DNA from: a bacterium
Lineage (GTDB): Bacteria > Electryoneota > RPQS01
NCBI GenBank assembly: GCA_023382385.1
Contig: JAHDVH010000005.1
Coordinates: forward strand, 124,001-188,000
Length of the DNA stretch: 64,000 bases
Reading direction: 5' to 3'
Below the pieces are notes generated by a model that was not told where the DNA came from, did not search any database, and saw nothing but the letters and a program-made list of their open reading frames with translations. This document shows, one piece after another, positions 1 through 64,000 of this stretch (within the stretch, counting starts at the first letter, position 1; each line of letters opens with the position of its first letter). A program made the translations under genes and the position numbers.

Positions 1-357
1 CTCCGCGTTTGGCACCCCCTGTATCCGTAGGGGTAGAACAACGTTTTCAAGCACGTTCTCTTCGTCGAGGAACTGGGGATGCTGTGTAACGATGCCAAGC
101 TTTCGGCGCAACTGCGGTTTCTGAGACCTCGTCAAAGGCCGCAACGGAATCGAAACAACTTCACCGTAACCAGCAGATGGCTCAAGCCCACCGTAAAGAA
201 CTCGAACCAGTGACGTTTTGCCACTTCCAGTCGGACCCTCAATGATAAGGAACTCCCCGCTCACCAGCTCAAGATCGATACCTGATACAACAGTCTTGCC
301 ACCTGCCAAGACGGCGAGATTCTGAAGACGGACGACAGGATTGTGTTTGCTTGTCAC
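1..357 (-). CDS. ABC transporter ATP-binding protein, FtsE/LolD-like (partial, C-terminus off window)
   Basis: The first 119 residues of an ABC ATPase are readable on the minus strand. The only in-frame start before an upstream TGA is the GTG at 357. A Walker A motif GPTGSGKTS is present, followed by a Q-loop context VTQHPQFLDEENVLENVVLPLR. That phrase resembles FtsE and LolD (which read DRTVxENVALPLR) more than importer ATPases. By family knowledge such proteins energise FtsX (division) or LolCE (lipoprotein release). The signature motif and Walker B lie outside the window, so the choice between FtsE and LolD is open. No good Shine-Dalgarno is visible before the GTG. It is divergent from hppA. 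Confidence 0.85.
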   Translation of the reverse strand, partial: MTSKHNPVVRLQNLAVLAGGKTVVSGIDLELVSGEFLIIEGPTGSGKTSLVRVLYGGLEPSAGYGEVVSIPLRPLTRSQKPQLRRKLGIVTQHPQFLDEENVLENVVLPLRIQGVPNAE

Positions 358-556
358 GATGGCTGATTGATTTTGTGCTGGACAGGATGATCATTTCCGG
401 ACAGTTGGTCCCATTGCGAAGCACGCGAGGTAAGTCGCCGCTCCTCCTTGATACCGTGCAAGGCACAGGAAGGGCTATGTTTCGATGGATGTATTATAAA
501 CATTTACAGACACTTAAAATACCATTACAGAAAATCCAGATTGCACTATTTTTCTC

Positions 557-586
557 TTGCGTATTCCGGTGGAAATTGAGTATATT
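557..586 (+). promoter_or_regulatory. candidate promoter for the hppA transcript
   Basis: TTGCGT (557-562) and TATATT (581-586) are separated by 18 bp. They lie just upstream of the hairpin at 620 and the hppA gene. This is a sequence match only. The promoter consensus of this lineage is unknown, so confidence is low. Confidence 0.3.
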
Positions 587-619
587 CGGTCTCTTACAAT
601 GAACGATGCATGACGACAA

Positions 620-642
620 GGCGGACCTAACCGCCTTTTTTT
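620..642 (+). terminator. terminator-like hairpin in the hppA leader
   Basis: GGCGG (620-624) pairs with CCGCC (631-635) across a 6-nt loop and is followed by a T run to 642, the form of an intrinsic terminator. It lies between the candidate promoter and the hppA start, not after a gene on this strand. It could therefore attenuate hppA or end a short leader transcript. Confidence 0.5.
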
Positions 643-680
643 CAAAGAAAACAGCCCAAAGAACAAAGTCAAGGAGCATC

Positions 681-2678
681 ATGCCGAATCCTGGAATAAT
701 CGCCTTCGTCGCAGGCATTATTGGACTGATCATCGCCTTTTTCATATATGGGATGGTCAAGAAACAATCCCCCGGCCCGGAAAACATGCAACGGCTGGCG
801 GACAAGATTCATCAGGGCGCGATGGTCTTTTTGAAGTCTGAGTACAAGATTCTATTCCTGTTCATCGTGCTCGTGGCCGGATTGCTGTTCTTCCTGCATC
901 CGCACCGCGAGACGGCCTATGCGTTCATCGTAGGCGCCGCGGCATCAATGCTGGCGGGCTACATTGGCATGAACGCCGCGACGATGGCGAACGTGCGTAC
1001 CACTTGGGCCGCGAAGGAGAGGGGGCAGGGTCCGGCACTTGTGACCGCTTTTTCAGGCGGTGCAGTTATGGGCTTGGCCGTTGCCGCACTTGGTCTTATC
1101 GGGCTTGGCGCCCTGTTCTACGTGCTCGATGTGAATCCGAACGTGAATGTGCAGGACGCGCTGGTTGGGATGTCCATGGGAGCCTCGTCCATCGCATTGT
1201 TCGCTCGTGTCGGAGGTGGTATCTTTACGAAGGCAGCCGACGTTGGTGCGGACCTTGTGGGCAAGATGGAGTATAACCTGAACGAAGACGATCCGAGGAA
1301 TCCTGCCGTCATTGCCGATAACGTAGGCGACAACGTTGGCGACACGGCAGGCATGGGCGCGGACTTGTTCGAAAGCTATGTTGGTTCGATCGTAGCCTCA
1401 ATCGCAATTGCCGGAACGGGCGCAGCCTATGCCGCGCAGAAAATGGCGTACATGAGCTATCCGATGTATCTGGCAGTGGCCGGACTTCTGGCTTCCATTA
1501 TCGGTATCTTTGCGATTCGCCTCTTTCAGAAAGGCGATCCTGCAAAGGCTTTGTCCTCTGGAACGGTCATCGCCGGTGTCGTATTTTGGATTATCGGTTA
1601 CTTTATCACAACGGCGCTGGATCTCAAGATTGGCGTTTACCTGGCCATGGTCTCGGGGTCTGTAGTCGGCGGATTAATTGGACGCATCACGGAGTACTAC
1701 ACCTCCGGCGGACCAGTCCGCAAGATTGCGAAGTCCTCCACGACGGGTTCCGCCACGACGATTATCACTGGCGTCGCGGTTGGATTGGAATCTGTTGCGA
1801 TTCCCATTATTCTCATCGCAGGATCCATCTGGACCAGCTTCTACTTCGCAGACCTTTACGGTATTGCGATTGCCGGTATGGGTATGCTGGCTACCGTTGG
1901 GATCGTTATGGCCGTAGACGCCTACGGACCAATTGCAGATAATGCTGGTGGCATTTCCGAGCAGGCTCATCTTGGCCCTGAAGTTCGCAAGATCACGGAC
2001 AAGTTGGATAGCTTGGGCAATACCACAGCGGCAATCGGTAAGGGCTTTGCAATTGGTTCAGCGGCCCTTGCAGCCCTCGCCCTATTTTCGGCTTATACGA
2101 CCGCCGTTGGCATCGATTCCATCAACCTCGTGGATTCGCGCGTGGTGATTGGCCTCTTGTTGGGTGGCATGATGGCCTTTTGGATCGGCGCGCTGACTAT
2201 GACGGCAGTAGGTCGAGCCGCCAGTGCAATGGTCAGCGAAGTGCGCAGGCAATTTACAGAGATCAAAGGTCTTCTGGCAGGCGAACCGGGTGCAGAACCT
2301 GACATTGCTCGGTGTATCGAGATTTCTACCAAGGGTGCATTACGCGAAATGATTTTGCCCGGTTTGGCGGCAATCGCAGCTCCCATCATAGTGGGTTTTG
2401 TGCTTGGACCGCAAGCTCTTGGTGGATTGCTCGCTGGGGCGACGCTATCAGGAGTCTTGCTGGCTCTGTTCATGGCAAATTCCGGCGGCGCATGGGATAA
2501 TGCCAAGAAGTTTATTGAATCGGGAGAGCACGGCGGCAAGGGTTCGGAAGCACACAAGGCTGCCGTTGTCGGCGATACGGTCGGCGATCCGTTCAAGGAT
2601 ACAACCGGCCCTTCCATGAACATTCTAATCAAGCTGATGGCCATCGTTGCCCTTGTGCTTGCACCGATGTTGAAGTAG
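681..2678 (+). CDS. hppA: K+-dependent membrane-bound ion-translocating pyrophosphatase
   Basis: 665-aa integral membrane pyrophosphatase that couples PPi hydrolysis to H+ or Na+ export. The start at 681 is chosen because AAGGAG sits 5 nt before it and the N-terminus [12 protein letters not shown] enters directly into the first membrane helix. The frame is open to 606, but that extension is not hydrophobic. The catalytic region has the [20 protein letters not shown] signature with spaced Asp residues, and a second acidic set near the C-terminus ([15 protein letters not shown]). The motif [10 protein letters not shown] has Ala where K+-independent enzymes have Lys, which places it in the K+-dependent class. 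H+ versus Na+ specificity cannot be read with confidence. It is monocistronic, with a hairpin before it and a strong terminator after it. Confidence 0.97.
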
Positions 2679-2715
2679 CGAATCGGTTACGACCTGATAA
2701 CGGATGCAGGATTGT

Positions 2716-2751
2716 GAAGGCGGGCGACCATTTGGTCGCCCGCCTTCTTTT
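2716..2751. terminator. bidirectional terminator between hppA and the metal ABC genes
   Basis: A perfect 15-bp stem (2716-2730 with 2733-2747) closes on a TT loop and is followed by TTTT on the plus strand. On the minus strand the hairpin begins at the stop codon (2750-2752) of the converging permease gene, so it can serve both convergent transcripts. Confidence 0.85.
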
Positions 2752-3553
2752 AATTGTCTCGCTGCCCGAAAAGCCGCGCCCCGAGAAAGACACCAAAGAG
2801 CAGAAGAACGATTATTGGCCCGGGCGAGAGGTCAAAGTTCACGGCCACGGCTGCTCCGATGATCGATGTGACGGCACCAAGCAGGATTGACCAAATGACC
2901 ACAGAAGTGGCTCTGTTGCTGAAGAGTCCAGCGGTGGCAGAAGGCATGACAATCAATGCTCCTACAAGCAGAACTCCTGCGATCTTCATCGCCAAGGCAA
3001 TGGTCACAGCCAGAATCGCGAGACTGCCGAGATGCATCAGTCTGACTGGCAAACCCGCAATGCGCGCACCCTCCGGATCGAATAGAAACAGTAGTATCTG
3101 CTGCCAGAAGGAGACGAGCAGCATGAGAACGAGCAGGGCAAGTGCGCAGAGAAAATAGACGTCTCCGAGAAGAACTTGGTCCAGAGAACCTACAAGAAAT
3201 TCTTCAAGATGACCGCCTCCGCAGTCATCATGAACATGATTGTGGACGCTTGAAAGAAGTAAACCGAAAGCGACCGCAGCAGCTAACAGGATTCCAATCG
3301 CGCTGTCTGACGAAAGATCATCGCGCCGGGGAAGCATACCCACGCCGAGGCTGAAAAGCAAGGCAGTAACTAATGCAATAGGGAACACCGGCCAGTGCAT
3401 GTACAGCGCGAGTCCCACGCCGGCAATCATTCCATGAGATGCTCCATGGCCCATGAATGCAAGTCGGCGATGTACGACCAGAAACGACTGCGCACCACAC
3501 GCCACCCCCAAGAGGAGAGCGGCCAACAGCATGGGAAGGCTTTCAATGCTCAT
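2750..3553 (-). CDS. metal ABC transporter permease, ZnuB/MntB (ABC-3) family
   Basis: 267-aa polytopic permease of the ABC-3 family (ZnuB, MntB, TroC), which imports Zn2+ or Mn2+ with a periplasmic binding protein. Family-typical features are the repeated hydrophobic helices, the stretch VVHRRLAFMGHGASHGMIAG near residue 35, and PSATAGLFSNRATSV late in the chain. The ATG at 3553 overlaps the ATPase stop by 11 nt, implying translational coupling. Open frame continues upstream to 3637, but that extension runs inside the ATPase gene and is polar. No substrate-binding protein gene adjoins the pair. The metal cannot be assigned from sequence alone. Confidence 0.9.
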   Translation of the reverse strand: MSIESLPMLLAALLLGVACGAQSFLVVHRRLAFMGHGASHGMIAGVGLALYMHWPVFPIALVTALLFSLGVGMLPRRDDLSSDSAIGILLAAAVAFGLLLSSVHNHVHDDCGGGHLEEFLVGSLDQVLLGDVYFLCALALLVLMLLVSFWQQILLFLFDPEGARIAGLPVRLMHLGSLAILAVTIALAMKIAGVLLVGALIVMPSATAGLFSNRATSVVIWSILLGAVTSIIGAAVAVNFDLSPGPIIVLLLFGVFLGARLFGQRDN

Positions 3554-4325
3554 GCTTGCCCACCACCATATGCGGCATGGAATGATCATGGAAGACGAGC
3601 TTCGCCGGACAGCCATAGGCTCTTTCGATATCCTCACTGGACAGATTCTCGGGCCTGTCGTGGAAATGCAGTTGCTGGTTCAAGCAGGCAAGGCGATCGC
3701 ATATCGGCGAGACCGCACCGATATCGTGTGAGACCAGCACGACCGTCAGATTGCGTTCCTTCCGCCATTCCAGAAGCCACGAGTTGAGCTGATCCTGACC
3801 TTCCGCATCGACGCCGACCGTCGGCTCATCGAGCAAAAGCAACTCAGGTTCGTGGACCATCGCCCGCGCGATGAGGATTCGCTGCTTCTGCCCGCCGGAG
3901 AGCTTCCACCATGCTTTTTTCGCATGAGCACTCATGCCAACACGCTCGAGTGCATGATTCGTTTTGTCCATCAGCTCGCCTTGCGAATAATCAGGCAGAC
4001 CGCGAGCCAACAAACCCATGCTGACTACCTGTTCGGCGGAAACAGGGAACCGCGAGGTGAACTCTCTCTGTTGCGGCACATGCCCGACTTTTCGACGCCA
4101 GTTGTAACCTGTAAGCGGGTTTTCACCGAAGACTCGCACGCTGCCCGAGTCAGGGACTTCCAAACCGAGGATAAGCCGCAACAACGTGGATTTACCTCCG
4201 CCGTTCGGCCCGATGAGGCCTACAAATGCGCCGGCTTCCAGCTCGAGCGAGACATGCGCAAGAGCCGTTGTGGCGCCGTAGCGGAACGAGACATCAGTAA
4301 GATTGATTATCGAATTCGTGTTCAA
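3543..4325 (-). CDS. metal ABC transporter ATP-binding protein, ZnuC-like
   Basis: 260-aa ABC ATPase with Walker A GPNGGGKST (about residues 38-46), signature LSGGQKQR, Walker B LLLLDEPT and the switch His (VLVSHD). It pairs with the downstream ABC-3 permease. The C-terminus is His-rich (FHDHSMPHMVVGKHEH), common among Zn/Mn ATPases and suggestive of metal contact. The start is a TTG at 4325, and no better ATG exists upstream. The 76-bp gap to the upstream EamA gene has no obvious Zur or Fur palindrome. Confidence 0.92.
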   Translation of the reverse strand: MNTNSIINLTDVSFRYGATTALAHVSLELEAGAFVGLIGPNGGGKSTLLRLILGLEVPDSGSVRVFGENPLTGYNWRRKVGHVPQQREFTSRFPVSAEQVVSMGLLARGLPDYSQGELMDKTNHALERVGMSAHAKKAWWKLSGGQKQRILIARAMVHEPELLLLDEPTVGVDAEGQDQLNSWLLEWRKERNLTVVLVSHDIGAVSPICDRLACLNQQLHFHDRPENLSSEDIERAYGCPAKLVFHDHSMPHMVVGKHEH

Positions 4326-4401
4326 GGTTGATGCTTGGAGTTTGCAGGTTGCTTAAGACAAAAGTCACTGCACAATCGTTATTAAGAAGAGTGATGTTCA
4401 C

Positions 4402-5298
4402 CTAATCACGGGAAGGTTCGGCAATCGCCGGGGTTCTGGGTTCCATGACAATAGTCAGAATACAGAGTACAATCAACGCAGCACCAGCCAGCGTCCAGCC
4501 CCCCGGGATTTCCGCGAAGAGTGCCCAGCCGAGCAACGTTGCTCCGACTGGCTCGCCGAGGATTGACGCGGAGACGACGAATGCGGGAAGATGCCCAACC
4601 GCAAAATTCAGCAAAGTGTGGCCTATCATGGTCGGAATGATCGCGAGCAGCAGCAGTCCGGTCCAATTTTCAGCTCCGAAGCCCGTCAAGGAAACTCCAG
4701 AAATCGCCGCAAGGAGCATCAGAAAGAGCGATCCGCTAACATGCAGAGTCAACATGAATGGGACGAGCGGGACGGTCTGACGATATGAGCGGGCAAACAG
4801 AACGAAGATAGCTGCAAGTATGGACGCAGTCAAGGCTAATAAGTTCCCGGTCAGTGCGGCCTCTCCGGCACCTCCTCCAAATGTAATTGCGGCCATCCCC
4901 AGAATAGCTCCCGCAATCGCCAACCGGCTGCGCCAACTGACAGATTCTTTAAGGAAGATGTATCCAAGAAATGCAGTAAAAACCGGTTGAGTGCAGGTTA
5001 GAAACGTGGAAGCGGCTATCGAAGTATAACTGAGGCTGGTGATAAAGCAGACCTGATGCAGGGCGATGATCACTGTAGCGCCAGCGATGCCAAGAATCTT
5101 GGCAGGCCACATCTCTCGCAAAGCCGTGCGCACGTTAACCGAAAATAGTGCAAAAAGAAATATGATCGCGCAAAACCCGCCGCGCCAAAATGCCGCTGCA
5201 AGCGGCGGAACATCTGCAAAACGCACAAAGATCGCGGCAGTAGAAACCGCAAGAACGGCGGGAAGCAGGGCTGCTTTAGCCCGTGCGATGGGTTGCAT
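4402..5298 (-). CDS. EamA/DMT-family permease
   Basis: 298-aa protein with about ten hydrophobic helices arranged as two EamA repeats, typical of drug/metabolite transporters that export amino acids or other small metabolites. The second repeat includes the characteristic region SILGEPVGATLLGWALFAEIPG, and the first ends with TQPVFTAFLGYIFLKESVSW (helix 4, PxxxxLxxxLFLxExxxxxx type). The start is the ATG at 5298. It lies 76 nt upstream of the metal ABC genes on the same strand and could share their transcript. Substrate unknown. Confidence 0.9.
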   Translation of the reverse strand: MQPIARAKAALLPAVLAVSTAAIFVRFADVPPLAAAFWRGGFCAIIFLFALFSVNVRTALREMWPAKILGIAGATVIIALHQVCFITSLSYTSIAASTFLTCTQPVFTAFLGYIFLKESVSWRSRLAIAGAILGMAAITFGGGAGEAALTGNLLALTASILAAIFVLFARSYRQTVPLVPFMLTLHVSGSLFLMLLAAISGVSLTGFGAENWTGLLLLAIIPTMIGHTLLNFAVGHLPAFVVSASILGEPVGATLLGWALFAEIPGGWTLAGAALIVLCILTIVMEPRTPAIAEPSRD

Positions 5299-5482
5299 AG
5301 ACAGTTGGGAGGGTCAAAAGGGCAGGCTTTGTCACAAAGCTTGCAAGCTCGTGTAAGGCGATGATCCGTCGTAAATCCAGAAAATATACGAAAGCAGCAC
5401 AAGATTCACAAACACCAGCCTTCGGCACCGCGTGTCTAAAGGCTTGCAAATGGCTGTATTTTTTAATACTTTAAGGAATATG

Positions 5483-6691
5483 ATGCGGAAATTGACAGCA
5501 GTCTGCCTATCTTGCCTGCTTGGAACAAACCTTGCCACGGCTCAGTTCCTTCAGGTCAAGGGCAGCGTTCCCTTATCCCCCAGAGAGGATGTTGCAGTCT
5601 CGGGTTCGATCGCCTATACTGTGGGTTCGAACTCATTCAGCGTCGTCTCGTTTGCGAATCCCAATTCCCCGGCAGTTATCGGCCAGCTCGCGCCGGGTGT
5701 TGGAACGCTGACGGGCGTGGCCTTCCGCGGCGATCATGTCTACTGCGCTGGCCAAGGCAGCGGGGTGGTCGTCATCGATGCGGACACTCCTTCATCGCCG
5801 AGTTGGGTGCGCAATGTATTGGCTGCAGCACCTGTGAAGGATGTCTCAGTAGGTGACACCTTTCTGGTCGCGGCTACAAGTCTGAACGTGACGCTTTTCG
5901 GATTGCATGATCCGGCACAGCCTCGCCTCTTGACCGCGTATGGGCGCCCTGCAAACCGCGTGGCGATTGATGCCGCTTCACGGAAGATACACTGCGCCGG
6001 AAGCGATGGAGCATTTCTGCTCAGCTGGCAGGTGAATCAAGGTGTTGTCACTTTGAGCGAATCAGACGAATTTGGCTCATCAGAGTATTCCAACGTCGCG
6101 TTAGGCGGGAGCTACGTCAACTTCGCGCAAGGACTTCAATTCTCTGCTCTTCATCCGAATACTTATACCTTGGCCGGTCAATATGGCGCTGCGGGTCAAA
6201 TCCGCGGGCTTGCATCCGGCTCCAACTATTCTGTAATCGGACTGTCGACTGGCGGCATTGAGTATCTCCGCCAAACGGGCAATACGCCACAGTTTTCATC
6301 TTCCGTGCAGGTGACCGGCGGAATCAATAGCCTTGCCATATCAGGCAATGATCAATATGTTCTTGCCGCGACGACAGCCGGACTGACGGTTGTCGAGAAT
6401 TCGGCGTTAACAGCTGATGAATCGCCTCTTATCCCACACGACTTTGCGCTTAGTGCATTTCCCAATCCTTTCAATTCTACAACCACGATCTCCTGGATGG
6501 GCGTGGTACGCGCAAACGCATCTCTAACTATCTTTGACGTGAATGGGCGAGAAGTGCTTTTCAGATCTGTAAACCCATCTGAAAACTCCCTCAAGCTTGA
6601 TTTCGCTGGATTCGGCGCAGGGAGCTATTTTGTGCAATTAGCAGGTAACGGCATTGATTCGTCGCCGATGCGCATAGTATACTTGCCATAA
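5483..6691 (+). CDS. secreted LVIVD-type beta-propeller protein with T9SS sorting domain
   Basis: About 402 aa. The start at 5483 has AAGGA 5 nt upstream (5480 is also ATG) and gives a standard signal peptide, MRKLTAVCLSCLLGTNLATA. The body is made of repeats such as VAFRGDHVYCAGQGSGVVVI and similar units near residues 40-300, the LVIVD/beta-propeller pattern. The last 80 residues match the type IX secretion sorting domain: FALSAFPNPFNSTTTISW, then LTIFDVNGREV, then GAGSYFVQLAG. Inference: it is exported and anchored or released by T9SS. No enzymatic motif was found. Its own promoter is probably in the 5299-5480 gap, divergent from the EamA gene. Confidence 0.8.
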   Translation: MRKLTAVCLSCLLGTNLATAQFLQVKGSVPLSPREDVAVSGSIAYTVGSNSFSVVSFANPNSPAVIGQLAPGVGTLTGVAFRGDHVYCAGQGSGVVVIDADTPSSPSWVRNVLAAAPVKDVSVGDTFLVAATSLNVTLFGLHDPAQPRLLTAYGRPANRVAIDAASRKIHCAGSDGAFLLSWQVNQGVVTLSESDEFGSSEYSNVALGGSYVNFAQGLQFSALHPNTYTLAGQYGAAGQIRGLASGSNYSVIGLSTGGIEYLRQTGNTPQFSSSVQVTGGINSLAISGNDQYVLAATTAGLTVVENSALTADESPLIPHDFALSAFPNPFNSTTTISWMGVVRANASLTIFDVNGREVLFRSVNPSENSLKLDFAGFGAGSYFVQLAGNGIDSSPMRIVYLP

Positions 6692-6775
6692 GGCACTCTT
6701 GACCGCTCGTTTGCCCTTCGTCATGGGGAGAATCCTCTTCTTCCCGGTATTCGTTCAGTAAATTCTCACAGCACC

Positions 6776-7111
6776 ATGTTTCTCCAACTCGTCGTAGAGG
6801 CGCTCCTCTACTATTTGGCCTGTTCACTGCTTGCCAAGCGCGAAGAAGCTCCGGGTTTGTTGCGCGTGTTCATTGTCGTGATGCTGCTGGCCTTCGTTTC
6901 GGGCGGCATTAAGGCCATTTTCTCAGATTTCTGGATAGGTAGCGCAATCATCGCCGTCCTAAACTTCTTCATCCTCTGGATTGGCTTGGGGATAGGGTTG
7001 TTCCGTACGATTCTCGCGCTGATCGCCGTCATGCTCCTGCGTTCATTACTCGAGTACTCCTTTGGCGGGGTTGGGGCGGGTCCGGCGCTGTTCACGCAAT
7101 GGCTCAGATGA
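6776..7111 (+). CDS. small membrane protein of unknown function
   Basis: 111 aa with three or four hydrophobic stretches (residues about 1-20, 27-47, 53-90). No recognised family. Its stop codon overlaps the ATG at 7108 of the next gene (ATGA), so it appears to be the first gene of the 6776-12348 operon of envelope genes. No Shine-Dalgarno is obvious before the ATG. Confidence 0.65.
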   Translation: MFLQLVVEALLYYLACSLLAKREEAPGLLRVFIVVMLLAFVSGGIKAIFSDFWIGSAIIAVLNFFILWIGLGIGLFRTILALIAVMLLRSLLEYSFGGVGAGPALFTQWLR

Positions 7112-8328
7112 TCTTCCGCTTAATTCTCTTCATGCTTTGCTCCGCGAGTGCAGTCGGACAGCTGAAGTCGTCGAGCGTCCTCGTTGCATTCCCTGAAATT
7201 ACGTATGACGAGCATCGCGCATACTTCCTGAATGACACTTGGGCCGCAGTGTATTCAGGACAACTGGGCGCGATGTTCACCGTTCCGCGCGATTCCGTTG
7301 ACGTGCGGATTGTTGATGAAGGGAGAACCTGTCGCACTATTGTCGGGAATGCAGCCTATACCTGTCACCCGACGCGCGGGGATGCTCTCGTGAAGCAGGA
7401 AGCCTCAGGCGCGGAGGACAAAGTCATCACGCCGCCAAGCCGAGCTGCTCTGCAAGTGCTCGCAGACGCTTGGCACCTCATCTCAATCTCAGCGGCTGAG
7501 ATTCAAGAGGAAATCGGGCCGCTGTTCGCAGATGGGGAGCGCATCTGGTTCGGGCTTATTGCATCTCGAGGTCAAGACAGCACTCCGCTGGCTGGACTTG
7601 GATGGTACAACACGCGGCTTGATCAATTCGGTCGAGTTTACGGCAGCGGTTTGGAGGGCGTTGCACCGCGTTGGATTGGAGTGCGACAGGACACCGTTTG
7701 GATGTACTGCAAGTCACTGGATAAGGAACACTCCAACGCTTTGATTAGCTACTCGCCAAGTAGTGCAACGATGATGTATGTAGATCCGCGTGGTGCCGGA
7801 ATCCCGGGAGATACGCTGCTGAATGTGAGTTTGGCAAGAAACGCACTCTTGATTTCCACTGAGCAGGCGGTTAGCGTTTGGCAAACCGGAGTGTCCCCGT
7901 GGGTTTGGCAGACGGATGCCTACGCGGCTCGAGACTCTGTGTGGCTACAGTTTCTGACATTCGACCGAAGCCGCGAAGCTATGAGGTCACACGGAGATTT
8001 TTTTCCGCTCGCGATTAATCAACCCGCCCAGGCATTTACCCGTGTCGGAGATTGGATTGAGGTGCTCGCCCCGCGCGGCATTGAAGCGCGCATGGACTAC
8101 TCCGCTTGGGACAAGCGGAGTAAAGCCCTGGAAGGCTTTGACTGGGGTTGCGGCGATAGTGTGTGTGTCGCACGCGTCAGGGTTCAAGTCCAAGGTGCGA
8201 CAAAGGAAATGGACTTGCTGAACACGCCGATCATCTTCTTGGAGCGTGACAAACAGGAAGCAAAGGTGGGAATTCAGGCCGGATGGGTTCGAGTTGACCA
8301 AGTTGTACCCGTACTAATGAAGAAGTAA
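7108..8328 (+). CDS. exported protein of unknown function
   Basis: About 406 aa. The signal peptide (MIFRLILFMLCSASAVGQ) indicates export. The start at 7108 is preferred over the ATG at 7099 because it makes an ATGA overlap with the upstream gene. The mature part is soluble and beta-rich in appearance, without a domain I recognise. It contains two close Cys near its C-terminal third (WGCGDSVCVARVRV) that could form a disulphide. It is followed after 13 bp by the OmpA-like gene, so probably acts in the envelope. Confidence 0.7.
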   Translation: MIFRLILFMLCSASAVGQLKSSSVLVAFPEITYDEHRAYFLNDTWAAVYSGQLGAMFTVPRDSVDVRIVDEGRTCRTIVGNAAYTCHPTRGDALVKQEASGAEDKVITPPSRAALQVLADAWHLISISAAEIQEEIGPLFADGERIWFGLIASRGQDSTPLAGLGWYNTRLDQFGRVYGSGLEGVAPRWIGVRQDTVWMYCKSLDKEHSNALISYSPSSATMMYVDPRGAGIPGDTLLNVSLARNALLISTEQAVSVWQTGVSPWVWQTDAYAARDSVWLQFLTFDRSREAMRSHGDFFPLAINQPAQAFTRVGDWIEVLAPRGIEARMDYSAWDKRSKALEGFDWGCGDSVCVARVRVQVQGATKEMDLLNTPIIFLERDKQEAKVGIQAGWVRVDQVVPVLMKK

Positions 8329-8341
8329 CCAATCTTGTTCG

Positions 8342-9838
8342 ATGTTAAGTAGATCAATATACCTGATAGTTTTGTCAGTTCTGCTTGCCGCAACAACCTT
8401 GTCAGGCCAGCCCGCGCTTACACTTGAAGATTTGCTCGCAGAGGCGGAAACGGCATTGGCTCAGGCCTACGAAGGCGGCCTGAACTTGCTGGCGCCAACG
8501 CGGGTTAGCAAGGCGGAAACGTCGGTGAAAGAAGCGCGCAAACAGATGGAGTCGGGCGGCAGCGAGCAGCTGGTGCGTCTATCATTAGAAAGCGCTATTG
8601 AAAGTCTTGAAACCGCGGCGGCCAGCACCGCGCAAACTCGAGAGCGCCTTCAGATTGTGCTTGACGCGCGCGCTGCCGCACTCCTCGCCGGCGCGGAGCA
8701 GACCAATCTGCCTATTTGGCAAAAGGCTGAGCGGGGCTTAAGAGATTTGGCGGCATCTATCGAAGTCGGACGAGATGCGGAGGTGAACGGGCTGCGGGAG
8801 CCCCTTGCGCAGCAATACTGGGCCGCCCGTCGCGAATCGCTGCGCGACGGTTTGTTGGCGAATGCAAAAGCGGATGTGGCCGCGGCTCAGAAGGCGGGGT
8901 GTGATCAACAGTTCCCCATGTTGATGGCACGTGCGCGGCAGGCTGTTTCACGTGCGGAAGCGTTCCTGACTCAGGAGAGCCTTGACGAATGTAGAATCGC
9001 GGCGGCGGAAGCATCTCGACATGCGAAGCATGCCATTGGCCAGCTCAATTACTTGAATGACACAAAGAAATCGCGGACGCAGATTGAGACAATGCTGTTG
9101 CCTTATGATGACCTGCTATTCGAAATTGCGTTGGCGTCCGGCGATACACTTGACTTTTCACGCGGGGGCGCGGAAGCCGTGAAGGATTTCCGCAAACTGT
9201 ATAGCCGGATCCAGGCAAAGCTAAAGGCGGAACGTGATTCTCTGGAGAGAGCGACTGGCAGGTCGCATGAAAGCATGGAACGTTCTTTGACCGAAATGCA
9301 GACTCGCTTCGCGGATGTTCAGAACCAGATGATTGAGCTTGAGCAGCGCATGCGCGACATGCAAATGGAGCGTGATGTTGCAGTGAGTAGATTGCGCAAG
9401 AATGAGCTGACTGCACAGCGAGTCCAGCTTGCTCAAACGGCGTTTGACCCGGGCGATGCAGTTGTTTATCAGACGATGGAAGGGAATGTGATCATTCACC
9501 TCTACGGGGTGAAGTTTGCAAGTGGAAAATCAACGGTCGACAGGGATCAGCGTGCCATTCTGAAGAAGGCCGCTGAGGCAATTTCCGTTTTTCCCGGAGT
9601 CGGGGTTACGGTTGAAGGACACACCGATGACGATGGCTCGGAGGAAGGCAACCTCGAACTCTCGCAAAAGCGAGCAGAAGCTGTGGGCAAACTATTGCAG
9701 GAAGAGGTTCCCCAGTCTGTGTCGATACAAACTATCGGCAAGGGAGAAAGCTCGCCGATCGCATCTAATAAAACCGCGCGAGGCAAAGCGCTGAACCGGC
9801 GGATAGACCTGGTTCTCTCATTGCCATCACCCAAATGA
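8342..9838 (+). CDS. OmpA-family protein with long helical periplasmic domain
   Basis: 498 aa. The N-terminal signal peptide is followed by a long Ala/Glu/Arg-rich helical region (about 25-370) with coiled-coil stretches. The C-terminus is an OmpA/MotB peptidoglycan-binding domain: FASGKSTVDRDQRAILKKAA, then VEGHTDDDGSEEGNLELSQK with RAEAVG following. The Asp and Arg that hold diaminopimelate in this family are present (HTDDDG and QKRAEAV). Inference: it ties the envelope to the cell wall. There is no outer-membrane barrel region, so attachment would be by the N-terminal part or by partners. Its TGA overlaps the next ATG (ATGA). Confidence 0.88.
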   Translation: MLSRSIYLIVLSVLLAATTLSGQPALTLEDLLAEAETALAQAYEGGLNLLAPTRVSKAETSVKEARKQMESGGSEQLVRLSLESAIESLETAAASTAQTRERLQIVLDARAAALLAGAEQTNLPIWQKAERGLRDLAASIEVGRDAEVNGLREPLAQQYWAARRESLRDGLLANAKADVAAAQKAGCDQQFPMLMARARQAVSRAEAFLTQESLDECRIAAAEASRHAKHAIGQLNYLNDTKKSRTQIETMLLPYDDLLFEIALASGDTLDFSRGGAEAVKDFRKLYSRIQAKLKAERDSLERATGRSHESMERSLTEMQTRFADVQNQMIELEQRMRDMQMERDVAVSRLRKNELTAQRVQLAQTAFDPGDAVVYQTMEGNVIIHLYGVKFASGKSTVDRDQRAILKKAAEAISVFPGVGVTVEGHTDDDGSEEGNLELSQKRAEAVGKLLQEEVPQSVSIQTIGKGESSPIASNKTARGKALNRRIDLVLSLPSPK

Positions 9839-12348
9839 AGTCACATTTTCGATTCGCTGTTGCATTTGCACTATCAACGGCGATGTTCACCGCACGCGCA
9901 GCAACTCCACCGCTGCTTCCCAACTATGGATTGGGAGTGCTCGAGACCGCAGGATCCGCCGGAACTTACATGGGCGCGCTGGGTTCGTATTGGAATCCTG
10001 CGGGCTGGGCAGCCATGACCAAAGGCGAAGCGGTGTTCACATGGAATGACCGCAGCATTGCGAATAAGCGTATCGATAACTGGGGAATCTTGCTCGGCGG
10101 ACACGGTCTCGGAGCTTCCATGCGACGCTCGCTAATCCCGGGCGAGGAAGTAGTGTCTCTCGATGAGTATCAGCTCGCATTGGCGGGAGGCGGGAGAAAA
10201 GACTATTGGGGACTGTCATACGGCTGGGCAAAAGGTGCTCGGACGGACGAGTTTCGACAACACTATATGACCGTTGGTAATCTGATGCGTCCCAATAAGT
10301 ATGTCTCCATTGGAAGCGCTTGGACTCTCGGATTGCGAAACGGACGAAGCCAAATGCTTCTGGATCTTGGTTTGCGTCCCTTTTGGGGATCACATCGGGT
10401 GACCATTTTTGGAGATGCTGCTGCACACGACAAGGACAATCCGCAGACGATGCAGTGGGGAGCAGGGATTGAGTTCATGCCGCTTGACGGTATCCGTCTT
10501 GCGGCGAAAGTCTCGAAAGTTCTTCCGGACGATCCTGCACCGTGGCTGACAATTGGTGCCGGGATCTCACTTGATGCAACCGGCATGCACGCTGCACCGC
10601 AATTTGATAAAGACAACGAACGACTTCGAACAAGTTACGCTATTCGGTTGGGAGAAGTTGAGCCGAGTTTCCAAGCGGGCAAATGGATCGACAAAGATAA
10701 ACGAGTCGTCGCGGCGGGAATGCGCGGCGTCCTCACGTACAGGAAATCAAAGTGGCTTGATCAAGGTCGACACAGTCTACTCGAAACCATCGAATGGATT
10801 GAGGCGGCAAAGCGTGATGTGAGCGTTGGCGGCATTGCATTGAACATGTCCGGATTTCACTCGTCTCTTCAGTTGGCGTGGGAATTGGGCGAGAAGCTCA
10901 AAGACTTCCGGGCAACCGGCAAGAGCGTGTATATGTACGTTGATCGACCGACACTGACTCACATGTACCTCATTGCACAGGCGGATCGTGTGTGGATGGA
11001 CCCGTTAGGCTTGGCAGACATGATGGGTTGGGTGATGGGCGGTACGTATTATAAAGGTATGCTTGAGAAGCTCGGATTAGGCGTGGAAGAGTGGCGCTAC
11101 TTTGAGTACAAGTCGGCCTTCGAAGTCTTAGCGCGTCGTGATATGTCCGAAAAGGACCGCGAGCAGAGAATGGCACTGTTGGAGGACATTCATGCGGCGT
11201 GGGCAGATGCGCTAAACAGCGGTCGCGGTATCAGCGAGGATTCCATCATGCTGGCAATGGATTCACTTGCTCTGTTGACCGCTCATGAAGCCTATCGATT
11301 CGGACTGGTGGATACCCTGGGAAGGTGGGATGACGCGGCGAGTCTGGTAGAATATTGGAGCGGCACCAAGAAAAGCTTCATAAACAAGGATGAGCTTACA
11401 GAAGCGCCGTTTGCCGATCAGCGTTGGAGTGAATATCCGACCATTGCACTGGTCTATGCATTGGGTGAGTGCGATATGGATACGGGGATTCGCGGCCGTT
11501 ATACGTCAAGACTTCTGCGAAAGCTCGCGGAAGATGATGACTACGATGCCGTCGTGTTACGTGTCGACTCTCCTGGTGGTGACGGAATGGCTTCAGACTG
11601 GGTCGCAGACCAGATGCGAAAAGTGTCAGAAGAAAAGCCAATGATCGTCACACAGGGACGTGTTGCCGCCTCGGGAGGCTATTGGCTCAGTTCGCCGGGG
11701 GACTATGTTTTTACTTCACCGTTTTCAATCACCGGTTCCATCGGCGTAATTGCGGGGTGGGTGTGGAACGACGGTTTGACAGATAAGACGGGTTTGACCT
11801 ACGATAATGTCCAGATTGGCAGGCATGCAGACTTGGGTACTGGAGTAGTGCTGCCATTCCTGAATTTCGAAGTTCCAAATAGACCGGTCAATGATGGCGA
11901 ACGCCGGCGTGTGGAGAAGATTATCCGTGAGCACTATGATGACTTTGTAGGAATGGTGGCGGAAGACCGCGAGATGAGCCGAAGCGAAGTGGAAGCAATT
12001 GCCCAGGGGCGGGTCTGGAGCGGGCAGGCAGCGATTGAGAGAAATCTCGCGGATGGGATCGGCGGGCTTGAAGACGCAATCGCCTATGCCAAGCAGAAGG
12101 CGGGCATTTCAAAACGCGAGAAAATTCGGATTGTAGAATACCCGAAACCGAGCCTAATAAATTTTGACAGGCTCTTCGCGCCGGCATCACCTTTGGGTCT
12201 CATAGGTTATCGGCTTGGACTGCTCGGCCAACAGGAATCGGTTGAGAGCGAGGTTATTCCGTACAGCTTGCAGGTCTTGCGAACCTATGCCAAGCGGCCC
12301 GGACAGCCACTTTTTATGTTGCCCCCGGAGTCTATGCTCGATGAGTAG
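9835..12348 (+). CDS. S49 signal-peptide-peptidase (SppA) domain fused to N-terminal outer-membrane-type domain
   Basis: 837 aa. A signal peptide (about 1-22) is followed by about 250 residues beginning YGLGVLETAGSAGTYMGALG, with WNPAGWA next, a phrase typical of PorV/FadL-like outer-membrane barrels. From about residue 290 on it is a two-repeat SppA protease. The catalytic Lys is K426 (YFEYKSAFEVLARRDMS, as in YKSA.EP..R..MS of SppA), and the nucleophile is S613 (GRVAASGGYWLSS). Both active-site residues are present, so proteolysis is likely. SppA normally sits in the inner membrane and clears signal peptides. Here the N-terminus suggests an outer-membrane location (inference). It is last in its operon, followed by a strong terminator. 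Confidence 0.85.
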   Translation: MKSHFRFAVAFALSTAMFTARAATPPLLPNYGLGVLETAGSAGTYMGALGSYWNPAGWAAMTKGEAVFTWNDRSIANKRIDNWGILLGGHGLGASMRRSLIPGEEVVSLDEYQLALAGGGRKDYWGLSYGWAKGARTDEFRQHYMTVGNLMRPNKYVSIGSAWTLGLRNGRSQMLLDLGLRPFWGSHRVTIFGDAAAHDKDNPQTMQWGAGIEFMPLDGIRLAAKVSKVLPDDPAPWLTIGAGISLDATGMHAAPQFDKDNERLRTSYAIRLGEVEPSFQAGKWIDKDKRVVAAGMRGVLTYRKSKWLDQGRHSLLETIEWIEAAKRDVSVGGIALNMSGFHSSLQLAWELGEKLKDFRATGKSVYMYVDRPTLTHMYLIAQADRVWMDPLGLADMMGWVMGGTYYKGMLEKLGLGVEEWRYFEYKSAFEVLARRDMSEKDREQRMALLEDIHAAWADALNSGRGISEDSIMLAMDSLALLTAHEAYRFGLVDTLGRWDDAASLVEYWSGTKKSFINKDELTEAPFADQRWSEYPTIALVYALGECDMDTGIRGRYTSRLLRKLAEDDDYDAVVLRVDSPGGDGMASDWVADQMRKVSEEKPMIVTQGRVAASGGYWLSSPGDYVFTSPFSITGSIGVIAGWVWNDGLTDKTGLTYDNVQIGRHADLGTGVVLPFLNFEVPNRPVNDGERRRVEKIIREHYDDFVGMVAEDREMSRSEVEAIAQGRVWSGQAAIERNLADGIGGLEDAIAYAKQKAGISKREKIRIVEYPKPSLINFDRLFAPASPLGLIGYRLGLLGQQESVESEVIPYSLQVLRTYAKRPGQPLFMLPPESMLDE

Positions 12349-12372
12349 CGTGGCAGCAATGCCAAGCATTGG

Positions 12373-12401
12373 ACGCCCCGCTCAACAGAGCGGGGCGTTT
12401 T
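12373..12401 (+). terminator. intrinsic terminator after the envelope operon
   Basis: Perfect 11-bp GC-rich stem (12373-12383 with 12388-12398), AACA loop, then TTTTGT. Confidence 0.9.
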
Positions 12402-13469
12402 GTCTCGAGTTCTCAATAGCCTGTCGAAAACGAGACACTTGCAGGATGGATCAACACATTTAGACGCCAAGCGGGCTCAGGTTATCCTGAGCCCGCATTG
12501 CACTTGTACAATCACTACTGAGTGTTGATTCTCGAATCGAAGCAGCCCGAATCATGGAGAAGTCGGCGCGGCGTTTCAGCCGCAATACATGCCTGTATCT
12601 AACGGGTCAAGCAAGTGACTTGCCGAAACTGTCCAGAAACGGACATCTTGCCTGAGGCTGTTTCAACCGAGAATCCGCGATGCTGAGAGATTCTGAGAAA
12701 TCGCACCTCTTCGTTGATGTCAAGGACAAATACTGCTTCGAACACTCCCAATATCGGCACGGGTTCCCCGAAAGTCAAGTGACATTGACACACAGTATGG
12801 AAGTTCGTCTTGTCTAAGGTGCCTTCTCTCTCCAGATTAGTAAGTTGACCAGATCTGTAATGTTCCGTATCAGAGACACTTCGCGCCATAAAGAGCGCAA
12901 GACGTCGTCTGCTGATAAACCTGTGTTGCAGGACAGTTACAGTAGCAGGCAGTGTGTTGAGGATAACCGAGCCTCATTGGATCATCAATGAACTTAGATG
13001 CTCCTAACAAGAATAGGTTACAAGCGAACTGTGAAGATTTTCACATGACACTGAGCCGCCGCGTATGAAACGAGCGACAGTATCACTCAGACTCGAGGAA
13101 TCCTACTCAAAACAACAGAAAAGGCTGCAATTATCGCAAATCACGCCTTAATGTGCTAACCGCCCCAACCACTCCAAAACGCTCAAATCAGAGGCCCAGA
13201 AACCCTAAAAATCAGTCGCATGCCTCGTGATTTTTCGAATCTTACGAAACTAGTCCAATTCTAAGGCCCAACATACTCGATACTTTTCAATGATTGTTTA
13301 CTGCACGCATTCTCTGTAACATAGGCACATATAGCTTGCAACTCGTAACCCTCGTTGGTACATTGAGGTCAATCATAAATCACGCGCTGGAAAGCATGGA
13401 AATCGCGTGCAAGCAGCAGCAAAAATGGCCCAAATTGGACCATAACTGTCTGATTAAGAAGGAGTACGC
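12402..13469. other. about 1.07 kb with no convincing gene; leader of the kor-nuo block
   Basis: The stretch holds a perfect 11-bp hairpin (12471-12481 with 12486-12496, TTAT loop) without a T run, and one 96-codon minus-strand ORF (12599-12889) that has no ribosome binding site or recognisable similarity. From about 12950 onward it is AT-richer and open-frame poor, as expected of a long regulatory leader. AAGGAG at 13459 belongs to korD. Confidence 0.6.
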
Positions 13470-13733
13470 ATGAGCATCGTGGAGACAACCTCCGCGAACG
13501 GAATGTTCAAGTTGGTGGTTCACGAGACGTGGTGCAAGGGTTGCCGCATCTGTGTGGACCTGTGCCCGACCAATACTCTGGTGATGGAAGATACGCCGGA
13601 CCGTTGGGAAGGGGCGATTGTAAAAGTCGCAAACATGGAAGCCTGCAATGGCTGCGGAATCTGTGAGGCGGAGTGTCCGGATTTCGCCATCACCGTCTTT
13701 GCGGAAAAGCAGAAGGCCGGAGGTGCGGCGTGA
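13470..13733 (+). CDS. korD: 2-oxoacid:ferredoxin oxidoreductase, delta (ferredoxin) subunit
   Basis: 87-aa dicluster ferredoxin with two C-x2-C-x2-C-x3-C motifs: CKGCRICVDLCP (about residues 22-33) and CNGCGICEAECP (about 56-67), each expected to bind [4Fe-4S]. As the first gene of korDABC it passes electrons from the TPP/alpha-beta core to free ferredoxin. AAGGAG lies a few nt before the ATG. Its TGA overlaps the GTG of korA by 4 nt. Confidence 0.93.
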   Translation: MSIVETTSANGMFKLVVHETWCKGCRICVDLCPTNTLVMEDTPDRWEGAIVKVANMEACNGCGICEAECPDFAITVFAEKQKAGGAA

Positions 13734-14857
13734 ACACCCGAGAACGAGTCTTCTGGGCCGGCAATGAAACGATCGCGGAAGCCGCATTGCGGGCTGGCTG
13801 TAACTTCTATGCCGGCTACCCAATAACGCCATCTTCTGAAGTTGCCGCGCTATTGTCGTTGCGATTGCCGCAATTGGGGGGAGTCTTCTTGCAAATGGAA
13901 GACGAAATCGCGGCGATGGGAGCGGTTGTAGGAGCATCGCTGGGTGGTGCCAAATCCATGACTGCCACCTCGGGTCCGGGATTCTCGCTGAAACAAGAAA
14001 ACATCGGCTATGCGATTATGACAGAAACTCCTTGTGTTGTGGTCAACGTGCAGCGCGGTGGTCCATCCACAGGCACGCCAACTGCACCCGCGCAAGGTGA
14101 CATCATGCAAGCAAGGTGGGGCACACATGGTGATCATTCGATCATTGCTCTTACTCCCGGCTATCCACAGGAAGTCTACCGTGAGACGATTCGTGCCTTT
14201 CACTTGGCTGAAGAATATCGTACGCCTGTCGTTCTGCTGATAGATGAGATCATTGCTCACACAACTGAAAGTTTTGAGTTGCCCACGGGAAGCGATCTCG
14301 ATCCGATTCACCCACGCAGTTGGTATCAGGAAAGGTATGGTGCCAATAGCTACCGTCCGTTCCACGATTTCTATCAGGGCAAGCACATTCACATCACCGG
14401 TCTGACCCATAATCGGGCGGGTTTTGGAACCACTGCCCCTGAGATTGTTCAGGAGAGCATAGAGCATCTCGTCAACAAAATTTTGCTTAAGCAGCGAGAC
14501 ATCGAGCGCAATGAGTCCTATTTGCTGGATGATGCGGACATAGCAATCATAACATTTGGTTCTCCGGGCCGCGCCTCGAGAGTCGCCGTGGATGCTGCAC
14601 GTGCCGAGGGAATAAAAGCCGGACTAATGCGCATAATCACTTTCTGGCCTTTTCCCAAAGACACCGTTCGCGCATTGACCGACAGGGTGAAGGCCGTGAT
14701 CGTACCTGAAATGAATATGGGTATGCTGCGGATGGAAGTCGAACGTTCCGCGATGCGGAGAGATGTGAGCCTGTTTGGAGTAAATCGCGTCGGCGGAGTT
14801 CCGATTGAACCGCAGAACGTCTTGGACAAGATACGCGAGGTGCATCGTGGCCTTTAA
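13730..14857 (+). CDS. korA: 2-oxoglutarate:ferredoxin oxidoreductase, alpha subunit
   Basis: 375 aa. The start is the GTG at 13730 (GGAGG 6 nt upstream), giving VNTRERVFWAGNETIAEAAL. Features of KorA-type subunits are AGYPITPSSE near the N-terminus, MTATSGPGFSLKQENIGYA, and QGDIMQARWGTHGDH, a phrase typical of the 2-oxoglutarate enzymes. The reaction is 2-oxoglutarate + CoA + oxidised ferredoxin to succinyl-CoA, usable in either direction in a reductive TCA cycle. Substrate assignment is by similarity. It overlaps korB by 11 nt. Confidence 0.92.
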   Translation: MNTRERVFWAGNETIAEAALRAGCNFYAGYPITPSSEVAALLSLRLPQLGGVFLQMEDEIAAMGAVVGASLGGAKSMTATSGPGFSLKQENIGYAIMTETPCVVVNVQRGGPSTGTPTAPAQGDIMQARWGTHGDHSIIALTPGYPQEVYRETIRAFHLAEEYRTPVVLLIDEIIAHTTESFELPTGSDLDPIHPRSWYQERYGANSYRPFHDFYQGKHIHITGLTHNRAGFGTTAPEIVQESIEHLVNKILLKQRDIERNESYLLDDADIAIITFGSPGRASRVAVDAARAEGIKAGLMRIITFWPFPKDTVRALTDRVKAVIVPEMNMGMLRMEVERSAMRRDVSLFGVNRVGGVPIEPQNVLDKIREVHRGL

Positions 14858-15752
14858 TTACGCAGAATGGTTGCGTCCAGAACTGATGCCGCATATTTGG
14901 TGCCCGGGGTGCGGGATTGGCGTGGTTTTGAAATCGTTGATTCGCAGCATGGAGTCGATGGGCTGGGATCAGGACACCACAGGATTTGTTTCGGGCATCG
15001 GATGCACGTCGCGAGCTCCGGGATACGTCAACATGAACACGCTGCACACGACTCATGGCCGCGCGTTGACGTTTGCCACCGGATTGAAGATGGCTGCGCC
15101 GGAAAAGAACGTCGTGGTTATGGCAGGTGACGGAGACTCTGCGGCGATTGGCGGTAATCATCTTATTCACAGCTGCCGCCGCAACATCAATATCACATTA
15201 GTCATCGTGAATAACGAGATTTACGGCATGACCGGTGGCCAGTTTTCACCAACCACTCCGGGCGGTGCACGTGCCGCAACTTCGCCGTATGGAAACATAG
15301 ACCCGGGCTTTGATCTCTGTAAGCTATGTATTGCGGCAGGCGCGACCTACGTGGCGCGCGGACATGTAGCGAACGGGATTTATCTGGAGCGATTGATCAA
15401 AGGCGGGTTGGCCCACAAAGGCTTTGCAGTCATCGAAGTCATGTCCAATTGCCACACGCAATTCGGACGCCGCAATAAACACCCGGACCCCGCCGAACTC
15501 GTGCAGCACATCGCGTCGAATGCGGTAATGCTTAGCAAGTGGGAGAAAATGACCCCGGAAGAGCGTGAAGGCAAATACCCGATAGGCGTTATGCACAAAG
15601 TCACGGATCAGCCAGAATACAGCGAACGCTATGCGCAGCTTCAGAAGTATGCGCAGGAACGTGTGCGGGATGCGGCGCGCAAGATAGTCGAATCAGAATC
15701 CATCAAACCCAAGCCGGAACCGACCGGAGGAGGAAGCCCCTTTGAGGTCTGA
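14847..15752 (+). CDS. korB: 2-oxoglutarate:ferredoxin oxidoreductase, beta (TPP) subunit
   Basis: 301 aa. The GTG at 14847 is preceded by GAGGTG and gives VAFNYAEWLRPELMPHIWCP. WCPGCGIG holds two cluster-ligating Cys. GDGDSAAIGGNHLIHSCRRN and the following ITLVIVNNEIYGMTGGQ form the thiamine-pyrophosphate and Mg2+ site (GDGD...N...I.GMTGGQ). The C-terminal 60 residues are charged and variable. It works with KorA, KorC and KorD in the cytoplasm. Confidence 0.93.
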   Translation: MAFNYAEWLRPELMPHIWCPGCGIGVVLKSLIRSMESMGWDQDTTGFVSGIGCTSRAPGYVNMNTLHTTHGRALTFATGLKMAAPEKNVVVMAGDGDSAAIGGNHLIHSCRRNINITLVIVNNEIYGMTGGQFSPTTPGGARAATSPYGNIDPGFDLCKLCIAAGATYVARGHVANGIYLERLIKGGLAHKGFAVIEVMSNCHTQFGRRNKHPDPAELVQHIASNAVMLSKWEKMTPEEREGKYPIGVMHKVTDQPEYSERYAQLQKYAQERVRDAARKIVESESIKPKPEPTGGGSPFEV

Positions 15753-16314
15753 AATTCGATTTGCCGGAGTCGGCGGCCAAGGGAATATTCTTGCGGGCGA
15801 GTGGGTGGCTCTCGCGGCGCACAATATGGGTTTGAATGCTCTACAGAGTCCAACCTATACTGCGCAAGTGCGGGGCGGCCCCACAACGGTGGACGTGTTG
15901 ATTGACAAGGAGCCTATTGGCTACCCGCGCTTGACCAGTATCGATTTCTTTCTCTGTCTTGCTCAGAATGCATGGAAGCTCTTTTCCACTCAACTTCGCG
16001 AAGATACCATCGTCGTGATTGACCCCAATCTTGTGAAAAACACCGGATCAGGGCCGCAGCTAATCTATCCGATACCGATCATTCAGGTTACCAAGCAAAC
16101 GGTCGAAAAGCCGGTGTTCACAAGTGCTGTTTCGTTAGGAATATTCTGTAAGCTGATGAACGTGATTCCGAAGGAAGAGATGATCCACACAATCGAGCAG
16201 AATGCCCCCGCTGGAACGGTTGAGAAGAACTTGCTGGCTTTTCATACGGGTTGGGACATTGTCAGTAATGTCACGCCGGTTCCGCGAAACGAGTTGGGAA
16301 TGGCGAAAGTCTGA
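15742..16314 (+). CDS. korC: 2-oxoglutarate:ferredoxin oxidoreductase, gamma subunit
   Basis: 190 aa. It starts at a TTG (15742) with GGAGGAGG about 8 nt upstream, overlapping korB by 11 nt. The N-terminus EIRFAGVGGQGNILAG is the hallmark glycine-rich phrase of the gamma subunit/domain, and later SPTYTAQVRGGPTTVDVLI is also typical. It completes the four-subunit enzyme. It is followed after 1 nt by nfnA, consistent with one transcript. Confidence 0.93.
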   Translation: MRSEIRFAGVGGQGNILAGEWVALAAHNMGLNALQSPTYTAQVRGGPTTVDVLIDKEPIGYPRLTSIDFFLCLAQNAWKLFSTQLREDTIVVIDPNLVKNTGSGPQLIYPIPIIQVTKQTVEKPVFTSAVSLGIFCKLMNVIPKEEMIHTIEQNAPAGTVEKNLLAFHTGWDIVSNVTPVPRNELGMAKV

Positions 16315-16315
16315 T

Positions 16316-17176
16316 ATGGAACGTGGCTACCACATACACATGCACCGACGGCTCGCGGATCGCATCCACGAGTACTGGGTCGAGGCACCTTTAATTGCAA
16401 AGAAACATCGGGCCGGTCAATTTGTCATTCTTCGCCTGCATGAGCATGGCGAGCGCATTCCGCTGACAGTCGTGGAGACCGACTCAGAACGAGGCTTGAT
16501 CCGCCTGATTGTGCAGGTGGCGGGAAAGACGACCGAAGAGTTTGGCTACTATACGGCTGGCGACCGCATTCTCGATCTGGTCGGCCCCCTTGGACTGCAA
16601 ACGCATATCGAGGATTGGGGCAAGCTCATCGTCATTGGAGGAGGTGTCGGAGCCGCGCCGTTGCTGCCGATTGCCAAAGCCGCGAAAGCCCAGGGCAATA
16701 CAGTTCACGCGATTATCGGCGCCCGATCGAAAAACCTTCTCATCCTGACCGACGAGTTTGCAGAAGTTTGTGATGAATTGCGAGTTTGCACAGACGACGG
16801 CACTCATGGCTCAAAAGGATTTGTATCTGATGTGCTGGACCATTGGTGTGACGAGGGCGCAGGCTACAAATTCGGCATTGCCGTTGGTCCCGTGCCCATG
16901 ATGAATGCTGTTGCAAAAGTCTTGAAGCGATGGGAAATCCCGGGACTGGCCTCGTTGAATCCGATAATGGTCGATGGCACCGGAATGTGCGGCGCTTGTC
17001 GCGTAACCGTGCATGGTGAGACACGCTTTGCCTGCGTTGAAGGTCCGGAATTTGACATACACGGAGTCGACTTCAACGAACTGACTCTTCGCAACCGTTC
17101 GTATGTGTCTGAGGAACACGTTGCGGTCGAACATCTGCACTCTTGTCACTTGACACAGGCCATCAGTCATGCCTGA
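16316..17176 (+). CDS. nfnA: ferredoxin:NADP+ oxidoreductase subunit alpha (NfnA/SudB type)
   Basis: 286 aa, FNR-like. It has an FAD domain (about 1-100), a nucleotide-binding domain with VIGGGVGAAPLLPIAKAAK (about 105-125), and a C-terminal [2Fe-2S] motif DGTGMCGACRVTVHGETRFA with CVEGPEFD following. The match in length and C-terminal cysteines fits NfnA, the small subunit of the electron-bifurcating transhydrogenase that couples NADH, NADPH and ferredoxin, and also SudB of sulfide dehydrogenase. The ATG at 16316 lies 1 nt after the korC stop. It overlaps nfnB by 8 nt. Confidence 0.87.
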   Translation: MERGYHIHMHRRLADRIHEYWVEAPLIAKKHRAGQFVILRLHEHGERIPLTVVETDSERGLIRLIVQVAGKTTEEFGYYTAGDRILDLVGPLGLQTHIEDWGKLIVIGGGVGAAPLLPIAKAAKAQGNTVHAIIGARSKNLLILTDEFAEVCDELRVCTDDGTHGSKGFVSDVLDHWCDEGAGYKFGIAVGPVPMMNAVAKVLKRWEIPGLASLNPIMVDGTGMCGACRVTVHGETRFACVEGPEFDIHGVDFNELTLRNRSYVSEEHVAVEHLHSCHLTQAISHA

Positions 17177-18608
17177 ACAGAAGCGCAATCTGAAGCTGCA
17201 TCCCCCGCGTGTTCCAATGCCCGAACGCGATGCCTCTGAACGCGTTCAGGACTTTCAGGAAGTCCCTATTGGTTATTCGCCAGAGCAAGCGATTGCCGAG
17301 GCCAATCGTTGTCTGGACTGCAAGAATCCGAAGTGTGTCGAAGGCTGCCCGGTTAATATCGATATCCCGAAGTTCCTTCGTGAAATTCGCGAAGGTGAGT
17401 TTCAGCAAGCCGCCAACACGCTTCGCGCATCCAATGCTCTGCCTGCGGTCTGTGGCCGCGTCTGTCCGCAGGAGGAGCAATGCGAAGCTCGCTGCATCGA
17501 AGGTATCAAGCATGATCCGGTTGCGGTGGGCAACTTGGAGAGATTTGTTGCCGACTGGGAGCGGATGCACAAACAGGTTACGGAGCGTGTATCAGCAGAG
17601 CCAACCGGCCGGAAGATCGCTATCGCCGGTTCGGGACCGGCAGGACTCACTGTCGCAGGTGATCTGGCAAAGCTTGGACACGACGTGACCGTTTTTGAAG
17701 CATTGCATCGCCCAGCCGGAGTGTTGGCCTACGGTATTCCCACATTCCGCCTTCCTCGTGACATTGTGCAGTCTGAAATCGCCTACATCGAACAGCTCGG
17801 CGTTAAGTTCGTCTTCAACGTTGTTATTGGTGTTACCGTAACCCTTGACGAACTGTTCGCCGAAGGCTACGATGCGATCTTCATTGGAACGGGTGCCGGT
17901 TTGCCGAAGATGTTGGGTGTACCGGGCGAGAATTTGATCGGCGTTTTCAGCTCCAATGAATTTCTCACTCGAATCAACCTGCTCGGCGCGGACAAGTTCC
18001 CGGACTACGATACTCCCGTCCTCCATGCAAAGCACACTGTCGTGGTCGGTGGAGGCAATACAGCGATGGACTCGGCACGCGTTGCAAAGCGATTGAATAA
18101 GGCTAAAGTCTCACTGGTCTACCGCCGTTCAATTGACGAACTCCCCGCGCGTCGAGAGGAAGTCCATCATGCCCAGGCAGAGGGGATTGAGTTCAACCTG
18201 CTGTGTAACCCGATCGAAGTTATCGGCGATGATCAGTATCGCGTCAAAGCGATTCGCTGCATACGAATGGAATTAGGTGAACCGGATGCCTCGGGCCGCA
18301 GAAAACCGGTGCCCATCAAGGGCAGCGAGTTCGAACTCGAATGCGATGCGGTCATCGTTGCGGTTGGCAATGCACCGAATCCGATCCTGACCAAAGCGAC
18401 GCCCAATCTTGAATTGACGAAGTGGGGTACGATAAAGGTAGACCCCGACACTTGCGCGACAAGCGTGCCGGGAGTCTATGCCGGTGGTGACATCGTGAGC
18501 GGCGCTGCAACGGTGATTCTGGCTATGGGCGCCGGACGCCGCGCAGCGAATGCCATGCACGATTACCTGATGAGTCTTCCACCGAAACAATCTGCACAGG
18601 CCAGCTAA
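17169..18608 (+). CDS. nfnB: NfnB/GltA-type FAD-dependent oxidoreductase (NADPH transhydrogenase large subunit)
   Basis: 479 aa. The N-terminal Cys-rich domain (CLDCKNPKCVEGCP, then AVCGRVCPQEEQCEARC, about 53-110) binds two [4Fe-4S] clusters. The FAD Rossmann motif is AGSGPAGLTVAGDLAKLGHD (about 153) and the NAD(P) motif is VVVGGGNTAMDSARVAKRL (about 291). Databases often name it homotetrameric glutamate synthase GltA, but with NfnA directly upstream the NfnAB reading is better: reversible NADH + ferredoxin to 2 NADPH bifurcation or confurcation. This would exchange electrons between the Kor/PFOR ferredoxin pool and NADPH. Confidence 0.88.
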   Translation: MPEQKRNLKLHPPRVPMPERDASERVQDFQEVPIGYSPEQAIAEANRCLDCKNPKCVEGCPVNIDIPKFLREIREGEFQQAANTLRASNALPAVCGRVCPQEEQCEARCIEGIKHDPVAVGNLERFVADWERMHKQVTERVSAEPTGRKIAIAGSGPAGLTVAGDLAKLGHDVTVFEALHRPAGVLAYGIPTFRLPRDIVQSEIAYIEQLGVKFVFNVVIGVTVTLDELFAEGYDAIFIGTGAGLPKMLGVPGENLIGVFSSNEFLTRINLLGADKFPDYDTPVLHAKHTVVVGGGNTAMDSARVAKRLNKAKVSLVYRRSIDELPARREEVHHAQAEGIEFNLLCNPIEVIGDDQYRVKAIRCIRMELGEPDASGRRKPVPIKGSEFELECDAVIVAVGNAPNPILTKATPNLELTKWGTIKVDPDTCATSVPGVYAGGDIVSGAATVILAMGAGRRAANAMHDYLMSLPPKQSAQAS

Positions 18609-18970
18609 TGGAATATTTACGAGACATCATACCAGTCTCTATGGCAATCGGCACTCTGCTTTTCGGCGGATTGCTTGTAGGATTGCCTTATTTGGTTGCA
18701 CCACGGAGCAAGGGCCGCTTCCGCACGGAAACGTATGAAAGTGGTCAGCCGATTATTGGCGAAGCATGGGTACAGGTGCGAGCCCATTACTACATTTACG
18801 CACTGGTTTTCATGGCTTTTGACGTGGAAACGGCGTTCATCGTTCCATGTGTCGCCGTGTTGCGCTCTTGGGATAGCTGGTTACCCGTCATAGAAGTGGC
18901 GGCGTTCTTGATTATCCTCAGCTTGTCCCTGGTGTATGCGTTGAAGAAGAAAGTACTGGAATGGAATTAG
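18608..18970 (+). CDS. nuoA: NADH-quinone oxidoreductase (complex I) subunit A
   Basis: 120 aa, three membrane helices. The conserved phrases YESGQPIIGEAW (YECG/YESG..P.G.A) and FMAFDVETAFIVP (LFDVE..FL.P) identify NuoA. Its ATG uses the last base of the nfnB stop codon. It is a membrane-arm subunit at the junction with the peripheral arm. Confidence 0.95.
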   Translation: MEYLRDIIPVSMAIGTLLFGGLLVGLPYLVAPRSKGRFRTETYESGQPIIGEAWVQVRAHYYIYALVFMAFDVETAFIVPCVAVLRSWDSWLPVIEVAAFLIILSLSLVYALKKKVLEWN

Positions 18971-18973
18971 ATC

Positions 18974-19516
18974 ATGAATGACGATCATCGTGAACCTATA
19001 GAACCTGTCGAACCGAACGACGAAGGTCATGACTCGGAGAGCATACCGCCGATTGTACGCTTCCTGCCTCTGCAGAAGGCACTCGACCTCGCTCGGGCAA
19101 ATTCACTCTGGCCGCTGACATTCGGGATCGCCTGTTGCGCGATTGAAATGATGGCTGCTTCGGCAAGCCGCTATGACACCGACAGGTTTGGCGCAGGCGT
19201 CTTTCGGAATTCACCGCGACAGGCCGATTTGATGATTGTGGCAGGAACGGTGAATTTGAAAATGGCACCGATTATCAAACGACTTTACGATCAGATGCCT
19301 TCACCAAAATGGGTAATCGCACTTGGTTCGTGTGCAATTTGCGGCGGCCCGTTTGATCAGGATGAGAATTACGCGGTTTTGCAGGGTGTTGAGAAGATAG
19401 TACCGGTGGATGTCTTCGTTCCCGGATGCCCTCCGCGCCCGGAAGCCCTGATTCACGCAATTCTCGAGCTGCAGGAAAGTATCAAAGCAGGAACGACAAA
19501 TGCCACTCGAGCCTGA
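18974..19516 (+). CDS. nuoB: complex I subunit B (N2 cluster)
   Basis: 180 aa. Cluster N2 ligands are visible: the adjacent pair in [10 protein letters not shown], then GSCAICGG, and [11 protein letters not shown]. About 30 charged residues precede the core. It overlaps nuoCD by 17 nt. It carries electrons from the peripheral arm to quinone. Confidence 0.96.
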
Positions 19517-21155
19517 AGCGGAAGCTCCGGTCTCGGAGCAATCAAGCAAGTACTTGGAACTGATAGATCGTCTGAAAACAGCGGGTGCCACCGAAGCCGG
19601 CGCAGTAGATTACGTTAAGCACGGCGTGGACGTTGACGTCGTGGTGACACCGGCGCTGCTGCATCAAGTTGCACGTGTTTTGAAAGAACTGCACTTCGCT
19701 CTCGAGGCCGGAATTGGAGTCGACCGGCAGCCTGAGTTGGAAGTGCTTTATCTTTTCAAGCCGTTCGCGGACGGGCCACGCATCAGACTGAGAGTCCGTA
19801 CGGATCGCGAAACCGCGACTTTGCCTACACTGAGCAACGTGTTCGCTGGAGCGGACTGGTATGAGCGTGAGATCATGGATATGTTCGGTATCACGTTCAA
19901 CGACCATCCACATCCACGGCCGCTGCTTCTTCCTCACTTCACGAAGTTTCATCCGCTTCGCAAGGATTTTCATGGTGCACCGATTGTGATTCCCGAGGAC
20001 ACTGTGGAGATACCTGAAATTGATGTTCAAGCGGCTATGAAGCTGGGTCAGGGGACTGACGGCCGCAGGGATTACTTCCTAAACCTGGGACCACAGCATC
20101 CTTCGACCCACGGAGTGCTACGAATTCTCCTGCACATCGAAGGAGAGACTGTGCTTGGCGGACGCTGTCATCTGGGGTACAGCCATCGCGGCACGGAGAA
20201 ACTGGCTGAAACGAAGCAGTATGTGCAGTTCTTGCCATACACCGATCGCATGGACTATCTGTCCCCGTTGAACTACAATTGGGGCTATGCGAAACTGCTG
20301 GAGCGTGCGGCCGGTATTGAGTCGACCCCGCGTGCAGAAGCCCTTCGTGTCATCATGGGAGAAATGGGCCGCGTTGCCAGTCACCTTGTTTGGCTGGGGA
20401 CCTACTTGCTGGACCTCGGTGCCATCACGCCATTCCTCTATTGTTTTGAGGACCGTGAACAAATCCTCACGATTTTTGAGCGAGTGTCCGGACAACGTAT
20501 GACGACGTCCTACATTGTGTTTGGAGGCGTGCGCAATGATGTGTACAGCGAGTTCGCCTCGGAAGTCCGGAAATTTGTCGACCACGAGCGAAAACGGTTG
20601 GTTGAATACGAAACGCTCGTAATCGAGAACGAAATTTTCCTGATGCGCACGCACGGCGTTGGCAGGATTTCAAAAGAACAGGCGCACGAATTTGGAGTTA
20701 CCGGACCCTGTCTCAGAGGCTCAGGGATCGACTATGATGCGCGCCGTGATGAGCCCTACTGCGACCTCTATAAAACATTGGAGTGGAAGGTCGCCGTGGA
20801 TCAACGCGGTGATTGTCTGGGACGCTCACGAGTCCGGATGACAGAGATGGAGCAAAGCTTGAATCTAATCGAGCAAGCACTCCAAAAGCTGGAAGATGGG
20901 CCAATCCGCTCCAAAGTGCCCCGCATCTTCAAGATCCCTGAAGGTGAATACTACTCGATCACCGAAGGACCACGTGGCGTGATAGGCTGGTATTTGATCG
21001 CAGACGGCACTACCAATCCCTATCGTCTGAAAGTTCGAGTTCCGTCCTACGCAAATTTGCAGGTTGTTGAGCAATTGATACCCGGAACGCGCGTAGCGGA
21101 TGTGGTTTCAATCCTCGGCAGCCTTGATGTAATTATCCCGGAGATCGACCGGTGA
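19500..21155 (+). CDS. nuoCD: complex I fused subunits C and D
   Basis: 551 aa. NuoC (30-kDa) occupies about 1-165, with the signature [20 protein letters not shown]. NuoD (49-kDa) occupies about 185-551, starting [19 protein letters not shown] (the quinone-site His region). The CD fusion is known in several phyla. No hydrogenase-type C-terminal Cys pair is present, as expected for NuoD rather than a group 4 hydrogenase. It overlaps nuoB by 17 nt and nuoH by 4 nt. Confidence 0.95.
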
Positions 21156-22114
21156 GTGTGCCTGAAATTCTTATTCGCCTCGTGCTGGCATTTGGAGTAG
21201 TGGTCACGTTCGTCGCTCTGAATGCACTGTTCCTGGTCTGGCTTGAACGAAAAGTGTCAGCGGTCATTCAGAACAGAATGGGACCGATGGAGGTTGGGCC
21301 GATCGGGCTTTTCCAGACGCTTGCTGATGCGCTAAAGCTACTTGGCAAAGAGATGATTACGCCAGGCTCTGTGGATCGCGTCACGTTTGTTCTCGCCCCC
21401 ATCATCACCTTTCTGCCCGCGCCGCTTCTTGTTGCGGCAATTCCCATCGCAGGCGGAATCGGGGTGAGTGATTTGAACGTCGGAGCGTTATACCTGCTGG
21501 CGATCGCGAACATTGCTTTCATTGGTATCCTGATGGCAGGATGGTCGTCAAACAACAAGTATTCTCTGCTTGGCTCAATGCGAGCGGTTGCGCAGAACGT
21601 CAGCTACGAGATCCCGATGTTGCTCGCGGTCCTGACCATTATTCTGATGGCAGGTTCCTTGAAATTGAGTGACATAGTGGCTGCACAGGATCCCATTCCT
21701 TATATAGTGCTTCAGCCGCTTGCCTTTATCATCTATCTGATTTGCGGAGTGGCCGAATCCAACCGCACTCCTTTCGACTTGCCGGAAGCTGAATCAGAAC
21801 TCGTCGCAGGATACCATACAGAGTTTACAGGCATGCGTTTCGCCCTGTTCTTTCTTGCGGAGTACACGCAGGTATTCGTCCTATCTGCAATCGTGACCTT
21901 ATTCTTTCTCGGCGGATGGAACGGCCCGCTGTTGCACGGTGCCGTCTGGTTCTTCCTGAAGACTTATTTGGTCATCTTTGTTGTTATGTGGCTTCGCTGG
22001 ACCTACCCGCGACTTCGCTCGGATCAATTAATGAATTTTAACTGGCGAGTTCTCCTTCCTCTCGCAATCGTGAATCTGCTGATCTCAACAGTCGTTTACC
22101 GGGGAGGACTATAA
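21152..22114 (+). CDS. nuoH: complex I subunit H
   Basis: 320 aa, eight or so membrane helices. It starts at a GTG overlapping the nuoCD stop. [20 protein letters not shown] (ERK...Q.R.GP) and [20 protein letters not shown] with HTEFTGMRF following are diagnostic of NuoH, which lines the quinone channel. Confidence 0.96.
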
Positions 22115-22596
22115 TGGCAGATCGCGAACGAGGATTCTTCCCCGGACTGGTTAGTCTATTAAGCGGCCTCGGCGTGACTTTCCGCAGCATCTTCCGGCGC
22201 CGCGTTACAATTCAGTATCCGCATGAACCGGTGCCTGTATCACCGCGCTATCGCGGCCCGGTTCGTTTGATTTCGGACGATGTTGCGGCTGAACACAAGT
22301 GCATTGGTTGCTTGGCGTGTCAGCGCATCTGTCCAACGCACGCAATCCCTGTCTTGACGACGAGGAAGAACGAGCAGAACAAGAACGAACCAGTAGACTT
22401 TGTGATCGATGATGCGCTCTGCTGTTACTGCGGACTATGTGTCGACGTTTGTCCCACAGAGGCGCTTGAGCATACAAGGATCGGTGACATGGCGGCCTAT
22501 TCTCCTTCTCTCTTGAGACGCGAAATCCTTAAAGACAATGTCATAACCTCTGACAACTTCCCGACTCGCAAGGGCAAAACGGGAGGCAAAGCGTGA
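22114..22596 (+). CDS. nuoI: complex I subunit I (2[4Fe-4S])
   Basis: 160 aa. It has two cluster motifs, [12 protein letters not shown] (about 65) and [12 protein letters not shown] (about 107), binding N6a and N6b. In a complex lacking NuoEFG this is the outermost Fe-S subunit and the probable docking point for reduced ferredoxin (family knowledge plus inference). Confidence 0.95.
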
Positions 22597-23141
22597 ATGA
22601 CTACCTGTTTCTGATGGGCGTGATCACGTCTTTGTCTGGAGGTATGATCGCGGCGATTGCGCGCAATTTGTTCCATGCAGCACTGGGACTTGCTCTCACC
22701 CTGACCGGAACGGCAGTGCTCTTTGTGCCATTGGGCGGCGAGCTGATTTCCGTTCTCCAGATTCTCGTGTACTTGGGAGCTGTGGCGATCGCTATCTTAT
22801 TCATCTTGATGCTGTCCCCGCCTTTCTACTTGAAGCGTGGACAGCGCAATGCTCTGAAACTACTTGCTTCCGTGATTGTCACGTTAATCGTCGCTGTCCC
22901 GCTCTTGTCAGCTGCCTTTTCGGTTAAGGCGAAAGGAATCGTGTCATACACTCCGCCGACTGTACAGCAGATTGGCCGCGTGCTACTCGACGAATTCGTA
23001 TTCCCATTCGAGGTAATTTCGGTGCTCTTGACCGTTGCCATAATCGGAGCGATAGTCATCGCTCGCGATTTGCCGGACGAAGAGACAGCAAGACTGCCCA
23101 AGCCCACTGCGACCTCAACCTCAGGGGAGGTGCAGCCATGA
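22593..23141 (+). CDS. nuoJ: complex I subunit J
   Basis: 182 aa, five membrane helices. A GTG start overlaps nuoI by 4 nt. The motif [14 protein letters not shown] (helix 3) is typical. The C-terminal tail is Thr/Ser-rich. Confidence 0.94.
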
Positions 23142-23446
23142 TGTCCCTGACAAGCTATCTTGTTCTTGCGGCTATCTTATTCCTTCTGGGCGTGTTTGGA
23201 ATAATTGAGCGCAGAAATCTCGTTGGACTTCTGATTTCTATCGAGTTGATGCTCAACTCTGCAAGCATAAACTTTATGGCCTTCAACCACTACTTGTTCC
23301 CCGGCACAGTGACGGGCCAAATCATGACGCTTTTCGTGATCGGCTTGGCCGCAGCGGAGGCCACCCTGTTTCTCGCAATCGTCTTTGCGGTTTATCGTCA
23401 TTATCGCTCCATCAATGTGGAGCAAGTAGATCACCTGCGCGGCTAA
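23138..23446 (+). CDS. nuoK: complex I subunit K
   Basis: 102 aa, three helices with the conserved Glu pair positions (SIELMLNSASINF and AAAEATLFLAIV). It overlaps nuoJ by 4 nt. It is part of the proton-translocating membrane arm. Confidence 0.95.
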   Translation: MMSLTSYLVLAAILFLLGVFGIIERRNLVGLLISIELMLNSASINFMAFNHYLFPGTVTGQIMTLFVIGLAAAEATLFLAIVFAVYRHYRSINVEQVDHLRG

Positions 23447-23448
23447 TT

Positions 23449-25323
23449 ATGATAACTGAAGCTACGCAAATACAACTTGGCATCGCGACTGTTCTGGCGC
23501 CGCTGGCGTCTTTTGCATTGATCGTTCTGTTTGCGATGCGTCGGCCTGGCCTTGCGAAAGTCATTTCTCTCACGGGCGGGACCCTCAGTCTGGTGTTCGC
23601 AAGCCTGCTGCTGTGGGGTGTCGGCGAACCCGGTTTCAAGATACAGGCGACCTGGGAATGGCTCTTGAAAGATCCTGCCGGATTCTCGATTGGCATTCTG
23701 CTTGACCCGCTGTCACTCGTTATGCTGTGGGTTGTGGCGGTGATTGGGTGGCTCGTGCAATGGTATTCCGTGTCCTACATGGAAGAAGACAAGAGCCAGT
23801 CGCGATTCTTTGCATTCATTTCACTCTTCTGCTTTGCAATGATGGGCTTCACTGTCGCCCCCAACCTCTTGCAGTCCTTTATGTGCTGGGAGTTGGTGGG
23901 TCTCGGTTCATACTTGCTCATCGGATTCTGGAACCATCTGCCTTCAGCTGCTACAGCCGCGCGCAAGGCGTTCGTCGTGACGCGTCTTGGCGATTTGGGA
24001 TTCTTCGTGGCCTTGTTGCTGGCGGCAACCGGCCTTGGCACGCTGGACTTTGGTGCGCTTGCGCAGTCAAAAATGGCTGGCGGCTGGCAATCCGCGCTGG
24101 CCGGATATGATTATGGAGTTTGGATTTCGCTGGCGCTATTCCTTGCCGTTATCGGCAAGAGTGCTCAGTTTCCGCTCTATGGATGGCTTCCGGACGCAAT
24201 GGAAGGTCCGACACCTGTCAGTGCGCTGATTCACGCGGCAACCATGGTGGCTGCTGGTGTGTACCTTCTCGCACGTGTCGCCTTCGTTGTTACGCTTGGA
24301 AGCGAAAGTGTGCAGGCGGTCTGGCACGGACTTGCCATGCTTGCGATGCTCACCGCTCTGATGAGCGGCATGGTAGCCATCGTTCAGAGTGACATCAAAC
24401 GCGTATTCGCCTATTCGACCATCAGCCAATTGGGTTATATGGTGGTCGGCATTGGGTCCGGTGCGGTGATTGCGGGAATGATGCACCTCTTCACACACGC
24501 ATTCTTCAAAGCTCTACTATTCTTGACGGCGGGTGCGTTTATTCATGCAGCGCATTCGAATTCAATTACGGACATCGCAAGGGCCGGCGGGGCAAAGCTG
24601 AAACTGCCGATGATTGCCCTTGGGGTTGGATCGCTGGCCTTGATGGGGATTTTCCCGTTTGCCGGATTCTACAGCAAGGATGCCATTCTCGAGCATTTGC
24701 TGGTCAGAGGCGACTGGTTACTCCTTGGTGCAGCGCTAATCGGTGTGCTCATAACGTCTTACTACACGGCACGTGTCATTTTCTTAATGCTCAAAGTTCC
24801 GTCAGAGGAGCATCACGGCCATAAGTTGCATGTGGGAAGCTGGATGAAACTCCCACTCACAGTGCTGACAATTGGTGCGGTGGTAGCTGGTAATCTTTGG
24901 CTCTGGAGGGTCGAGCATTGGTTCACCCTCCCGCACGGCGATCATGGCTCTGCAGCGCTCATCACGGCGGCTGTTTCAACGCTATTCGCGTTGGCGGGGG
25001 CTTACTACTCAGCTCGTGTGTTTTACTGGAAGAACTCGGAAGACCCGATGGCTAACTGGGTGGGCTTCGCGCATCTTCTCCGCGAGAAGTGGTATCTTGA
25101 CGCCGCTTATGAAAAGATAGTCCATAAGATCTATTTACCGTTTACAGCCTTCTTGAATCGTGTCGAACTGGCAGTGGTCAAGGGCGCCTTGGACGGAATT
25201 GGCAAAAGCAGTATGGCAGCAGCACGTACCTTGGCTCGTGCGATGACTGGAGAAGTGCAGCAGTACGTGAGCGTTTCCTTCGCAGTCGTCGCCGCAGTCG
25301 TCATCATATTAATGAATCGGTAG
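23449..25323 (+). CDS. nuoL: complex I subunit L (antiporter-like)
   Basis: 624 aa, 14-16 helices. Typical motifs are FMCWELVGLGSYLLIGFW, GKSAQFPLYGWLPDAMEGPT and a long C-terminal amphipathic region. It contains the Lys/Glu residues of a proton channel (KSAQFPL) and is the distal pump module. Confidence 0.96.
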   Translation: MITEATQIQLGIATVLAPLASFALIVLFAMRRPGLAKVISLTGGTLSLVFASLLLWGVGEPGFKIQATWEWLLKDPAGFSIGILLDPLSLVMLWVVAVIGWLVQWYSVSYMEEDKSQSRFFAFISLFCFAMMGFTVAPNLLQSFMCWELVGLGSYLLIGFWNHLPSAATAARKAFVVTRLGDLGFFVALLLAATGLGTLDFGALAQSKMAGGWQSALAGYDYGVWISLALFLAVIGKSAQFPLYGWLPDAMEGPTPVSALIHAATMVAAGVYLLARVAFVVTLGSESVQAVWHGLAMLAMLTALMSGMVAIVQSDIKRVFAYSTISQLGYMVVGIGSGAVIAGMMHLFTHAFFKALLFLTAGAFIHAAHSNSITDIARAGGAKLKLPMIALGVGSLALMGIFPFAGFYSKDAILEHLLVRGDWLLLGAALIGVLITSYYTARVIFLMLKVPSEEHHGHKLHVGSWMKLPLTVLTIGAVVAGNLWLWRVEHWFTLPHGDHGSAALITAAVSTLFALAGAYYSARVFYWKNSEDPMANWVGFAHLLREKWYLDAAYEKIVHKIYLPFTAFLNRVELAVVKGALDGIGKSSMAAARTLARAMTGEVQQYVSVSFAVVAAVVIILMNR

Positions 25324-25330
25324 CAAGAAT

Positions 25331-26782
25331 ATGGATTTTCCGATTCTCTCAGTTATTCTTCTTTGTCCGGTATTTGGGGCTCTCGTGCTGTTTGCAGTTC
25401 CGGACGGGAACGACAAAGCGGTGCGCTGGATCTCACTGGCAGTCTCGCTCGTAGCCATGTTCTTCTCTGTATGGATGTTCATGGCTTACGATCGCGCAGT
25501 TGCAGGATTTCAATTCACGGAACAGTATGCTTGGGTTCCCGGGTTAGGTTCTAGCTACCATGTTGCGGTGGATGGAGTTGGAGCAACGCTAGTGCTTTTG
25601 AATGCCATCGTGATGCTGACCGGCGTCGTAACGTCCTTCAGCATCGATTTTCGCGTTAAAGAGTACTTCATTTTGTTCTTACTGCTGGTAGCGGGCGTAT
25701 TTGGCAGTTTCATTAGTCTTGACTTCCTGGTCTTCTTTATCTTCTTTGAAGTCGCTGTGCTGCCGATGTACCTCTTGATCGGAATCTGGGGCTCGACAAA
25801 CCGGGAATACGCCGCGCTCAAATTGACGGTCATGTTGCTGGCTGGCAGTGGCCTTGTGTTTGTCGGGTTGATCTTGGTCATCTTCACGAGCACCGCGCAC
25901 ACGTTTGATTTCCTCGTCTTACGTGACACCGGATTCAGCCACGACTTTCAGAATTTAGTCTATCCACTGATGTTCTTGGGTTTTGGAACGCTGGCAGCGG
26001 TCTTTCCGCTTCATAACTGGTCACCGGATGGTCACGTCGCGGCGCCCACTGCGGTTTCTATGCTGCATGCAGGCGTTCTGATGAAGCTTGGCGCCTATGG
26101 CGTCCTCAGGTACGGAATCGAGTTGTTTCCACACGGAGCACAGACCTGGGCACCGGTAGCGGGACTCCTCGCAGCAAGCGGTGTAGTGTATGGTGCCCTT
26201 GTGGCGGCACAGCAAACGGACTTGAAGTATATGATAGGGTACTCGTCCGTGTCACACATGGGTCTTGTTATGTTTGGTCTCGCGGCGGCGACACCTATGG
26301 CAATTAATGGGGCTGTTTATCAGATGTTCTCGCATGGGATCATGACAGCACTCTTCTTCTCTGCAGTCGGCTTCTTTTATGAACAGACCCATACTCGTAA
26401 TATCTACGATTACGGAGGACTGGCGCGTAAGGCGCCTTGGGTCGCTACGTGTTTCATCATGGCGGGGCTTGCAGGTGTGGGCTTGCCGGGGCTTGCCGGC
26501 TTCCCTGCCGAGTTTATGATTTTCCTTGGCGCCTACGAGCGTTTCCCTGTTCTGACATTGATTGCTGTGCCGAGTCTTGTCTTCGGAGCCTTCTATATGC
26601 TTCGAGTACTGCAGCGCGTGTTCTTCGGACCCGAAGCCGGAAGGACACCGGAAATTAGAGATGTTGGGATCTTTTCCGGTTCCCCGCGCGTCCTCTTGGC
26701 CGGTCTATTGATCCTTTTCGGCGTCGCGCCGAGATTGCTGTCTGACGTCATTGCACCCTATGCACGGGAGCTCCTGAAATGA
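25331..26782 (+). CDS. nuoM: complex I subunit M (antiporter-like)
   Basis: 483 aa, about 14 helices, with FFIFFEVAVLPMYLLIGIWG and FPLHNWSPDGHVAAPTAVSM. It overlaps nuoN by 4 nt. Confidence 0.96.
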   Translation: MDFPILSVILLCPVFGALVLFAVPDGNDKAVRWISLAVSLVAMFFSVWMFMAYDRAVAGFQFTEQYAWVPGLGSSYHVAVDGVGATLVLLNAIVMLTGVVTSFSIDFRVKEYFILFLLLVAGVFGSFISLDFLVFFIFFEVAVLPMYLLIGIWGSTNREYAALKLTVMLLAGSGLVFVGLILVIFTSTAHTFDFLVLRDTGFSHDFQNLVYPLMFLGFGTLAAVFPLHNWSPDGHVAAPTAVSMLHAGVLMKLGAYGVLRYGIELFPHGAQTWAPVAGLLAASGVVYGALVAAQQTDLKYMIGYSSVSHMGLVMFGLAAATPMAINGAVYQMFSHGIMTALFFSAVGFFYEQTHTRNIYDYGGLARKAPWVATCFIMAGLAGVGLPGLAGFPAEFMIFLGAYERFPVLTLIAVPSLVFGAFYMLRVLQRVFFGPEAGRTPEIRDVGIFSGSPRVLLAGLLILFGVAPRLLSDVIAPYARELLK

Positions 26783-28203
26783 TTATGCAGATGCTCCCCG
26801 AATGGACCACGCTCGGTTCACTACTCATTCTGTTCGGCTTGACACTCAGTAACAAATTAGGCGAGCGAACGGCACGACTCGCAGCGTTGATCCTAACTGC
26901 GCTTGTTGCGGTGGCTGCCTTTGCGGCGACATCACAACAAGGGATTCTCTTTGCGAATAGTTATAGAATTGATTCCTATTCGCAGTTCTTCAAGCTGTTA
27001 ATGGCTATCGGACTCTTTGCGAACGCCCTGCTCGGCTGGCCGCTTCGTTCGATTCCCAAAGTGCAGCGTACGGAGTATTATTTCCTGTTCTTTGCCGCCG
27101 GATTAGGCATGATGCTGCTGGCGAGTGCGTACAGCTTCCTTGTGCTGTACGTCGCCATGGAGTTGTTGTCTTATTCGATGTATACTCTGGTTGGCATGCG
27201 TCGCGCTCGGACTGAGTCAATTGAAAGTTCGGTGAAGTACCTGATCATCGGCGCGTCTGCAAGCGCAATTGGTCTGTTCGGAGTGAGCTATATCTACGGT
27301 GCCACTGGCAGTTTGAACTTTGGAGCCGTCGCTTCGCAATTGGCGAGTGCTTCTGCAAATCATGTCTTACTCCTGCCGGGCCTCGTGCTTGTCCTAAGTT
27401 CATTTCTATTCAAACTCGCCGCATTCCCATTTCATGCTTGGGCACCCGATGCTTACGAGAGTTCTGCATCCCCCGTGGCTATGTTCCTCGCGTCTGTTTC
27501 CAAGCTTGCAGGTATCGCAGTTCTGTTCCGCCTTGTCTACCTTGTGAAACCCTATCTGCCGGAGTTTGAGTTTGTAGTTGGACTACTCGCTCTGGCGTCA
27601 ATGACGTTCGGCAATCTCGTGGCGTTTCGGCAGACGTCCGTTAAGCGGCTTTTCGCCTATTCCAGTATTGCACAGGCAGGTTACTTGATGTTAGGCATGA
27701 TTGGCCTGGGAGCAAGCGCACCCGAAGCTGTGGTGTTCTACTCGGTGATCTATCTGCTGATGAATCTTGTGATCTTCACAGTTGTGCTCGAACTCGAACG
27801 TGAAGGCGAAGATCCGCGGCTGCAAAGTTTCCAGGGCCTTTATCGCCGTAATGCCTTGATGGCGATGGCGCTGCTGGTTTCCTTGTTCTCGTTAGCGGGT
27901 GTTCCCCCGCTCGCAGGCTTTTTCGGCAAGTGGCTGCTATTCAGCAGCGCGGCGACTGCCGGCCACGTCTGGTTTGTTGTCATCGCAATTTGCAATAGTG
28001 TACTGTCATTATACTACTACCTGTTCCTTGTGAAAGCTGCGTACTATGGCGAAGTGCCCGAAGGTTCGGCTGTGGAAACACGTGGCGGCCCGCGCGTGGC
28101 GATTCTGTTCGTGACTCTTGCCATCACGTTCCTCGGCATTTATCCGCGAATTCTAACTGAATACATCGGCAGCCTGAATCTGTCCAGAACAATGCTGCCG
28201 TAA
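26779..28203 (+). CDS. nuoN: complex I subunit N (antiporter-like)
   Basis: 474 aa, about 14 helices, with KLAAFPFHAWAPDAYESSAS and FAYSSIAQAGYLMLG. It is the last nuo gene. No nuoE, nuoF or nuoG lies anywhere in the block or the window. Confidence 0.96.
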   Translation: MIMQMLPEWTTLGSLLILFGLTLSNKLGERTARLAALILTALVAVAAFAATSQQGILFANSYRIDSYSQFFKLLMAIGLFANALLGWPLRSIPKVQRTEYYFLFFAAGLGMMLLASAYSFLVLYVAMELLSYSMYTLVGMRRARTESIESSVKYLIIGASASAIGLFGVSYIYGATGSLNFGAVASQLASASANHVLLLPGLVLVLSSFLFKLAAFPFHAWAPDAYESSASPVAMFLASVSKLAGIAVLFRLVYLVKPYLPEFEFVVGLLALASMTFGNLVAFRQTSVKRLFAYSSIAQAGYLMLGMIGLGASAPEAVVFYSVIYLLMNLVIFTVVLELEREGEDPRLQSFQGLYRRNALMAMALLVSLFSLAGVPPLAGFFGKWLLFSSAATAGHVWFVVIAICNSVLSLYYYLFLVKAAYYGEVPEGSAVETRGGPRVAILFVTLAITFLGIYPRILTEYIGSLNLSRTMLP

Positions 28204-28249
28204 GTCCATCAATTCACAACTTTGACTGCTACCAGAAAGGATACATCTC

Positions 28250-28441
28250 ATGGCTCTGAAAATCGAAGAATCCTGCATCAACTGCGGCGCATGCGAACCG
28301 GTTTGTCCTGTAAAGGCAATTACCGAAGGACCGGACATCTTTGTTATTGACCCGAATGTTTGCGTAGAATGTGAGGGGCACTTCCCTGACCCGCAATGCC
28401 AGTCAGTGTGCCCGGTAGATTGCATTTCCAAGGCTGATTAA
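28250..28441 (+). CDS. Alvin-type 2[4Fe-4S] ferredoxin
   Basis: 63 aa. The first cluster motif is CINCGACEPVCP. The second is expanded, CVECEGHFPDPQCQSVCPVDC, with an insertion between the second and third Cys as in Allochromatium vinosum-type ferredoxins, which have very low potentials. AGAAAGGA precedes the ATG. Its position between nuoN and PFOR suggests it is the carrier linking PFOR and KOR to complex I and NfnAB. Confidence 0.93.
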   Translation: MALKIEESCINCGACEPVCPVKAITEGPDIFVIDPNVCVECEGHFPDPQCQSVCPVDCISKAD

Positions 28442-28457
28442 TCCGAATCCAATACAT

Positions 28458-28480
28458 GGCCGCAACGCGTTGTTGCGGCC
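28458..28480. repeat. perfect hairpin between ferredoxin and nifJ
   Basis: A 9-bp stem (28458-28466 with 28472-28480) closes a 5-nt loop. No T run follows, so it is a weak terminator at best. RNA processing or partial attenuation is possible. Confidence 0.5.
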
Positions 28481-28500
28481 AATCTAATTGAGTCTGTTTC

Positions 28501-31500
28501 ATGAATAAGAATTACGTGACGGTGGATGGCAACGAGGCTGTGGCCAATGTTGCTCACCGTCTTGCAGAAGTCTGCGCGATCTACCCGATAACGCCTTCAT
28601 CCAGCATGGGAGAATTGGCGGACGAGTGGTCGGCGCGTGGAATGAAAAACATTTGGGGCACGGTACCCACAGTAATCGAAATGCAGAGCGAGGGTGGCGC
28701 TGCCGGTGCGGTGCATGGCTCTTTGCAGTCAGGCGCGCTGACGACGACGTTTACCGCATCCCAGGGTTTGCTCCTGATGATCCCGAACATGTTTAAGATA
28801 GCGGGCGAATTGACCAGCACTGTCTTCCATGTAACGGCGCGAACGATTGCGACACACGCGCTCTCCATTTTCGGGGATCACAGTGACGTGATGGCGGTTC
28901 GCACGACAGGGTGGGCGATGCTGGCTTCGACCAACGTTCAAGAGGCTCACGACCAAGCGCTGATCGCGACGGCTGCGACTCTTGAGAGTCGGATTCCCTT
29001 TTTGCACTTCTTTGACGGCTTCCGTACGAGCCACGAAGTTCAAAAGCTCTTGCAGCTGGAAGATGATGACTTGCGGGCGCTCATTAACGATGAGCTGGTC
29101 TTTGCTCATCGTGCTCGCGCTCTTTCTCCAAATCACCCTGTCATCCGGGGCACAGCCCAGAATCCGGACGTGTTCTTCCAGGCACGCGAAGCCTGCAATC
29201 CATACTACAAGGCTTGTCCTGACATCGTTCAGCGCGTGATGGATCGCTTTGCCGCTCGTGTCGGTCGTGCCTACAAACTCTATGAGTTCTACGGCGCTCC
29301 GGACGCTGAGCGCGTCATAGTGATAATGGGTTCGGGCGCAGATGCCGTGCATGAGACGGTTGAGTATTTGAACGGAAAAGGCGAAAAGGTTGGTTTGCTG
29401 AAAGTTCGGCTGTATCGTCCGTTTTCCGCGGAACACTTTGTGGCAGCCTTGCCAAAGTCGGTGAAGTCCATCGCCGTGCTCGATCGCACAAAAGAGCCGG
29501 GCGCATTGGGTGAGCCGCTTTATGCCGACGTCGTTTGCGCGCTCGCCGAGCAACTGGCGCTCGATTCCGGCGCTATTCAACCGCGAGTGGTCGGAGGGCG
29601 CTACGGACTTTCCTCCAAGGAATTCACGCCCGGAATGGTGAAGGCGGTGTTCGACAACATCGCTGGTAAGTCGCCGAAACATCACTTCACGGTCGGTATT
29701 GAGGACGATGTCAGCAATCTTAGTCTGGCCTTCGATAAAGATTTCTCTGTCGAACCTGAGGATGTGTTCCGGGCACGATTCTACGGACTTGGTGCGGACG
29801 GAACAGTCGGCGCAAACAAGAACTCGATTAAGATTATTGGCGATGAAACAGACCTGTTTGCCCAAGGCTACTTCGTTTACGACTCGAAGAAATCTGGCGC
29901 GATAACGGTGTCGCACCTGCGCTTCGGTCCGCGTGAGATTCGCTCCACCTATCTGGTGAGCAGCCCGAAATTCGTCGCGTGCCACCAGCCCGGGTTTCTT
30001 GAGAAGTATGATATGCTGAGCGATGCGCAACAGGGAGCGACCTTCCTGTTGAATACGGCAATCCCGCCGGATAAGGTATGGAACACTCTTCCACTGGAAG
30101 TGCAGAACGATATCGTCCAAAAGAAGCTGAAAGTCTACTGTATAGATGCGTACAGCGTTGCGCGCGATACGGGTATGGGTGGCCGCATCAACACGATCAT
30201 GCAGACCTGCTTCTTCGCGATTTCCGGAGTGCTCCCCCGCGAAGAGGCGATTGCCGCAATCAAGAAGACGATTCGGAAGACCTATGAAAAGAAGGGTGAA
30301 CGAATTGTTGAGATGAACTTCGCCGCGGTGGACAGCACTCTCGCGAACTTGCATGAAGTGCCTGTTCCCGGAACGGCGTCCGCGACGCACAAGCGCCCAC
30401 CCGTCGTATCCCCGGAAGCTCCCGACTTTGTGCAAAACGTGCTTGCCAAGATTATCGAGGGCAACGGCGATAACTTGCCGGTTTCCGCGTTTCCGCCGGA
30501 TGGCACTTTCCCACTGTCAACTTCGATCTGGGAAAAACGGGCAATTGCTCTTGAAGTGCCAATCTGGGACCCCGAGTGGTGTATCCAGTGCAACAAGTGT
30601 GTCATGGTTTGTCCGCACGCGGCCATTCGCTCCAAGGTTACACCAAGTGCCGAAGTCAACGGAAAGCGTCCAGCAGAGTTCCAGACAATGACCTACGGAG
30701 GTACGGATCTGCCGGGCGACAATTTGCTATATGCTTTACAGGTGGCACCTGAAGATTGTACCGGTTGCGGGCTCTGTGTGGACGTCTGTCCCGCTAAGAA
30801 CAAGCGGGAGCCGAAACGCAAGGCAATCAATCTGGTTCCACTGCAGGAAGTGCGGGAACGGGAACGCGAAAACTGGAGTTACTTCTTAACACTGAAGAAC
30901 GTTCCGCGCGAAGAGATTCGCATCAATACGGTTAAAGGTGCGCAGCTACTTGAACCACTCTTCGAGTTTTCCGGAGCCTGCTCCGGCTGTGGCGAAACGC
31001 CGTACATCAAGCTCTTGACACAACTCTACGGCGACCGGATGATGCTCGCGAATGCGACGGGTTGTTCGTCGATTTATGGCGCCAACCTCCCGACAACACC
31101 GTACTCGATGAACGCCGAAGGCCGCGGCCCTGCTTGGGCAAACTCGCTGTTCGAAGACAATGCGGAGTTCGGGCTTGGTTTCCGAGTAACATTGGATAAG
31201 CAGACTGAGTTCGCACAGGAGCTTCTCACAAGGCTGAAGCCCGAGATCGGTGGTCTTGTGGACGAATTGCTCTCGGCGACTCAAGCTACGGAGCGCGAGA
31301 TATCAGAGCAGCGCAAACGCGTTGCGGCGTTGCAGGACAAGCTCAGGAAGATTCAGAAGCCTGAAGCCCGCCAGCTTGAAACACTCGCCGACAAGCTGGT
31401 CAAGCATGCCGTCTGGATTGTGGGCGGTGACGGTTGGGCCTATGATATTGGGTACGGCGGTCTCGACCATGTAATTTCAATGGGACGCAACGTCAACATC

Positions 31501-32085
31501 ATGGTGCTCGATACCGGTGTTTACTCAAACACAGGCGGCCAGTGTTCAAAGGCCACTCCGCTCGGCGCAGTTGCCAAGTTTGCTTATGGTGGCAAACCAG
31601 TGCCGCGTAAAGACCTTGCCATGATGGCCATGAATTACGGCAATGTGTATGTTGCTCAAGTGGCCTTCGGCGCGAATGATTTGCAGACTCTCCGTGCGAT
31701 TCAGGAGGCAGAGAGTTACGATGGCCCTTCGCTCATCGTGGCCTATTCACACTGCATCGCGCACGGTATTGACATGGGTCTGGGACTCGGCCAGCAGAAG
31801 AAAGTCGTGGAAAGTGGAGCCTGGCCGCTCTTCAGGTATGACCCGCGTCGCACGGAACTGGGTGAGCGACCGCTTCAATTGGATTCCAAGCCGCCGAAGA
31901 CGCGAGTGCGTGATTGGGCTTATACCGAAACCCGATTCAAGATGCTCACACACAGCAACCCCGCGGAAGCTGAACATCTCATGCTTCTTGCGGAAGCGGA
32001 TGTTAAGAAACGTTGGGAACTCTATCAACGGATGGCAGGAGTTTCAACCGATGGTCAATCGGCTGCCGAAGGAGCTGCCAAATGA
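28501..32085 (+). CDS. nifJ: pyruvate:ferredoxin oxidoreductase, single-chain
   Basis: 1194 aa, normal for the homodimeric enzyme. Domains in order: alpha (ICAIYPITPSSSMGELAD near residue 20), gamma (about 420-630), delta ferredoxin with CIQCNKCVMVCP and [12 protein letters not shown] (about 697-760), and beta with FSGACSGCGETPY and the TPP site GDGWAYDIGYGGLDHV...NTGGQCSKATPLGA. It decarboxylates pyruvate to acetyl-CoA and reduces ferredoxin, or runs in reverse. No good Shine-Dalgarno precedes the ATG. Its TGA overlaps the next ATG by 4 nt. Confidence 0.96.
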   Translation: MNKNYVTVDGNEAVANVAHRLAEVCAIYPITPSSSMGELADEWSARGMKNIWGTVPTVIEMQSEGGAAGAVHGSLQSGALTTTFTASQGLLLMIPNMFKIAGELTSTVFHVTARTIATHALSIFGDHSDVMAVRTTGWAMLASTNVQEAHDQALIATAATLESRIPFLHFFDGFRTSHEVQKLLQLEDDDLRALINDELVFAHRARALSPNHPVIRGTAQNPDVFFQAREACNPYYKACPDIVQRVMDRFAARVGRAYKLYEFYGAPDAERVIVIMGSGADAVHETVEYLNGKGEKVGLLKVRLYRPFSAEHFVAALPKSVKSIAVLDRTKEPGALGEPLYADVVCALAEQLALDSGAIQPRVVGGRYGLSSKEFTPGMVKAVFDNIAGKSPKHHFTVGIEDDVSNLSLAFDKDFSVEPEDVFRARFYGLGADGTVGANKNSIKIIGDETDLFAQGYFVYDSKKSGAITVSHLRFGPREIRSTYLVSSPKFVACHQPGFLEKYDMLSDAQQGATFLLNTAIPPDKVWNTLPLEVQNDIVQKKLKVYCIDAYSVARDTGMGGRINTIMQTCFFAISGVLPREEAIAAIKKTIRKTYEKKGERIVEMNFAAVDSTLANLHEVPVPGTASATHKRPPVVSPEAPDFVQNVLAKIIEGNGDNLPVSAFPPDGTFPLSTSIWEKRAIALEVPIWDPEWCIQCNKCVMVCPHAAIRSKVTPSAEVNGKRPAEFQTMTYGGTDLPGDNLLYALQVAPEDCTGCGLCVDVCPAKNKREPKRKAINLVPLQEVRERERENWSYFLTLKNVPREEIRINTVKGAQLLEPLFEFSGACSGCGETPYIKLLTQLYGDRMMLANATGCSSIYGANLPTTPYSMNAEGRGPAWANSLFEDNAEFGLGFRVTLDKQTEFAQELLTRLKPEIGGLVDELLSATQATEREISEQRKRVAALQDKLRKIQKPEARQLETLADKLVKHAVWIVGGDGWAYDIGYGGLDHVISMGRNVNIMVLDTGVYSNTGGQCSKATPLGAVAKFAYGGKPVPRKDLAMMAMNYGNVYVAQVAFGANDLQTLRAIQEAESYDGPSLIVAYSHCIAHGIDMGLGLGQQKKVVESGAWPLFRYDPRRTELGERPLQLDSKPPKTRVRDWAYTETRFKMLTHSNPAEAEHLMLLAEADVKKRWELYQRMAGVSTDGQSAAEGAAK

Positions 32086-33080
32086 AATTAGAAACACGCT
32101 ATCTAGGCCTTACCCTCAAGCACCCCGTCTTGTCTTCGGCGTCTCCGCTCGCGCAGAACTTACCCGGAGTGAAACGACTGGAAGATGCCGGTGCTTCGGC
32201 CATCGTATTGCCGTCGCTGTTTGAGGAACAGATTGAGCAGGAAAGCCTTAATCTGCACCTCGCGCTGGAGCAGGGCAGCGAGAGCTTCGGTGAAGCACTC
32301 AGCTATTTCCCTGAACCACAGCGTTTTCTGGTAGGTCCCGAAGAATATCTCAATCTCATCGAGCAGTCCAAAAAGTCCTGCGATATTCCGATTATCGCAA
32401 GTCTGAATGGCCGTGCGCCTGGATCATGGGCACACTACGCCCGTTTGATGGAACAGGCCGGAGCCGATGCTCTTGAACTGAATATCTACTATCTTGCGAC
32501 CGACTTCGGAACTTCGAGCAGCGAAGTGGAAGATAACTACATCGAAACACTTCGAGCGGTGAAGTCGGAAGTCAAGATTCCTGTCGCGCTCAAACTCTCG
32601 CCGTTCTTCTCAGCCTTTGCGGCAATGGCAAAGCGCTGTGACGATGCCGGCGCCGACGGCCTTGTGTTATTCAATCGCTTCTATCAGCCTGATTTGGATA
32701 TCGAAGAATTGGAAGTCAGACCGCACGTTGAACTCTCCACATCTACCGACATTCGCCTGCCTCTGCGCTGGCTCGCGATTCTGCATGGCAATCTGAAGTG
32801 CAGCTTTGCCGCCACCTCAGGAATCCACACTCACGAAGACGCCATCAAGCTCTTGATGGCGGGTGCGGACGTTGTGATGATGTGCTCGGCGTTGTATCAG
32901 TGGGGCATTCACCGTTTGGCACGACTGGTTGATGAAATCGAAGTTTGGATGCAGGAACATGGCTACGAATCATTGGACGTCCTGCGCGGCTCGATGAGCC
33001 AGCGGGCGGTTGCGGATCCCGCTGCATTCGAACGGGCAAATTACATGAAGTCCTTGCAGAGCTTCAGGGCGCTCGCCTGA
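32082..33080 (+). CDS. dihydroorotate dehydrogenase-like FMN protein
   Basis: 333 aa TIM-barrel of the DHOD family. The N-terminus KLETRYLGLTLKHPVLSSAS and the stretch IPIIASLNGRAPGSW are typical. ATSGIHTHEDAIKLLMAGAD is the FMN phosphate site. The start at 32082 has GAAGGAG upstream and an ATGA overlap with nifJ. Such proteins often sit beside pyruvate:ferredoxin oxidoreductase in other phyla. Their electron partner is thought to be ferredoxin, but true pyrimidine function is not proven here. Confidence 0.85.
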   Translation: MKLETRYLGLTLKHPVLSSASPLAQNLPGVKRLEDAGASAIVLPSLFEEQIEQESLNLHLALEQGSESFGEALSYFPEPQRFLVGPEEYLNLIEQSKKSCDIPIIASLNGRAPGSWAHYARLMEQAGADALELNIYYLATDFGTSSSEVEDNYIETLRAVKSEVKIPVALKLSPFFSAFAAMAKRCDDAGADGLVLFNRFYQPDLDIEELEVRPHVELSTSTDIRLPLRWLAILHGNLKCSFAATSGIHTHEDAIKLLMAGADVVMMCSALYQWGIHRLARLVDEIEVWMQEHGYESLDVLRGSMSQRAVADPAAFERANYMKSLQSFRALA

Positions 33081-33111
33081 CGTGCTTTAGAGGACTTACG
33101 GAGGCAAACAG

Positions 33112-33215
33112 GGGTCGGGCAACCGACCCTTGCTCTTCTAAGAGCATAAAAAACAACATAAGGGAGTCGCCTTATGCCACGAATTCGAGACGGAGCAGCT
33201 TGACTTCAAGCTCCG
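33112..33215 (+). other. series of four hairpins after the kor-nuo-nifJ block
   Basis: Stem-loops follow one another: 33112-33129 (7 bp, GCAA tetraloop), 33131-33146 (TGCTCTT with AAGAGCA, then TAAAAAA), 33157-33176 (CATAAGG with CCTTATG), and 33191-33215 (CGGAGC with GCTCCG, or an alternative inner 7-bp stem). The first two may terminate the long operon. The rest may be leader structure of the DUF3098 gene or a small RNA. Confidence 0.45.
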
Positions 33216-33257
33216 AAAACACTATTTTTGCAAGTCTAAACATGTAAGGAGTGAGTC

Positions 33258-33548
33258 ATCGCGCCGCGTAAAGGACAGTCAGTTGCCGTGCCAGAGAAGG
33301 CTGGCAAGAGCAGGGAGCCGCAGGCTCCGCGTTTTTCTGTTCCGTTTACACGCAAGAATTACATGATTTTGGGCGCGGGGCTGGTCTTGCTCTTGCTCGG
33401 ATACGTATTGATGAGCCAACCACCGCATGATGGTTTCTTAAGTTTGACGTTGTCGCCGATTATCTTGACGATAGCCTATTGCATCGTGATTCCGTGGGGG
33501 ATTTTGGCGCGCGAAAAGAGCGACAGCCCTGCGGCCAGGGGCGATTAG
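33258..33548 (+). CDS. DUF3098-like small membrane protein
   Basis: About 96 aa from the ATC at 33258, or 86 aa from the GTG at 33288. The core FTRKNYMILGAGLVLLLLGY with VLMSQPP following, and a second helix, match the DUF3098 family of FCB bacteria (two membrane helices, unknown role). AAGGAG at 33246-33251 is exactly 6 nt before ATC-GCG-CCG, in frame. The GTG has only AAAGGA 13 nt away. So the initiator may be a rare ATC. The stop codon lies inside the following tRNA-Val gene. Confidence 0.75.
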   Translation: MAPRKGQSVAVPEKAGKSREPQAPRFSVPFTRKNYMILGAGLVLLLLGYVLMSQPPHDGFLSLTLSPIILTIAYCIVIPWGILAREKSDSPAARGD

Positions 33549-33616
33549 CTCAGCTGGTCCAGAGCGCCTGCTTTACACGCAGGATGTCGGCGGTTCGAAT
33601 CCGTCATCGCCCACCA
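33539..33616 (+). tRNA. tRNA-Val (anticodon TAC)
   Basis: The acceptor GGGCGAT (33539-33545) pairs with ATCGCCC (33606-33612). The discriminator is A and CCA is encoded (33614-33616). The anticodon arm is CCTGC-TTTACAC-GCAGG, giving TAC. The T arm GGCGG-TTCGAAT-CCGTC is intact. The first 10 nt overlap the end of the DUF3098 gene. Confidence 0.97.
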
Positions 33617-33636
33617 CATAAAGTCTGATTTTAGCC

Positions 33637-33710
33637 GGGGTCGTAGTTCAGTTGGTTAGAACGCTGGCCTGTCACGCCGGAGGTCGCGGGTTCGAGTCCC
33701 GTCGGCCCCG
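33637..33710 (+). tRNA. tRNA-Asp (anticodon GTC), integration target
   Basis: The acceptor GGGGTCG (33637-33643) pairs with CGGCCCC (33703-33709), with discriminator G. The anticodon loop CTGTCAC gives GTC. CCA is not encoded (CTA follows). From 33666 on the sequence is duplicated at 49656, so its 3' part is supplied by the integrated element and the gene stays complete. Confidence 0.97.
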
Positions 33711-33722
33711 CTAAAAAACAAG
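33666..33722 (+). repeat. attL: 57-bp direct repeat
   Basis: Identical to 49656-49712. It runs from the base before CCTGTCAC in the anticodon arm of tRNA-Asp to the AAG after its 3' end. Confidence 0.92.
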
Positions 33723-33749
33723 GGTTTACCAGAAATGGTAAACCCTTTT
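33722..33749 (+). terminator. element-borne terminator for tRNA-Asp
   Basis: GGGTTTACC (33722-33730), loop AGAAAT, GGTAAACCC (33737-33745), TTTT. It replaces the chromosomal terminator now stranded at 49711-49739, which has a near-identical loop and the same CTTTTGATTTTCT tail. Confidence 0.88.
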
Positions 33750-33758
33750 GATTTTCTG

Positions 33759-33788
33759 TGGTCACAATATGGTCACACTTTGGTCACA
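33759..33788. promoter_or_regulatory. three TGGTCACA boxes at 11-bp spacing (candidate integrase arm sites)
   Basis: TGGTCACA starts at 33759, 33770 and 33781, exactly one helical turn apart, between attL and the integrase stop codon, which lies within the third box. The position is that of arm-type integrase or Xis sites. Confidence 0.55.
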
Positions 33789-34809
33789 CATCCGTGTCAA
33801 AATCGAGGTGGTTGACAGCTGTTCGAACGTGCTCTTGATTCAAGGCGAGGTAGTGCTTCTCTGTGACTTTCACCGATGAGTGTCCGAGCAGCCTGCTGAC
33901 GGTATAGATATCGACGCCCTTCTCGATTAAGTGACAGGCGAAGGTCGCACGCAAGCTGTGCAAGTGGATGTCCGGTGGCAAGCTGATTTGACGTGCCCAT
34001 CTTCGGAACTTCTGGGAAACACTGTCTGGCTTGTAGTCAGGGAAAAGTAGTCCTGATCGTTCCCCGGGCCACTTTATGAAGAGTTCTGCCAAGGTGTCCG
34101 AGATCGGAACAGTCCGACGTTTGCCCATCTTTCCAGTTTCTCCTCGAACGACAATTTGTCGCCTTGGCAAGTCAATGTCAGACCACTGAAGTCCAAGAAC
34201 CTCGTTTCGTCGGCAGCCCGTCTTGAGTCCTATGATCAAAAACCGTCTGTACAATGGATCTGGGTGCGAAAGCAGGAGCTTTATCTGGTCCTTGGTAAGC
34301 CAAGCTGGCGGATCTGGCGTACGGGTTCGCACTAGTTGAAATCTGCCCGGAGCGGCTTCGGGGATCAGCTTCAACTTCTTCGCTTGCTGAAGCGCCGTAT
34401 TAAGTACCCTCAGCTCGAGGTTCAGTGTATGAGGCGAGACCTCTGTCAGTCGTCGAACCTTGTACTCTTCGATGATCATAGGTGTGACCGCATCAATCCT
34501 TAGGTCGCCAACAGCGTTAATGAGAGTACGAAGCGCAGTGGCTTCACGGTCACCAGTCTTCTTACTCTTGTTCGACAAGGCAAACGTACGACTGCGTTCA
34601 GCAAGCTCGCTGAGCAACATTGAAGGTGGCGAATCCATGCCATCACTTTCGCCTGCTGCAAGCGCAGAACAGAACTCGTGGTAGATCTTCTCAGCAGTTC
34701 GACGATCAGTTTCACCAATCCGTCTGACTTTCATGATACCGTCAACGCGGTATCTGATGTCCCAGTACGTCGCACCCGATTTCAGTTTTCGTTTCCTCAA
34801 TGATGGCAC
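33784..34809 (-). CDS. int: tyrosine recombinase/integrase of the element
   Basis: About 341 aa. The N-terminal arm-binding region (RKRKLKSGATYWDIRYRVDG) is followed by a SAM-like core-binding domain (about 65-150) and a catalytic domain. Active-site residues are visible: Arg in TGCRRNEVLGLQW, His and Arg in HLHSLRATF, His in LLGHSSVKVT and Tyr in EKHYLALN. The GTG at 34809 is preferred since GGAGG ends 8 nt before it. The GTG at 34818 overlaps that Shine-Dalgarno. It reads toward the tRNA-Asp att site, the usual arrangement. Confidence 0.93.
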   Translation of the reverse strand: MPSLRKRKLKSGATYWDIRYRVDGIMKVRRIGETDRRTAEKIYHEFCSALAAGESDGMDSPPSMLLSELAERSRTFALSNKSKKTGDREATALRTLINAVGDLRIDAVTPMIIEEYKVRRLTEVSPHTLNLELRVLNTALQQAKKLKLIPEAAPGRFQLVRTRTPDPPAWLTKDQIKLLLSHPDPLYRRFLIIGLKTGCRRNEVLGLQWSDIDLPRRQIVVRGETGKMGKRRTVPISDTLAELFIKWPGERSGLLFPDYKPDSVSQKFRRWARQISLPPDIHLHSLRATFACHLIEKGVDIYTVSRLLGHSSVKVTEKHYLALNQEHVRTAVNHLDFDTDV

Positions 34810-34844
34810 AGGTTTCACCTCCTTTCGTGCCGGTTTTGTTCCCT

Positions 34845-34869
34845 AAGCCCCAGGTATTGCCTGGGGCTT
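34845..34869. repeat. 10-bp hairpin between excisionase and integrase genes
   Basis: AAGCCCCAGG (34845-34854) pairs with CCTGGGGCTT (34860-34869). It touches the stop codon of the excisionase-like gene. There is no T run on the minus strand. It may reduce read-through into the integrase. Confidence 0.5.
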
Positions 34870-35093
34870 TACTTCTTCTTATGCCCGTTTCGAAGCTTAA
34901 CTTGACGCGGAGCAAGGCGTTTCTTGTGGCGCTCGATGAACTCATCGAGTTGCTGCTGCGAGAAGTACACCGAGTTCTTGGCAAGCTGCACGCATTCCAT
35001 CTTGCCCGCTTTGACTAGGCGATGAATGGTCGTCTTGCTGATGCCGAGTCTTTCGGCTGCTTCAGATGACTTGAATAGAATACTCTGGTTCAT
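34869..35093 (-). CDS. excisionase-family helix-turn-helix protein
   Basis: 74 aa of the MerR-like/HTH_17 type: SSEAAERLGISKTTIHRLVK (about 9-28) is the helix-turn-helix, followed by the wing and a basic tail RLAPRQVKLRNGHKKK. Position directly upstream of int, small size and basic tail fit a recombination directionality factor. It could instead be a repressor. TAACAC and AGGAG lie upstream of the ATG. Confidence 0.82.
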   Translation of the reverse strand: MNQSILFKSSEAAERLGISKTTIHRLVKAGKMECVQLAKNSVYFSQQQLDEFIERHKKRLAPRQVKLRNGHKKK

Positions 35094-35225
35094 TCCAGTG
35101 TTACTCCTTTGTGCCCATTACTTGGAGCGCTTTCGGCCCCCCTCTCCGCAACGATGTCCAACGCGTTCGCGGCAGTGCCGGAGGTCGGGACCAGGTGATT
35201 AACCCAGCCCCACCCTCGTGCGCAC

Positions 35226-36065
35226 TTACTTCATGTTCATGTCCGTTTCGGGCTGTTCATTCGCGTCGGTGGCTGGTCTGCCATCGTTAAGCGAGGAGTA
35301 CTGCACGAAAGTGATTCCGTCAGAACCAACGCCACGCGCTTCTGCGTCTGCTGCCATCACCAGGCCATCGATCGTGTAGAAGTCCTTGGGGTGAGTGAAC
35401 TGAACGAACGGCGTTCCCAGGAAATACCCATGCGACTGCTCTAGGAACGTTTGGTACGCTACGACCGGGTCGTCACCGGCAAGTGCGGCGCGTGCCATCA
35501 CCGCCACTTTGTTGCGGAACTCCAGAAGTTCACGGGGAAGCGCCGTAAGCTTGTGGCGATAAACATCATTCATGTTTATCAGCATTTGGCGCACTTGGTT
35601 GTACGGCAGTTCAACCTCTTCGTGGTCACGCGGGTCGATGGAGCCGTGACGTTCAACCAAGAAGTCATAGAGGATGAGCCCATTGGCAATGTAAGCGTCA
35701 ATGTCTGCATCGAGAACGATGTCTCCAGAAGAGAACCCAACCTGAACGTAGCGGCCGTCAACCAGCCACTTCTTCTGAGCCGGCCCGAACAGGCTCGAGA
35801 AACCGCGTGAGCCCGGAACAACTGCATAGTCAATCATCACGCGCCCAATGCCCGTCGGCATAGGCGAATCTTGCAAGATGTCGACAACAGGCTCAAGCGC
35901 CTCGATGATCTCGCATTTGTCGCCTTGGCGAAATAGCACGGATTCTCGGGGTGACAGCTGAACCAAAATTTTGGTACCCAATGTGCCGTCGATTTGGGAG
36001 TTCAGGAGGCCTGAGTATTCTTCAAAGCTCAGTCCCCATGGAAGGATTAAAGTCTTGTCAAACAT
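35226..36065 (-). CDS. element protein of unknown function, 279 aa
   Basis: Not recognised. It is a soluble acidic protein without signal peptide. It starts MFDKTLILPWGLSFEEYSGL and includes a patterned centre (GRVMIDYAVVPGSRGFSSLF) and an acidic, low-complexity C-terminus ending ANEQPETDMNMK. Its ATG overlaps the stop of a 55-codon ORF by 8 nt. Given its place among regulatory and recombination genes it could belong to the element backbone or to the ubiquitin-like system. Confidence 0.75.
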   Translation of the reverse strand: MFDKTLILPWGLSFEEYSGLLNSQIDGTLGTKILVQLSPRESVLFRQGDKCEIIEALEPVVDILQDSPMPTGIGRVMIDYAVVPGSRGFSSLFGPAQKKWLVDGRYVQVGFSSGDIVLDADIDAYIANGLILYDFLVERHGSIDPRDHEEVELPYNQVRQMLINMNDVYRHKLTALPRELLEFRNKVAVMARAALAGDDPVVAYQTFLEQSHGYFLGTPFVQFTHPKDFYTIDGLVMAADAEARGVGSDGITFVQYSSLNDGRPATDANEQPETDMNMK

Positions 36066-36225
36066 GTTTGGACTTTCTTCGGCGATCTTGGCCGCCGATG
36101 CCGTTTAGGTAAATGCGCATGAAGCGCCATTCTTCAGGTCGCCCACCCGTCGTAGGTGACGGAGGGCGAATAATAGTGGTGGCAGACCCGGGAATCCGTC
36201 CCGGTCGGAAATCTGTCGTTGTCAA
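36058..36225 (-). CDS. possible 55-aa coupled small protein
   Basis: A TTG-initiated frame of 55 codons ends in CATGTTTGA, overlapping the next gene's ATG by 8 nt, which suggests coupling. It is basic and proline-rich (IIRPPSPTTGGRPEEWRFMR), ending RRRKSKHV. The ribosome binding site is poor. No family recognised. Confidence 0.35.
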   Translation of the reverse strand: MTTTDFRPGRIPGSATTIIRPPSPTTGGRPEEWRFMRIYLNGIGGQDRRRKSKHV

Positions 36226-36248
36226 AGAGCTTTCTGCTACCTTTACAC

Positions 36249-36743
36249 TTATGATGAAGTGACAGGGTGTTTTTGGAAGTACTTGCGCAACTTGGGGATA
36301 GCGCCGCCAATGCCGTTCTTGCCCCAGAGAATCTCCTGAAAAGTCGCCTGCTTGATTCCCATGAACTCGGCGGCCTTCCGTTCTGACACGCCTTCGAGCC
36401 TAAGCTCTACTGCGGTCGCCTATCGGTCGGTCAGGCTCTGAAACGCTTCTTCCAGCATTAGGTGATTTCGCGTTTCTGACTCGTCACTGTCGATGTCATC
36501 GATTTCCATAGTCGGTTCCGGGATACACATCCTCTCATGCTCACCGATATCGACATGGTTGTCGAAGCCAAGAGTTCCTCCGACATGTCCTTGCTGGGCT
36601 TGAAACTGAAGGTGGTCCAACTTGGCGGTCGTGCCTTCATCGTTACTCTCGTTCGCTAATCGAATGTCTGCAAAGCACACCTCATTGGTAATTCCTGGAA
36701 TCTCAAACTCGTACCTTGCCTGATAAGGCTGTCTCTGTAACAT
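36249..36743 (-). pseudogene. sigma-region-4-like HTH protein interrupted by in-frame TAG
   Basis: The frame starts MLQRQPYQARYEFEIPGITN, runs 107 codons to a TAG at 36422-36420, and continues in the same frame for 55 more codons to TAA at 36251-36249. The joined region reads LEEAFQSLTDR-stop-ATAVE with LRLEGVSERKAAEFMGIKQA following, a contiguous sigma-70 region-4-like helix-turn-helix. CAG (Gln) to TAG is the simplest explanation. Options are a dead gene, amber read-through, or a sequencing error. GGGAG lies 7 nt before the ATG. Confidence 0.7.
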
Positions 36744-36822
36744 GGTCGCACTCCCACAGATTCGGGTTTGTGCAACCTGGCCCGGTCGACTTATTGCGGC
36801 GCTGCAGCACCTGGAAATGAAA

Positions 36823-36849
36823 AAGCCGTCAGCGAATTGCTGACGGCTT
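36823..36849 (-). terminator. terminator downstream of the AAA+ regulator gene
   Basis: AAGCCGTCAGC (36823-36833) pairs with GCTGACGGCTT (36839-36849). On the minus strand it runs into TTTTCATTT. Confidence 0.8.
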
Positions 36850-36932
36850 AAGGTGAATCAGGGTTACCCTGACTCCAAGCCATTTCTTAAGTATTTCTAA
36901 AACAAGGGCTCACGCCCATCACGCGACCATCT

Positions 36933-36983
36933 TCTTTAGGATTGCCTAAAGAACCGGGCATTCAGTTTAGGTCGGCCTAAACT
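36933..36983. promoter_or_regulatory. paired inverted repeats TTTAGG-N4-CCTAAA
   Basis: Two palindromes, 36934-36951 (CTTTAGG-ATTG-CCTAAAG) and 36964-36983 (AGTTTAGG-TCGG-CCTAAACT), lie 31 bp apart, about three helical turns. They sit at the 3' end of the AAA+ gene and upstream of the HTH pseudogene. They have the form of twin operators for a dimeric regulator. Confidence 0.5.
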
Positions 36984-38766
36984 TCTCGTGCTTCTTCTTG
37001 TGCTGTGAGACTGCGCCTTCAGTTACGCCGTATGCTGAGGCCATGTCCTTACCTTTTCCTTTGTAGACTTCGAGATACTCGAACCAGAACTTCTCAGGAC
37101 CCAAGGCCTTCAGTTTCTTCCCGCCTGACTCGGATCCGCGAAGCAATTCTGCGACTTGTGTTGGTGCGAACTGTTTGAGATGGTCAAGCGTGATTTGATC
37201 TGCGTCCACAGAGTTCAGCAACTGGTTGACGGTCTGGCGGAGTTCATCAATGTTTGCGGGCCAGTGATAAGCCATCAATGCGGTGATTGCTTCCGGGGTC
37301 CACGATTTGACGGGGAGATGCATGTCTATTGCTGCGGATTCAGTTACCATCAACAGAATATCCGGTAAGTCACCCAAGCGCTCTGACAGGCCCGGCACTT
37401 TCAGTTGTACGCCTGACAAAAGCAGGTGTAGACCTGCAAGGAATCGACCGTCGCGTACCGCGAGGGAAAGATCCTTCGATGTTGAAACCAGAATGCTGGC
37501 TCTTAACTTATGACTCTTTGTGCTTCCGACGGGCAAATACTTTTTGTCTTCAAGTGCCCGAAGCAGCTTGGATTGAAGCGGGAGGGACAAATCAGATATC
37601 TCTTCGAGAAAGAGAGTGCCACCCTCCGTTAGGCCGAATGCGCCCAGTCTTTCAGTTGTGGCACCCGTTCGAGTCTCCAAGGCATACCCAAATAGATCGT
37701 TCTCGAACGCCGGTTGTTTGGACTCGGAGCAGTTAATGCGCATGAATTGGCGGTGCGCACGAGCGCTCTTTGCGTGCATGAAAAGGGCAAACTCATGTTT
37801 TCCGGAGCCACGTGGTCCAGTAATTAGAACCGGCTTCTCTACATTTGCTAGTCGAACGGCATTGCGACAGGCTTCCTGGAAAATGGTTGTCTTGCCGACT
37901 AGTCCGCCTGTACGAATCTCGCGCGACCTTGGGTTGCTAAGCCCACTTGAAGCTTGCGCGAACCACTCCAGGCGCTCATGCTCCTTTACAAACAGCGCAA
38001 GCAATTCAAGCACCGCTCGTGGACTGAATACGCGCAGTTCCAAACTGGACAACAGAGAATGCTCCGACTTGGGTTTCGCTTTTCCTTCACTCTGAATGAC
38101 ACCCCAAACCTCCTGCACAATCTCCTTGTCATTGAGCTTCAGTCGCCCATGCCCCAGAATCTGCATCACCACCCTGCTATACGTCTTATCTTCTTTCCGT
38201 GGGCGCAGTAAGCGATCAAAGACTGCGTGAGTTCCCCATCTTGAGTTGAGCGGATCAATATCGTGATCGTACGGAGCCTTTTGCTTAAATACTGGAACGA
38301 AACAATACGTAAGTCCATTAATAACTCTGCTGGGCACAAAGACCAAGTCATCAGGGGCAAGCTTCTTCTTAGGTGAAAATTGATCCAAAATATAGTCCAC
38401 ACCTTCACGCTCGGCTATTTGCAGGTTTACGGCCCGCTTCGCCAGAGTCTTAAAGTCAAACGTGTCTGAAGTACTCAACACGACGAGGTCCGCGTGTTCT
38501 CCCGTTACCTTCATCAAGTCGCCGTAGGAAAAAGAGAAATCAAAATTTGCCCAGGAATTTCCAAACAACATTGCCTGTCGAAAGAAGGCCATGTAGTTTG
38601 AAAGCAAGAGTTGGTAGAACTGTTCAATGCCAAACATTTTGGCCTGTCGCAGAGCTTCGACCTTGCTCGGGTCTTCAGCCCAGTATTCTAGAAAATACTC
38701 AAGTGACCTCGAAAGAACGGCAAGTTCCCGTGGATCTAATGGGTCCTTGGTGCGGTTGTTACTCAT
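36967..38766 (-). CDS. degenerate sigma54-activator-like AAA+ protein
   Basis: 599 aa. Unknown N-terminal domain (1-285), then a bacterial enhancer-binding-protein-type AAA+ domain (about 288-530) and a C-terminal helix-turn-helix (about 570-592, ASAYGVTEGAVSQHKKKH). Walker A GPRGSGKH (317-324) and Walker-B-like LFLEEI (385-390) are present. The sigma54-contact loop GAFTGA is ETRTGA (364-369), and both arginine fingers expected in GRFRxDLYYRLN are missing (GRFLAGLHLLLS, 440-451). So it probably does not activate sigma54. A nucleotide-responsive repressor or a sensor is more likely. It is divergent from the ubiquitin-like cassette. Confidence 0.85.
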   Translation of the reverse strand: MSNNRTKDPLDPRELAVLSRSLEYFLEYWAEDPSKVEALRQAKMFGIEQFYQLLLSNYMAFFRQAMLFGNSWANFDFSFSYGDLMKVTGEHADLVVLSTSDTFDFKTLAKRAVNLQIAEREGVDYILDQFSPKKKLAPDDLVFVPSRVINGLTYCFVPVFKQKAPYDHDIDPLNSRWGTHAVFDRLLRPRKEDKTYSRVVMQILGHGRLKLNDKEIVQEVWGVIQSEGKAKPKSEHSLLSSLELRVFSPRAVLELLALFVKEHERLEWFAQASSGLSNPRSREIRTGGLVGKTTIFQEACRNAVRLANVEKPVLITGPRGSGKHEFALFMHAKSARAHRQFMRINCSESKQPAFENDLFGYALETRTGATTERLGAFGLTEGGTLFLEEISDLSLPLQSKLLRALEDKKYLPVGSTKSHKLRASILVSTSKDLSLAVRDGRFLAGLHLLLSGVQLKVPGLSERLGDLPDILLMVTESAAIDMHLPVKSWTPEAITALMAYHWPANIDELRQTVNQLLNSVDADQITLDHLKQFAPTQVAELLRGSESGGKKLKALGPEKFWFEYLEVYKGKGKDMASAYGVTEGAVSQHKKKHEKFRPT

Positions 38767-38873
38767 ACTGGTTGCAGGTAGGGTTCTTACGTGAACGATG
38801 AGGATTCAGGGTGAAGCTGCGTAGGCATGACCACTGTCCGATTGCGTGGGTCATAAGCTCTCTCCTTCAATTT

Positions 38874-38893
38874 AACAATATTGTCGAATTGTT
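38874..38893. promoter_or_regulatory. inverted repeat in the divergent control region of the UBL cassette
   Basis: AACAAT (38874-38879) and ATTGTT (38888-38893) are separated by 8 bp and lie in the 260-bp gap between the AAA+ gene and the UBL gene. The rest of the gap holds small hairpins in the UBL leader (GAACC-AA-GGTTC near 38963 and CCCGC-AGTC-GCGGG near 38978) and no clear gene or -24/-12 element. Confidence 0.4.
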
Positions 38894-39026
38894 TCAACAT
38901 CAAATCGACCGGACACTGTAAGACACTTTGGTGCATGTCGAGAATTTAAGGCATAAGAAGTTGAACCAAGGTTCGTCCCGCAGTCGCGGGGCGGCGAAGT
39001 TGATCAACCCAATTCAGGAGAAGGTT

Positions 39027-39239
39027 ATGAAGTGCAAGGTCTTGTGCTTAGGACGGTCGGCGAAGGAGATCGAAATTGGTGAAGGCACCACGGTGGAGCA
39101 GGCCATCTCGCAGGCCGGTTTCCCGAAGGATTCAAGTTACACCCGGCACCTGAACGGCAGTCCGTGCTTTGATTCGGACGTGCTGGTCGACGGGGCAGTG
39201 CTCACGCTCGTGCCACAAGTGAAAGGCGGGGGTTGGTAG
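39027..39239 (+). CDS. ubiquitin-like protein (beta-grasp) with C-terminal GGGW
   Basis: 70 aa. The layout fits a beta-grasp fold: two strands (KCKVLCLGRSAKEIEIGEGT), a helix (TVEQAISQAGF), then strands leading to AVLTLVPQVKGGGW. The Gly67-Gly68-Gly69 tail with one extra residue (Trp70) resembles ubiquitin-like precursors and the MoaD/ThiS end. The start at 39027 has AGGAGAAGG 3-8 nt upstream. The open frame back to 38928 lacks one. It is first of four genes encoding UBL, E2, JAB and E1 homologues. The presence of an E2 favours protein conjugation over sulfur transfer. Upstream is the divergent AAA+ regulator, downstream a strong hairpin. Confidence 0.85.
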   Translation: MKCKVLCLGRSAKEIEIGEGTTVEQAISQAGFPKDSSYTRHLNGSPCFDSDVLVDGAVLTLVPQVKGGGW

Positions 39240-39266
39240 GCAGGATTCTTCTCTGCCTGCCTATCA

Positions 39267-39305
39267 AGGGAGGGCTGTGATCTACGTGGTCATGGCCCTC
39301 TCTTT
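39267..39305 (+). terminator. attenuator-like hairpin between UBL and E2 genes
   Basis: A 14-bp stem with three G-T pairs (39267-39280 with 39290-39303) closes a 9-nt loop and leads into TTTCC. A second stem at about 39236-39264 covers the UBL stop codon (GTAGGCAGG with CCTGCCTAT). Partial termination here would yield more UBL message than enzyme message. Confidence 0.55.
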
Positions 39306-39322
39306 CCTCCGGAGGAACGCTT

Positions 39323-40420
39323 ATGATTGAACAACGGATTCAAACCCTGTGTGACTTCCATGCCCAAAAGTGGCATTGTCCGATTACGCTAATCAAGCAG
39401 GAGCTTGATATTCACGCGTGGCATGAAGTCGGGATTGCTGTCTGCGTGAACGCAGATAAGGATTCGCAATTCTGCAAGGACCTGTTCGGTGACAGCATCA
39501 TGATGGAAGGCGTGCTTGTCGGCAAGGTATCCCCGACTTGGCTTGTCCTGTACGGTGCACCGCGTGTCGATGTGACATCGAATATCCTTGATGCCCATCT
39601 GCCGCGCATGTGCCGTGCGTTTCGTAAGGGGAAAAGGGAATCCCTGATCGACACCATGCAAACCGTTGCCGCCGAACGGAAGCATGAACTTGCTGTTTCA
39701 CTGCGCGATGGCAAGTATGAACTCGAACGACTGTGCATGCAGGTGATGACGTTGTCGCGGAAGATCGAAGGAGACCGTGAGATACTGAATATGTTCAGCA
39801 AAGCGCCTGACTTCATAAAGGCTAAGGCGACGCGAGCATTCGTGGAAATGATGAAGCTGGTACCATCGTGCTACTCGCATATCAACGTCGTCGAGAAGTC
39901 TGTGCTTGCCGAGACGTATCCGATCACTTTGGAACACGATGGCGGCAGTTATCACTTCGAGCCTTACGTGGTTGAAGTAGATCTCGACAAAGGTAAAGTG
40001 TTGATCAGTGGCGGTACAGAAATGAACGGCTATGTTCATCCGCATGTTACGGATGATCCGAATAACATTTGTTGGGGTAACATTGGAAACCTTGTGTCGC
40101 GACTGACTGGTGAGCTTGATTTGCATGGATTGCTTCAATTGGTGCATCAGTTTCTGCATTCCTACAACAGCAGTGATCCGTTTCAGCGCATCGAGAAGTG
40201 GGATCCTGATTGGGTTGAAGAAAGCGATGATGACGATCCGTACTGTTCGTGGTGTGACGACTACGGTCATGAGATCGACAACTGCGACTCCTGCTGGTGG
40301 TGTGAGCATTGTCAGCAGTATGATGATCACGATGAAGACCACTGTCCAAACGCTCCGAAGGGCGAAGAAGAGGAGGATGTCGATGCAGAACCTGCAGAGG
40401 ACACCGCAACCGCCGGTTGA
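39323..40420 (+). CDS. E2-like ubiquitin-conjugating protein with Cys-rich C-terminal tail
   Basis: 365 aa. The N-terminal part (1-165) is unknown and includes a helical stretch around 115-160. The 170-300 region fits an E2/UBC fold: YHFEPYVVEVDL, then HPHVTDDPNNICWGN with candidate catalytic Cys250 (HPN...iCL in classical E2s), then LLQLVHQFLHSYNSSDPFQR. The tail has C308-x2-C311-x9-C321-x2-C324-x2-C327-x2-C330-x10-C341, likely a zinc site, in a strongly acidic context. GGAGGAACGCTT precedes the ATG. It overlaps the JAB gene by 38 nt. Inference: it takes UBL from the E1 and passes it to targets, with the tail perhaps acting as a built-in target-binding or RING-like module. Confidence 0.82.
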   Translation: MIEQRIQTLCDFHAQKWHCPITLIKQELDIHAWHEVGIAVCVNADKDSQFCKDLFGDSIMMEGVLVGKVSPTWLVLYGAPRVDVTSNILDAHLPRMCRAFRKGKRESLIDTMQTVAAERKHELAVSLRDGKYELERLCMQVMTLSRKIEGDREILNMFSKAPDFIKAKATRAFVEMMKLVPSCYSHINVVEKSVLAETYPITLEHDGGSYHFEPYVVEVDLDKGKVLISGGTEMNGYVHPHVTDDPNNICWGNIGNLVSRLTGELDLHGLLQLVHQFLHSYNSSDPFQRIEKWDPDWVEESDDDDPYCSWCDDYGHEIDNCDSCWWCEHCQQYDDHDEDHCPNAPKGEEEEDVDAEPAEDTATAG

Positions 40421-41099
40421 CACCGGGATCAAGATCCAAGTCGAAGCGACCGCGATGCAGAAGCTCTGGCTGTGGACGGACTTTGCCAAGGGGGAGGTCA
40501 GCTGTCTTGGACTCGTCGATGAAGTCATCAGCACCGAGACTGGTCGCACAACGGCGTTGGTCGTCACGGACTTCTATCTGGTCAAACAGAACTGTTCTTA
40601 TGAAGAAACCGACATGGATGCAACGGATGTGGCGCGGCTGATATTCGAATTGGAAGCGAAAGGTATTGACTTCCGAAAGCTTCGATGCTGGGCACATTCC
40701 CACGGCAGCATGTCCGTGTTCTGGAGTGGTCAGGATGAATCCTGCATCAGCGGGCTTGCCAATAATGAATGGTTGCTATCCCTGGTCGTCAATAAGCGTC
40801 GCGACACACAGATGCGTCTGGATCAATACCACCCAGCGCATCTCTATCTGGCAGATGTCACGTGGGAAGTAGTATATCCATTGGTGGACGGTCTGGCAGA
40901 AGCATGCTTTGACGAGTTCAAAGCCAAAGTCACGGAGTCCCACTATCACATTGCCCCAAGGGGGTCGCGGGAGAAGTCCTTTCTCGGTGACCTGAAGTCT
41001 GCGAACGAAAGAGGCGCACTTACCGATGAAGACCTGATGGAAGAGATGGACTGGCTGGGATTGCACAGGGATGAACTCGATGAACTCGAACCGTTTTAG
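40383..41099 (+). CDS. JAB/MPN (JAMM) metalloprotease of the UBL cassette
   Basis: 238 aa. The full JAMM set is present: Glu38 (KGEVSCLG), His105-x-His107 (WAHSHGSMSVFW), Ser115 and Asp118 (SGQD), with exact H-x-H-x7-S-x2-D spacing. Such enzymes bind Zn2+ and cut after the Gly-Gly of ubiquitin-like proteins. Here it could remove Trp70 from the UBL precursor and deconjugate targets. The start at 40383 has AGGAGG 6 nt upstream, inside the E2 gene. The longer open frame back to 40110 is a shadow of E2. The C-terminal third is acidic and of unknown role. It lies 8 bp before the E1 gene. Confidence 0.92.
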   Translation: MQNLQRTPQPPVDTGIKIQVEATAMQKLWLWTDFAKGEVSCLGLVDEVISTETGRTTALVVTDFYLVKQNCSYEETDMDATDVARLIFELEAKGIDFRKLRCWAHSHGSMSVFWSGQDESCISGLANNEWLLSLVVNKRRDTQMRLDQYHPAHLYLADVTWEVVYPLVDGLAEACFDEFKAKVTESHYHIAPRGSREKSFLGDLKSANERGALTDEDLMEEMDWLGLHRDELDELEPF

Positions 41100-41107
41100 G
41101 AGAGCCC

Positions 41108-41764
41108 ATGACAGATCCAAGATTTCTTCGACAGCAGGATGTTGTCGATGCCGAGAAGCTTGCGAAGTTACAAGTCTCTTTGATCGGTCTGGGTTCCATT
41201 GGGAGCGTTACGGGGTTGTATCTTGCCAGGATGGGCGTCTGCCAGCTGACCTGCTTCGATGCCGATGTTGTGGACATTCACAATGTCAGCAATCAGGCTT
41301 ATGGGATTTCTGATATTGGACTGCTGAAGGCCGATGCATTTGCGACTCTCGTGGAGAATCAGACAGGACTGCTGCCAAACACTGTTGGCATCCAGTATGA
41401 CGGTCGGCAGCTTGCTGGCATTGTGATCTCGGCGGTGGATTCCATGAAGTCACGCGAGACTATCTGGAAGTCTATTCGTGATCACCCACAGCTGCAGTTG
41501 TACATTGATGCACGCATGGGACTTGAAACGCTTATCGTGCATGCAGTCAGACCGCAGATCAAGACAGAACGCGTAGAGTATACGCATTCGATTATCTCAG
41601 ATGATCAAGCACTTCAAGAACCATGCACGGCACGGACGATTTGTTACACGCCGTTGATGGCTGCGAGCGTGATCTGCTCGCTTGTGAAGCGGTATGTTTG
41701 CGATGAGATGATACCTGCGAGGATTGTGCTTGACCTTGCGACGATTACAGTCCTTGCTGATTAG
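41108..41764 (+). CDS. ThiF/E1-like UBL-activating enzyme
   Basis: 218 aa, short for the family and consisting only of the adenylation domain. Nucleotide motif LIGLGSIGSVTGLYLARMG (Gly27, Gly29, Gly32), the acidic strand CFDADVVDIHNVSNQ, a basic/DAR pattern (YIDARMGLETLIV), and a candidate catalytic Cys173 in EPCTARTICYTP, where E1-like enzymes carry the thioester Cys. Family knowledge: it adenylates the UBL C-terminus and transfers it as thioester. AGGAG lies 7 nt before the ATG. It is last gene of the cassette. Confidence 0.92.
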   Translation: MTDPRFLRQQDVVDAEKLAKLQVSLIGLGSIGSVTGLYLARMGVCQLTCFDADVVDIHNVSNQAYGISDIGLLKADAFATLVENQTGLLPNTVGIQYDGRQLAGIVISAVDSMKSRETIWKSIRDHPQLQLYIDARMGLETLIVHAVRPQIKTERVEYTHSIISDDQALQEPCTARTICYTPLMAASVICSLVKRYVCDEMIPARIVLDLATITVLAD

Positions 41765-42140
41765 TCCAAAGTAAGGGGGTAACCCCTTCTTTTACAATCC
41801 GTAGGGATCATAACTACAATGAGATCAACATTGTCCGCACTTGACGTTGCTATTTCACATCGTAAAACACATATTTAGTGTGAAAGTCACGTAAACCCTT
41901 CGAAAACGAGGTAGGATTTCGTTGGGTCTTTGAGAAGTCAACATCGGTTTTGTAAATTATTAATCGCCGCAAGTGATTGCCATTTCTGTAATATCGCACT
42001 CTCAGGTGCGGGATTACGCTCACATGCATACAAGTTCAACCTAACTCAGGACTAAAATGAGACTATTGACTAAGTCAAATCGAAATCCTTTCTTGTTCTC
42101 AGGTCTTGGGAAACAGATGGGTGAACTAATCTTGAAGACC
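41765..42140. other. non-coding gap after the UBL cassette
   Basis: About 290 bp without an ORF, then an in-frame 84-nt extension of the next gene that I regard as leader. AT-rich around 41930-42000. No clear terminator hairpin is visible after the E1 gene, so read-through into the secreted-protein genes is possible. Confidence 0.5.
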
Positions 42141-43976
42141 ATGATCATGACGCGAATTCTATCTGTATTCAATCTTTTGAAGCGGGTGGGGTTCGCGGTT
42201 TTGTTTGTTGCGACTGCGAATACTTTTGCCCAGCATCAGGCGCCGATCGAGTGGGAACAACCGCGCTGGGCGAACCTTACCGGCTGGCCGGGGCTGCCGC
42301 GAATCCGTACGCTACGGGTGATTCCGATGGGTGACACGCTGTTGTTCACAGGGTTCCGTATGGCCCCGAATCAAGTCCATGACACGCTTCTGGTCTGCTC
42401 CAGCTTTGACAACGGGCAGACGTTCACGCCGTGGATTCCCATTACCGATGGAAACACGGCGGCATATGGCATTTGGACGGGTTCCGCCGGCAGATTCTAT
42501 TGCTTTGTAAACAAGGATATTCCATTGCCGTGGGCAGGCTGGGTCCTTGTGAGCGAGGACGGCGGTCTGACGTGGAGCGCCCCCCGCGCATATCGTGAAA
42601 ATCGCATGTATATGGGAGGATTCGCATCGGGCCTTGACGTGATGGCAAAGTACGTGAACTACGAACACAATGACGCACAAACCAGAACGATCTTCAGCTC
42701 AGACGGTGGCGACACGTGGTCTCCGCCCGTGATCGTGGACACAGCTGCCTTCATTCTGATGGACTTGGATCAATCCATCGCTTTCACCAGAACCAAACGG
42801 CTGCTGATTGACCAGCCGGCACCGTCGCGACATGATCGCCAGATGTACGTCGCCACGGGAGACAGCACGGGCCAGAACTGGACGCCGTTTGAGGTCTTGC
42901 CATGTGAGTATTATGAAAACTGGATGTGCAATGCCGTCATGGATATTTTGGGGGACACGGCCAGCGAAGCGGCAGGCATCTTGGGGATTTTTAGCGACGG
43001 CATCTCTTTGGATCTATGGCCCTTACACTATCGGACCTCTGATGCCGGAGGTGATTGGGAGAGCTGTGTGCCGATGACAGAGGATCCCTATGTGATTCCG
43101 TGGTCTGGCACGAATGTCACGCTAAACATCGGCGTGGGCAAGCTGTGGCTGGTCGGCTGGGAACATCGCAGCCCTGAATGGGGCAATTGGGTGACGACAC
43201 GGTTCAGCGCTAACCACGGGAGGAATTGGTATCCTTTGCAGGCCATCGCGGACAGCTCCATCATGCTGAACGCGCTAAATGGTCAGATCCGGGGCAACCG
43301 GATAGACGTCTATTGGGATCAAGGATGTAATGTGCAATATCCGACTGACTACCGAATGGTTGCGGGGACGATCACGCCGGACACGATTTATCCTGTCATA
43401 CAGATAGTTATTGCACCGCCGGATACGGTGGGCGTCGGGAGTCAGCAGTTGTTTACGATCCATGCCAGCGACAATGATACGCTGTCCGAGGCGAGGTTGA
43501 TCATTGAAGACCGTGACGGCAATACATGGCGTCGAATTCTACGTCATGTTGGCGATGACATCTATGACACAGTGTGGACGGTTCCGGACACGGGCTATTA
43601 CAACTATTGGCTTGAAGCCGAAGACTGGTGGGAGCAGGTAACGCGCTTGCCTGACAGCGGGAGCTTTCACTTTGTCACGGAAGGCTGGACGCATGCCGAT
43701 GATAACCCTCTGTTCCCGGCTTCGTTTCGTGTTTTGCTCTATCCAAATCCTGCCAACACTGCGCCAAACTTAGAGCTTTCGCCGGATTGGTTCGTGCGTG
43801 GTTCGGTTGAGATTTCCGTGCATAATGTCCTCGGGCAAGAGGTGTGGCGTCAGAAGTTGACGGTTCCAACCGCTTCAATCGCTCTGTTAGACGGGAATGC
43901 CGCGACGGGCGTCTATCTCGCACGTGTGTTTTCGGCGCAACATTCAACGACAAAGAAGTTCGTGATACTAAAATAG
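42141..43976 (+). CDS. secreted sialidase-fold/BNR-repeat protein with T9SS sorting domain
   Basis: About 611 aa. The start at 42141 (or 42147) gives a normal signal peptide MTRILSVFNLLKRVGFAVLF with VATANTFA. The ATG at 42057 would add 28 polar residues. BNR/Asp-box phrases occur (SEDGGLTWSAPRA, SSDGGDTWSPPV, SDAGGDWE) as in sialidase-type six-bladed propellers. The Tyr/Arg/Glu catalytic set of sialidases was not identified. The C-terminus is a sorting domain: SFRVLLYPNPANTAPNLEL, then VHNVLGQEVW, then GVYLARVFSAQHSTTKKFVI. It lies inside the mobile element. Confidence 0.8.
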   Translation: MIMTRILSVFNLLKRVGFAVLFVATANTFAQHQAPIEWEQPRWANLTGWPGLPRIRTLRVIPMGDTLLFTGFRMAPNQVHDTLLVCSSFDNGQTFTPWIPITDGNTAAYGIWTGSAGRFYCFVNKDIPLPWAGWVLVSEDGGLTWSAPRAYRENRMYMGGFASGLDVMAKYVNYEHNDAQTRTIFSSDGGDTWSPPVIVDTAAFILMDLDQSIAFTRTKRLLIDQPAPSRHDRQMYVATGDSTGQNWTPFEVLPCEYYENWMCNAVMDILGDTASEAAGILGIFSDGISLDLWPLHYRTSDAGGDWESCVPMTEDPYVIPWSGTNVTLNIGVGKLWLVGWEHRSPEWGNWVTTRFSANHGRNWYPLQAIADSSIMLNALNGQIRGNRIDVYWDQGCNVQYPTDYRMVAGTITPDTIYPVIQIVIAPPDTVGVGSQQLFTIHASDNDTLSEARLIIEDRDGNTWRRILRHVGDDIYDTVWTVPDTGYYNYWLEAEDWWEQVTRLPDSGSFHFVTEGWTHADDNPLFPASFRVLLYPNPANTAPNLELSPDWFVRGSVEISVHNVLGQEVWRQKLTVPTASIALLDGNAATGVYLARVFSAQHSTTKKFVILK

Positions 43977-44026
43977 TGATCCCTGCAGTGCTGTGGCGGG
44001 GACAATTCGTAACCTTAGGAGGAATC

Positions 44027-47000
44027 ATGTTACGAAGCTATGAACTAGTGGTGGCCGTGCTGGCGTGCATATTTATGCTGAGTCTTGCCATGAGCCAAAC
44101 GAACCTTTCGATTCCCGTCAATCATGCCACCACGGGAACCGCCATCGGCGGGCATTCAGAAGATCATCATGAACAACGTAACCTTCGTTTCATCAATGCC
44201 AAGGATCAGCCGGGGTATGCCGTGGAGACTGGTATTCTGCCTGCTTATTGGGCATCCAGCGGCATCTCGAACGGATTAACCGAACAGCTTATGAGACGAT
44301 CCAATCTTGCCCCTTGGACAATGGATGTTTATCCAAGTGTTTTCACGCACGGTGCATGGCAAGACAATGATGTTGCAACGGAAGCGGTGTGGGGACTCTA
44401 CAGCGAATCTCCGTACAGGTTTAGAGGGCTTGCAGGCGCCACCTGGTATTGGGACCAAGCCGATTGGCCAGCCGATCCGCAGCCGATTACCTGTGCAATC
44501 GCCCCGCCTTGGTCGACATCCAGTTATTATGTTGTGGTAGGATTGGACCGGATCGGTGACGCCACCGCGACCCACTACTTTGAATTGAGTCGTGATGGTG
44601 GCCTGACATGGGAGGTCGTGCCGAACAATGGACCCGCACTCGCAATTATGCCAACAAATCTTGCGACAACTGACGTGGCGATAGAAGGCGTTTTTGCGCC
44701 GGACAAGCTCGTAACCGTGACCACTCAGGCTCTCGATGACAATGATTTGCCGCTCTTGACGGATCACGTTGTTCTACATGGGATATATTGGACCAACGCA
44801 CTTCGCAATGTCTCTCCGGAATGGCACGTACTCCCTGTCGCTTCGGAAGAAACATGGAATCTGCAGATTTCCATGAAGGACAATTTCGTTTTCGGTATTG
44901 CTTATCTTCCCGGTCAATCGCGTCAAGCCGTATATTTTGGTGATTTCACAGGCAATGCCCTCGTTGACTGGCAAGAGGTGCCTTTCAGTTTCACACATCC
45001 GTTGCCCGACGCCATTCCATACGACTTCGAAATCGGGCCGATGGTCAACGGCCACTACACTTTGCTGACGACGAACAGCGACGGCTTGTATTACTCCCCG
45101 AATCAAGGAGCGGACTGGTACAAAGCCGAGAACTTTGCAAGCGACGCGATCCGCACCCCGGAGTTGCGCGAGTTTAGTATTGATGAAGACGACGGGGTGC
45201 ACAGGATTGCTATTGCCGGCTGGTATGCAAGCTATGTTGGTGCGTACAATCCGAGCAACTGGGAATTTGATCTTCAAGAAATCAGTTATGATCCTACTGT
45301 GATCGATCTCTATCAAAATTACAATCAGGCATGGACGGGAGCGGTAACGGGCAGCAACACAATTAATCCTGCGGATATTGCGCTGATAGACTATAGCTCG
45401 GAAGATGAGATCTTCCCGGATCCGGAAGCCGTCTGTGTGCAAGTTCAAAATTGGTTCGGCAACAGCGCGTCAACAAAGACAATCTTCCTGGGTCGGCAGG
45501 ACGTGAACGAGACGGGACCGGTGATCCGTCCATTCTTGTTTACGAACAAGCCGGCCGTCGTCTTCAATCGCAAGGGCACGGCTGGTCCCGTTGCTATGGA
45601 AACGGGCGGCCCAGATTATTTGACTTGGGTTGAGCATCCTTTGTTTGCAGATCCCACCGGTGGGCCTGCGGTTGTATATGATATTGCCGAACGAACAAAC
45701 GGGAGGTTCATTTCTTTCGCGCCACCGGTTGATGCTGCCAACAGATTCTGGAGAGAGATTGGAAGTGGATGGGAGGTAACTCCCACAGATTTGAGCCCCG
45801 GCTTTACCGAGAACTTGCTGGCTGCGTCCGACGGCGGTGCGCTGTACGCACTTTATCCGCTTGGCGGCAGGCACCTCAACTACTCGTTTGATAATGGCAA
45901 TCACTTCACTGAATCGAGTTGGCCAGTCGATCATCCCAATGTAGTTACCTCGATTTCCGCAGGTATCGCCGAAGACATGCCGCTCTACATTGCGGGCCAT
46001 GACAATGCCGAAACTACCGGCAAGTTACAGCGTTGGAATGTGCCCGTTGACAACGGCGCGCACTGGTTCTCAAACACGGTCGAATATGGTCCGATTCGCA
46101 AGATCGTCGCAGATCCGGTCTTGCCGGACGTCGTTTGGGCGCATATTGATGAAGCCAGCTCACTCAATCCAACATTTCAGCTGCTGACGTACAATCAGCC
46201 GTACATGCCGCCCGCCTTCGTTTTAGGTCAGACCAAACTCTGGTCGGATTCCAACGACTACGGTATGCGCGACATCCGTGTCGCCGCAACATCAGAGACT
46301 CACAGAATAGTAGATTTGACGATTCAGACGCCGTACTCGAATGCACAGGACATTGATCACACGGCAATCAAGCGCTGGGAGTTTGACATTACTGGACCTG
46401 ACATTCCACTTCCCGCTTATGTAGACGGAACTTGGATTGTAACAGGTGTTGTAACGATTGAAGCGAACGACACAGTCAACCTTGAACCCGGTTCAGTTAT
46501 GAAGTTTGCGCCCGATGCTCAGTTGCTAGTTGTTGGCACGCTCATCGCCGACCAAGCCACTTTCAAGAAGATTGACGCTGGGCAGTCCTCAGCTTGGGAA
46601 GGCATTTTCCTAACAGGCTCCGCAACGATAACCAATTGCGTAATAGACGGCGCCGAAACCGGTATTGAAACTCACAAGGCGTCACACATTGTGTTGGACG
46701 GTTGCACAATCACCAATTGTGGAACGGGCCTAGTGGCCTATCAGCCGAGCGGAACAGGTGAACCGAGTCTAACTGATTGCCAGATCAACGGCAACGAGCA
46801 CGACGGCTCGTCTTTGCTTGCAAACGCAAATACCTTGATTAATCAATGCGAGTTTTCCGGTAACGGCGGAACCGGTCTGGTGATGATGAACTCGTATGCT
46901 AAGATCAGTTCAAGCGCGTTTATTGGTAATGGTAATGGTGAAGGAGGATACGGGCTGCTATGTTTTGGAAGCTCGCCACTATTGGCCTGTAATGACTTCC

Positions 47001-48127
47001 AAAGCAACCAGAAAGGCGAGTTGGCACTCTACAATCAGAGCTATCCAGTGCTTGAAACTGCGTCTGCTGGCGGACTCAATTCGTTCTTCAACGATACACA
47101 GAACTTAATTGATATGTGGGATTCTTATCCACTGACTGAAGACGGCCACAACAACTTCACTGTGGGCAGTACCGGATATTTCATGGCTGATTTGTCAGCA
47201 TCGCCGCTCAAGCGATACATCTGTGGGAACTTCTGGAATCCCTCGCTAACCCTCGCAACCCTTTATCCAAGTAGTTTGAACGTTTACAAGTGGACATCGA
47301 CCGATCCTACAGCGAACTCTTGTGGTAGTTCTTCAGGGGTGGGATCAAATGCCACACAGCAGATGTTTGCCTCGGCTATGGCAGCACAGGCGAGCGGGGA
47401 CTACGTTGCGTCCAGCGCTTTACTGAGCGATCTAATTGAACAATATCCTGACAGCGTTTGGGCAGCACCATCCGTCGCGCAACTATTTGCTAATCAATGT
47501 TTGATTGGCGATGGCTTTGATGTGTTGCAGGACGAATTGATTGACCTTTCGCAGGCCAATGAAGAATCCATACTTGGAGTTGTCGCAGGATCATTCGCTA
47601 CGAGGCTATATGTGGAAGACGAAGAGTTTGCCCCTGCTGTGGAAACTTATACATCGAATCTTGCCGAAGCGACCAGCGCAACGGATTCCATGTTTGCCGA
47701 AGTCGATTTGGCGATAACTGCATTTAGAGCCGATGGTGGTGGTGGCAGTTTGGACCAAATGAACGTAGCCGGTATTCACGAAGTGTTTAGACAGATGGAC
47801 GCGCTTGCAGGGCACACACCCAGTTCTCCGACTGCGTCTCACAGCGGCTACGCTGCAATTCCCAATACAATTAGTCTCGAAGCAAACTTCCCTAATCCTT
47901 TCAATGCAGAAACGACGATTCGGTACTACTTGCCCGAAGCACAGTTTGCGGTAGTTTCTGTCTTCAATATCGTTGGGCAGAGGGTCGCTACTCTTGTCAG
48001 TGGACAGATGAGTGCGGGCTTCCATGACGTGCATTGGTCTGGATCTGATTTGGCATCCGGTGTCTATCTTTACCAATTAAAGGCTGGCGGAGCGGTTGAA
48101 ACCATGAAGATGGTTCTGCTCAAGTAG
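44027..48127 (+). CDS. giant secreted beta-helix protein with T9SS sorting domain
   Basis: 1366 aa. The start at 44027 has TAGGAGGAATC, an ideal Shine-Dalgarno, and gives signal peptide MLRSYELVVAVLACIFMLSL. About 30-780 is propeller-like. About 800-1100 is a right-handed parallel beta-helix (repeats such as ATITNCVIDGAETGIETHKA, then VLDGCTITNCGTGLVAYQ). A short helical segment comes near 1140-1270, then the sorting domain SLEANFPNPFNAETTIRYYL...GVYLYQLKAGGAVETMKMVL. No enzymatic motif seen. With the preceding gene it forms the extracellular cargo of the element. Confidence 0.85.
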   Translation: MLRSYELVVAVLACIFMLSLAMSQTNLSIPVNHATTGTAIGGHSEDHHEQRNLRFINAKDQPGYAVETGILPAYWASSGISNGLTEQLMRRSNLAPWTMDVYPSVFTHGAWQDNDVATEAVWGLYSESPYRFRGLAGATWYWDQADWPADPQPITCAIAPPWSTSSYYVVVGLDRIGDATATHYFELSRDGGLTWEVVPNNGPALAIMPTNLATTDVAIEGVFAPDKLVTVTTQALDDNDLPLLTDHVVLHGIYWTNALRNVSPEWHVLPVASEETWNLQISMKDNFVFGIAYLPGQSRQAVYFGDFTGNALVDWQEVPFSFTHPLPDAIPYDFEIGPMVNGHYTLLTTNSDGLYYSPNQGADWYKAENFASDAIRTPELREFSIDEDDGVHRIAIAGWYASYVGAYNPSNWEFDLQEISYDPTVIDLYQNYNQAWTGAVTGSNTINPADIALIDYSSEDEIFPDPEAVCVQVQNWFGNSASTKTIFLGRQDVNETGPVIRPFLFTNKPAVVFNRKGTAGPVAMETGGPDYLTWVEHPLFADPTGGPAVVYDIAERTNGRFISFAPPVDAANRFWREIGSGWEVTPTDLSPGFTENLLAASDGGALYALYPLGGRHLNYSFDNGNHFTESSWPVDHPNVVTSISAGIAEDMPLYIAGHDNAETTGKLQRWNVPVDNGAHWFSNTVEYGPIRKIVADPVLPDVVWAHIDEASSLNPTFQLLTYNQPYMPPAFVLGQTKLWSDSNDYGMRDIRVAATSETHRIVDLTIQTPYSNAQDIDHTAIKRWEFDITGPDIPLPAYVDGTWIVTGVVTIEANDTVNLEPGSVMKFAPDAQLLVVGTLIADQATFKKIDAGQSSAWEGIFLTGSATITNCVIDGAETGIETHKASHIVLDGCTITNCGTGLVAYQPSGTGEPSLTDCQINGNEHDGSSLLANANTLINQCEFSGNGGTGLVMMNSYAKISSSAFIGNGNGEGGYGLLCFGSSPLLACNDFQSNQKGELALYNQSYPVLETASAGGLNSFFNDTQNLIDMWDSYPLTEDGHNNFTVGSTGYFMADLSASPLKRYICGNFWNPSLTLATLYPSSLNVYKWTSTDPTANSCGSSSGVGSNATQQMFASAMAAQASGDYVASSALLSDLIEQYPDSVWAAPSVAQLFANQCLIGDGFDVLQDELIDLSQANEESILGVVAGSFATRLYVEDEEFAPAVETYTSNLAEATSATDSMFAEVDLAITAFRADGGGGSLDQMNVAGIHEVFRQMDALAGHTPSSPTASHSGYAAIPNTISLEANFPNPFNAETTIRYYLPEAQFAVVSVFNIVGQRVATLVSGQMSAGFHDVHWSGSDLASGVYLYQLKAGGAVETMKMVLLK

Positions 48128-48224
48128 CTTGCCTTTCCTAACTTACTCAAAGGAGCTCACAATCATGGGGCTCTTTTTTGTGGCATAAGAAGATAGTGAA
48201 CGTTCATTAACCTTGGAGGCAACA

Positions 48225-48314
48225 GTGTGGCGAAAGATCCCAATTGAGCTTGCTTTAGATGCGGGCAAAGCTCTGATAAGACATCTTCGAAACGTCTATT
48301 GCGGTAGGCGCTGA
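48225..48314 (+). CDS. possible 29-aa peptide gene
   Basis: A GTG start with TTGGAGGCAACA (6-nt spacing) encodes WRKIPIELALDAGKALIRHL plus a basic tail RNVYCGRR, an amphipathic cationic helix. Its stop is 10 nt before a terminator hairpin, so it has the layout of a complete small transcription unit. No family known. Confidence 0.4.
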   Translation: MWRKIPIELALDAGKALIRHLRNVYCGRR

Positions 48315-48323
48315 ACATAGAAT

Positions 48324-48349
48324 AGCAGGTTTATTGGCCTGCTCTTTTT
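48324..48349 (+). terminator. intrinsic terminator
   Basis: AGCAGG (48324-48329) pairs with CCTGCT (48338-48343), followed by CTTTTT. Confidence 0.65.
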
Positions 48350-48702
48350 AGCTTACTGAAACGGCAACGCGAATCGTGTGCTCTTGATGCGCTGCATTAT
48401 TGACTTTTCTAATCGGTGATTGCGTGCGTATTTCGATGGGGTGAAATAAGTGCTGAAAACGCTCTATCAGCGGGGATCCAGTAGAGCTCGTTAATCGGTC
48501 CTGACTCGTTCGGGAGGCCCTAAGGGGCCCGCTACAAAAAATCCCAAAAAAATTTTGACCAGGGTGTTTTGCCTTGGTCTTTTCATGATTCCTTTTCGTG
48601 GGTGTCGCAGAACTGTTTACCACTTGCGGGTAAACAGACACCGAACACAATGATCTCCACTTGCCGCCTTTCTGGTAAGCATGCTTTTTGTGAGGCCGTG
48701 CC
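48350..48702. other. non-coding stretch in the right arm of the element
   Basis: No supported gene. The minus-strand frame through 48348-48830 lacks a ribosome binding site and has random-looking composition. TTTCTGGTAAGC and GTGAGGCCGTGCCTCAC (about 48690-48706) form a small palindrome. Confidence 0.4.
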
Positions 48703-48888
48703 TCACACCGATCGAATGTTGTTATTGTGTTCTCCAAGAGCCTTGGCCCAGTCCGGCATTTCTTCAGGGTCGCCCTTGTAGTTATCAATGTCCAGATCCT
48801 GCAAACGCCGTTGTCGAAGCTCGTTCTCAAGCTTCATTCGCCTGTTCTGATCGAGCAGGCGTTTGAAGTATTTGGTTGTTGACTTCAT
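48703..48888 (-). CDS. small charged protein of unknown function
   Basis: 61 aa from the ATG at 48888 (GGAGAAGAA upstream): MKSTTKYFKRLLDQNRRMKL, a basic helix, followed by an acidic tail. Highly charged, probably soluble. An in-frame ATG at 48909 would add seven residues. No family recognised. Confidence 0.45.
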   Translation of the reverse strand: MKSTTKYFKRLLDQNRRMKLENELRQRRLQDLDIDNYKGDPEEMPDWAKALGEHNNNIRSV

Positions 48889-48908
48889 TGATTCTTCTCC
48901 GAAGAACA

Positions 48909-49028
48909 AAAATAGTAATAGTAGTAGTATTGGTGTTCGTGCTTGAATGTTCGTGCGTTCGTGACATTTGCTTCTTGAAGTGCGAACTTGATCCCGCAGG
49001 GATCGGCATCACTACTACTACTACTTTT
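48909..49028. repeat. long-range inverted trinucleotide repeats with central palindrome
   Basis: AAAATAGTAATAGTAGTAGT (48909-48928) is nearly complementary to ACTACTACTACTACTTTT (49011-49028). Between them are three GTTCGTG boxes (48935, 48949, 48957) and a perfect GATCCC-GCA-GGGATC hairpin (48990-49004). This is upstream of the GTTACCT array. Confidence 0.55.
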
Positions 49029-49054
49029 GCCCTGTTGAAGGACGATTTTGAAAA

Positions 49055-49288
49055 GTTACCTCCAACGGCTGCAAGTTACCTGCCGGTTACCTCATTAAGT
49101 CGAGTATTTTCAAACAAGTCACCTAGTTACCTGAAATTTTTTGGGTGTGTCTATATAAACGCATATTTCAGCATGTAATGACGCTAACGAATGAAAGTGA
49201 GAATTCGTGTAATGACACCCTATTCTAGATTAGGTAACTAAGTAACTGTATTGTGTTTTCTCTACTTAAGAGGTAACTCCGAGGTAAC
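49055..49288. repeat. mirror-symmetric GTTACCT box array (origin-like)
   Basis: Direct boxes GTTACCT start at 49055, 49075, 49086 and 49126, with a GTCACCT variant at 49118. Inverted boxes AGGTAAC start at 49232, 49271 and 49282, with an AAGTAAC variant at 49240. Spacings going inward are 11-32-8 on the left and 11-31-8 on the right, and the sequences between boxes are also partly complementary (TTAAGT.GAG on both sides). The centre (49133-49231) is AT-rich with TGTAATGAC twice. The form resembles a replication, transfer or recombination origin. Confidence 0.65.
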
Positions 49289-49302
49289 TTCAATGATCTA
49301 GC

Positions 49303-49443
49303 CCCCGAAAACTGTACCACTTTGAAAGTTAGAGAAGAGTGGTATATTTAGGGTGAAGGAGGCTGGTATGGCGCGAGCTCGGGAAGCGGAAGTGGAGATT
49401 GGGAAGGGTATGACGGTGCGTGAAGTATGCCGGAAGCTGGGGT
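49303..49443 (+). mobile_element. IS3-family remnant (end plus truncated orfA)
   Basis: After a possible IS end, GGAGGCTGGT-ATG (49368) opens a frame reading REAEVEIGKGMTVREVCRKL followed by G, an excellent match to the N-terminal helix-turn-helix of IS3-family OrfA proteins (REAEVELGKGKTVAEVCRKLG). Similarity stops abruptly at about 49443. The DDE domain is gone. Confidence 0.7.
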
Positions 49444-49449
49444 CCTGTT

Positions 49450-49620
49450 TTTGTCAGCGCATTTGGCACAAAGGACCAGTATGATGGCGGTGTCGGGTAG
49501 GGGGTAGAAAAGTCGCAATCTGTAGCCCGTGGTCCTGCCCTTGGCCGTCACTTGCTTTCACTTGGACCCGTTTGCATCGATCAAACAGTACCCACTTGGT
49601 CGCACTTGGTTCCTCTGACG
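49450..49620 (-). pseudogene. possible RelE/HigB-like toxin fragment
   Basis: A minus-strand frame reads VTAKGRTTGYRLRLFYPLPD then TAIILVLCAKCADKN, resembling the C-terminal half of RelE/HigB toxins (GRGKSGGYR.I.FY...LL..YAK..K..). Upstream coding (KWVLFDRCKRVQVKA) is in another frame with stops between, so it is at best a decayed remnant next to the IS3 scar. Confidence 0.3.
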
Positions 49621-49655
49621 AGTTAAATCAATGATTTATCAGTAGATACATGTTA

Positions 49656-49712
49656 GGCCTGTCACGCCGGAGGTCGCGGGTTCGAGTCCCGTCGGCCCCG
49701 CTAAAAAACAAG
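49656..49712 (+). repeat. attR: 57-bp direct repeat (tRNA-Asp 3' fragment)
   Basis: Identical to 33666-33722. It lacks the 5' half of the tRNA and is not a second tRNA gene. Confidence 0.92.
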
Positions 49713-49739
49713 CCCTTAGGAGCAATCCTAAGGGCTTTT
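49711..49739 (+). terminator. original chromosomal terminator of tRNA-Asp, displaced
   Basis: AGCCCTTAGG (49711-49720), loop AGCAAT, CCTAAGGGCT (49727-49736), TTTT. It is now 16 kb from the tRNA it served. Confidence 0.85.
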
Positions 49740-50053
49740 GATTTTCTTTGAGGAACGTTGCAATTTCTAATATTCACAGTTACAATAGAGAAAGTCAGTC
49801 AATAACTGTATATTAATACAGACTGAGTTCCAATTTCAGTGTCTTTGCGTCAGATTCAACGTCCATTGTGATCCAGAATTGAAATGCCAAAGTGAATTGC
49901 TTGTGGTGTAGACTTCCCTCATACCCTCCATAACATCGGTGAGGAGGACTGGTTCGGCACTTGCACAAGCTTGAAAGAACGACGACATTCTAACCAAGCC
50001 AGTTTGCGTCGTTCTGAGTAGTTAGCAGGCAAGACTACCTATTGTTTACGTAC
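49740..50053. other. intergenic leader of the histidine kinase gene
   Basis: No gene seen. AT-rich at 49760-49830, consistent with promoter sequence. A TTG at 50042 is an alternative, in-frame start for the kinase. Confidence 0.5.
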
Positions 50054-52210
50054 ATGCTCCAAACGTTTTTTCGACACTCAGTTTACCGTCTGGCGATGAT
50101 CGGAACTCTTGTCGCAGTCTACGTCCTGCCAGGGCACTGCGCAGAGTGGTGGCCGCAAAAGCACTATGTCACGTTGGTTCGAACGGAGCCCTTTCCATCC
50201 AACACGATCCCCACTATGACTGTATGGAGGCAGCCAAGTTTGGATTGGGATCTCTTTGTCAGGTGGGAGAATGAAGATCCTGCCGGCATGCGTCCTTACC
50301 TTGGACACTTGAACATCGAAGATGATCGTAGCAACGTGCTTTCGGTGAAGAACTTTGAGTCACCGATATTTGCCGTCTTTGAGTGCCAATCTGATACTGA
50401 TGCGGCGTATGAACTCTGTGTAACTTACAAAGATAAGACGAAGTTGGGAGCCCGGCTGTATGACTGGCCGAATTTTGACCGGATCGGGGCCGACGTTGTT
50501 CTACTGGAATCCGACTACGATTGGCGTGGAAATGACTTTTGGGACATATGGATGACGCCGGTGTGTCTGGTTTCCGGAGCTGGCCAATCCGGCGAACCAG
50601 GGCTTCTGTATCGAGTCTTCTCAAGCTGGTCACACATGCCTCGCGGGTTGCTTATGGTGGAGGCGGCAACTGGAAAAGAACTTTGGCGGCATTGGATGGC
50701 GGCTCCGCCGGACGGAGTGGTTTTGGACAAGTCGAATCCTGAAAGTCCTGTGATACTGTGGGCGGCAGGGGCACCTGCAACCGGTGCCCGCTGCGCAACG
50801 ACAGCGGACTCGATAGCATACATTTTCGGATTTGACATTCACGGCAATGAATTGTGGCGGCGAGAGTACCCCGTCACGTTTACAGCGGTGACCGTTGCGA
50901 GTATCAAGCCGCCCGGCCAGAATTCTTCGGCGTACGAACTTGTATCCTCTTACAGTCCGGATAAGCTGCCAACAACACTTTACAAGCTTGATGCTGCGTC
51001 TGGACAAATTGTGAAAGAACGCAGAGTCTATCATCCGGAGAGACGTGCCTATTTAGCAGGATTATCGTCGCCCGACGGTCAGGTAAAGCTGCTTGTAAAC
51101 ACATATTTGTCCTCCTTGCAAGTGTTTAACGAGAATCTGGACAGCCTGTGGTCAACGAACGCAGGCGCAAATTTCCAAACCGAGTGGGATATCGACGGCG
51201 ACGGAGTGGTAGAAATTCCGGTAACGACTCCGGACGGGCATTTTGAAGTGTATAACCTAAACGGAAATTGTCTGATTTCAGAGAAAGTTCAGGGAGTAGT
51301 TCAGGCCGCTCAACGAATCAAGGGCCGTGAGCTTGCAAGAATCTGGATGATTTCCGACCGCGACTATTCAGGCTATGACTTGGAGCGAAACCAATATTAT
51401 GAACTTCAACTTGCTCTGGCTTCAAGTGGTTACGTTCTCGGAGGTATCGGCCTCGTCTGGCTATTGGTTTGGTCAATTAAAACACGCCGTGCCTTTGTCC
51501 GAGCTCGCCGCGAAAAGCTTGTTCTTGAAGGCTGGGCACAGGTGGCATCGTTTCAGGCGCATGACACCAAGAAGCCGATCGCAGTGGTTCAGCGGGCGCT
51601 TGACAACCTTGAGATCAGGTTCAAACGCCAACATCCTGAAGTAGATATTGAACCTTTTGTGGGCCGGGTTCGCGGTGAGCTGAATCGCATGTTGCAGACG
51701 GCTCGCCAAATTCAGGTTGTAAGCCGTGCAACGAAACCAAAACTGCAAGACCACGATTTGATTTCCTTAATTGACAGTACCGTTGAGAGAATGAACTTGC
51801 TCGAGCAGGCTAAAGTCGTTCACGAGAAGCACGAATTTTCACTCATTGCGCAGGTTGACTACCGCCTGATTGAATCACTGCTTGAGAATCTGATCGGAAA
51901 TGCCATGGATGCGTCGCCGCAAGAAGCGGCGGTTTGTGTGTCCGCGGAGCGCTCCAGCCGCGGAGTTCAGGGAGTGAAGATACAGGTAAAAGATGCGGGA
52001 AAGGGAATGTCTGAACAAGAAATCGCAGACATTCTTGCAGGAAAAGGAAGCAAGAAGTCCGGCGGACAAGGACTCGGTATCTTGAGCGCAAAATGGATTG
52101 CTGAGACTCATAAAGGTGACCTTACTATTGACAGCAAACCTGGCATAGGAACTACGATTACGGTCACTATTCCAGATAACGGAGGTGAAGCATCGCCCGC
52201 AAAGACATAA
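50054..52210 (+). CDS. sensor histidine kinase with extracytoplasmic beta-propeller
   Basis: About 718 aa. Signal peptide/anchor (about 8-28), then a periplasmic region to about 450 with PQQ/WD-like blades (ATGKELWRHWMAAPP, IHGNELWRREYPVTF, DIDGDGVVEIPVTTPDGHFE, an FG-GAP-like phrase). One membrane helix (SSGYVLGGIGLVWLLVW, about 460) follows, then a HisKA-like dimerisation domain with phospho-acceptor His503 (FQAHDTKKPIAVVQ) and an HATPase domain: N box LLENLIGNAMDAS, G1 DAGKGMS, G2 GGQGLGI, and a final GIGTTITVTIP. It looks intact and active. The response regulator gene behind it is ruined. Confidence 0.88.
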   Translation: MLQTFFRHSVYRLAMIGTLVAVYVLPGHCAEWWPQKHYVTLVRTEPFPSNTIPTMTVWRQPSLDWDLFVRWENEDPAGMRPYLGHLNIEDDRSNVLSVKNFESPIFAVFECQSDTDAAYELCVTYKDKTKLGARLYDWPNFDRIGADVVLLESDYDWRGNDFWDIWMTPVCLVSGAGQSGEPGLLYRVFSSWSHMPRGLLMVEAATGKELWRHWMAAPPDGVVLDKSNPESPVILWAAGAPATGARCATTADSIAYIFGFDIHGNELWRREYPVTFTAVTVASIKPPGQNSSAYELVSSYSPDKLPTTLYKLDAASGQIVKERRVYHPERRAYLAGLSSPDGQVKLLVNTYLSSLQVFNENLDSLWSTNAGANFQTEWDIDGDGVVEIPVTTPDGHFEVYNLNGNCLISEKVQGVVQAAQRIKGRELARIWMISDRDYSGYDLERNQYYELQLALASSGYVLGGIGLVWLLVWSIKTRRAFVRARREKLVLEGWAQVASFQAHDTKKPIAVVQRALDNLEIRFKRQHPEVDIEPFVGRVRGELNRMLQTARQIQVVSRATKPKLQDHDLISLIDSTVERMNLLEQAKVVHEKHEFSLIAQVDYRLIESLLENLIGNAMDASPQEAAVCVSAERSSRGVQGVKIQVKDAGKGMSEQEIADILAGKGSKKSGGQGLGILSAKWIAETHKGDLTIDSKPGIGTTITVTIPDNGGEASPAKT

Positions 52211-52496
52211 TCCTGATCGTAGAAGACGACCGCGCTTGCGCGAAGAGCTTGCCGACACCTTTGACTAAAAGGGTATGCAGTAAAGGCAAGCACCCGACTG
52301 AGAGAGTGCTCGCTGGAAACTCGCAAACGCGCAACCTGATGCCGTACCACTATACTTGCAGTTGCCGGGTGGTGACCGTATGGATCTGCTGCCGCGGACA
52401 CTGCACGAACACCCCGGGCATCCCTGTCGTGGTTGGTACCGCCCACGCTTCAGTGTCTTGGCGACTCAGAAACCACCTATCGTCTTGAACTAACTT
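52192..52496 (+). pseudogene. decayed response regulator gene
   Basis: Starting at ATC-GCC-CGC (GGAGG 6 nt upstream, overlapping the kinase by 19 nt) it reads ARKDIILIVEDDR. A one-base loss near 52236 shifts to LREELADTFD and a TAA at 52266. That frame continues with more stops as QPDAVPLYLQLPGGDRMDLL, where the phosphorylated Asp is Tyr (52353-52355). Near 52420 another frame gives PVVVGTAHASV. All are pieces of a receiver domain. The effector domain is not recognisable. Confidence 0.8.
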
Positions 52497-52741
52497 AAGT
52501 AACTCCGATCGCGGGGCGAACACAAGCCAGCGCGATACAGACGAATCCTTACCAGCTGCTGTTCTCCCTTTCTCCCCTACCACCGGTTTAAGCCTCTCTC
52601 GCGTAGCTCCGCGAGTATTGTAGATTCCAACACAAACTTCATCTCTCCTCGCTTTCCTGCAGTTCTGCCGCAGAACGTCGCCCCCGCTTAGATCTCTCCT
52701 AACACACTCCTAACACTTGCCTCATTGATTCCTCGTATTGT

Positions 52742-52775
52742 ATTAGCAAATTTGCGTGTCAAACAAATTGCTAAT
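52742..52775. promoter_or_regulatory. inverted repeat upstream of the TonB receptor
   Basis: ATTAGCAA (52742-52749) and TTGCTAAT (52768-52775) are perfect inverted copies 18 bp apart, with further partial symmetry inside (ATTTG with CAAAC). They are located 19-52 bp before the receptor ATG. Operator-like. The remaining stretch 52497-52741 shows no gene. Confidence 0.5.
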
Positions 52776-52793
52776 CCCAGTTAGAGGAAGAGA

Positions 52794-55559
52794 ATGAACC
52801 AATTGCGCCTTTGTATCGCCTTACTACTACTCGCGATTCTGTGCGGTAGCCCTCTGTCGCATGCCGCGGTGATCACGGGTTATGTCAAAGCGGAAGACAC
52901 TCGCGAGGGTCTGATCGGTGCAAACGTCCTTGTCGAAGGCACGCAACTCGGCGCGGCCGCAGGGGTGGACGGCAACTATGTCGTGCGGGGCATTCCCGCC
53001 GGCAAGTACGTCATTCGTGCCACGATGTTGGGCTACGATGCTAAGACTCGTTCAATCACTCTGACTGAAGACGAATGGCTGAATCTGGACTTGGTGCTCG
53101 CGACAAGCGCGATTGAGTTGCAGGAAGTTGTCATCACCGACGGAGCAAGAAGCGGTTCAAACGAGCGCGAAATCCTCGACCGGATGGCCGCCGCAACGAT
53201 AACCGATGCCATCGGCAGTGAAACCTTGCGGCGACTTCCCGATCCCGACATGTCACAGGTTGTGCGACGCGCGACCGGCGTTTCGCGGATGGATGGAAAC
53301 CCTGTGATTCGCGGATTGGGTTTGCGATACTCGAAAGTCACCTTGAACAATTCAATGGTGGCTGGCACGGAACCCAATCGCAGTGCGGTTCCGCTGGAAC
53401 TCTTTCCCACCAATCTGATGCGCGATGTGACCGTCACCAAATCCTTTCTGCCTGATCAGATGGGCGAGTTCGGCGGTGGTGCCGTTAATATGTCCACGTG
53501 GGACTACCCCGAACAACGCCAGATGCGGATCAGTACTTCCGCCGGATTCAATACCGCCACGACGCTTCGCGAGTCCAGAACCTATCAAGGTGGCGGGCTT
53601 GATTTCCTCGGCTTTGATGACGGCACGCGTGCGCTGCCAAGCGGGATTGCGAATGCCGACGGCAAAATTGTCTCACGCGGCCGCTTCTCCGAGACTGGAT
53701 ATACATCAGAGGAGTTGCAGCAGTTCGGTCAGTCCTTCCAGAATAGCTGGAATCCCGTTGCGACAACCGCGATGCCCAATCTGAGCCAATCATGGTCGCT
53801 GGGGAACCGCACTCAACTATGGAACCGCCCGTTGGGCTACATCGTCTCGGGTACGTATCGCAATTCACAGCAGTACAAAGAGTCTGAGCGAATTGTGTAT
53901 AAGGGCGGTGCCAACGGTTCCATCGAGCAGCAGCACAATTACGACTTTCAAACCTACACAAATTCCGTCACTCTCGGCGGATTGACTTCCTTCGGTTACT
54001 CGATTTCACCGCTGTCCCGCGTCAGTCTGAACGTTCTCTACAACCGCGATCTCGACAATGAGACTCGCCTCTATTCAGGCTACAATGACGACCGCAGCAA
54101 GGACGTGCAGGACACCCGCCTGCGATTTGTTTCCCGCAGCACCTTGTCGTCACAATTATCCGGCCGCACCGTTTTCCCCAGCGTCAGGCAGTCGCTCCTT
54201 GACTGGCAAGTGACATTCTCTCGAGGAACCCGCTACGAACCGGACACTCGCGAAGTTCAGTACGGATCGGAACGCGGTGCGGATGAATTTGTTTGGGTGG
54301 ATGCCACGCAAAGCGGTTCGCGCACATTCAGCACGCTCTATGACAACATGGCGAACGCGGGCGCGGACTGGACCATGCCCCTGCTTCCCGACAATGCCCT
54401 GCAGCTTAAAACAGGCACCGCATTTCTGCTCAGGCATCGCGATGCCGAGACGCGCTTCTTCCAGTTTGAACCGGGTCCGAACGCCTCGCTCGATCTGTCG
54501 CTTGATCCCGAATCCCTGTTCTCTTCAGAAAACATCCGTCCGGACGGTTTTGTAATCCGCGAAGCGACTCGCCCCACAGACTCCTACAAGGCAAACCAGC
54601 ATCTTGAAGCTGCTTACGTGATGCTCGATGCGAATCCTTTCCCGCGTGTTCGCACGATTGGCGGACTGCGTGTTGAAAACTCCATGCAGGAAGTGTCATC
54701 ATACGAGTTGTTCTCAGCTTCACAGACTCCGGTCGTAGGACGCATCTCGACATTGGATGTTTTGCCTGCTTTGCAAGTAGTCTATCGCGCCACAGACCGC
54801 AGCAACCTGCGTTTTGCGGTGAGCCAGACCGTGTCGCGTCCGGACGTCCGCGAGTTATCTGAATTTGAATACACGGACATCGTGGGCGGTCACGCTGTGA
54901 TTGGAAATGCCAACCTGAAACGCGCTCTCATCCGCCATTCGGACGTCCGCTATGAGTGGGCGCACGGAGTCGCGGATCTCATCGCCGCCAGCGTCTTTTA
55001 CAAGCAGTTCCTGAATCCGGTGGAAGAAGTCATCCAGCCGACGGCCCAGAATCGCGTCTCCTACGAAAATGCCAAGAGCGCAAACAACTACGGCCTGGAA
55101 TTGGAAATCCGTCAAGCACTGGGGCAACTTGTGCCGCTGCTTCAGCCGTTCGCGGTTTCCGCAAACCTCGCACTCATCCACTCGGACATTGTGCTGAGCG
55201 ACAGCAGCAAAGGCATTCAAACCTCGGATCGCAGACCGTTGCATGGCCAGTCTCCCTATCTCCTGAATGTTGAACTGCTCTATCGGCACGATCGCACAAA
55301 AACTCAGGCAGGCGTCATGCTGCACGTCTTCGGCAAGCGCATCAGCGAAGTCGGCTCCGAACCGCTGCCCGATGTGTTCGAAATGCCGCATCCCGATTTA
55401 GACATAACGGTTGAGCGTCCACTGACCCGCAAAATGAATATCCGCGCTTCCGCTGGAAACGTGCTCAACTCTGAAGTTCAGTTCATGCAGGGAGGCCGCT
55501 ACACCGAGCGCTACCGCCTTGGCACCACCTATTCCGCAGGATTCTCCTACAATCTATAA
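52794..55559 (+). CDS. TonB-dependent receptor with carboxypeptidase-regulatory-like N-terminal domain
   Basis: 921 aa. Signal peptide (1-24), a CarbopepD_reg-like domain (about 26-105: ITGYVKAEDTREGLIGANVL, then GIPAGKYVIRATMLGY), a plug domain (about 125-260: LRRLPDPDMSQVVRRATGVS, then NPVIRGLGLRYSKVTLNN) and a 22-strand-type barrel to the C-terminus, which ends GTTYSAGFSYNL with a terminal aromatic-hydrophobic pattern. AGAGGAAGAGA precedes the ATG. It imports an unknown ligand using TonB energy. It is cotranscribed with the lipoprotein gene 22 nt downstream, a pairing common in FCB bacteria. Confidence 0.93.
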   Translation: MNQLRLCIALLLLAILCGSPLSHAAVITGYVKAEDTREGLIGANVLVEGTQLGAAAGVDGNYVVRGIPAGKYVIRATMLGYDAKTRSITLTEDEWLNLDLVLATSAIELQEVVITDGARSGSNEREILDRMAAATITDAIGSETLRRLPDPDMSQVVRRATGVSRMDGNPVIRGLGLRYSKVTLNNSMVAGTEPNRSAVPLELFPTNLMRDVTVTKSFLPDQMGEFGGGAVNMSTWDYPEQRQMRISTSAGFNTATTLRESRTYQGGGLDFLGFDDGTRALPSGIANADGKIVSRGRFSETGYTSEELQQFGQSFQNSWNPVATTAMPNLSQSWSLGNRTQLWNRPLGYIVSGTYRNSQQYKESERIVYKGGANGSIEQQHNYDFQTYTNSVTLGGLTSFGYSISPLSRVSLNVLYNRDLDNETRLYSGYNDDRSKDVQDTRLRFVSRSTLSSQLSGRTVFPSVRQSLLDWQVTFSRGTRYEPDTREVQYGSERGADEFVWVDATQSGSRTFSTLYDNMANAGADWTMPLLPDNALQLKTGTAFLLRHRDAETRFFQFEPGPNASLDLSLDPESLFSSENIRPDGFVIREATRPTDSYKANQHLEAAYVMLDANPFPRVRTIGGLRVENSMQEVSSYELFSASQTPVVGRISTLDVLPALQVVYRATDRSNLRFAVSQTVSRPDVRELSEFEYTDIVGGHAVIGNANLKRALIRHSDVRYEWAHGVADLIAASVFYKQFLNPVEEVIQPTAQNRVSYENAKSANNYGLELEIRQALGQLVPLLQPFAVSANLALIHSDIVLSDSSKGIQTSDRRPLHGQSPYLLNVELLYRHDRTKTQAGVMLHVFGKRISEVGSEPLPDVFEMPHPDLDITVERPLTRKMNIRASAGNVLNSEVQFMQGGRYTERYRLGTTYSAGFSYNL

Positions 55560-55581
55560 ATCACCACAACAAGGACCCAGA

Positions 55582-56898
55582 ATGACTGTAATGTTCAGAA
55601 TTCTTCTGCCCATCATGCTGTTCGGCATGCTGCTAAGCATGGGATGCAGCGATGACCAGGACAATGACAACGGCGGAGGCAACTCCGGCCCGACTGTGCT
55701 TAGTGGAACTATCACGCAAAACATGACACTGACTGCCGACAACGAGTATCTGCTTCGCGGCGGTGTATTCATCGGCAACGGCACGAATGAAACCATTCTG
55801 ACGATTGAAGCAGGCACCACGATTTACGGCGAGTCCTCGACGCAGGGTATGCTGGTCATCAATCGCGGATCGAAAATCATGGCAGAAGGCACGGCCCAGA
55901 ATCCGATTGTCTTTACGAGTGACAAACCAGACGGCCAGCGGAATCGCGGAGACTGGGGCGGCTTGATTATCAATGGCCGCGCTCCGCTGAACACGGGTGC
56001 CGAAGCCTTCGGTGAAGGTGGAACCGGCTATTACGGCGGCAACAATTCCAATGACAACAGCGGCGTTCTGCGCTATGTGCGCGTGGAATTCGCCGGTCGC
56101 GAAATTTCACCGGACAACGAACTGAACGGAATCGCCCTGCAGGGCGTTGGCAGCGGCACGGTGATTGACTACGTGCAGGTGCACATGAACAAAGACGACG
56201 GCATCGAGTTCTTTGGCGGCACGGTGAATGCAAAGCATGTCTACATCACAGGCTGCGCAGATGACCAGTTTGACTGGACCGACGGCTGGTCGGGCAAGGG
56301 TCAGTTCTGGGTCTGCCAGCAGTACACCGATGACGCCGACCGAGGAATCGAAGCGGACAACAATGCCGAAAACAACTCTGCGACTCCGCGTTCAAATCCC
56401 ACGATTTATAATGTCACATTGATTGGCGCGCGCGATGGTGGTCGCGCAGGTGTCAGCACAATCGGTATGATACTCCGTGAAGGCACGGCCGCGCAAATCC
56501 GCAACGCGATCGTCATGAACTTCACAGATTGCGGACTCGATGTGGACCATGCCGAGACATTCAATCAAGCGGTTGCCGGTAACTTGTCGGTCGCGAATTC
56601 CATCTTCCACGACAATGGTGAACCTTACCAGACCAGCGACAACGACGAGAATGGTTTCCCGCTCACAACAACTCAATTTGGCGAACAGGCCAGTGCAGCA
56701 AACCGCGTCGGCGACCCGCTCTTGGCCGCTCCCTACAATCGCAACACGCCGGATTTCCGACCCGGCGCCGGTTCAATCGCTCGCAACGGTTTTGCCGTGC
56801 CGCCCTCGGATGGCTTCTTTGATGCGGTTGACTTCATCGGCGGAATCGGCCCGAACAACAACTGGATTGCCGGTTGGACCACAGCAGCTCAGAACTGA
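55582..56898 (+). CDS. surface/periplasmic lipoprotein with parallel beta-helix
   Basis: 438 aa. The start at 55582 (AAGGACCCAGA upstream) gives MTVMFRILLPIMLFGMLLSM with the lipobox LSMGC. An upstream in-frame ATG lies inside the receptor gene. After an Asp/Asn-rich linker, repeats such as GTITQNMTLTADNEYLLRGG, then TILTIEAGTTIYGES, and VIDYVQVHMNKDDGIEFFGG indicate a right-handed beta-helix. Inference: a partner of the TonB receptor that binds its substrate. Confidence 0.85.
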   Translation: MTVMFRILLPIMLFGMLLSMGCSDDQDNDNGGGNSGPTVLSGTITQNMTLTADNEYLLRGGVFIGNGTNETILTIEAGTTIYGESSTQGMLVINRGSKIMAEGTAQNPIVFTSDKPDGQRNRGDWGGLIINGRAPLNTGAEAFGEGGTGYYGGNNSNDNSGVLRYVRVEFAGREISPDNELNGIALQGVGSGTVIDYVQVHMNKDDGIEFFGGTVNAKHVYITGCADDQFDWTDGWSGKGQFWVCQQYTDDADRGIEADNNAENNSATPRSNPTIYNVTLIGARDGGRAGVSTIGMILREGTAAQIRNAIVMNFTDCGLDVDHAETFNQAVAGNLSVANSIFHDNGEPYQTSDNDENGFPLTTTQFGEQASAANRVGDPLLAAPYNRNTPDFRPGAGSIARNGFAVPPSDGFFDAVDFIGGIGPNNNWIAGWTTAAQN

Positions 56899-56959
56899 TG
56901 CTCTCAGCAATCGTTCTTGCTGGCGACTAATCCGATTCCTATCAGTTAGTCACGACCGA

Positions 56960-56998
56960 AAAGGGTTTGCCGCACAGGCAGACCCTTTCTCTTTCTCT
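56960..56998 (+). terminator. terminator after the receptor-lipoprotein operon
   Basis: AAAGGGTTTGCC pairs with GGCAGACCCTTT (one mismatch) across GCACA, followed by a pyrimidine-rich CTCTTTCTCTT tail. Confidence 0.75.
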
Positions 56999-57206
56999 TG
57001 ACATAGCCCCCGTTTCTTCCTACCTTACCCCAACCTCGGACACGTGGTCTTCTGACCATTCCATTGTTACCCTGCCGGCAATCGGCCTGTTCACTCTGAG
57101 TTCAGGCCCGTGACTTCCTGACATTATTGTAGACTACTTCCAATACTCCTGCGGGACGCCCCGGCTCTCCCCGACCTCCGCTTTCTATCAATAAAACAGC
57201 AACAAC

Positions 57207-58691
57207 ATGACGACATCTGAATCTCTCGCGGGCCGCACTCTGCTTGGATTTCGTATGGGCTACTGGATGCTCTGTGTCATTGAGATGTTTGAGCGTCTCG
57301 CCTACTTCACAGTACGCAGCGTTGTGGCGGTCTACATCATGCAGGCCGATGATCCAGGCGGTCTGCATTTCACCGCTGCCGACAAAGGCACTATCTTCGC
57401 GTGGTGGTTTGTCTTCCAGTCCATTCTGCCGATGTTCACAGGCGGATACGCGGACCGCTACGGTTACAAGAAAACGATTTTCTTCTCCGTGACCATGAAT
57501 ATCATCGGCTTCGTCACGATGGCCTACATGCGAAGCTTCTGGGGCTTCTTTGGCGGAGTCATGATTCTGGCAACCGGCACGGCCTTCTTCAAGCCCGGCC
57601 TGCAAGGCTCCCTCGCACAGAATCTCGACAAGTCGAATTCGTCCGTCGGCTGGGGAATCTTCTACTGGATTGTCAACGTCGGCGCTTTCATCGCCCATCC
57701 CCTCGCAGGTGTCCTGCAGGTCGGGATTGGCTGGAAGGCGGTATTCCTTGGCGCTGCGGCGTTTACCGCCTGTAACTACATCATGCTCTTCACGTTCAAG
57801 GACTTCGATTCCAAGGCGGACAAGACCGAAGGCCCCCTGCACGTCTTCCTCCGCACGATCAAGAATATCTTTGAACCAAGGCTCCTCGCGTGGCTGGGCA
57901 TCATGTCCTGCTTCTGGCTGATGATGTATCAGCTCTGGGATTTGCACCCTAACTTCCTGACCGACTGGGTAGATAGCTCGGGAGTGGCCACTATCTTGCC
58001 TGATTTCATGTCACATTCCACCGATCGAGGCATACAGGTTCTCCAGCAGAACATGCTTGCGCTGAATTCACTTCTCATCGTCATCTGCATGATTCCCGTC
58101 TCGTGGCTGGTGCGGCGCCTGCGCACCCTCGAGGCGATGGTGATCGGCATGCTGATCGCCACAGGTGGTATCTTGGTAGCCGGTCTGACGGGCAACGGCT
58201 GGGTCTTTCTGTTCGGCGTGGTCTTCTTCAGCGCGGGCGAGATGCTCACAGGTCCCAAGAAGAACGAATACCTCGGTCTAATCGCGCCGGAAGGGAAGAA
58301 GGGACTCTACCTCGGATATGTGAACATCCCGGTCGGTGTTGGCGGATTCCTGGGATCCAAGCTCGCGGGATATCTCTACGGACACTTCGGCGAAAAGGCC
58401 GTCCTCGCGCAAAAGTACATTCTCGAGCACACTCCGTTGGGGCAAGGGAAGCAGTGGAACGGCGACCCAGAGTCGCTCTCCACGCTGCTCGGCGTCGAGC
58501 GCACCGCCGCCTTTGCCAAATTGCAGGAGCTGACCAGTCTGGATGCACATCAGGCGACGCAGCTGCTGTGGGACACCTACTCGCCGCAGTATGCGGTCTG
58601 GTTTCCCTTTGCCATTGTCGGAGTGATCGCCGTTGTGGCCTTAGTCATCTTCTCGCAGAGGGCAAAACGCTGGGCCGACATGAACGCCTGA
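57207..58691 (+). CDS. POT/PTR-type (MFS) peptide transporter
   Basis: 494 aa, 12 or more helices. The first helix carries CVIEMFERLAYFTVRSVVAV, close to the ExxERFxYY proton/peptide motif of the POT family (ERLAYFT here, so the second and third aromatics vary). The phrase GTAFFKPGLQGSLAQNLDKS corresponds to the POT signature FKPN.S. Probably a proton-coupled di/tripeptide importer, though divergence leaves other substrates possible. No Shine-Dalgarno is obvious. Confidence 0.82.
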   Translation: MTTSESLAGRTLLGFRMGYWMLCVIEMFERLAYFTVRSVVAVYIMQADDPGGLHFTAADKGTIFAWWFVFQSILPMFTGGYADRYGYKKTIFFSVTMNIIGFVTMAYMRSFWGFFGGVMILATGTAFFKPGLQGSLAQNLDKSNSSVGWGIFYWIVNVGAFIAHPLAGVLQVGIGWKAVFLGAAAFTACNYIMLFTFKDFDSKADKTEGPLHVFLRTIKNIFEPRLLAWLGIMSCFWLMMYQLWDLHPNFLTDWVDSSGVATILPDFMSHSTDRGIQVLQQNMLALNSLLIVICMIPVSWLVRRLRTLEAMVIGMLIATGGILVAGLTGNGWVFLFGVVFFSAGEMLTGPKKNEYLGLIAPEGKKGLYLGYVNIPVGVGGFLGSKLAGYLYGHFGEKAVLAQKYILEHTPLGQGKQWNGDPESLSTLLGVERTAAFAKLQELTSLDAHQATQLLWDTYSPQYAVWFPFAIVGVIAVVALVIFSQRAKRWADMNA

Positions 58692-58734
58692 TAGACCTGC
58701 CGCCTCGGAAGATCAGGGTGGGTCAATATTATAA

Positions 58735-58772
58735 AGGCGCGAGGGCTGAACAGGCTCTCGCGCCTCTCTTTG
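58735..58772 (+). terminator. terminator after the POT transporter
   Basis: AGGCGCGAG (58735-58743) pairs with CTCGCGCCT (58757-58765), followed by CTCTTT. Confidence 0.8.
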
Positions 58773-59031
58773 GGTGATTTCTGCTTTAAGCCAAGTTGCT
58801 GCATGGAGTTGCTAAGTCTAATAAAATGCAAATACCTCTTGACCATCCGTTCAAATCTACATATATTAGGACCTGCTAAGTAGCCCAACCCCGCTGCCCC
58901 CGCCTTTCCCCAAGACCTTTTCTGTCCGCCTCCGATGCCTGCACGACCTCTTTCTTCGCTTCTCCCTTTCAGATATCGCTTCGCCTCGCCCATTGTTCTG
59001 TGAGCCGAGTCGTTTCCTGTTACAATGAAAA
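58773..59031. other. convergent intergenic region
   Basis: No gene. It separates the plus-strand POT gene from the minus-strand giant protein gene. Polypyrimidine-rich around 58900-58980. Confidence 0.5.
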
Positions 59032-59063
59032 TCCCCCGCCGCCACTTGCGTGACGGCGGGGGA
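59032..59063 (-). terminator. terminator of the giant secreted protein gene
   Basis: TCCCCCGCCG (59032-59041) pairs with CGGCGGGGGA (59054-59063). Read on the minus strand it runs into ATTTTCATTG. Confidence 0.8.
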
Positions 59064-59093
59064 CCCTTCCCTCACCCCCGGCTTGGGGTCGTC

Positions 59094-62000
59094 TTACCGG
59101 ATCAAGACCATCTTCTTGACATCGGTAAATCCGTTCACACTGATGGTATACATATACACACCGGTCGAGAGGCTGCTGGCGTCAAACGTCACCGTATGAC
59201 GGCCGGCTTCCAGCTCGCGGTCAACGGCCGTCGCGACGACCTGACCCAGCGTGTTGTAGACCATGATCTTCACGTGACCCGCATCGCGCAAGTCGAACCT
59301 GAGGTTCGTCGTCGGATTGAACGGGTTCGGATAGTTCTGATACAGAGCATAGTTGTCCGGCAGCGACGGCGTGCTGAACAGCGGAACGGTTCCGCCTTCA
59401 ACTTCGATAATTTCGCCGGTGTTGTCGAACATGCTCACGGACGTCAGGGCCAACTCGCTGTTGGCCGTCAATGCACGCGTCACGCGGAACGTCACGGTGC
59501 CCAGAATCGCATTGCCTTCCAGCGTGGACCAGCCGCCGCAGGAAGCCGCAACGAAGCCGACCTGACCCTTGACGCCGCCGATAACTGCCGACTTCGCGAA
59601 CAGCGTTCCTTCCGGAGCCGCTGCCGTTCCGGTCGTCGAAGTCACGACTTCGAGTGCCACATCGTCATAGCTCAGAATCGCTTCGACACCCTTCACCGCG
59701 TTCGCTTCGTTGCCATACATCGCGACCGTCACGGTGAACTCGCTGCCGACTTCCATCGTCGCATCCAGCGGCATCTCGAGCGCAACCACCGGGGCTTCGT
59801 CAAGACTGTTGAACGGACGATACTGCAGCGGATCGGGCTGAATGCTGAACTCCTTCAGGCCGCCGACCGGCGATACCGCACCATAGTTGAAGCCGAACGG
59901 CACGAGGTCCTGGAAGTTGATGGCGCCCGCGCCATCCGGATCCGGAATGCTCTTACCCACCGTTCCGTTCTCAGCTGGCAGCCAGACCGGACCGATATTG
60001 CGATAGCCGCCCGCGTTCGTGAAGTAGACCGGCGACAAAATTGCCAAGTCGTCATTATCCACGCGGCCGCGCGAATTGACCGGACCTGGGTCATCCGCCG
60101 TGCTGAAGTCACCCAGCCAGTAGTTGGTCGAACGATCTGCATTCTGCAGCATCGCAACCGGCGAATTCAATGACCAGTTTCCGCCAGCATCCTTGACAAA
60201 CGTCACGTAGCGATAGATATCGCGATACGTCGCCGAATTGGTATCACCGTCAACCCAACCACCTTGTGCATCCAGCCAGTAGGTCGTCGAGCCGTCGATG
60301 TGAGTGTAAAGATCACCGCGGTTGTTGTTCGTGCCGTAAGTCGCGGAGGTAATGGTTCCACTGACAGCAGTCTGCGTAGCAACCAAAGTCCAGCCTGACG
60401 GCGGAACGCTGGTCACATCGTAGTTGGCAAGGTTGTTCCATAGGTCATTCGGGTAGGCCGGATACTCACCCGACAGCGGGCTGCGGTAGATACGCATTTC
60501 CTGAGCGTTCGGTCCGGCAGCCCACGACCACGCGAGCCACACACCGAGGTGCGCCGGACGTGCGTCGAAGTAGGTTAACGTGTTGCCCGGAGCCGTCAGG
60601 TCGATGCACATCGTAAACGAACCGGCGTCACAGTTGCCCGCACAGTCACACAATTGCAGACCGAACGTATAGGTCTCACCGTCGGCAGTATTGGGTACTC
60701 CGCTGGAACCGACAATCCAGTTCCACAATGTCGTCGCTTCTGCGTCGTCAAACGGCCAATCCGCATTGGCAAACGGAACCGAAACGAGCAGCGTGTCAGT
60801 CCCGCCATTCAACCAGATCTTGAGCGATTGCAGAGCCGCACCGCACGCCGTCGCATTGGCGAGATACGTGATGTCCAGATCGTCATCGAGGCCAAGATAG
60901 GTGTTAACACCGTAGCAACCCAAGGCCGCAGGCGTCACCGTCAGATCCGGCGCGGTATTGTCGCGGCCGACATTTTCCAGATCAACCGTTAAGGCCACGT
61001 TACATTCGGTGTCGACCAGATGCAGGGTCAGCGTGTTGCAGCCTTCGACCAGCAAGCCGTAGAAAGTCGCGGCGTCACCAGCCGACGGGAACGTCGGAGC
61101 ATAACCGGAGCTTTGTGTCGGACCAAACAGGCCGAACGAACCGCCGCCCGGTGCGAAGGTCACCCATGCGGTATCCAAGTCGGCCGCGTTGTCCGTAAAC
61201 GTCGCGCTAAAGGCATCGATTAGCTGCGAAGCATTGCCGAACGCGCAGGCCACGCTGTTCGCAAAGTTGCTAATGACCGGAGGCGTGCAGTCGACTTCGA
61301 TCGCAATGTCTCCGAGATCAAGTGCGTTGACATGATTGCCGCCGAGGTTATCAATCCACAACGAGCTGACACTCGTGATGGCATAGACACCTGTCGGCGC
61401 CGTGACGGTCAGCGGAATCACCGCAACGTACTTTGTGTAATCGCCCGTGCTGAATCCCGGGCCTTCAAATGCCATGTTCACGATGACGCAGTCATTGACG
61501 GCCATCGCATATGCACTGATTAGATTTGCATCCTCGTTCGACGGCGGGAACACCGAACCCAACGGTCCTGCCGTGAAACCTGCCGGCAACTCGATCACAA
61601 GCTCGAGATTCGGAATGCCTGCAGTGCCCAACGTCACATACAGGTCAACCGTGTTGCAGCCCGTATTGCAGCCCACGAAGTCGTCGCTCACGAGCAGATT
61701 GATCTCCGAACAGCCGTTCGGATTCGGATTGTTGTCCACATTTCCGCTGTCGCCGCCAATCACATACGTTCCCGGATAGCCATCGTTACTGGAATAATCC
61801 GAGTAGCAGTTGCTGTCCCAGGTGTGACCGGAAGTATTGTCAAACGTGTTGACATTGTTGGAAAGCGTGTTGCCGGTAACCGTTGCATTGTCAATCGTTC
61901 CACCAGCGACCGTCCAATCCACACCGTAATCCCAATTCGAGACGGTGCTGTTTGTCAAGGAAACATCCACGTTTCCGCCGTCAACATATGCTGCAACGCC

Positions 62001-64000
62001 AACCCCGCCAGCAGACCCGTCGCCAATGACTGCAACGCCGTCAATGGTAATCGATTCGTCGTCATCCAGGTTCCGACTTCCGGCGAAGCCGCGAGTCTCT
62101 GTCTCATCGCTATACGCTTGTGGCTGAACTCTTGGAACGGATAATGCCGCTCCGGTCGAGTAGAAGTAGAGACCGAACTTCGCATATGCCGTGACGGCAT
62201 TCGAAGAAATAAAGCTCCCTCCATCCATTGTAATGTTCGCGTCAATACCATACAAACCCAATTGTGCATTCGACGTGCCGGTGTTGACCAAATCAAGATC
62301 ACCAAACGACAGAATGCTCGTCGCCACCCAGCTTGGGCCCGTGTAACAGACGCCGTTTACAGAACTGTTCGCGAGGCTGCCCGTTGTATTGGATCCATAC
62401 TGGAAGCCGTTCTGAGCAGTGACTCCGGTCGGGCCGGCACCGTAGATGTGCACGTTGTCACAGATCACATTGGTTCCAGCGCCGGAGAAGGCAGTACCGT
62501 TCTTCTGGAAGTCGGTGATGTTAACATTGGTCATGTAGACAGTCTTGCCTGTCGTGTTATGATTGACGACTACTCCAACTCCGTGTTGACTGCCGCTAAA
62601 CGGCGTGTCACGCACGGCGACAACATCGACATTCGTCAATGACCCGCCGCTGTTCCAGAACGCAATACCATTCATTCGGTAGTTGACGTTGCCTTTGCCG
62701 TCACCGTCAACCGTAAGACCTGAAACTTGAACGGTCGAGTTATCAAGGAATAACACAGGATAGTTAGAGTATCCCGGCGTGGGGTAAGAACTCGGCATTG
62801 CGGTGGCCGGAGCCTTGATAAAGGTGCTTCCCACACCCGCACCGATGATGTTCAGATTCGTGAAGTTCTGAGCATGCACCTGCCCGACGTACGTACCGGC
62901 CAACAGATTGATCGTGCTGCCGGAGACCAAGCCCAGAGCTTCCTGAATACGATTCAGGGATCCCGTTTGACCGCCTTCAGCATGCACAATCAGATTTGAT
63001 AACTCTGGAATGAAGCCGCGGGCACCGCCATCCTGATCGGCTCCGTTTGAAATCATCGGAGTGTAGTCAAAGCTCGAGAGCGGCACTGGAGGAGCTCCAA
63101 CACTGCCCACAGTGACTTGGGTTGCGTCAGATGTTCCCCAATAGTTATTGGAAAAGTCAAGAACCCAGTTTTCGCCTGCGTCATATGCGCTTGTGTGGAA
63201 CTCATTCCCACTCAAACCGCTGATGCTGTTGCGATTCACATGGATGGTATTCAGTCCGGTCACGGTCGCATCGGTATCAAAGTAAATAAACCGCTGGCCG
63301 CCGTTGATGTAGTTCTCATACACATCAATTCCGTTCACAGGATGATTGTACAGCGCCAAAGCAAGAGCTCGATCCGGAGATCCGACAAAATCATTGTGAC
63401 GAACCGTTATATTCGACACGCCAGCAAGAGAGTTGGTGAACGCCTTATAGATGAAGAGACCACGTGTGCAGGTGTTGAAGAGATTGTTTTCGACCAGGCA
63501 GTTTTCGATCTCTTCAAAGTAGACCGCCGCGAAGTTGGCGCTATTGAACGTGTTGTTGTGAATGTAGACATTCTTGAACCAAGAAGAGCCGCTATCATTC
63601 GCATTGTAGATTCCAAGCTCACAGGCGTTAAAAGTGGAGTTTCTCAGTTCAAAGCCATCCACTTGGCGGGCAGAAGAGCCTCTGATACAGGTTTTATTCG
63701 ATGTCGCCGGCGTGAAAACACAACCGTCGATCAGCAAGTCGGTAAGCAATGATGCTGCCCCGGTATGTTGCATCTCCAAACCACGATCCGTGAACAAATC
63801 AAAGTCAAGATTGATCAGTTCCAAATTGCTAATTCCACTTGCATCAGTGTATACACAACGGTACGCCGTGGTTATCTTCATATCCCGTATCGTAACGTCG
63901 CTAGCATAAATCCTGAATACGGGGATATTTCCAGCAGGCGGATCAATGATCGTCGATCCGATGCCCGCACCGGCGATAGTCAAAGGAACATTGATGTTTA
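59094..64000 (-). CDS. giant secreted beta-helix/cohesin/dockerin-like protein with T9SS domain (partial, N-terminus off window)
   Basis: At least 1635 aa. The frame stays open to the right edge (NINVPLTIAGAGIGSTIIDP), so the start lies outside. Domains from the N-terminal side: two right-handed beta-helix blocks (about 1-310 and 330-770, each opening with a GAGIGST/GAGVGST rung), cohesin-like and Ig-like domains (about 790-1170), a fibronectin-like module (about 1180-1300), dockerin-like Asp/Asn loops (GRVDNDDLAILSPVYF and PDPDGAGAINFQDLVPFGFN), another cohesin-like domain (VEAILSYDDVALEV), and the T9SS sorting domain (YALYQNYPNPFNPTTNLRFD...GVYMYTISVNGFTDVKKMVL). Likely surface-attached or released. 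Adhesion or polymer binding is a guess. Confidence 0.9.
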   Translation of the reverse strand, partial: NINVPLTIAGAGIGSTIIDPPAGNIPVFRIYASDVTIRDMKITTAYRCVYTDASGISNLELINLDFDLFTDRGLEMQHTGAASLLTDLLIDGCVFTPATSNKTCIRGSSARQVDGFELRNSTFNACELGIYNANDSGSSWFKNVYIHNNTFNSANFAAVYFEEIENCLVENNLFNTCTRGLFIYKAFTNSLAGVSNITVRHNDFVGSPDRALALALYNHPVNGIDVYENYINGGQRFIYFDTDATVTGLNTIHVNRNSISGLSGNEFHTSAYDAGENWVLDFSNNYWGTSDATQVTVGSVGAPPVPLSSFDYTPMISNGADQDGGARGFIPELSNLIVHAEGGQTGSLNRIQEALGLVSGSTINLLAGTYVGQVHAQNFTNLNIIGAGVGSTFIKAPATAMPSSYPTPGYSNYPVLFLDNSTVQVSGLTVDGDGKGNVNYRMNGIAFWNSGGSLTNVDVVAVRDTPFSGSQHGVGVVVNHNTTGKTVYMTNVNITDFQKNGTAFSGAGTNVICDNVHIYGAGPTGVTAQNGFQYGSNTTGSLANSSVNGVCYTGPSWVATSILSFGDLDLVNTGTSNAQLGLYGIDANITMDGGSFISSNAVTAYAKFGLYFYSTGAALSVPRVQPQAYSDETETRGFAGSRNLDDDESITIDGVAVIGDGSAGGVGVAAYVDGGNVDVSLTNSTVSNWDYGVDWTVAGGTIDNATVTGNTLSNNVNTFDNTSGHTWDSNCYSDYSSNDGYPGTYVIGGDSGNVDNNPNPNGCSEINLLVSDDFVGCNTGCNTVDLYVTLGTAGIPNLELVIELPAGFTAGPLGSVFPPSNEDANLISAYAMAVNDCVIVNMAFEGPGFSTGDYTKYVAVIPLTVTAPTGVYAITSVSSLWIDNLGGNHVNALDLGDIAIEVDCTPPVISNFANSVACAFGNASQLIDAFSATFTDNAADLDTAWVTFAPGGGSFGLFGPTQSSGYAPTFPSAGDAATFYGLLVEGCNTLTLHLVDTECNVALTVDLENVGRDNTAPDLTVTPAALGCYGVNTYLGLDDDLDITYLANATACGAALQSLKIWLNGGTDTLLVSVPFANADWPFDDAEATTLWNWIVGSSGVPNTADGETYTFGLQLCDCAGNCDAGSFTMCIDLTAPGNTLTYFDARPAHLGVWLAWSWAAGPNAQEMRIYRSPLSGEYPAYPNDLWNNLANYDVTSVPPSGWTLVATQTAVSGTITSATYGTNNNRGDLYTHIDGSTTYWLDAQGGWVDGDTNSATYRDIYRYVTFVKDAGGNWSLNSPVAMLQNADRSTNYWLGDFSTADDPGPVNSRGRVDNDDLAILSPVYFTNAGGYRNIGPVWLPAENGTVGKSIPDPDGAGAINFQDLVPFGFNYGAVSPVGGLKEFSIQPDPLQYRPFNSLDEAPVVALEMPLDATMEVGSEFTVTVAMYGNEANAVKGVEAILSYDDVALEVVTSTTGTAAAPEGTLFAKSAVIGGVKGQVGFVAASCGGWSTLEGNAILGTVTFRVTRALTANSELALTSVSMFDNTGEIIEVEGGTVPLFSTPSLPDNYALYQNYPNPFNPTTNLRFDLRDAGHVKIMVYNTLGQVVATAVDRELEAGRHTVTFDASSLSTGVYMYTISVNGFTDVKKMVLIR

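Follow-up and report, generated by a model that had tools for sequence, protein, structure and literature searches.

Bacterial operons that bring together an E1, an E2, a ubiquitin-like protein (UBL) and a JAB protease bear on the origin of ubiquitin signalling and on phage defence. The BilABCD anti-phage operon is composed of a UBL, an E2, a JAB protein and an E1, of which the JAB protein is required for exposure of the UBL C-terminus (PMC11354881). The plasmid PRTRC loci (ParB-E-C-F-B-A-ThiF), operon type 6d in the classification of Iyer, Burroughs and Aravind, likewise encode the four functions as separate proteins in the same order on mobile DNA, while in CBASS the Cap2 protein is an E1-E2 fusion encoded beside a CD-NTase. 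Here we describe a four-gene cassette from KSB1/Calditrichota, a lineage without a described ubiquitin-like system in the literature searched, located in a 64,000-nucleotide stretch of DNA (the window). The cassette adds a minimal set to the known systems, comprising a SAMP2/ThiS-like modifier, a one-domain E1, a eukaryote-like HPx...C active site and JAMM processing.

Organization and conservation of the four genes

The initial annotation had placed four plus-strand genes at 39027-41764, and the open reading frames and homologue alignments uphold both the positions and the motifs ascribed to them. The first gene (39027-39239) encodes a 70-residue β-grasp modifier precursor whose GGGW end is as read (C-terminus VKGGGW). 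It is followed by genes for an E2-like enzyme of 365 residues (39323-40420) with HPHV...Cys250, for a JAMM/JAB protease of 238 residues (40383-41099) carrying E38 and the H-x-H-x7-S-x2-D motif as H105-S-H107-x7-S115-x2-D118, and for a minimal ThiF/UBA5-like E1 of 218 residues (41108-41764) with a glycine-rich loop (G27xGxxG32), K74, D111 and C173. A Shine-Dalgarno-like sequence lies 5-9 nt 5' of each of the four starts, and the JAB ATG at 40383 creates the 38-nt overlap with the E2-like gene that had also been noticed. The catalytic residues of all four proteins are invariant among 12-14 homologues. Pairwise dN/dS values fall between 0.05 and 0.16, so the cassette is under strong purifying selection. 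Because homologous cassettes in the order UBL-E2-JAB-E1 recur in 10 of 39 KSB1/Calditrichota genomes (nine besides that of the window) with these dN/dS values, the four-gene arrangement stands far above chance; a genome carries at most four copies. At the sensitivities used no relatives of the cassette were found in plasmids, phages or IMG/VR, nor outside KSB1/Calditrichota, and a scan of genome contigs returned five matches only, the assignable ones belonging to KSB1/Calditrichota. A Prok_Ub search of the window's own genome gave no match anywhere, and as the controls were silent too it is uninformative.

The UBL profile matches SAMP2 (5lda, E 7.6e-8) and ThiS (E 4e-4), and its alignments to 5lda and to PF1061 run over the full length; the modifier is accordingly classed as SAMP2/ThiS-like. 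In 16/16 copies the C-terminus reads KGG followed by one to three variable, unconserved residues, and therefore trimming would be needed to expose the Gly-Gly; the C-terminus is as expected for a precursor processed by the JAB protein. The UBL is the most conserved of the cassette proteins: its homologues share 65-88% identity with the window copy, whereas the range for the E2-like protein is 40-85%, a relation which recalls ubiquitin.

The E2-like protein is laid out as an α/β N-domain, a helical region, a UBC-like domain and a C-terminal zinc-knuckle tail (C308-C341). It has the HPx...Cys active site of the UBC superfamily, with H239, P240, H241, C250, W251 and G252 invariant in 12-14 homologues, and the tail residues C308, C311, H316, C321, C324, C327, C330 and C341 are also invariant; CLIP1_ZNF is matched by 5 of 12 members. 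The motif is HPH-x8-C (the L029 copy reads HPHISDGSICWG), one residue longer than the HPN-x7-C spacing of eukaryotic E2s. The predicted order of helix, β-meander, HPH...C and helix is compatible with E2 topology. Among 177,635 PDB sequences the UBC protein 2onu is the second-best match of the E2-like profile, a weak and sub-threshold one (E 0.43) in which the catalytic His and Cys are in register. No Pfam E2 family matches this protein. Structure prediction, which the initial annotation had proposed as a check, was run on the E2-like protein and did not confirm a UBC fold: AlphaFold2 gave mean pLDDT values of 63 for the full protein (12 sequences) and 65 for the UBC-like domain (14 sequences), both of low confidence, and Foldseek with these models returned nothing at E <= 0.001. 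The low-confidence model, the lack of a Foldseek match and of a Pfam E2 family are counted against conjugation. The E2 assignment is supported by motif, topology, operon context and the sub-threshold PDB profile match taken together.

The JAB residues E38, H105, H107, S115 and D118, which make up the JAMM/MPN+ motif, are invariant in 13 homologues, and Prok-JAB is matched by all 13 members (best E 0.0056). The E1 matches Pfam ThiF above the cut-off (E 2.1e-13) and retains the E1/ThiF adenylation motif, G27, G29, G32, K74 and D111 being invariant, as is C173; its profile also matches UBA5 (E 1.8e-10), UBA1 and Cap2. Profile-profile comparison (hhalign) aligns the JAB protein with PRTRC_A (E 6.5e-6) and the E1 with PRTRC ThiF (E 1.9e-14), so both appear distantly PRTRC-like. 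Two features of the E1 are counted against conjugation, namely Asn62 at the position of MoeB Arg73 (alignment by eye) and the absence of recognisable CxxC zinc pairs.

That the best matches of the UBL are to ThiS and SAMP2, and that the E1 family scores highest with ThiF-type models, would also suit a sulfur carrier, in which the UBL would bear a ThiS/MoaD-like thiocarboxylate, the E1 would activate it, the JAB protein would free its C-terminus and the supposed E2 would be the acceptor enzyme. SAMP2-type modifiers can also serve sulfur transfer. We nevertheless regard such a carrier as improbable. The locus is mobile and multi-copy, the HPH...C site is invariant, and cofactor synthesis can be left to another ThiF-family gene, which lies at a different place in the genome. 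A setting among cysteine, thiamine or molybdopterin genes, which the initial annotation had named as speaking against a conjugation cassette, was not seen: the cassette loci examined contain no recognisable gene for thiamine, cysteine or molybdopterin synthesis or for a sulfurtransferase. Iyer et al. (2006; PMC1779556) found thiamine and Moco operons to be without a JAB gene, which is present here.

An integrative element in tRNA-Asp and its shared motif

The cassette lies within a 16-kb integrative element in tRNA-Asp, which establishes the mobile location proposed in the initial annotation. The left attachment repeat (33666-33722, +) consists of the 3' end of the tRNA-Asp gene (33637-33711, ARAGORN) plus 11 bp, and all 57 bp are identical to the right repeat (49656-49712, +) within a wider 92-bp match of 88% identity. 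On the minus strand lie a tyrosine integrase next to the tRNA (33784-34818; Phage_integrase 7e-31, phrog_1 1.7e-67), an excisionase-like helix-turn-helix protein (34869-35093; TIGR01764 excise 1.5e-9, above cut-off; HTH_17 3.3e-12), a conserved 279-residue protein without assigned function (35226-36065) and a helix-turn-helix gene resembling sigma region 4 (36420-36743). The 279-residue protein matched no family in profile searches and has homologues in at least six sister elements, where they sit between integrase and cassette. The helix-turn-helix gene is interrupted by an in-frame stop in the window and has homologues in four other elements, one of which (L024) matches Sigma70_r4_2 just below the cut-off (1.8e-5). 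Behind the cassette two cargo genes on the plus strand encode a secreted BNR-type protein (42057-43976; Por_Secre_tail 1.4e-7), with similar secreted proteins after the cassette in several sister loci, and a giant β-helix protein (43844-48127; Beta_helix 1e-15, Por_Secre_tail 9.5e-6), both with C-terminal sorting domains.

Sister copies of the cassette adjoin other tRNA or tmRNA genes, and an integrase beside the tRNA or tmRNA recurs. Attachment repeats delimit three elements, that of the window, G029C25 (91 bp at 99%) and G027C2; none were found for G027C9, G027C10, G035C165, G032C488, G036C25 or G027C5, and comparison of the same sites yielded no clean empty site. In G028, a sister genome, this tRNA-Asp repeat occurs a second time at a distance of 40 kb. 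An Rfam scan identified tRNAs only.

A promoter-like motif, GGCATAAGA (38950-38958, +), lies 77 bp 5' of the UBL start codon, and its general form GGMATAAGA occurs 65-82 bp 5' of the UBL in 16/16 copies. GGCATAAGA is found again at 34877-34885 (-), 5' of the integrase, and at 48182-48190 (+), upstream of a small cationic ORF of 29 residues (48225-48314, +) that has analogues of 25-26 residues behind the motif in the G028 loci. The motif often precedes the integrase, and an integrase or excisionase in several copies; in the three delimited elements 10 occurrences are observed against 0.89 expected. A role as the general promoter of the organism was rejected, the 29 occurrences in 2.9 Mb being equal to the reversed control. 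GGMATAAGA appears to mark an element regulon, which is new relative to the initial annotation, and its presence before both UBL operon and integrase makes it possible to test whether protein tagging is coupled to the life cycle of the element. A conserved leader RNA was also considered and rejected, since GC hairpins follow the motif in many copies but their alignment has no convincing consensus fold. A sigma-54 (-24/-12) promoter was not consistently found 5' of the UBL.

The divergent gene adjoining the operon (36967-38766, -) encodes an N-terminal domain and a bEBP-type AAA+ domain (Sigma54_activat 8.7e-41). The AAA+ assignment made in the initial annotation therefore holds and can be narrowed to the sigma-54-activator type, but inspection of the GAFTGA loop shows it is not intact, so classical sigma-54 activation is unlikely, and the gene is one of several modular forms. 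Its modules are swapped among sister loci; the C-terminal module is common to seven of them, and at some the gene is absent or different.

The C-terminal module common to seven loci, and a motif that in several copies stands before an integrase or excisionase gene as well as before the UBL operon, would also fit the same conjugation chemistry directed at upkeep of the element (excision, copy number, stability or partition) instead of defence, with tags placed for example on the integrase or the modular regulator. Such upkeep is suspected for PRTRC plasmid genes, and the order UBL-E2-JAB-E1 corresponds to the plasmid order C-(F)-B-A-ThiF. To this reading we give a real but minority probability: the element holds no recognisable ParB, PRTRC-E or PRTRC-F homologue, the divergent gene is missing or altered at some loci, G027C2 has the integrase alone between tRNA and cassette, and defence genes occur in some sister elements or their flanks.

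A putative conjugation pathway and its possible purpose

The best reading, and in our judgement a probable one, is that the cassette is a self-contained UBL protein-conjugation system forming the core module of tRNA/tmRNA-inserted elements of KSB1/Calditrichota. In the proposed pathway, the JAB protein would trim the precursor after ...VKGG, a dimeric E1 would adenylate Gly68 and then take the UBL on Cys173, and the E2-like protein would accept it on Cys250 and attach it to target proteins. The N-domain and zinc tail of the latter may help to choose targets, replacing a separate E3, and the JAB protein may also remove the tag. Transcription would start at the motif common to the integrase; we therefore propose that tagging is activated as part of the programme of the element itself, possibly controlled by the adjoining modular AAA+/sensor gene. 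As the parts are small and separate, rebuilding the pathway in vitro should be easy.

The most likely purpose would be to interfere with phage or with mobile DNA that competes with the element, and a defence role is plausible. Methyltransferase or Mza genes in two sister elements or their surroundings add support, while the defence context is direct in one delimited sister element only (a methyltransferase), which counts against. More speculatively, the elements might represent a new kind of mobile element with UBL tagging at its core. One regulon under the element-specific promoter GGMATAAGA, possibly served by an element-encoded sigma-like factor, would take in the integrase, the small cationic peptides and the operon of the modifier; the zinc-knuckle tail would make the E2 an E2-E3 single chain with its own substrate recognition, and swappable AAA+/sensor modules would choose when or what is tagged. 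This wider scheme we advance tentatively and consider rather unlikely.

Comparison with described systems

The sequence evidence supports the view of the initial annotation that this is a complete UBL/E2/JAB/E1 cassette of a distinct subtype on a mobile element. The kinship with Bil suggested there is not supported; the distant relatives recognised are PRTRC ThiF for the E1 and PRTRC protein A for the JAB protein, and the modifier is related to archaeal SAMP2. The cassette appears to belong with neither the Bil nor the PRTRC operons; in sequence it is distinct from every described bacterial ubiquitin system tested.

BilABCD shares the four-protein set, but BilA has two tandem UBL domains where the cassette has a single 70-residue domain, the Bil E1 combines inactive and active adenylation domains with a Cys domain where here a single adenylation domain is found, and the Bil E2 has a CEHH motif in place of HPH...C. 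CBASS Cap2/Cap3 has a related E1 adenylation domain and a JAB companion, whereas the cassette has separate genes, no CD-NTase and a true β-grasp modifier. A divergent member of a named defence family (Bil, Bub or CBASS Cap2/Cap3) would account for the four functional classes and for the E1 adenylation domain common to Cap2 and the PADLOC E1-E2 models; since no E1-E2 fusion is present, the UBL has one domain instead of two, the 218-residue E1 likewise has one adenylation domain instead of two, and PADLOC gives no E2 or JAB match, we hold such membership very improbable.

In the PRTRC system the JAB motif HSHG-x4-F-x-S-x2-D is common to both, yet the single-sequence JAB and ThiF scores are 13.3 and 33.2 against PRTRC NCBIfam cut-offs of 101.8 and 144.75. 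The UBL is not detectably related to protein C, nor the E2-like protein to protein B (hhalign probabilities 0.4 and 1.6), CxG alone being in register in the latter case; unlike protein B, the cassette E2 has HPH before the Cys, a long N-domain and a zinc tail. PRTRC loci are plasmid-borne and include ParB, protein E and protein F, whereas the window cassette sits in an integrative element. Among solved structures the E1 profile matches UBA5, the E1 of UFM1, best. UBA5 is similarly minimal with a single adenylation domain; it differs in its CxxC zinc pairs and in the Arg of N-x-x-R-Q, which is Asn in the cassette E1. SAMP2, finally, matches the modifier over its entire length, from which the cassette departs in the one to three residues that follow the Gly-Gly and in its dedicated E2.

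Genes and conserved residues of the cassette

The cassette of the window comprises four plus-strand genes encoding a UBL (39027-39239), an E2-like protein (39323-40420), a JAB (40383-41099) and an E1 (41108-41764), coordinates for which the initial annotation was borne out. As it also proposed, SD-like sequences lie 5-9 nt before all four start codons (caggagaaggtt ATG; ccggaggaacgctt ATG; gaggaggatgtcg ATG; aggagagccc ATG), and the JAB start codon lies within the last part of the E2 gene. Comparison of the window copy with two same-genus sister copies gives dN/dS values of 0.05-0.16 for all four genes, which are therefore under selection as proteins. The cassette is real, conserved, under selection and carried on a genuine integrative element.

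Only the E1 exceeds its Pfam cut-off (ThiF, 2.1e-13); the UBL scores slightly below the cut-off for ThiS, the window JAB scores weakly against Prok-JAB, a family matched by 13 of 13 JAB homologues (best 0.0056), and the E2-like protein matched no Pfam family. Profile searches of the PDB relate the UBL to archaeal SAMP2 (5lda, 7.6e-8) and also PF1061, and the E1 to UBA5 (1.8e-10), followed by UBA1, Cap2 and ThiF. For the E2 profile no PDB match reaches significance, the best, a weak one, being a CLIP1 chain. When the UBC-like domain was compared with 177,635 PDB sequences, the ubiquitin-conjugating enzyme 2onu ranked second (E 0.43), its HPN aligning with HPH and its Cys with Cys. In AlphaFold models of low confidence a helix is followed by a beta-meander, then HPH...C and another helix; a Foldseek search with these models matched nothing. 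Taken together, these results make the E2 assignment likely yet short of structural proof.

The catalytic residues singled out from the window alone are invariant in alignments of the homologues: H239-P-H241 and C250 in the E2; E38, H105, H107, S115 and D118 in the JAB; and G27, G29, G32 and C173 in the E1, in which K74 and D111 are also invariant. The E2 ends in a cysteine-rich tail, C308-x2-C311-x4-H316-x4-C321 followed by C324, C327, C330 and C341; the C308-C321 spacing is an exact CCHC zinc-knuckle pattern, and the CLIP1 zinc-knuckle model matched five of 12 E2 members (best 9.4e-4). In the E2 of one sister locus (L024, 9295-10431) this tail contains an in-frame TGA where homologues have Trp, which may be a real truncation, readthrough or an assembly error. 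All 16 UBLs terminate in KGG plus one to three unconserved residues (GW, I, CRS, DQ, A, GQ, R, LV, C, DR), which suggests that exposure of the Gly-Gly requires a protease. We consider it probable that the cassette performs conjugation chemistry; its biological purpose may be either defence or upkeep of the element.

The integrative element and its relatives

The mobile element envisaged in the initial annotation is delimited by the tRNA-Asp 3' end, which is repeated 16 kb downstream as an identical 57-bp att sequence (33666-33722 and 49656-49712), with an integrase adjoining the tRNA. Its further genes are those for an excisionase-like protein and for a conserved protein of unknown function, an HTH gene disrupted by an internal stop, the divergent AAA+ gene and the genes of the cassette. 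It also encodes two large secreted proteins that bear C-terminal sorting domains; since such domains are frequent in this genome (126 matches), these two are probably ordinary cargo. Sister copies adjoin tmRNA, tRNA-Ser, tRNA-Lys or tRNA-Glu genes, again with an integrase alongside. The G029C25 element (named by genome and contig, as below) spans 44.6 kb between 91-bp repeats at 99% identity, and that of G027C2, which includes an N6/N4 methyltransferase, has 58-bp repeats at 95% and a second partial repeat. Some larger sister elements encode AEP (TOTE-type) or D5-type primases (L018 12689-15574; L046 15745-18573; L042 408-3017), recalling the replication modules of satellites or integrative plasmids. 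Defence genes are thus located near sister cassettes: besides the methyltransferase within the delimited G027C2 element, a cytosine methyltransferase, Vsr, MzaB and MzaC (Mza defence system) are encoded downstream of the cassette of G027C9, at a distance of 9-14 kb (L038 14804-19249) and possibly outside its element. At the same tRNA-Val/tRNA-Asp site of sister genome G028, a 46-bp stretch of the tRNA end is found again 40 kb downstream (G028:C15:67336-107411), so that the site looks like an insertion hot spot; it may be occupied there by another large element, and no UBL was matched on that contig.

A shared upstream motif and the divergent gene

GG[C/A]ATAAGA, usually within TTTCTGGCATAAGA, lies 65-82 bp before the start codon of all 16 UBL genes. 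Against an expectation of 0.16, the 16-kb element contains three copies of GGCATAAGA, which precede the integrase (34877-34885, minus strand), the UBL operon (38950-38958, plus) and a small ORF (48182-48190, plus) and may constitute an element regulon. The three delimited elements hold ten copies against 0.89 expected, while genome-wide the motif equals its reversed control (29 vs 29). It precedes the integrase in the window, G028C6, G028C26, G027C5, G032C488 and G033C40, an excisionase-like gene in G030C144, and small cationic ORFs in the window (48182), G028C6, G028C26 and G028C10. Were the motif a promoter or operator, its presence before both operon and integrase would tie expression of the cassette to the integrase. 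One HTH-gene homologue falls slightly short of the cut-off for sigma-70 region 4 (1.8e-5), and we offer purely as a hypothesis that a sigma-like element protein reads the motif. The window copy of the HTH gene (36420-36743, minus) has an in-frame stop that its homologues in four sister elements lack. The window ORF behind the motif (48225-48314, plus) encodes a cationic peptide of 29 aa, similar to peptides of 25-26 aa (MSNILCEIVRSISQGAKAACRVIRK type) that occupy the corresponding position in G028 elements; such products could be small membrane-active peptides.

The divergent gene (36967-38766), which in the window couples an N-terminal domain to an AAA+ domain of bEBP type, is built, there and in seven sister loci, from interchangeable modules: the N-domain, the AAA+ domain and a common C-domain. 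G029C25 joins the window's N-domain to a different C-domain; G027C9, G035C165 and G033C40 join the AAA+ domain to that G029C25-type C-domain; G027C10 and G028C6 place a long helical N-part before a similar one. In the four AAA+ versions that were compared, the GAFTGA loop, which contacts sigma-54, is not intact; a chromosomal bEBP, by contrast, retains GSFTGA. Judged by this sequence, the protein is unlikely to be an ordinary sigma-54 activator.

Distribution and comparison with known systems

The E2 is present in 10 of 39 phylum genomes, at 15 places (three copies in one genome, four in another), and wherever enough contig is available the order UBL-E2-JAB-E1 is identical. Searched for by itself, the UBL occurs 16 times in 13 genomes of the class; a few of these copies belong to cassettes that are degraded or cut off by a contig end. 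One UBL with its upstream motif (L054 3567-3773, on G036:C130) is followed by no gene recognisable as E2, JAB or E1, and represents either a remnant or a modifier that stands alone. Among 84,980 species genomes, a pattern scan picked out only five loci, labelled KSB1, Calditrichaeota or just 'bacterium', and no relative turned up in searches of plasmids, phages and IMG/VR; at the sensitivity used the family thus looks confined to KSB1/Calditrichota.

Among known systems, Bub operons are stated in a 2026 paper not to have been shown to confer phage protection (PMC13373217). Bil operons encode a two-domain UBL and an E1 with two adenylation domains (PMC11354881), neither of which is present in the cassette. 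Iyer, Burroughs and Aravind described mobile JAB/E1 operon types 6a-6e, with tagging predicted (PMC1779556), and by gene order type 6d (PRTRC) is the nearest of these, although the PRTRC partner genes are missing from the cassette, whose UBL and E2 also differ. In profile-profile comparison with PRTRC proteins from eight plasmids, the UBL and E2 showed no relation to proteins C and B respectively, whereas the JAB is related to protein A (6.5e-6) and the E1 to PRTRC ThiF (1.9e-14).
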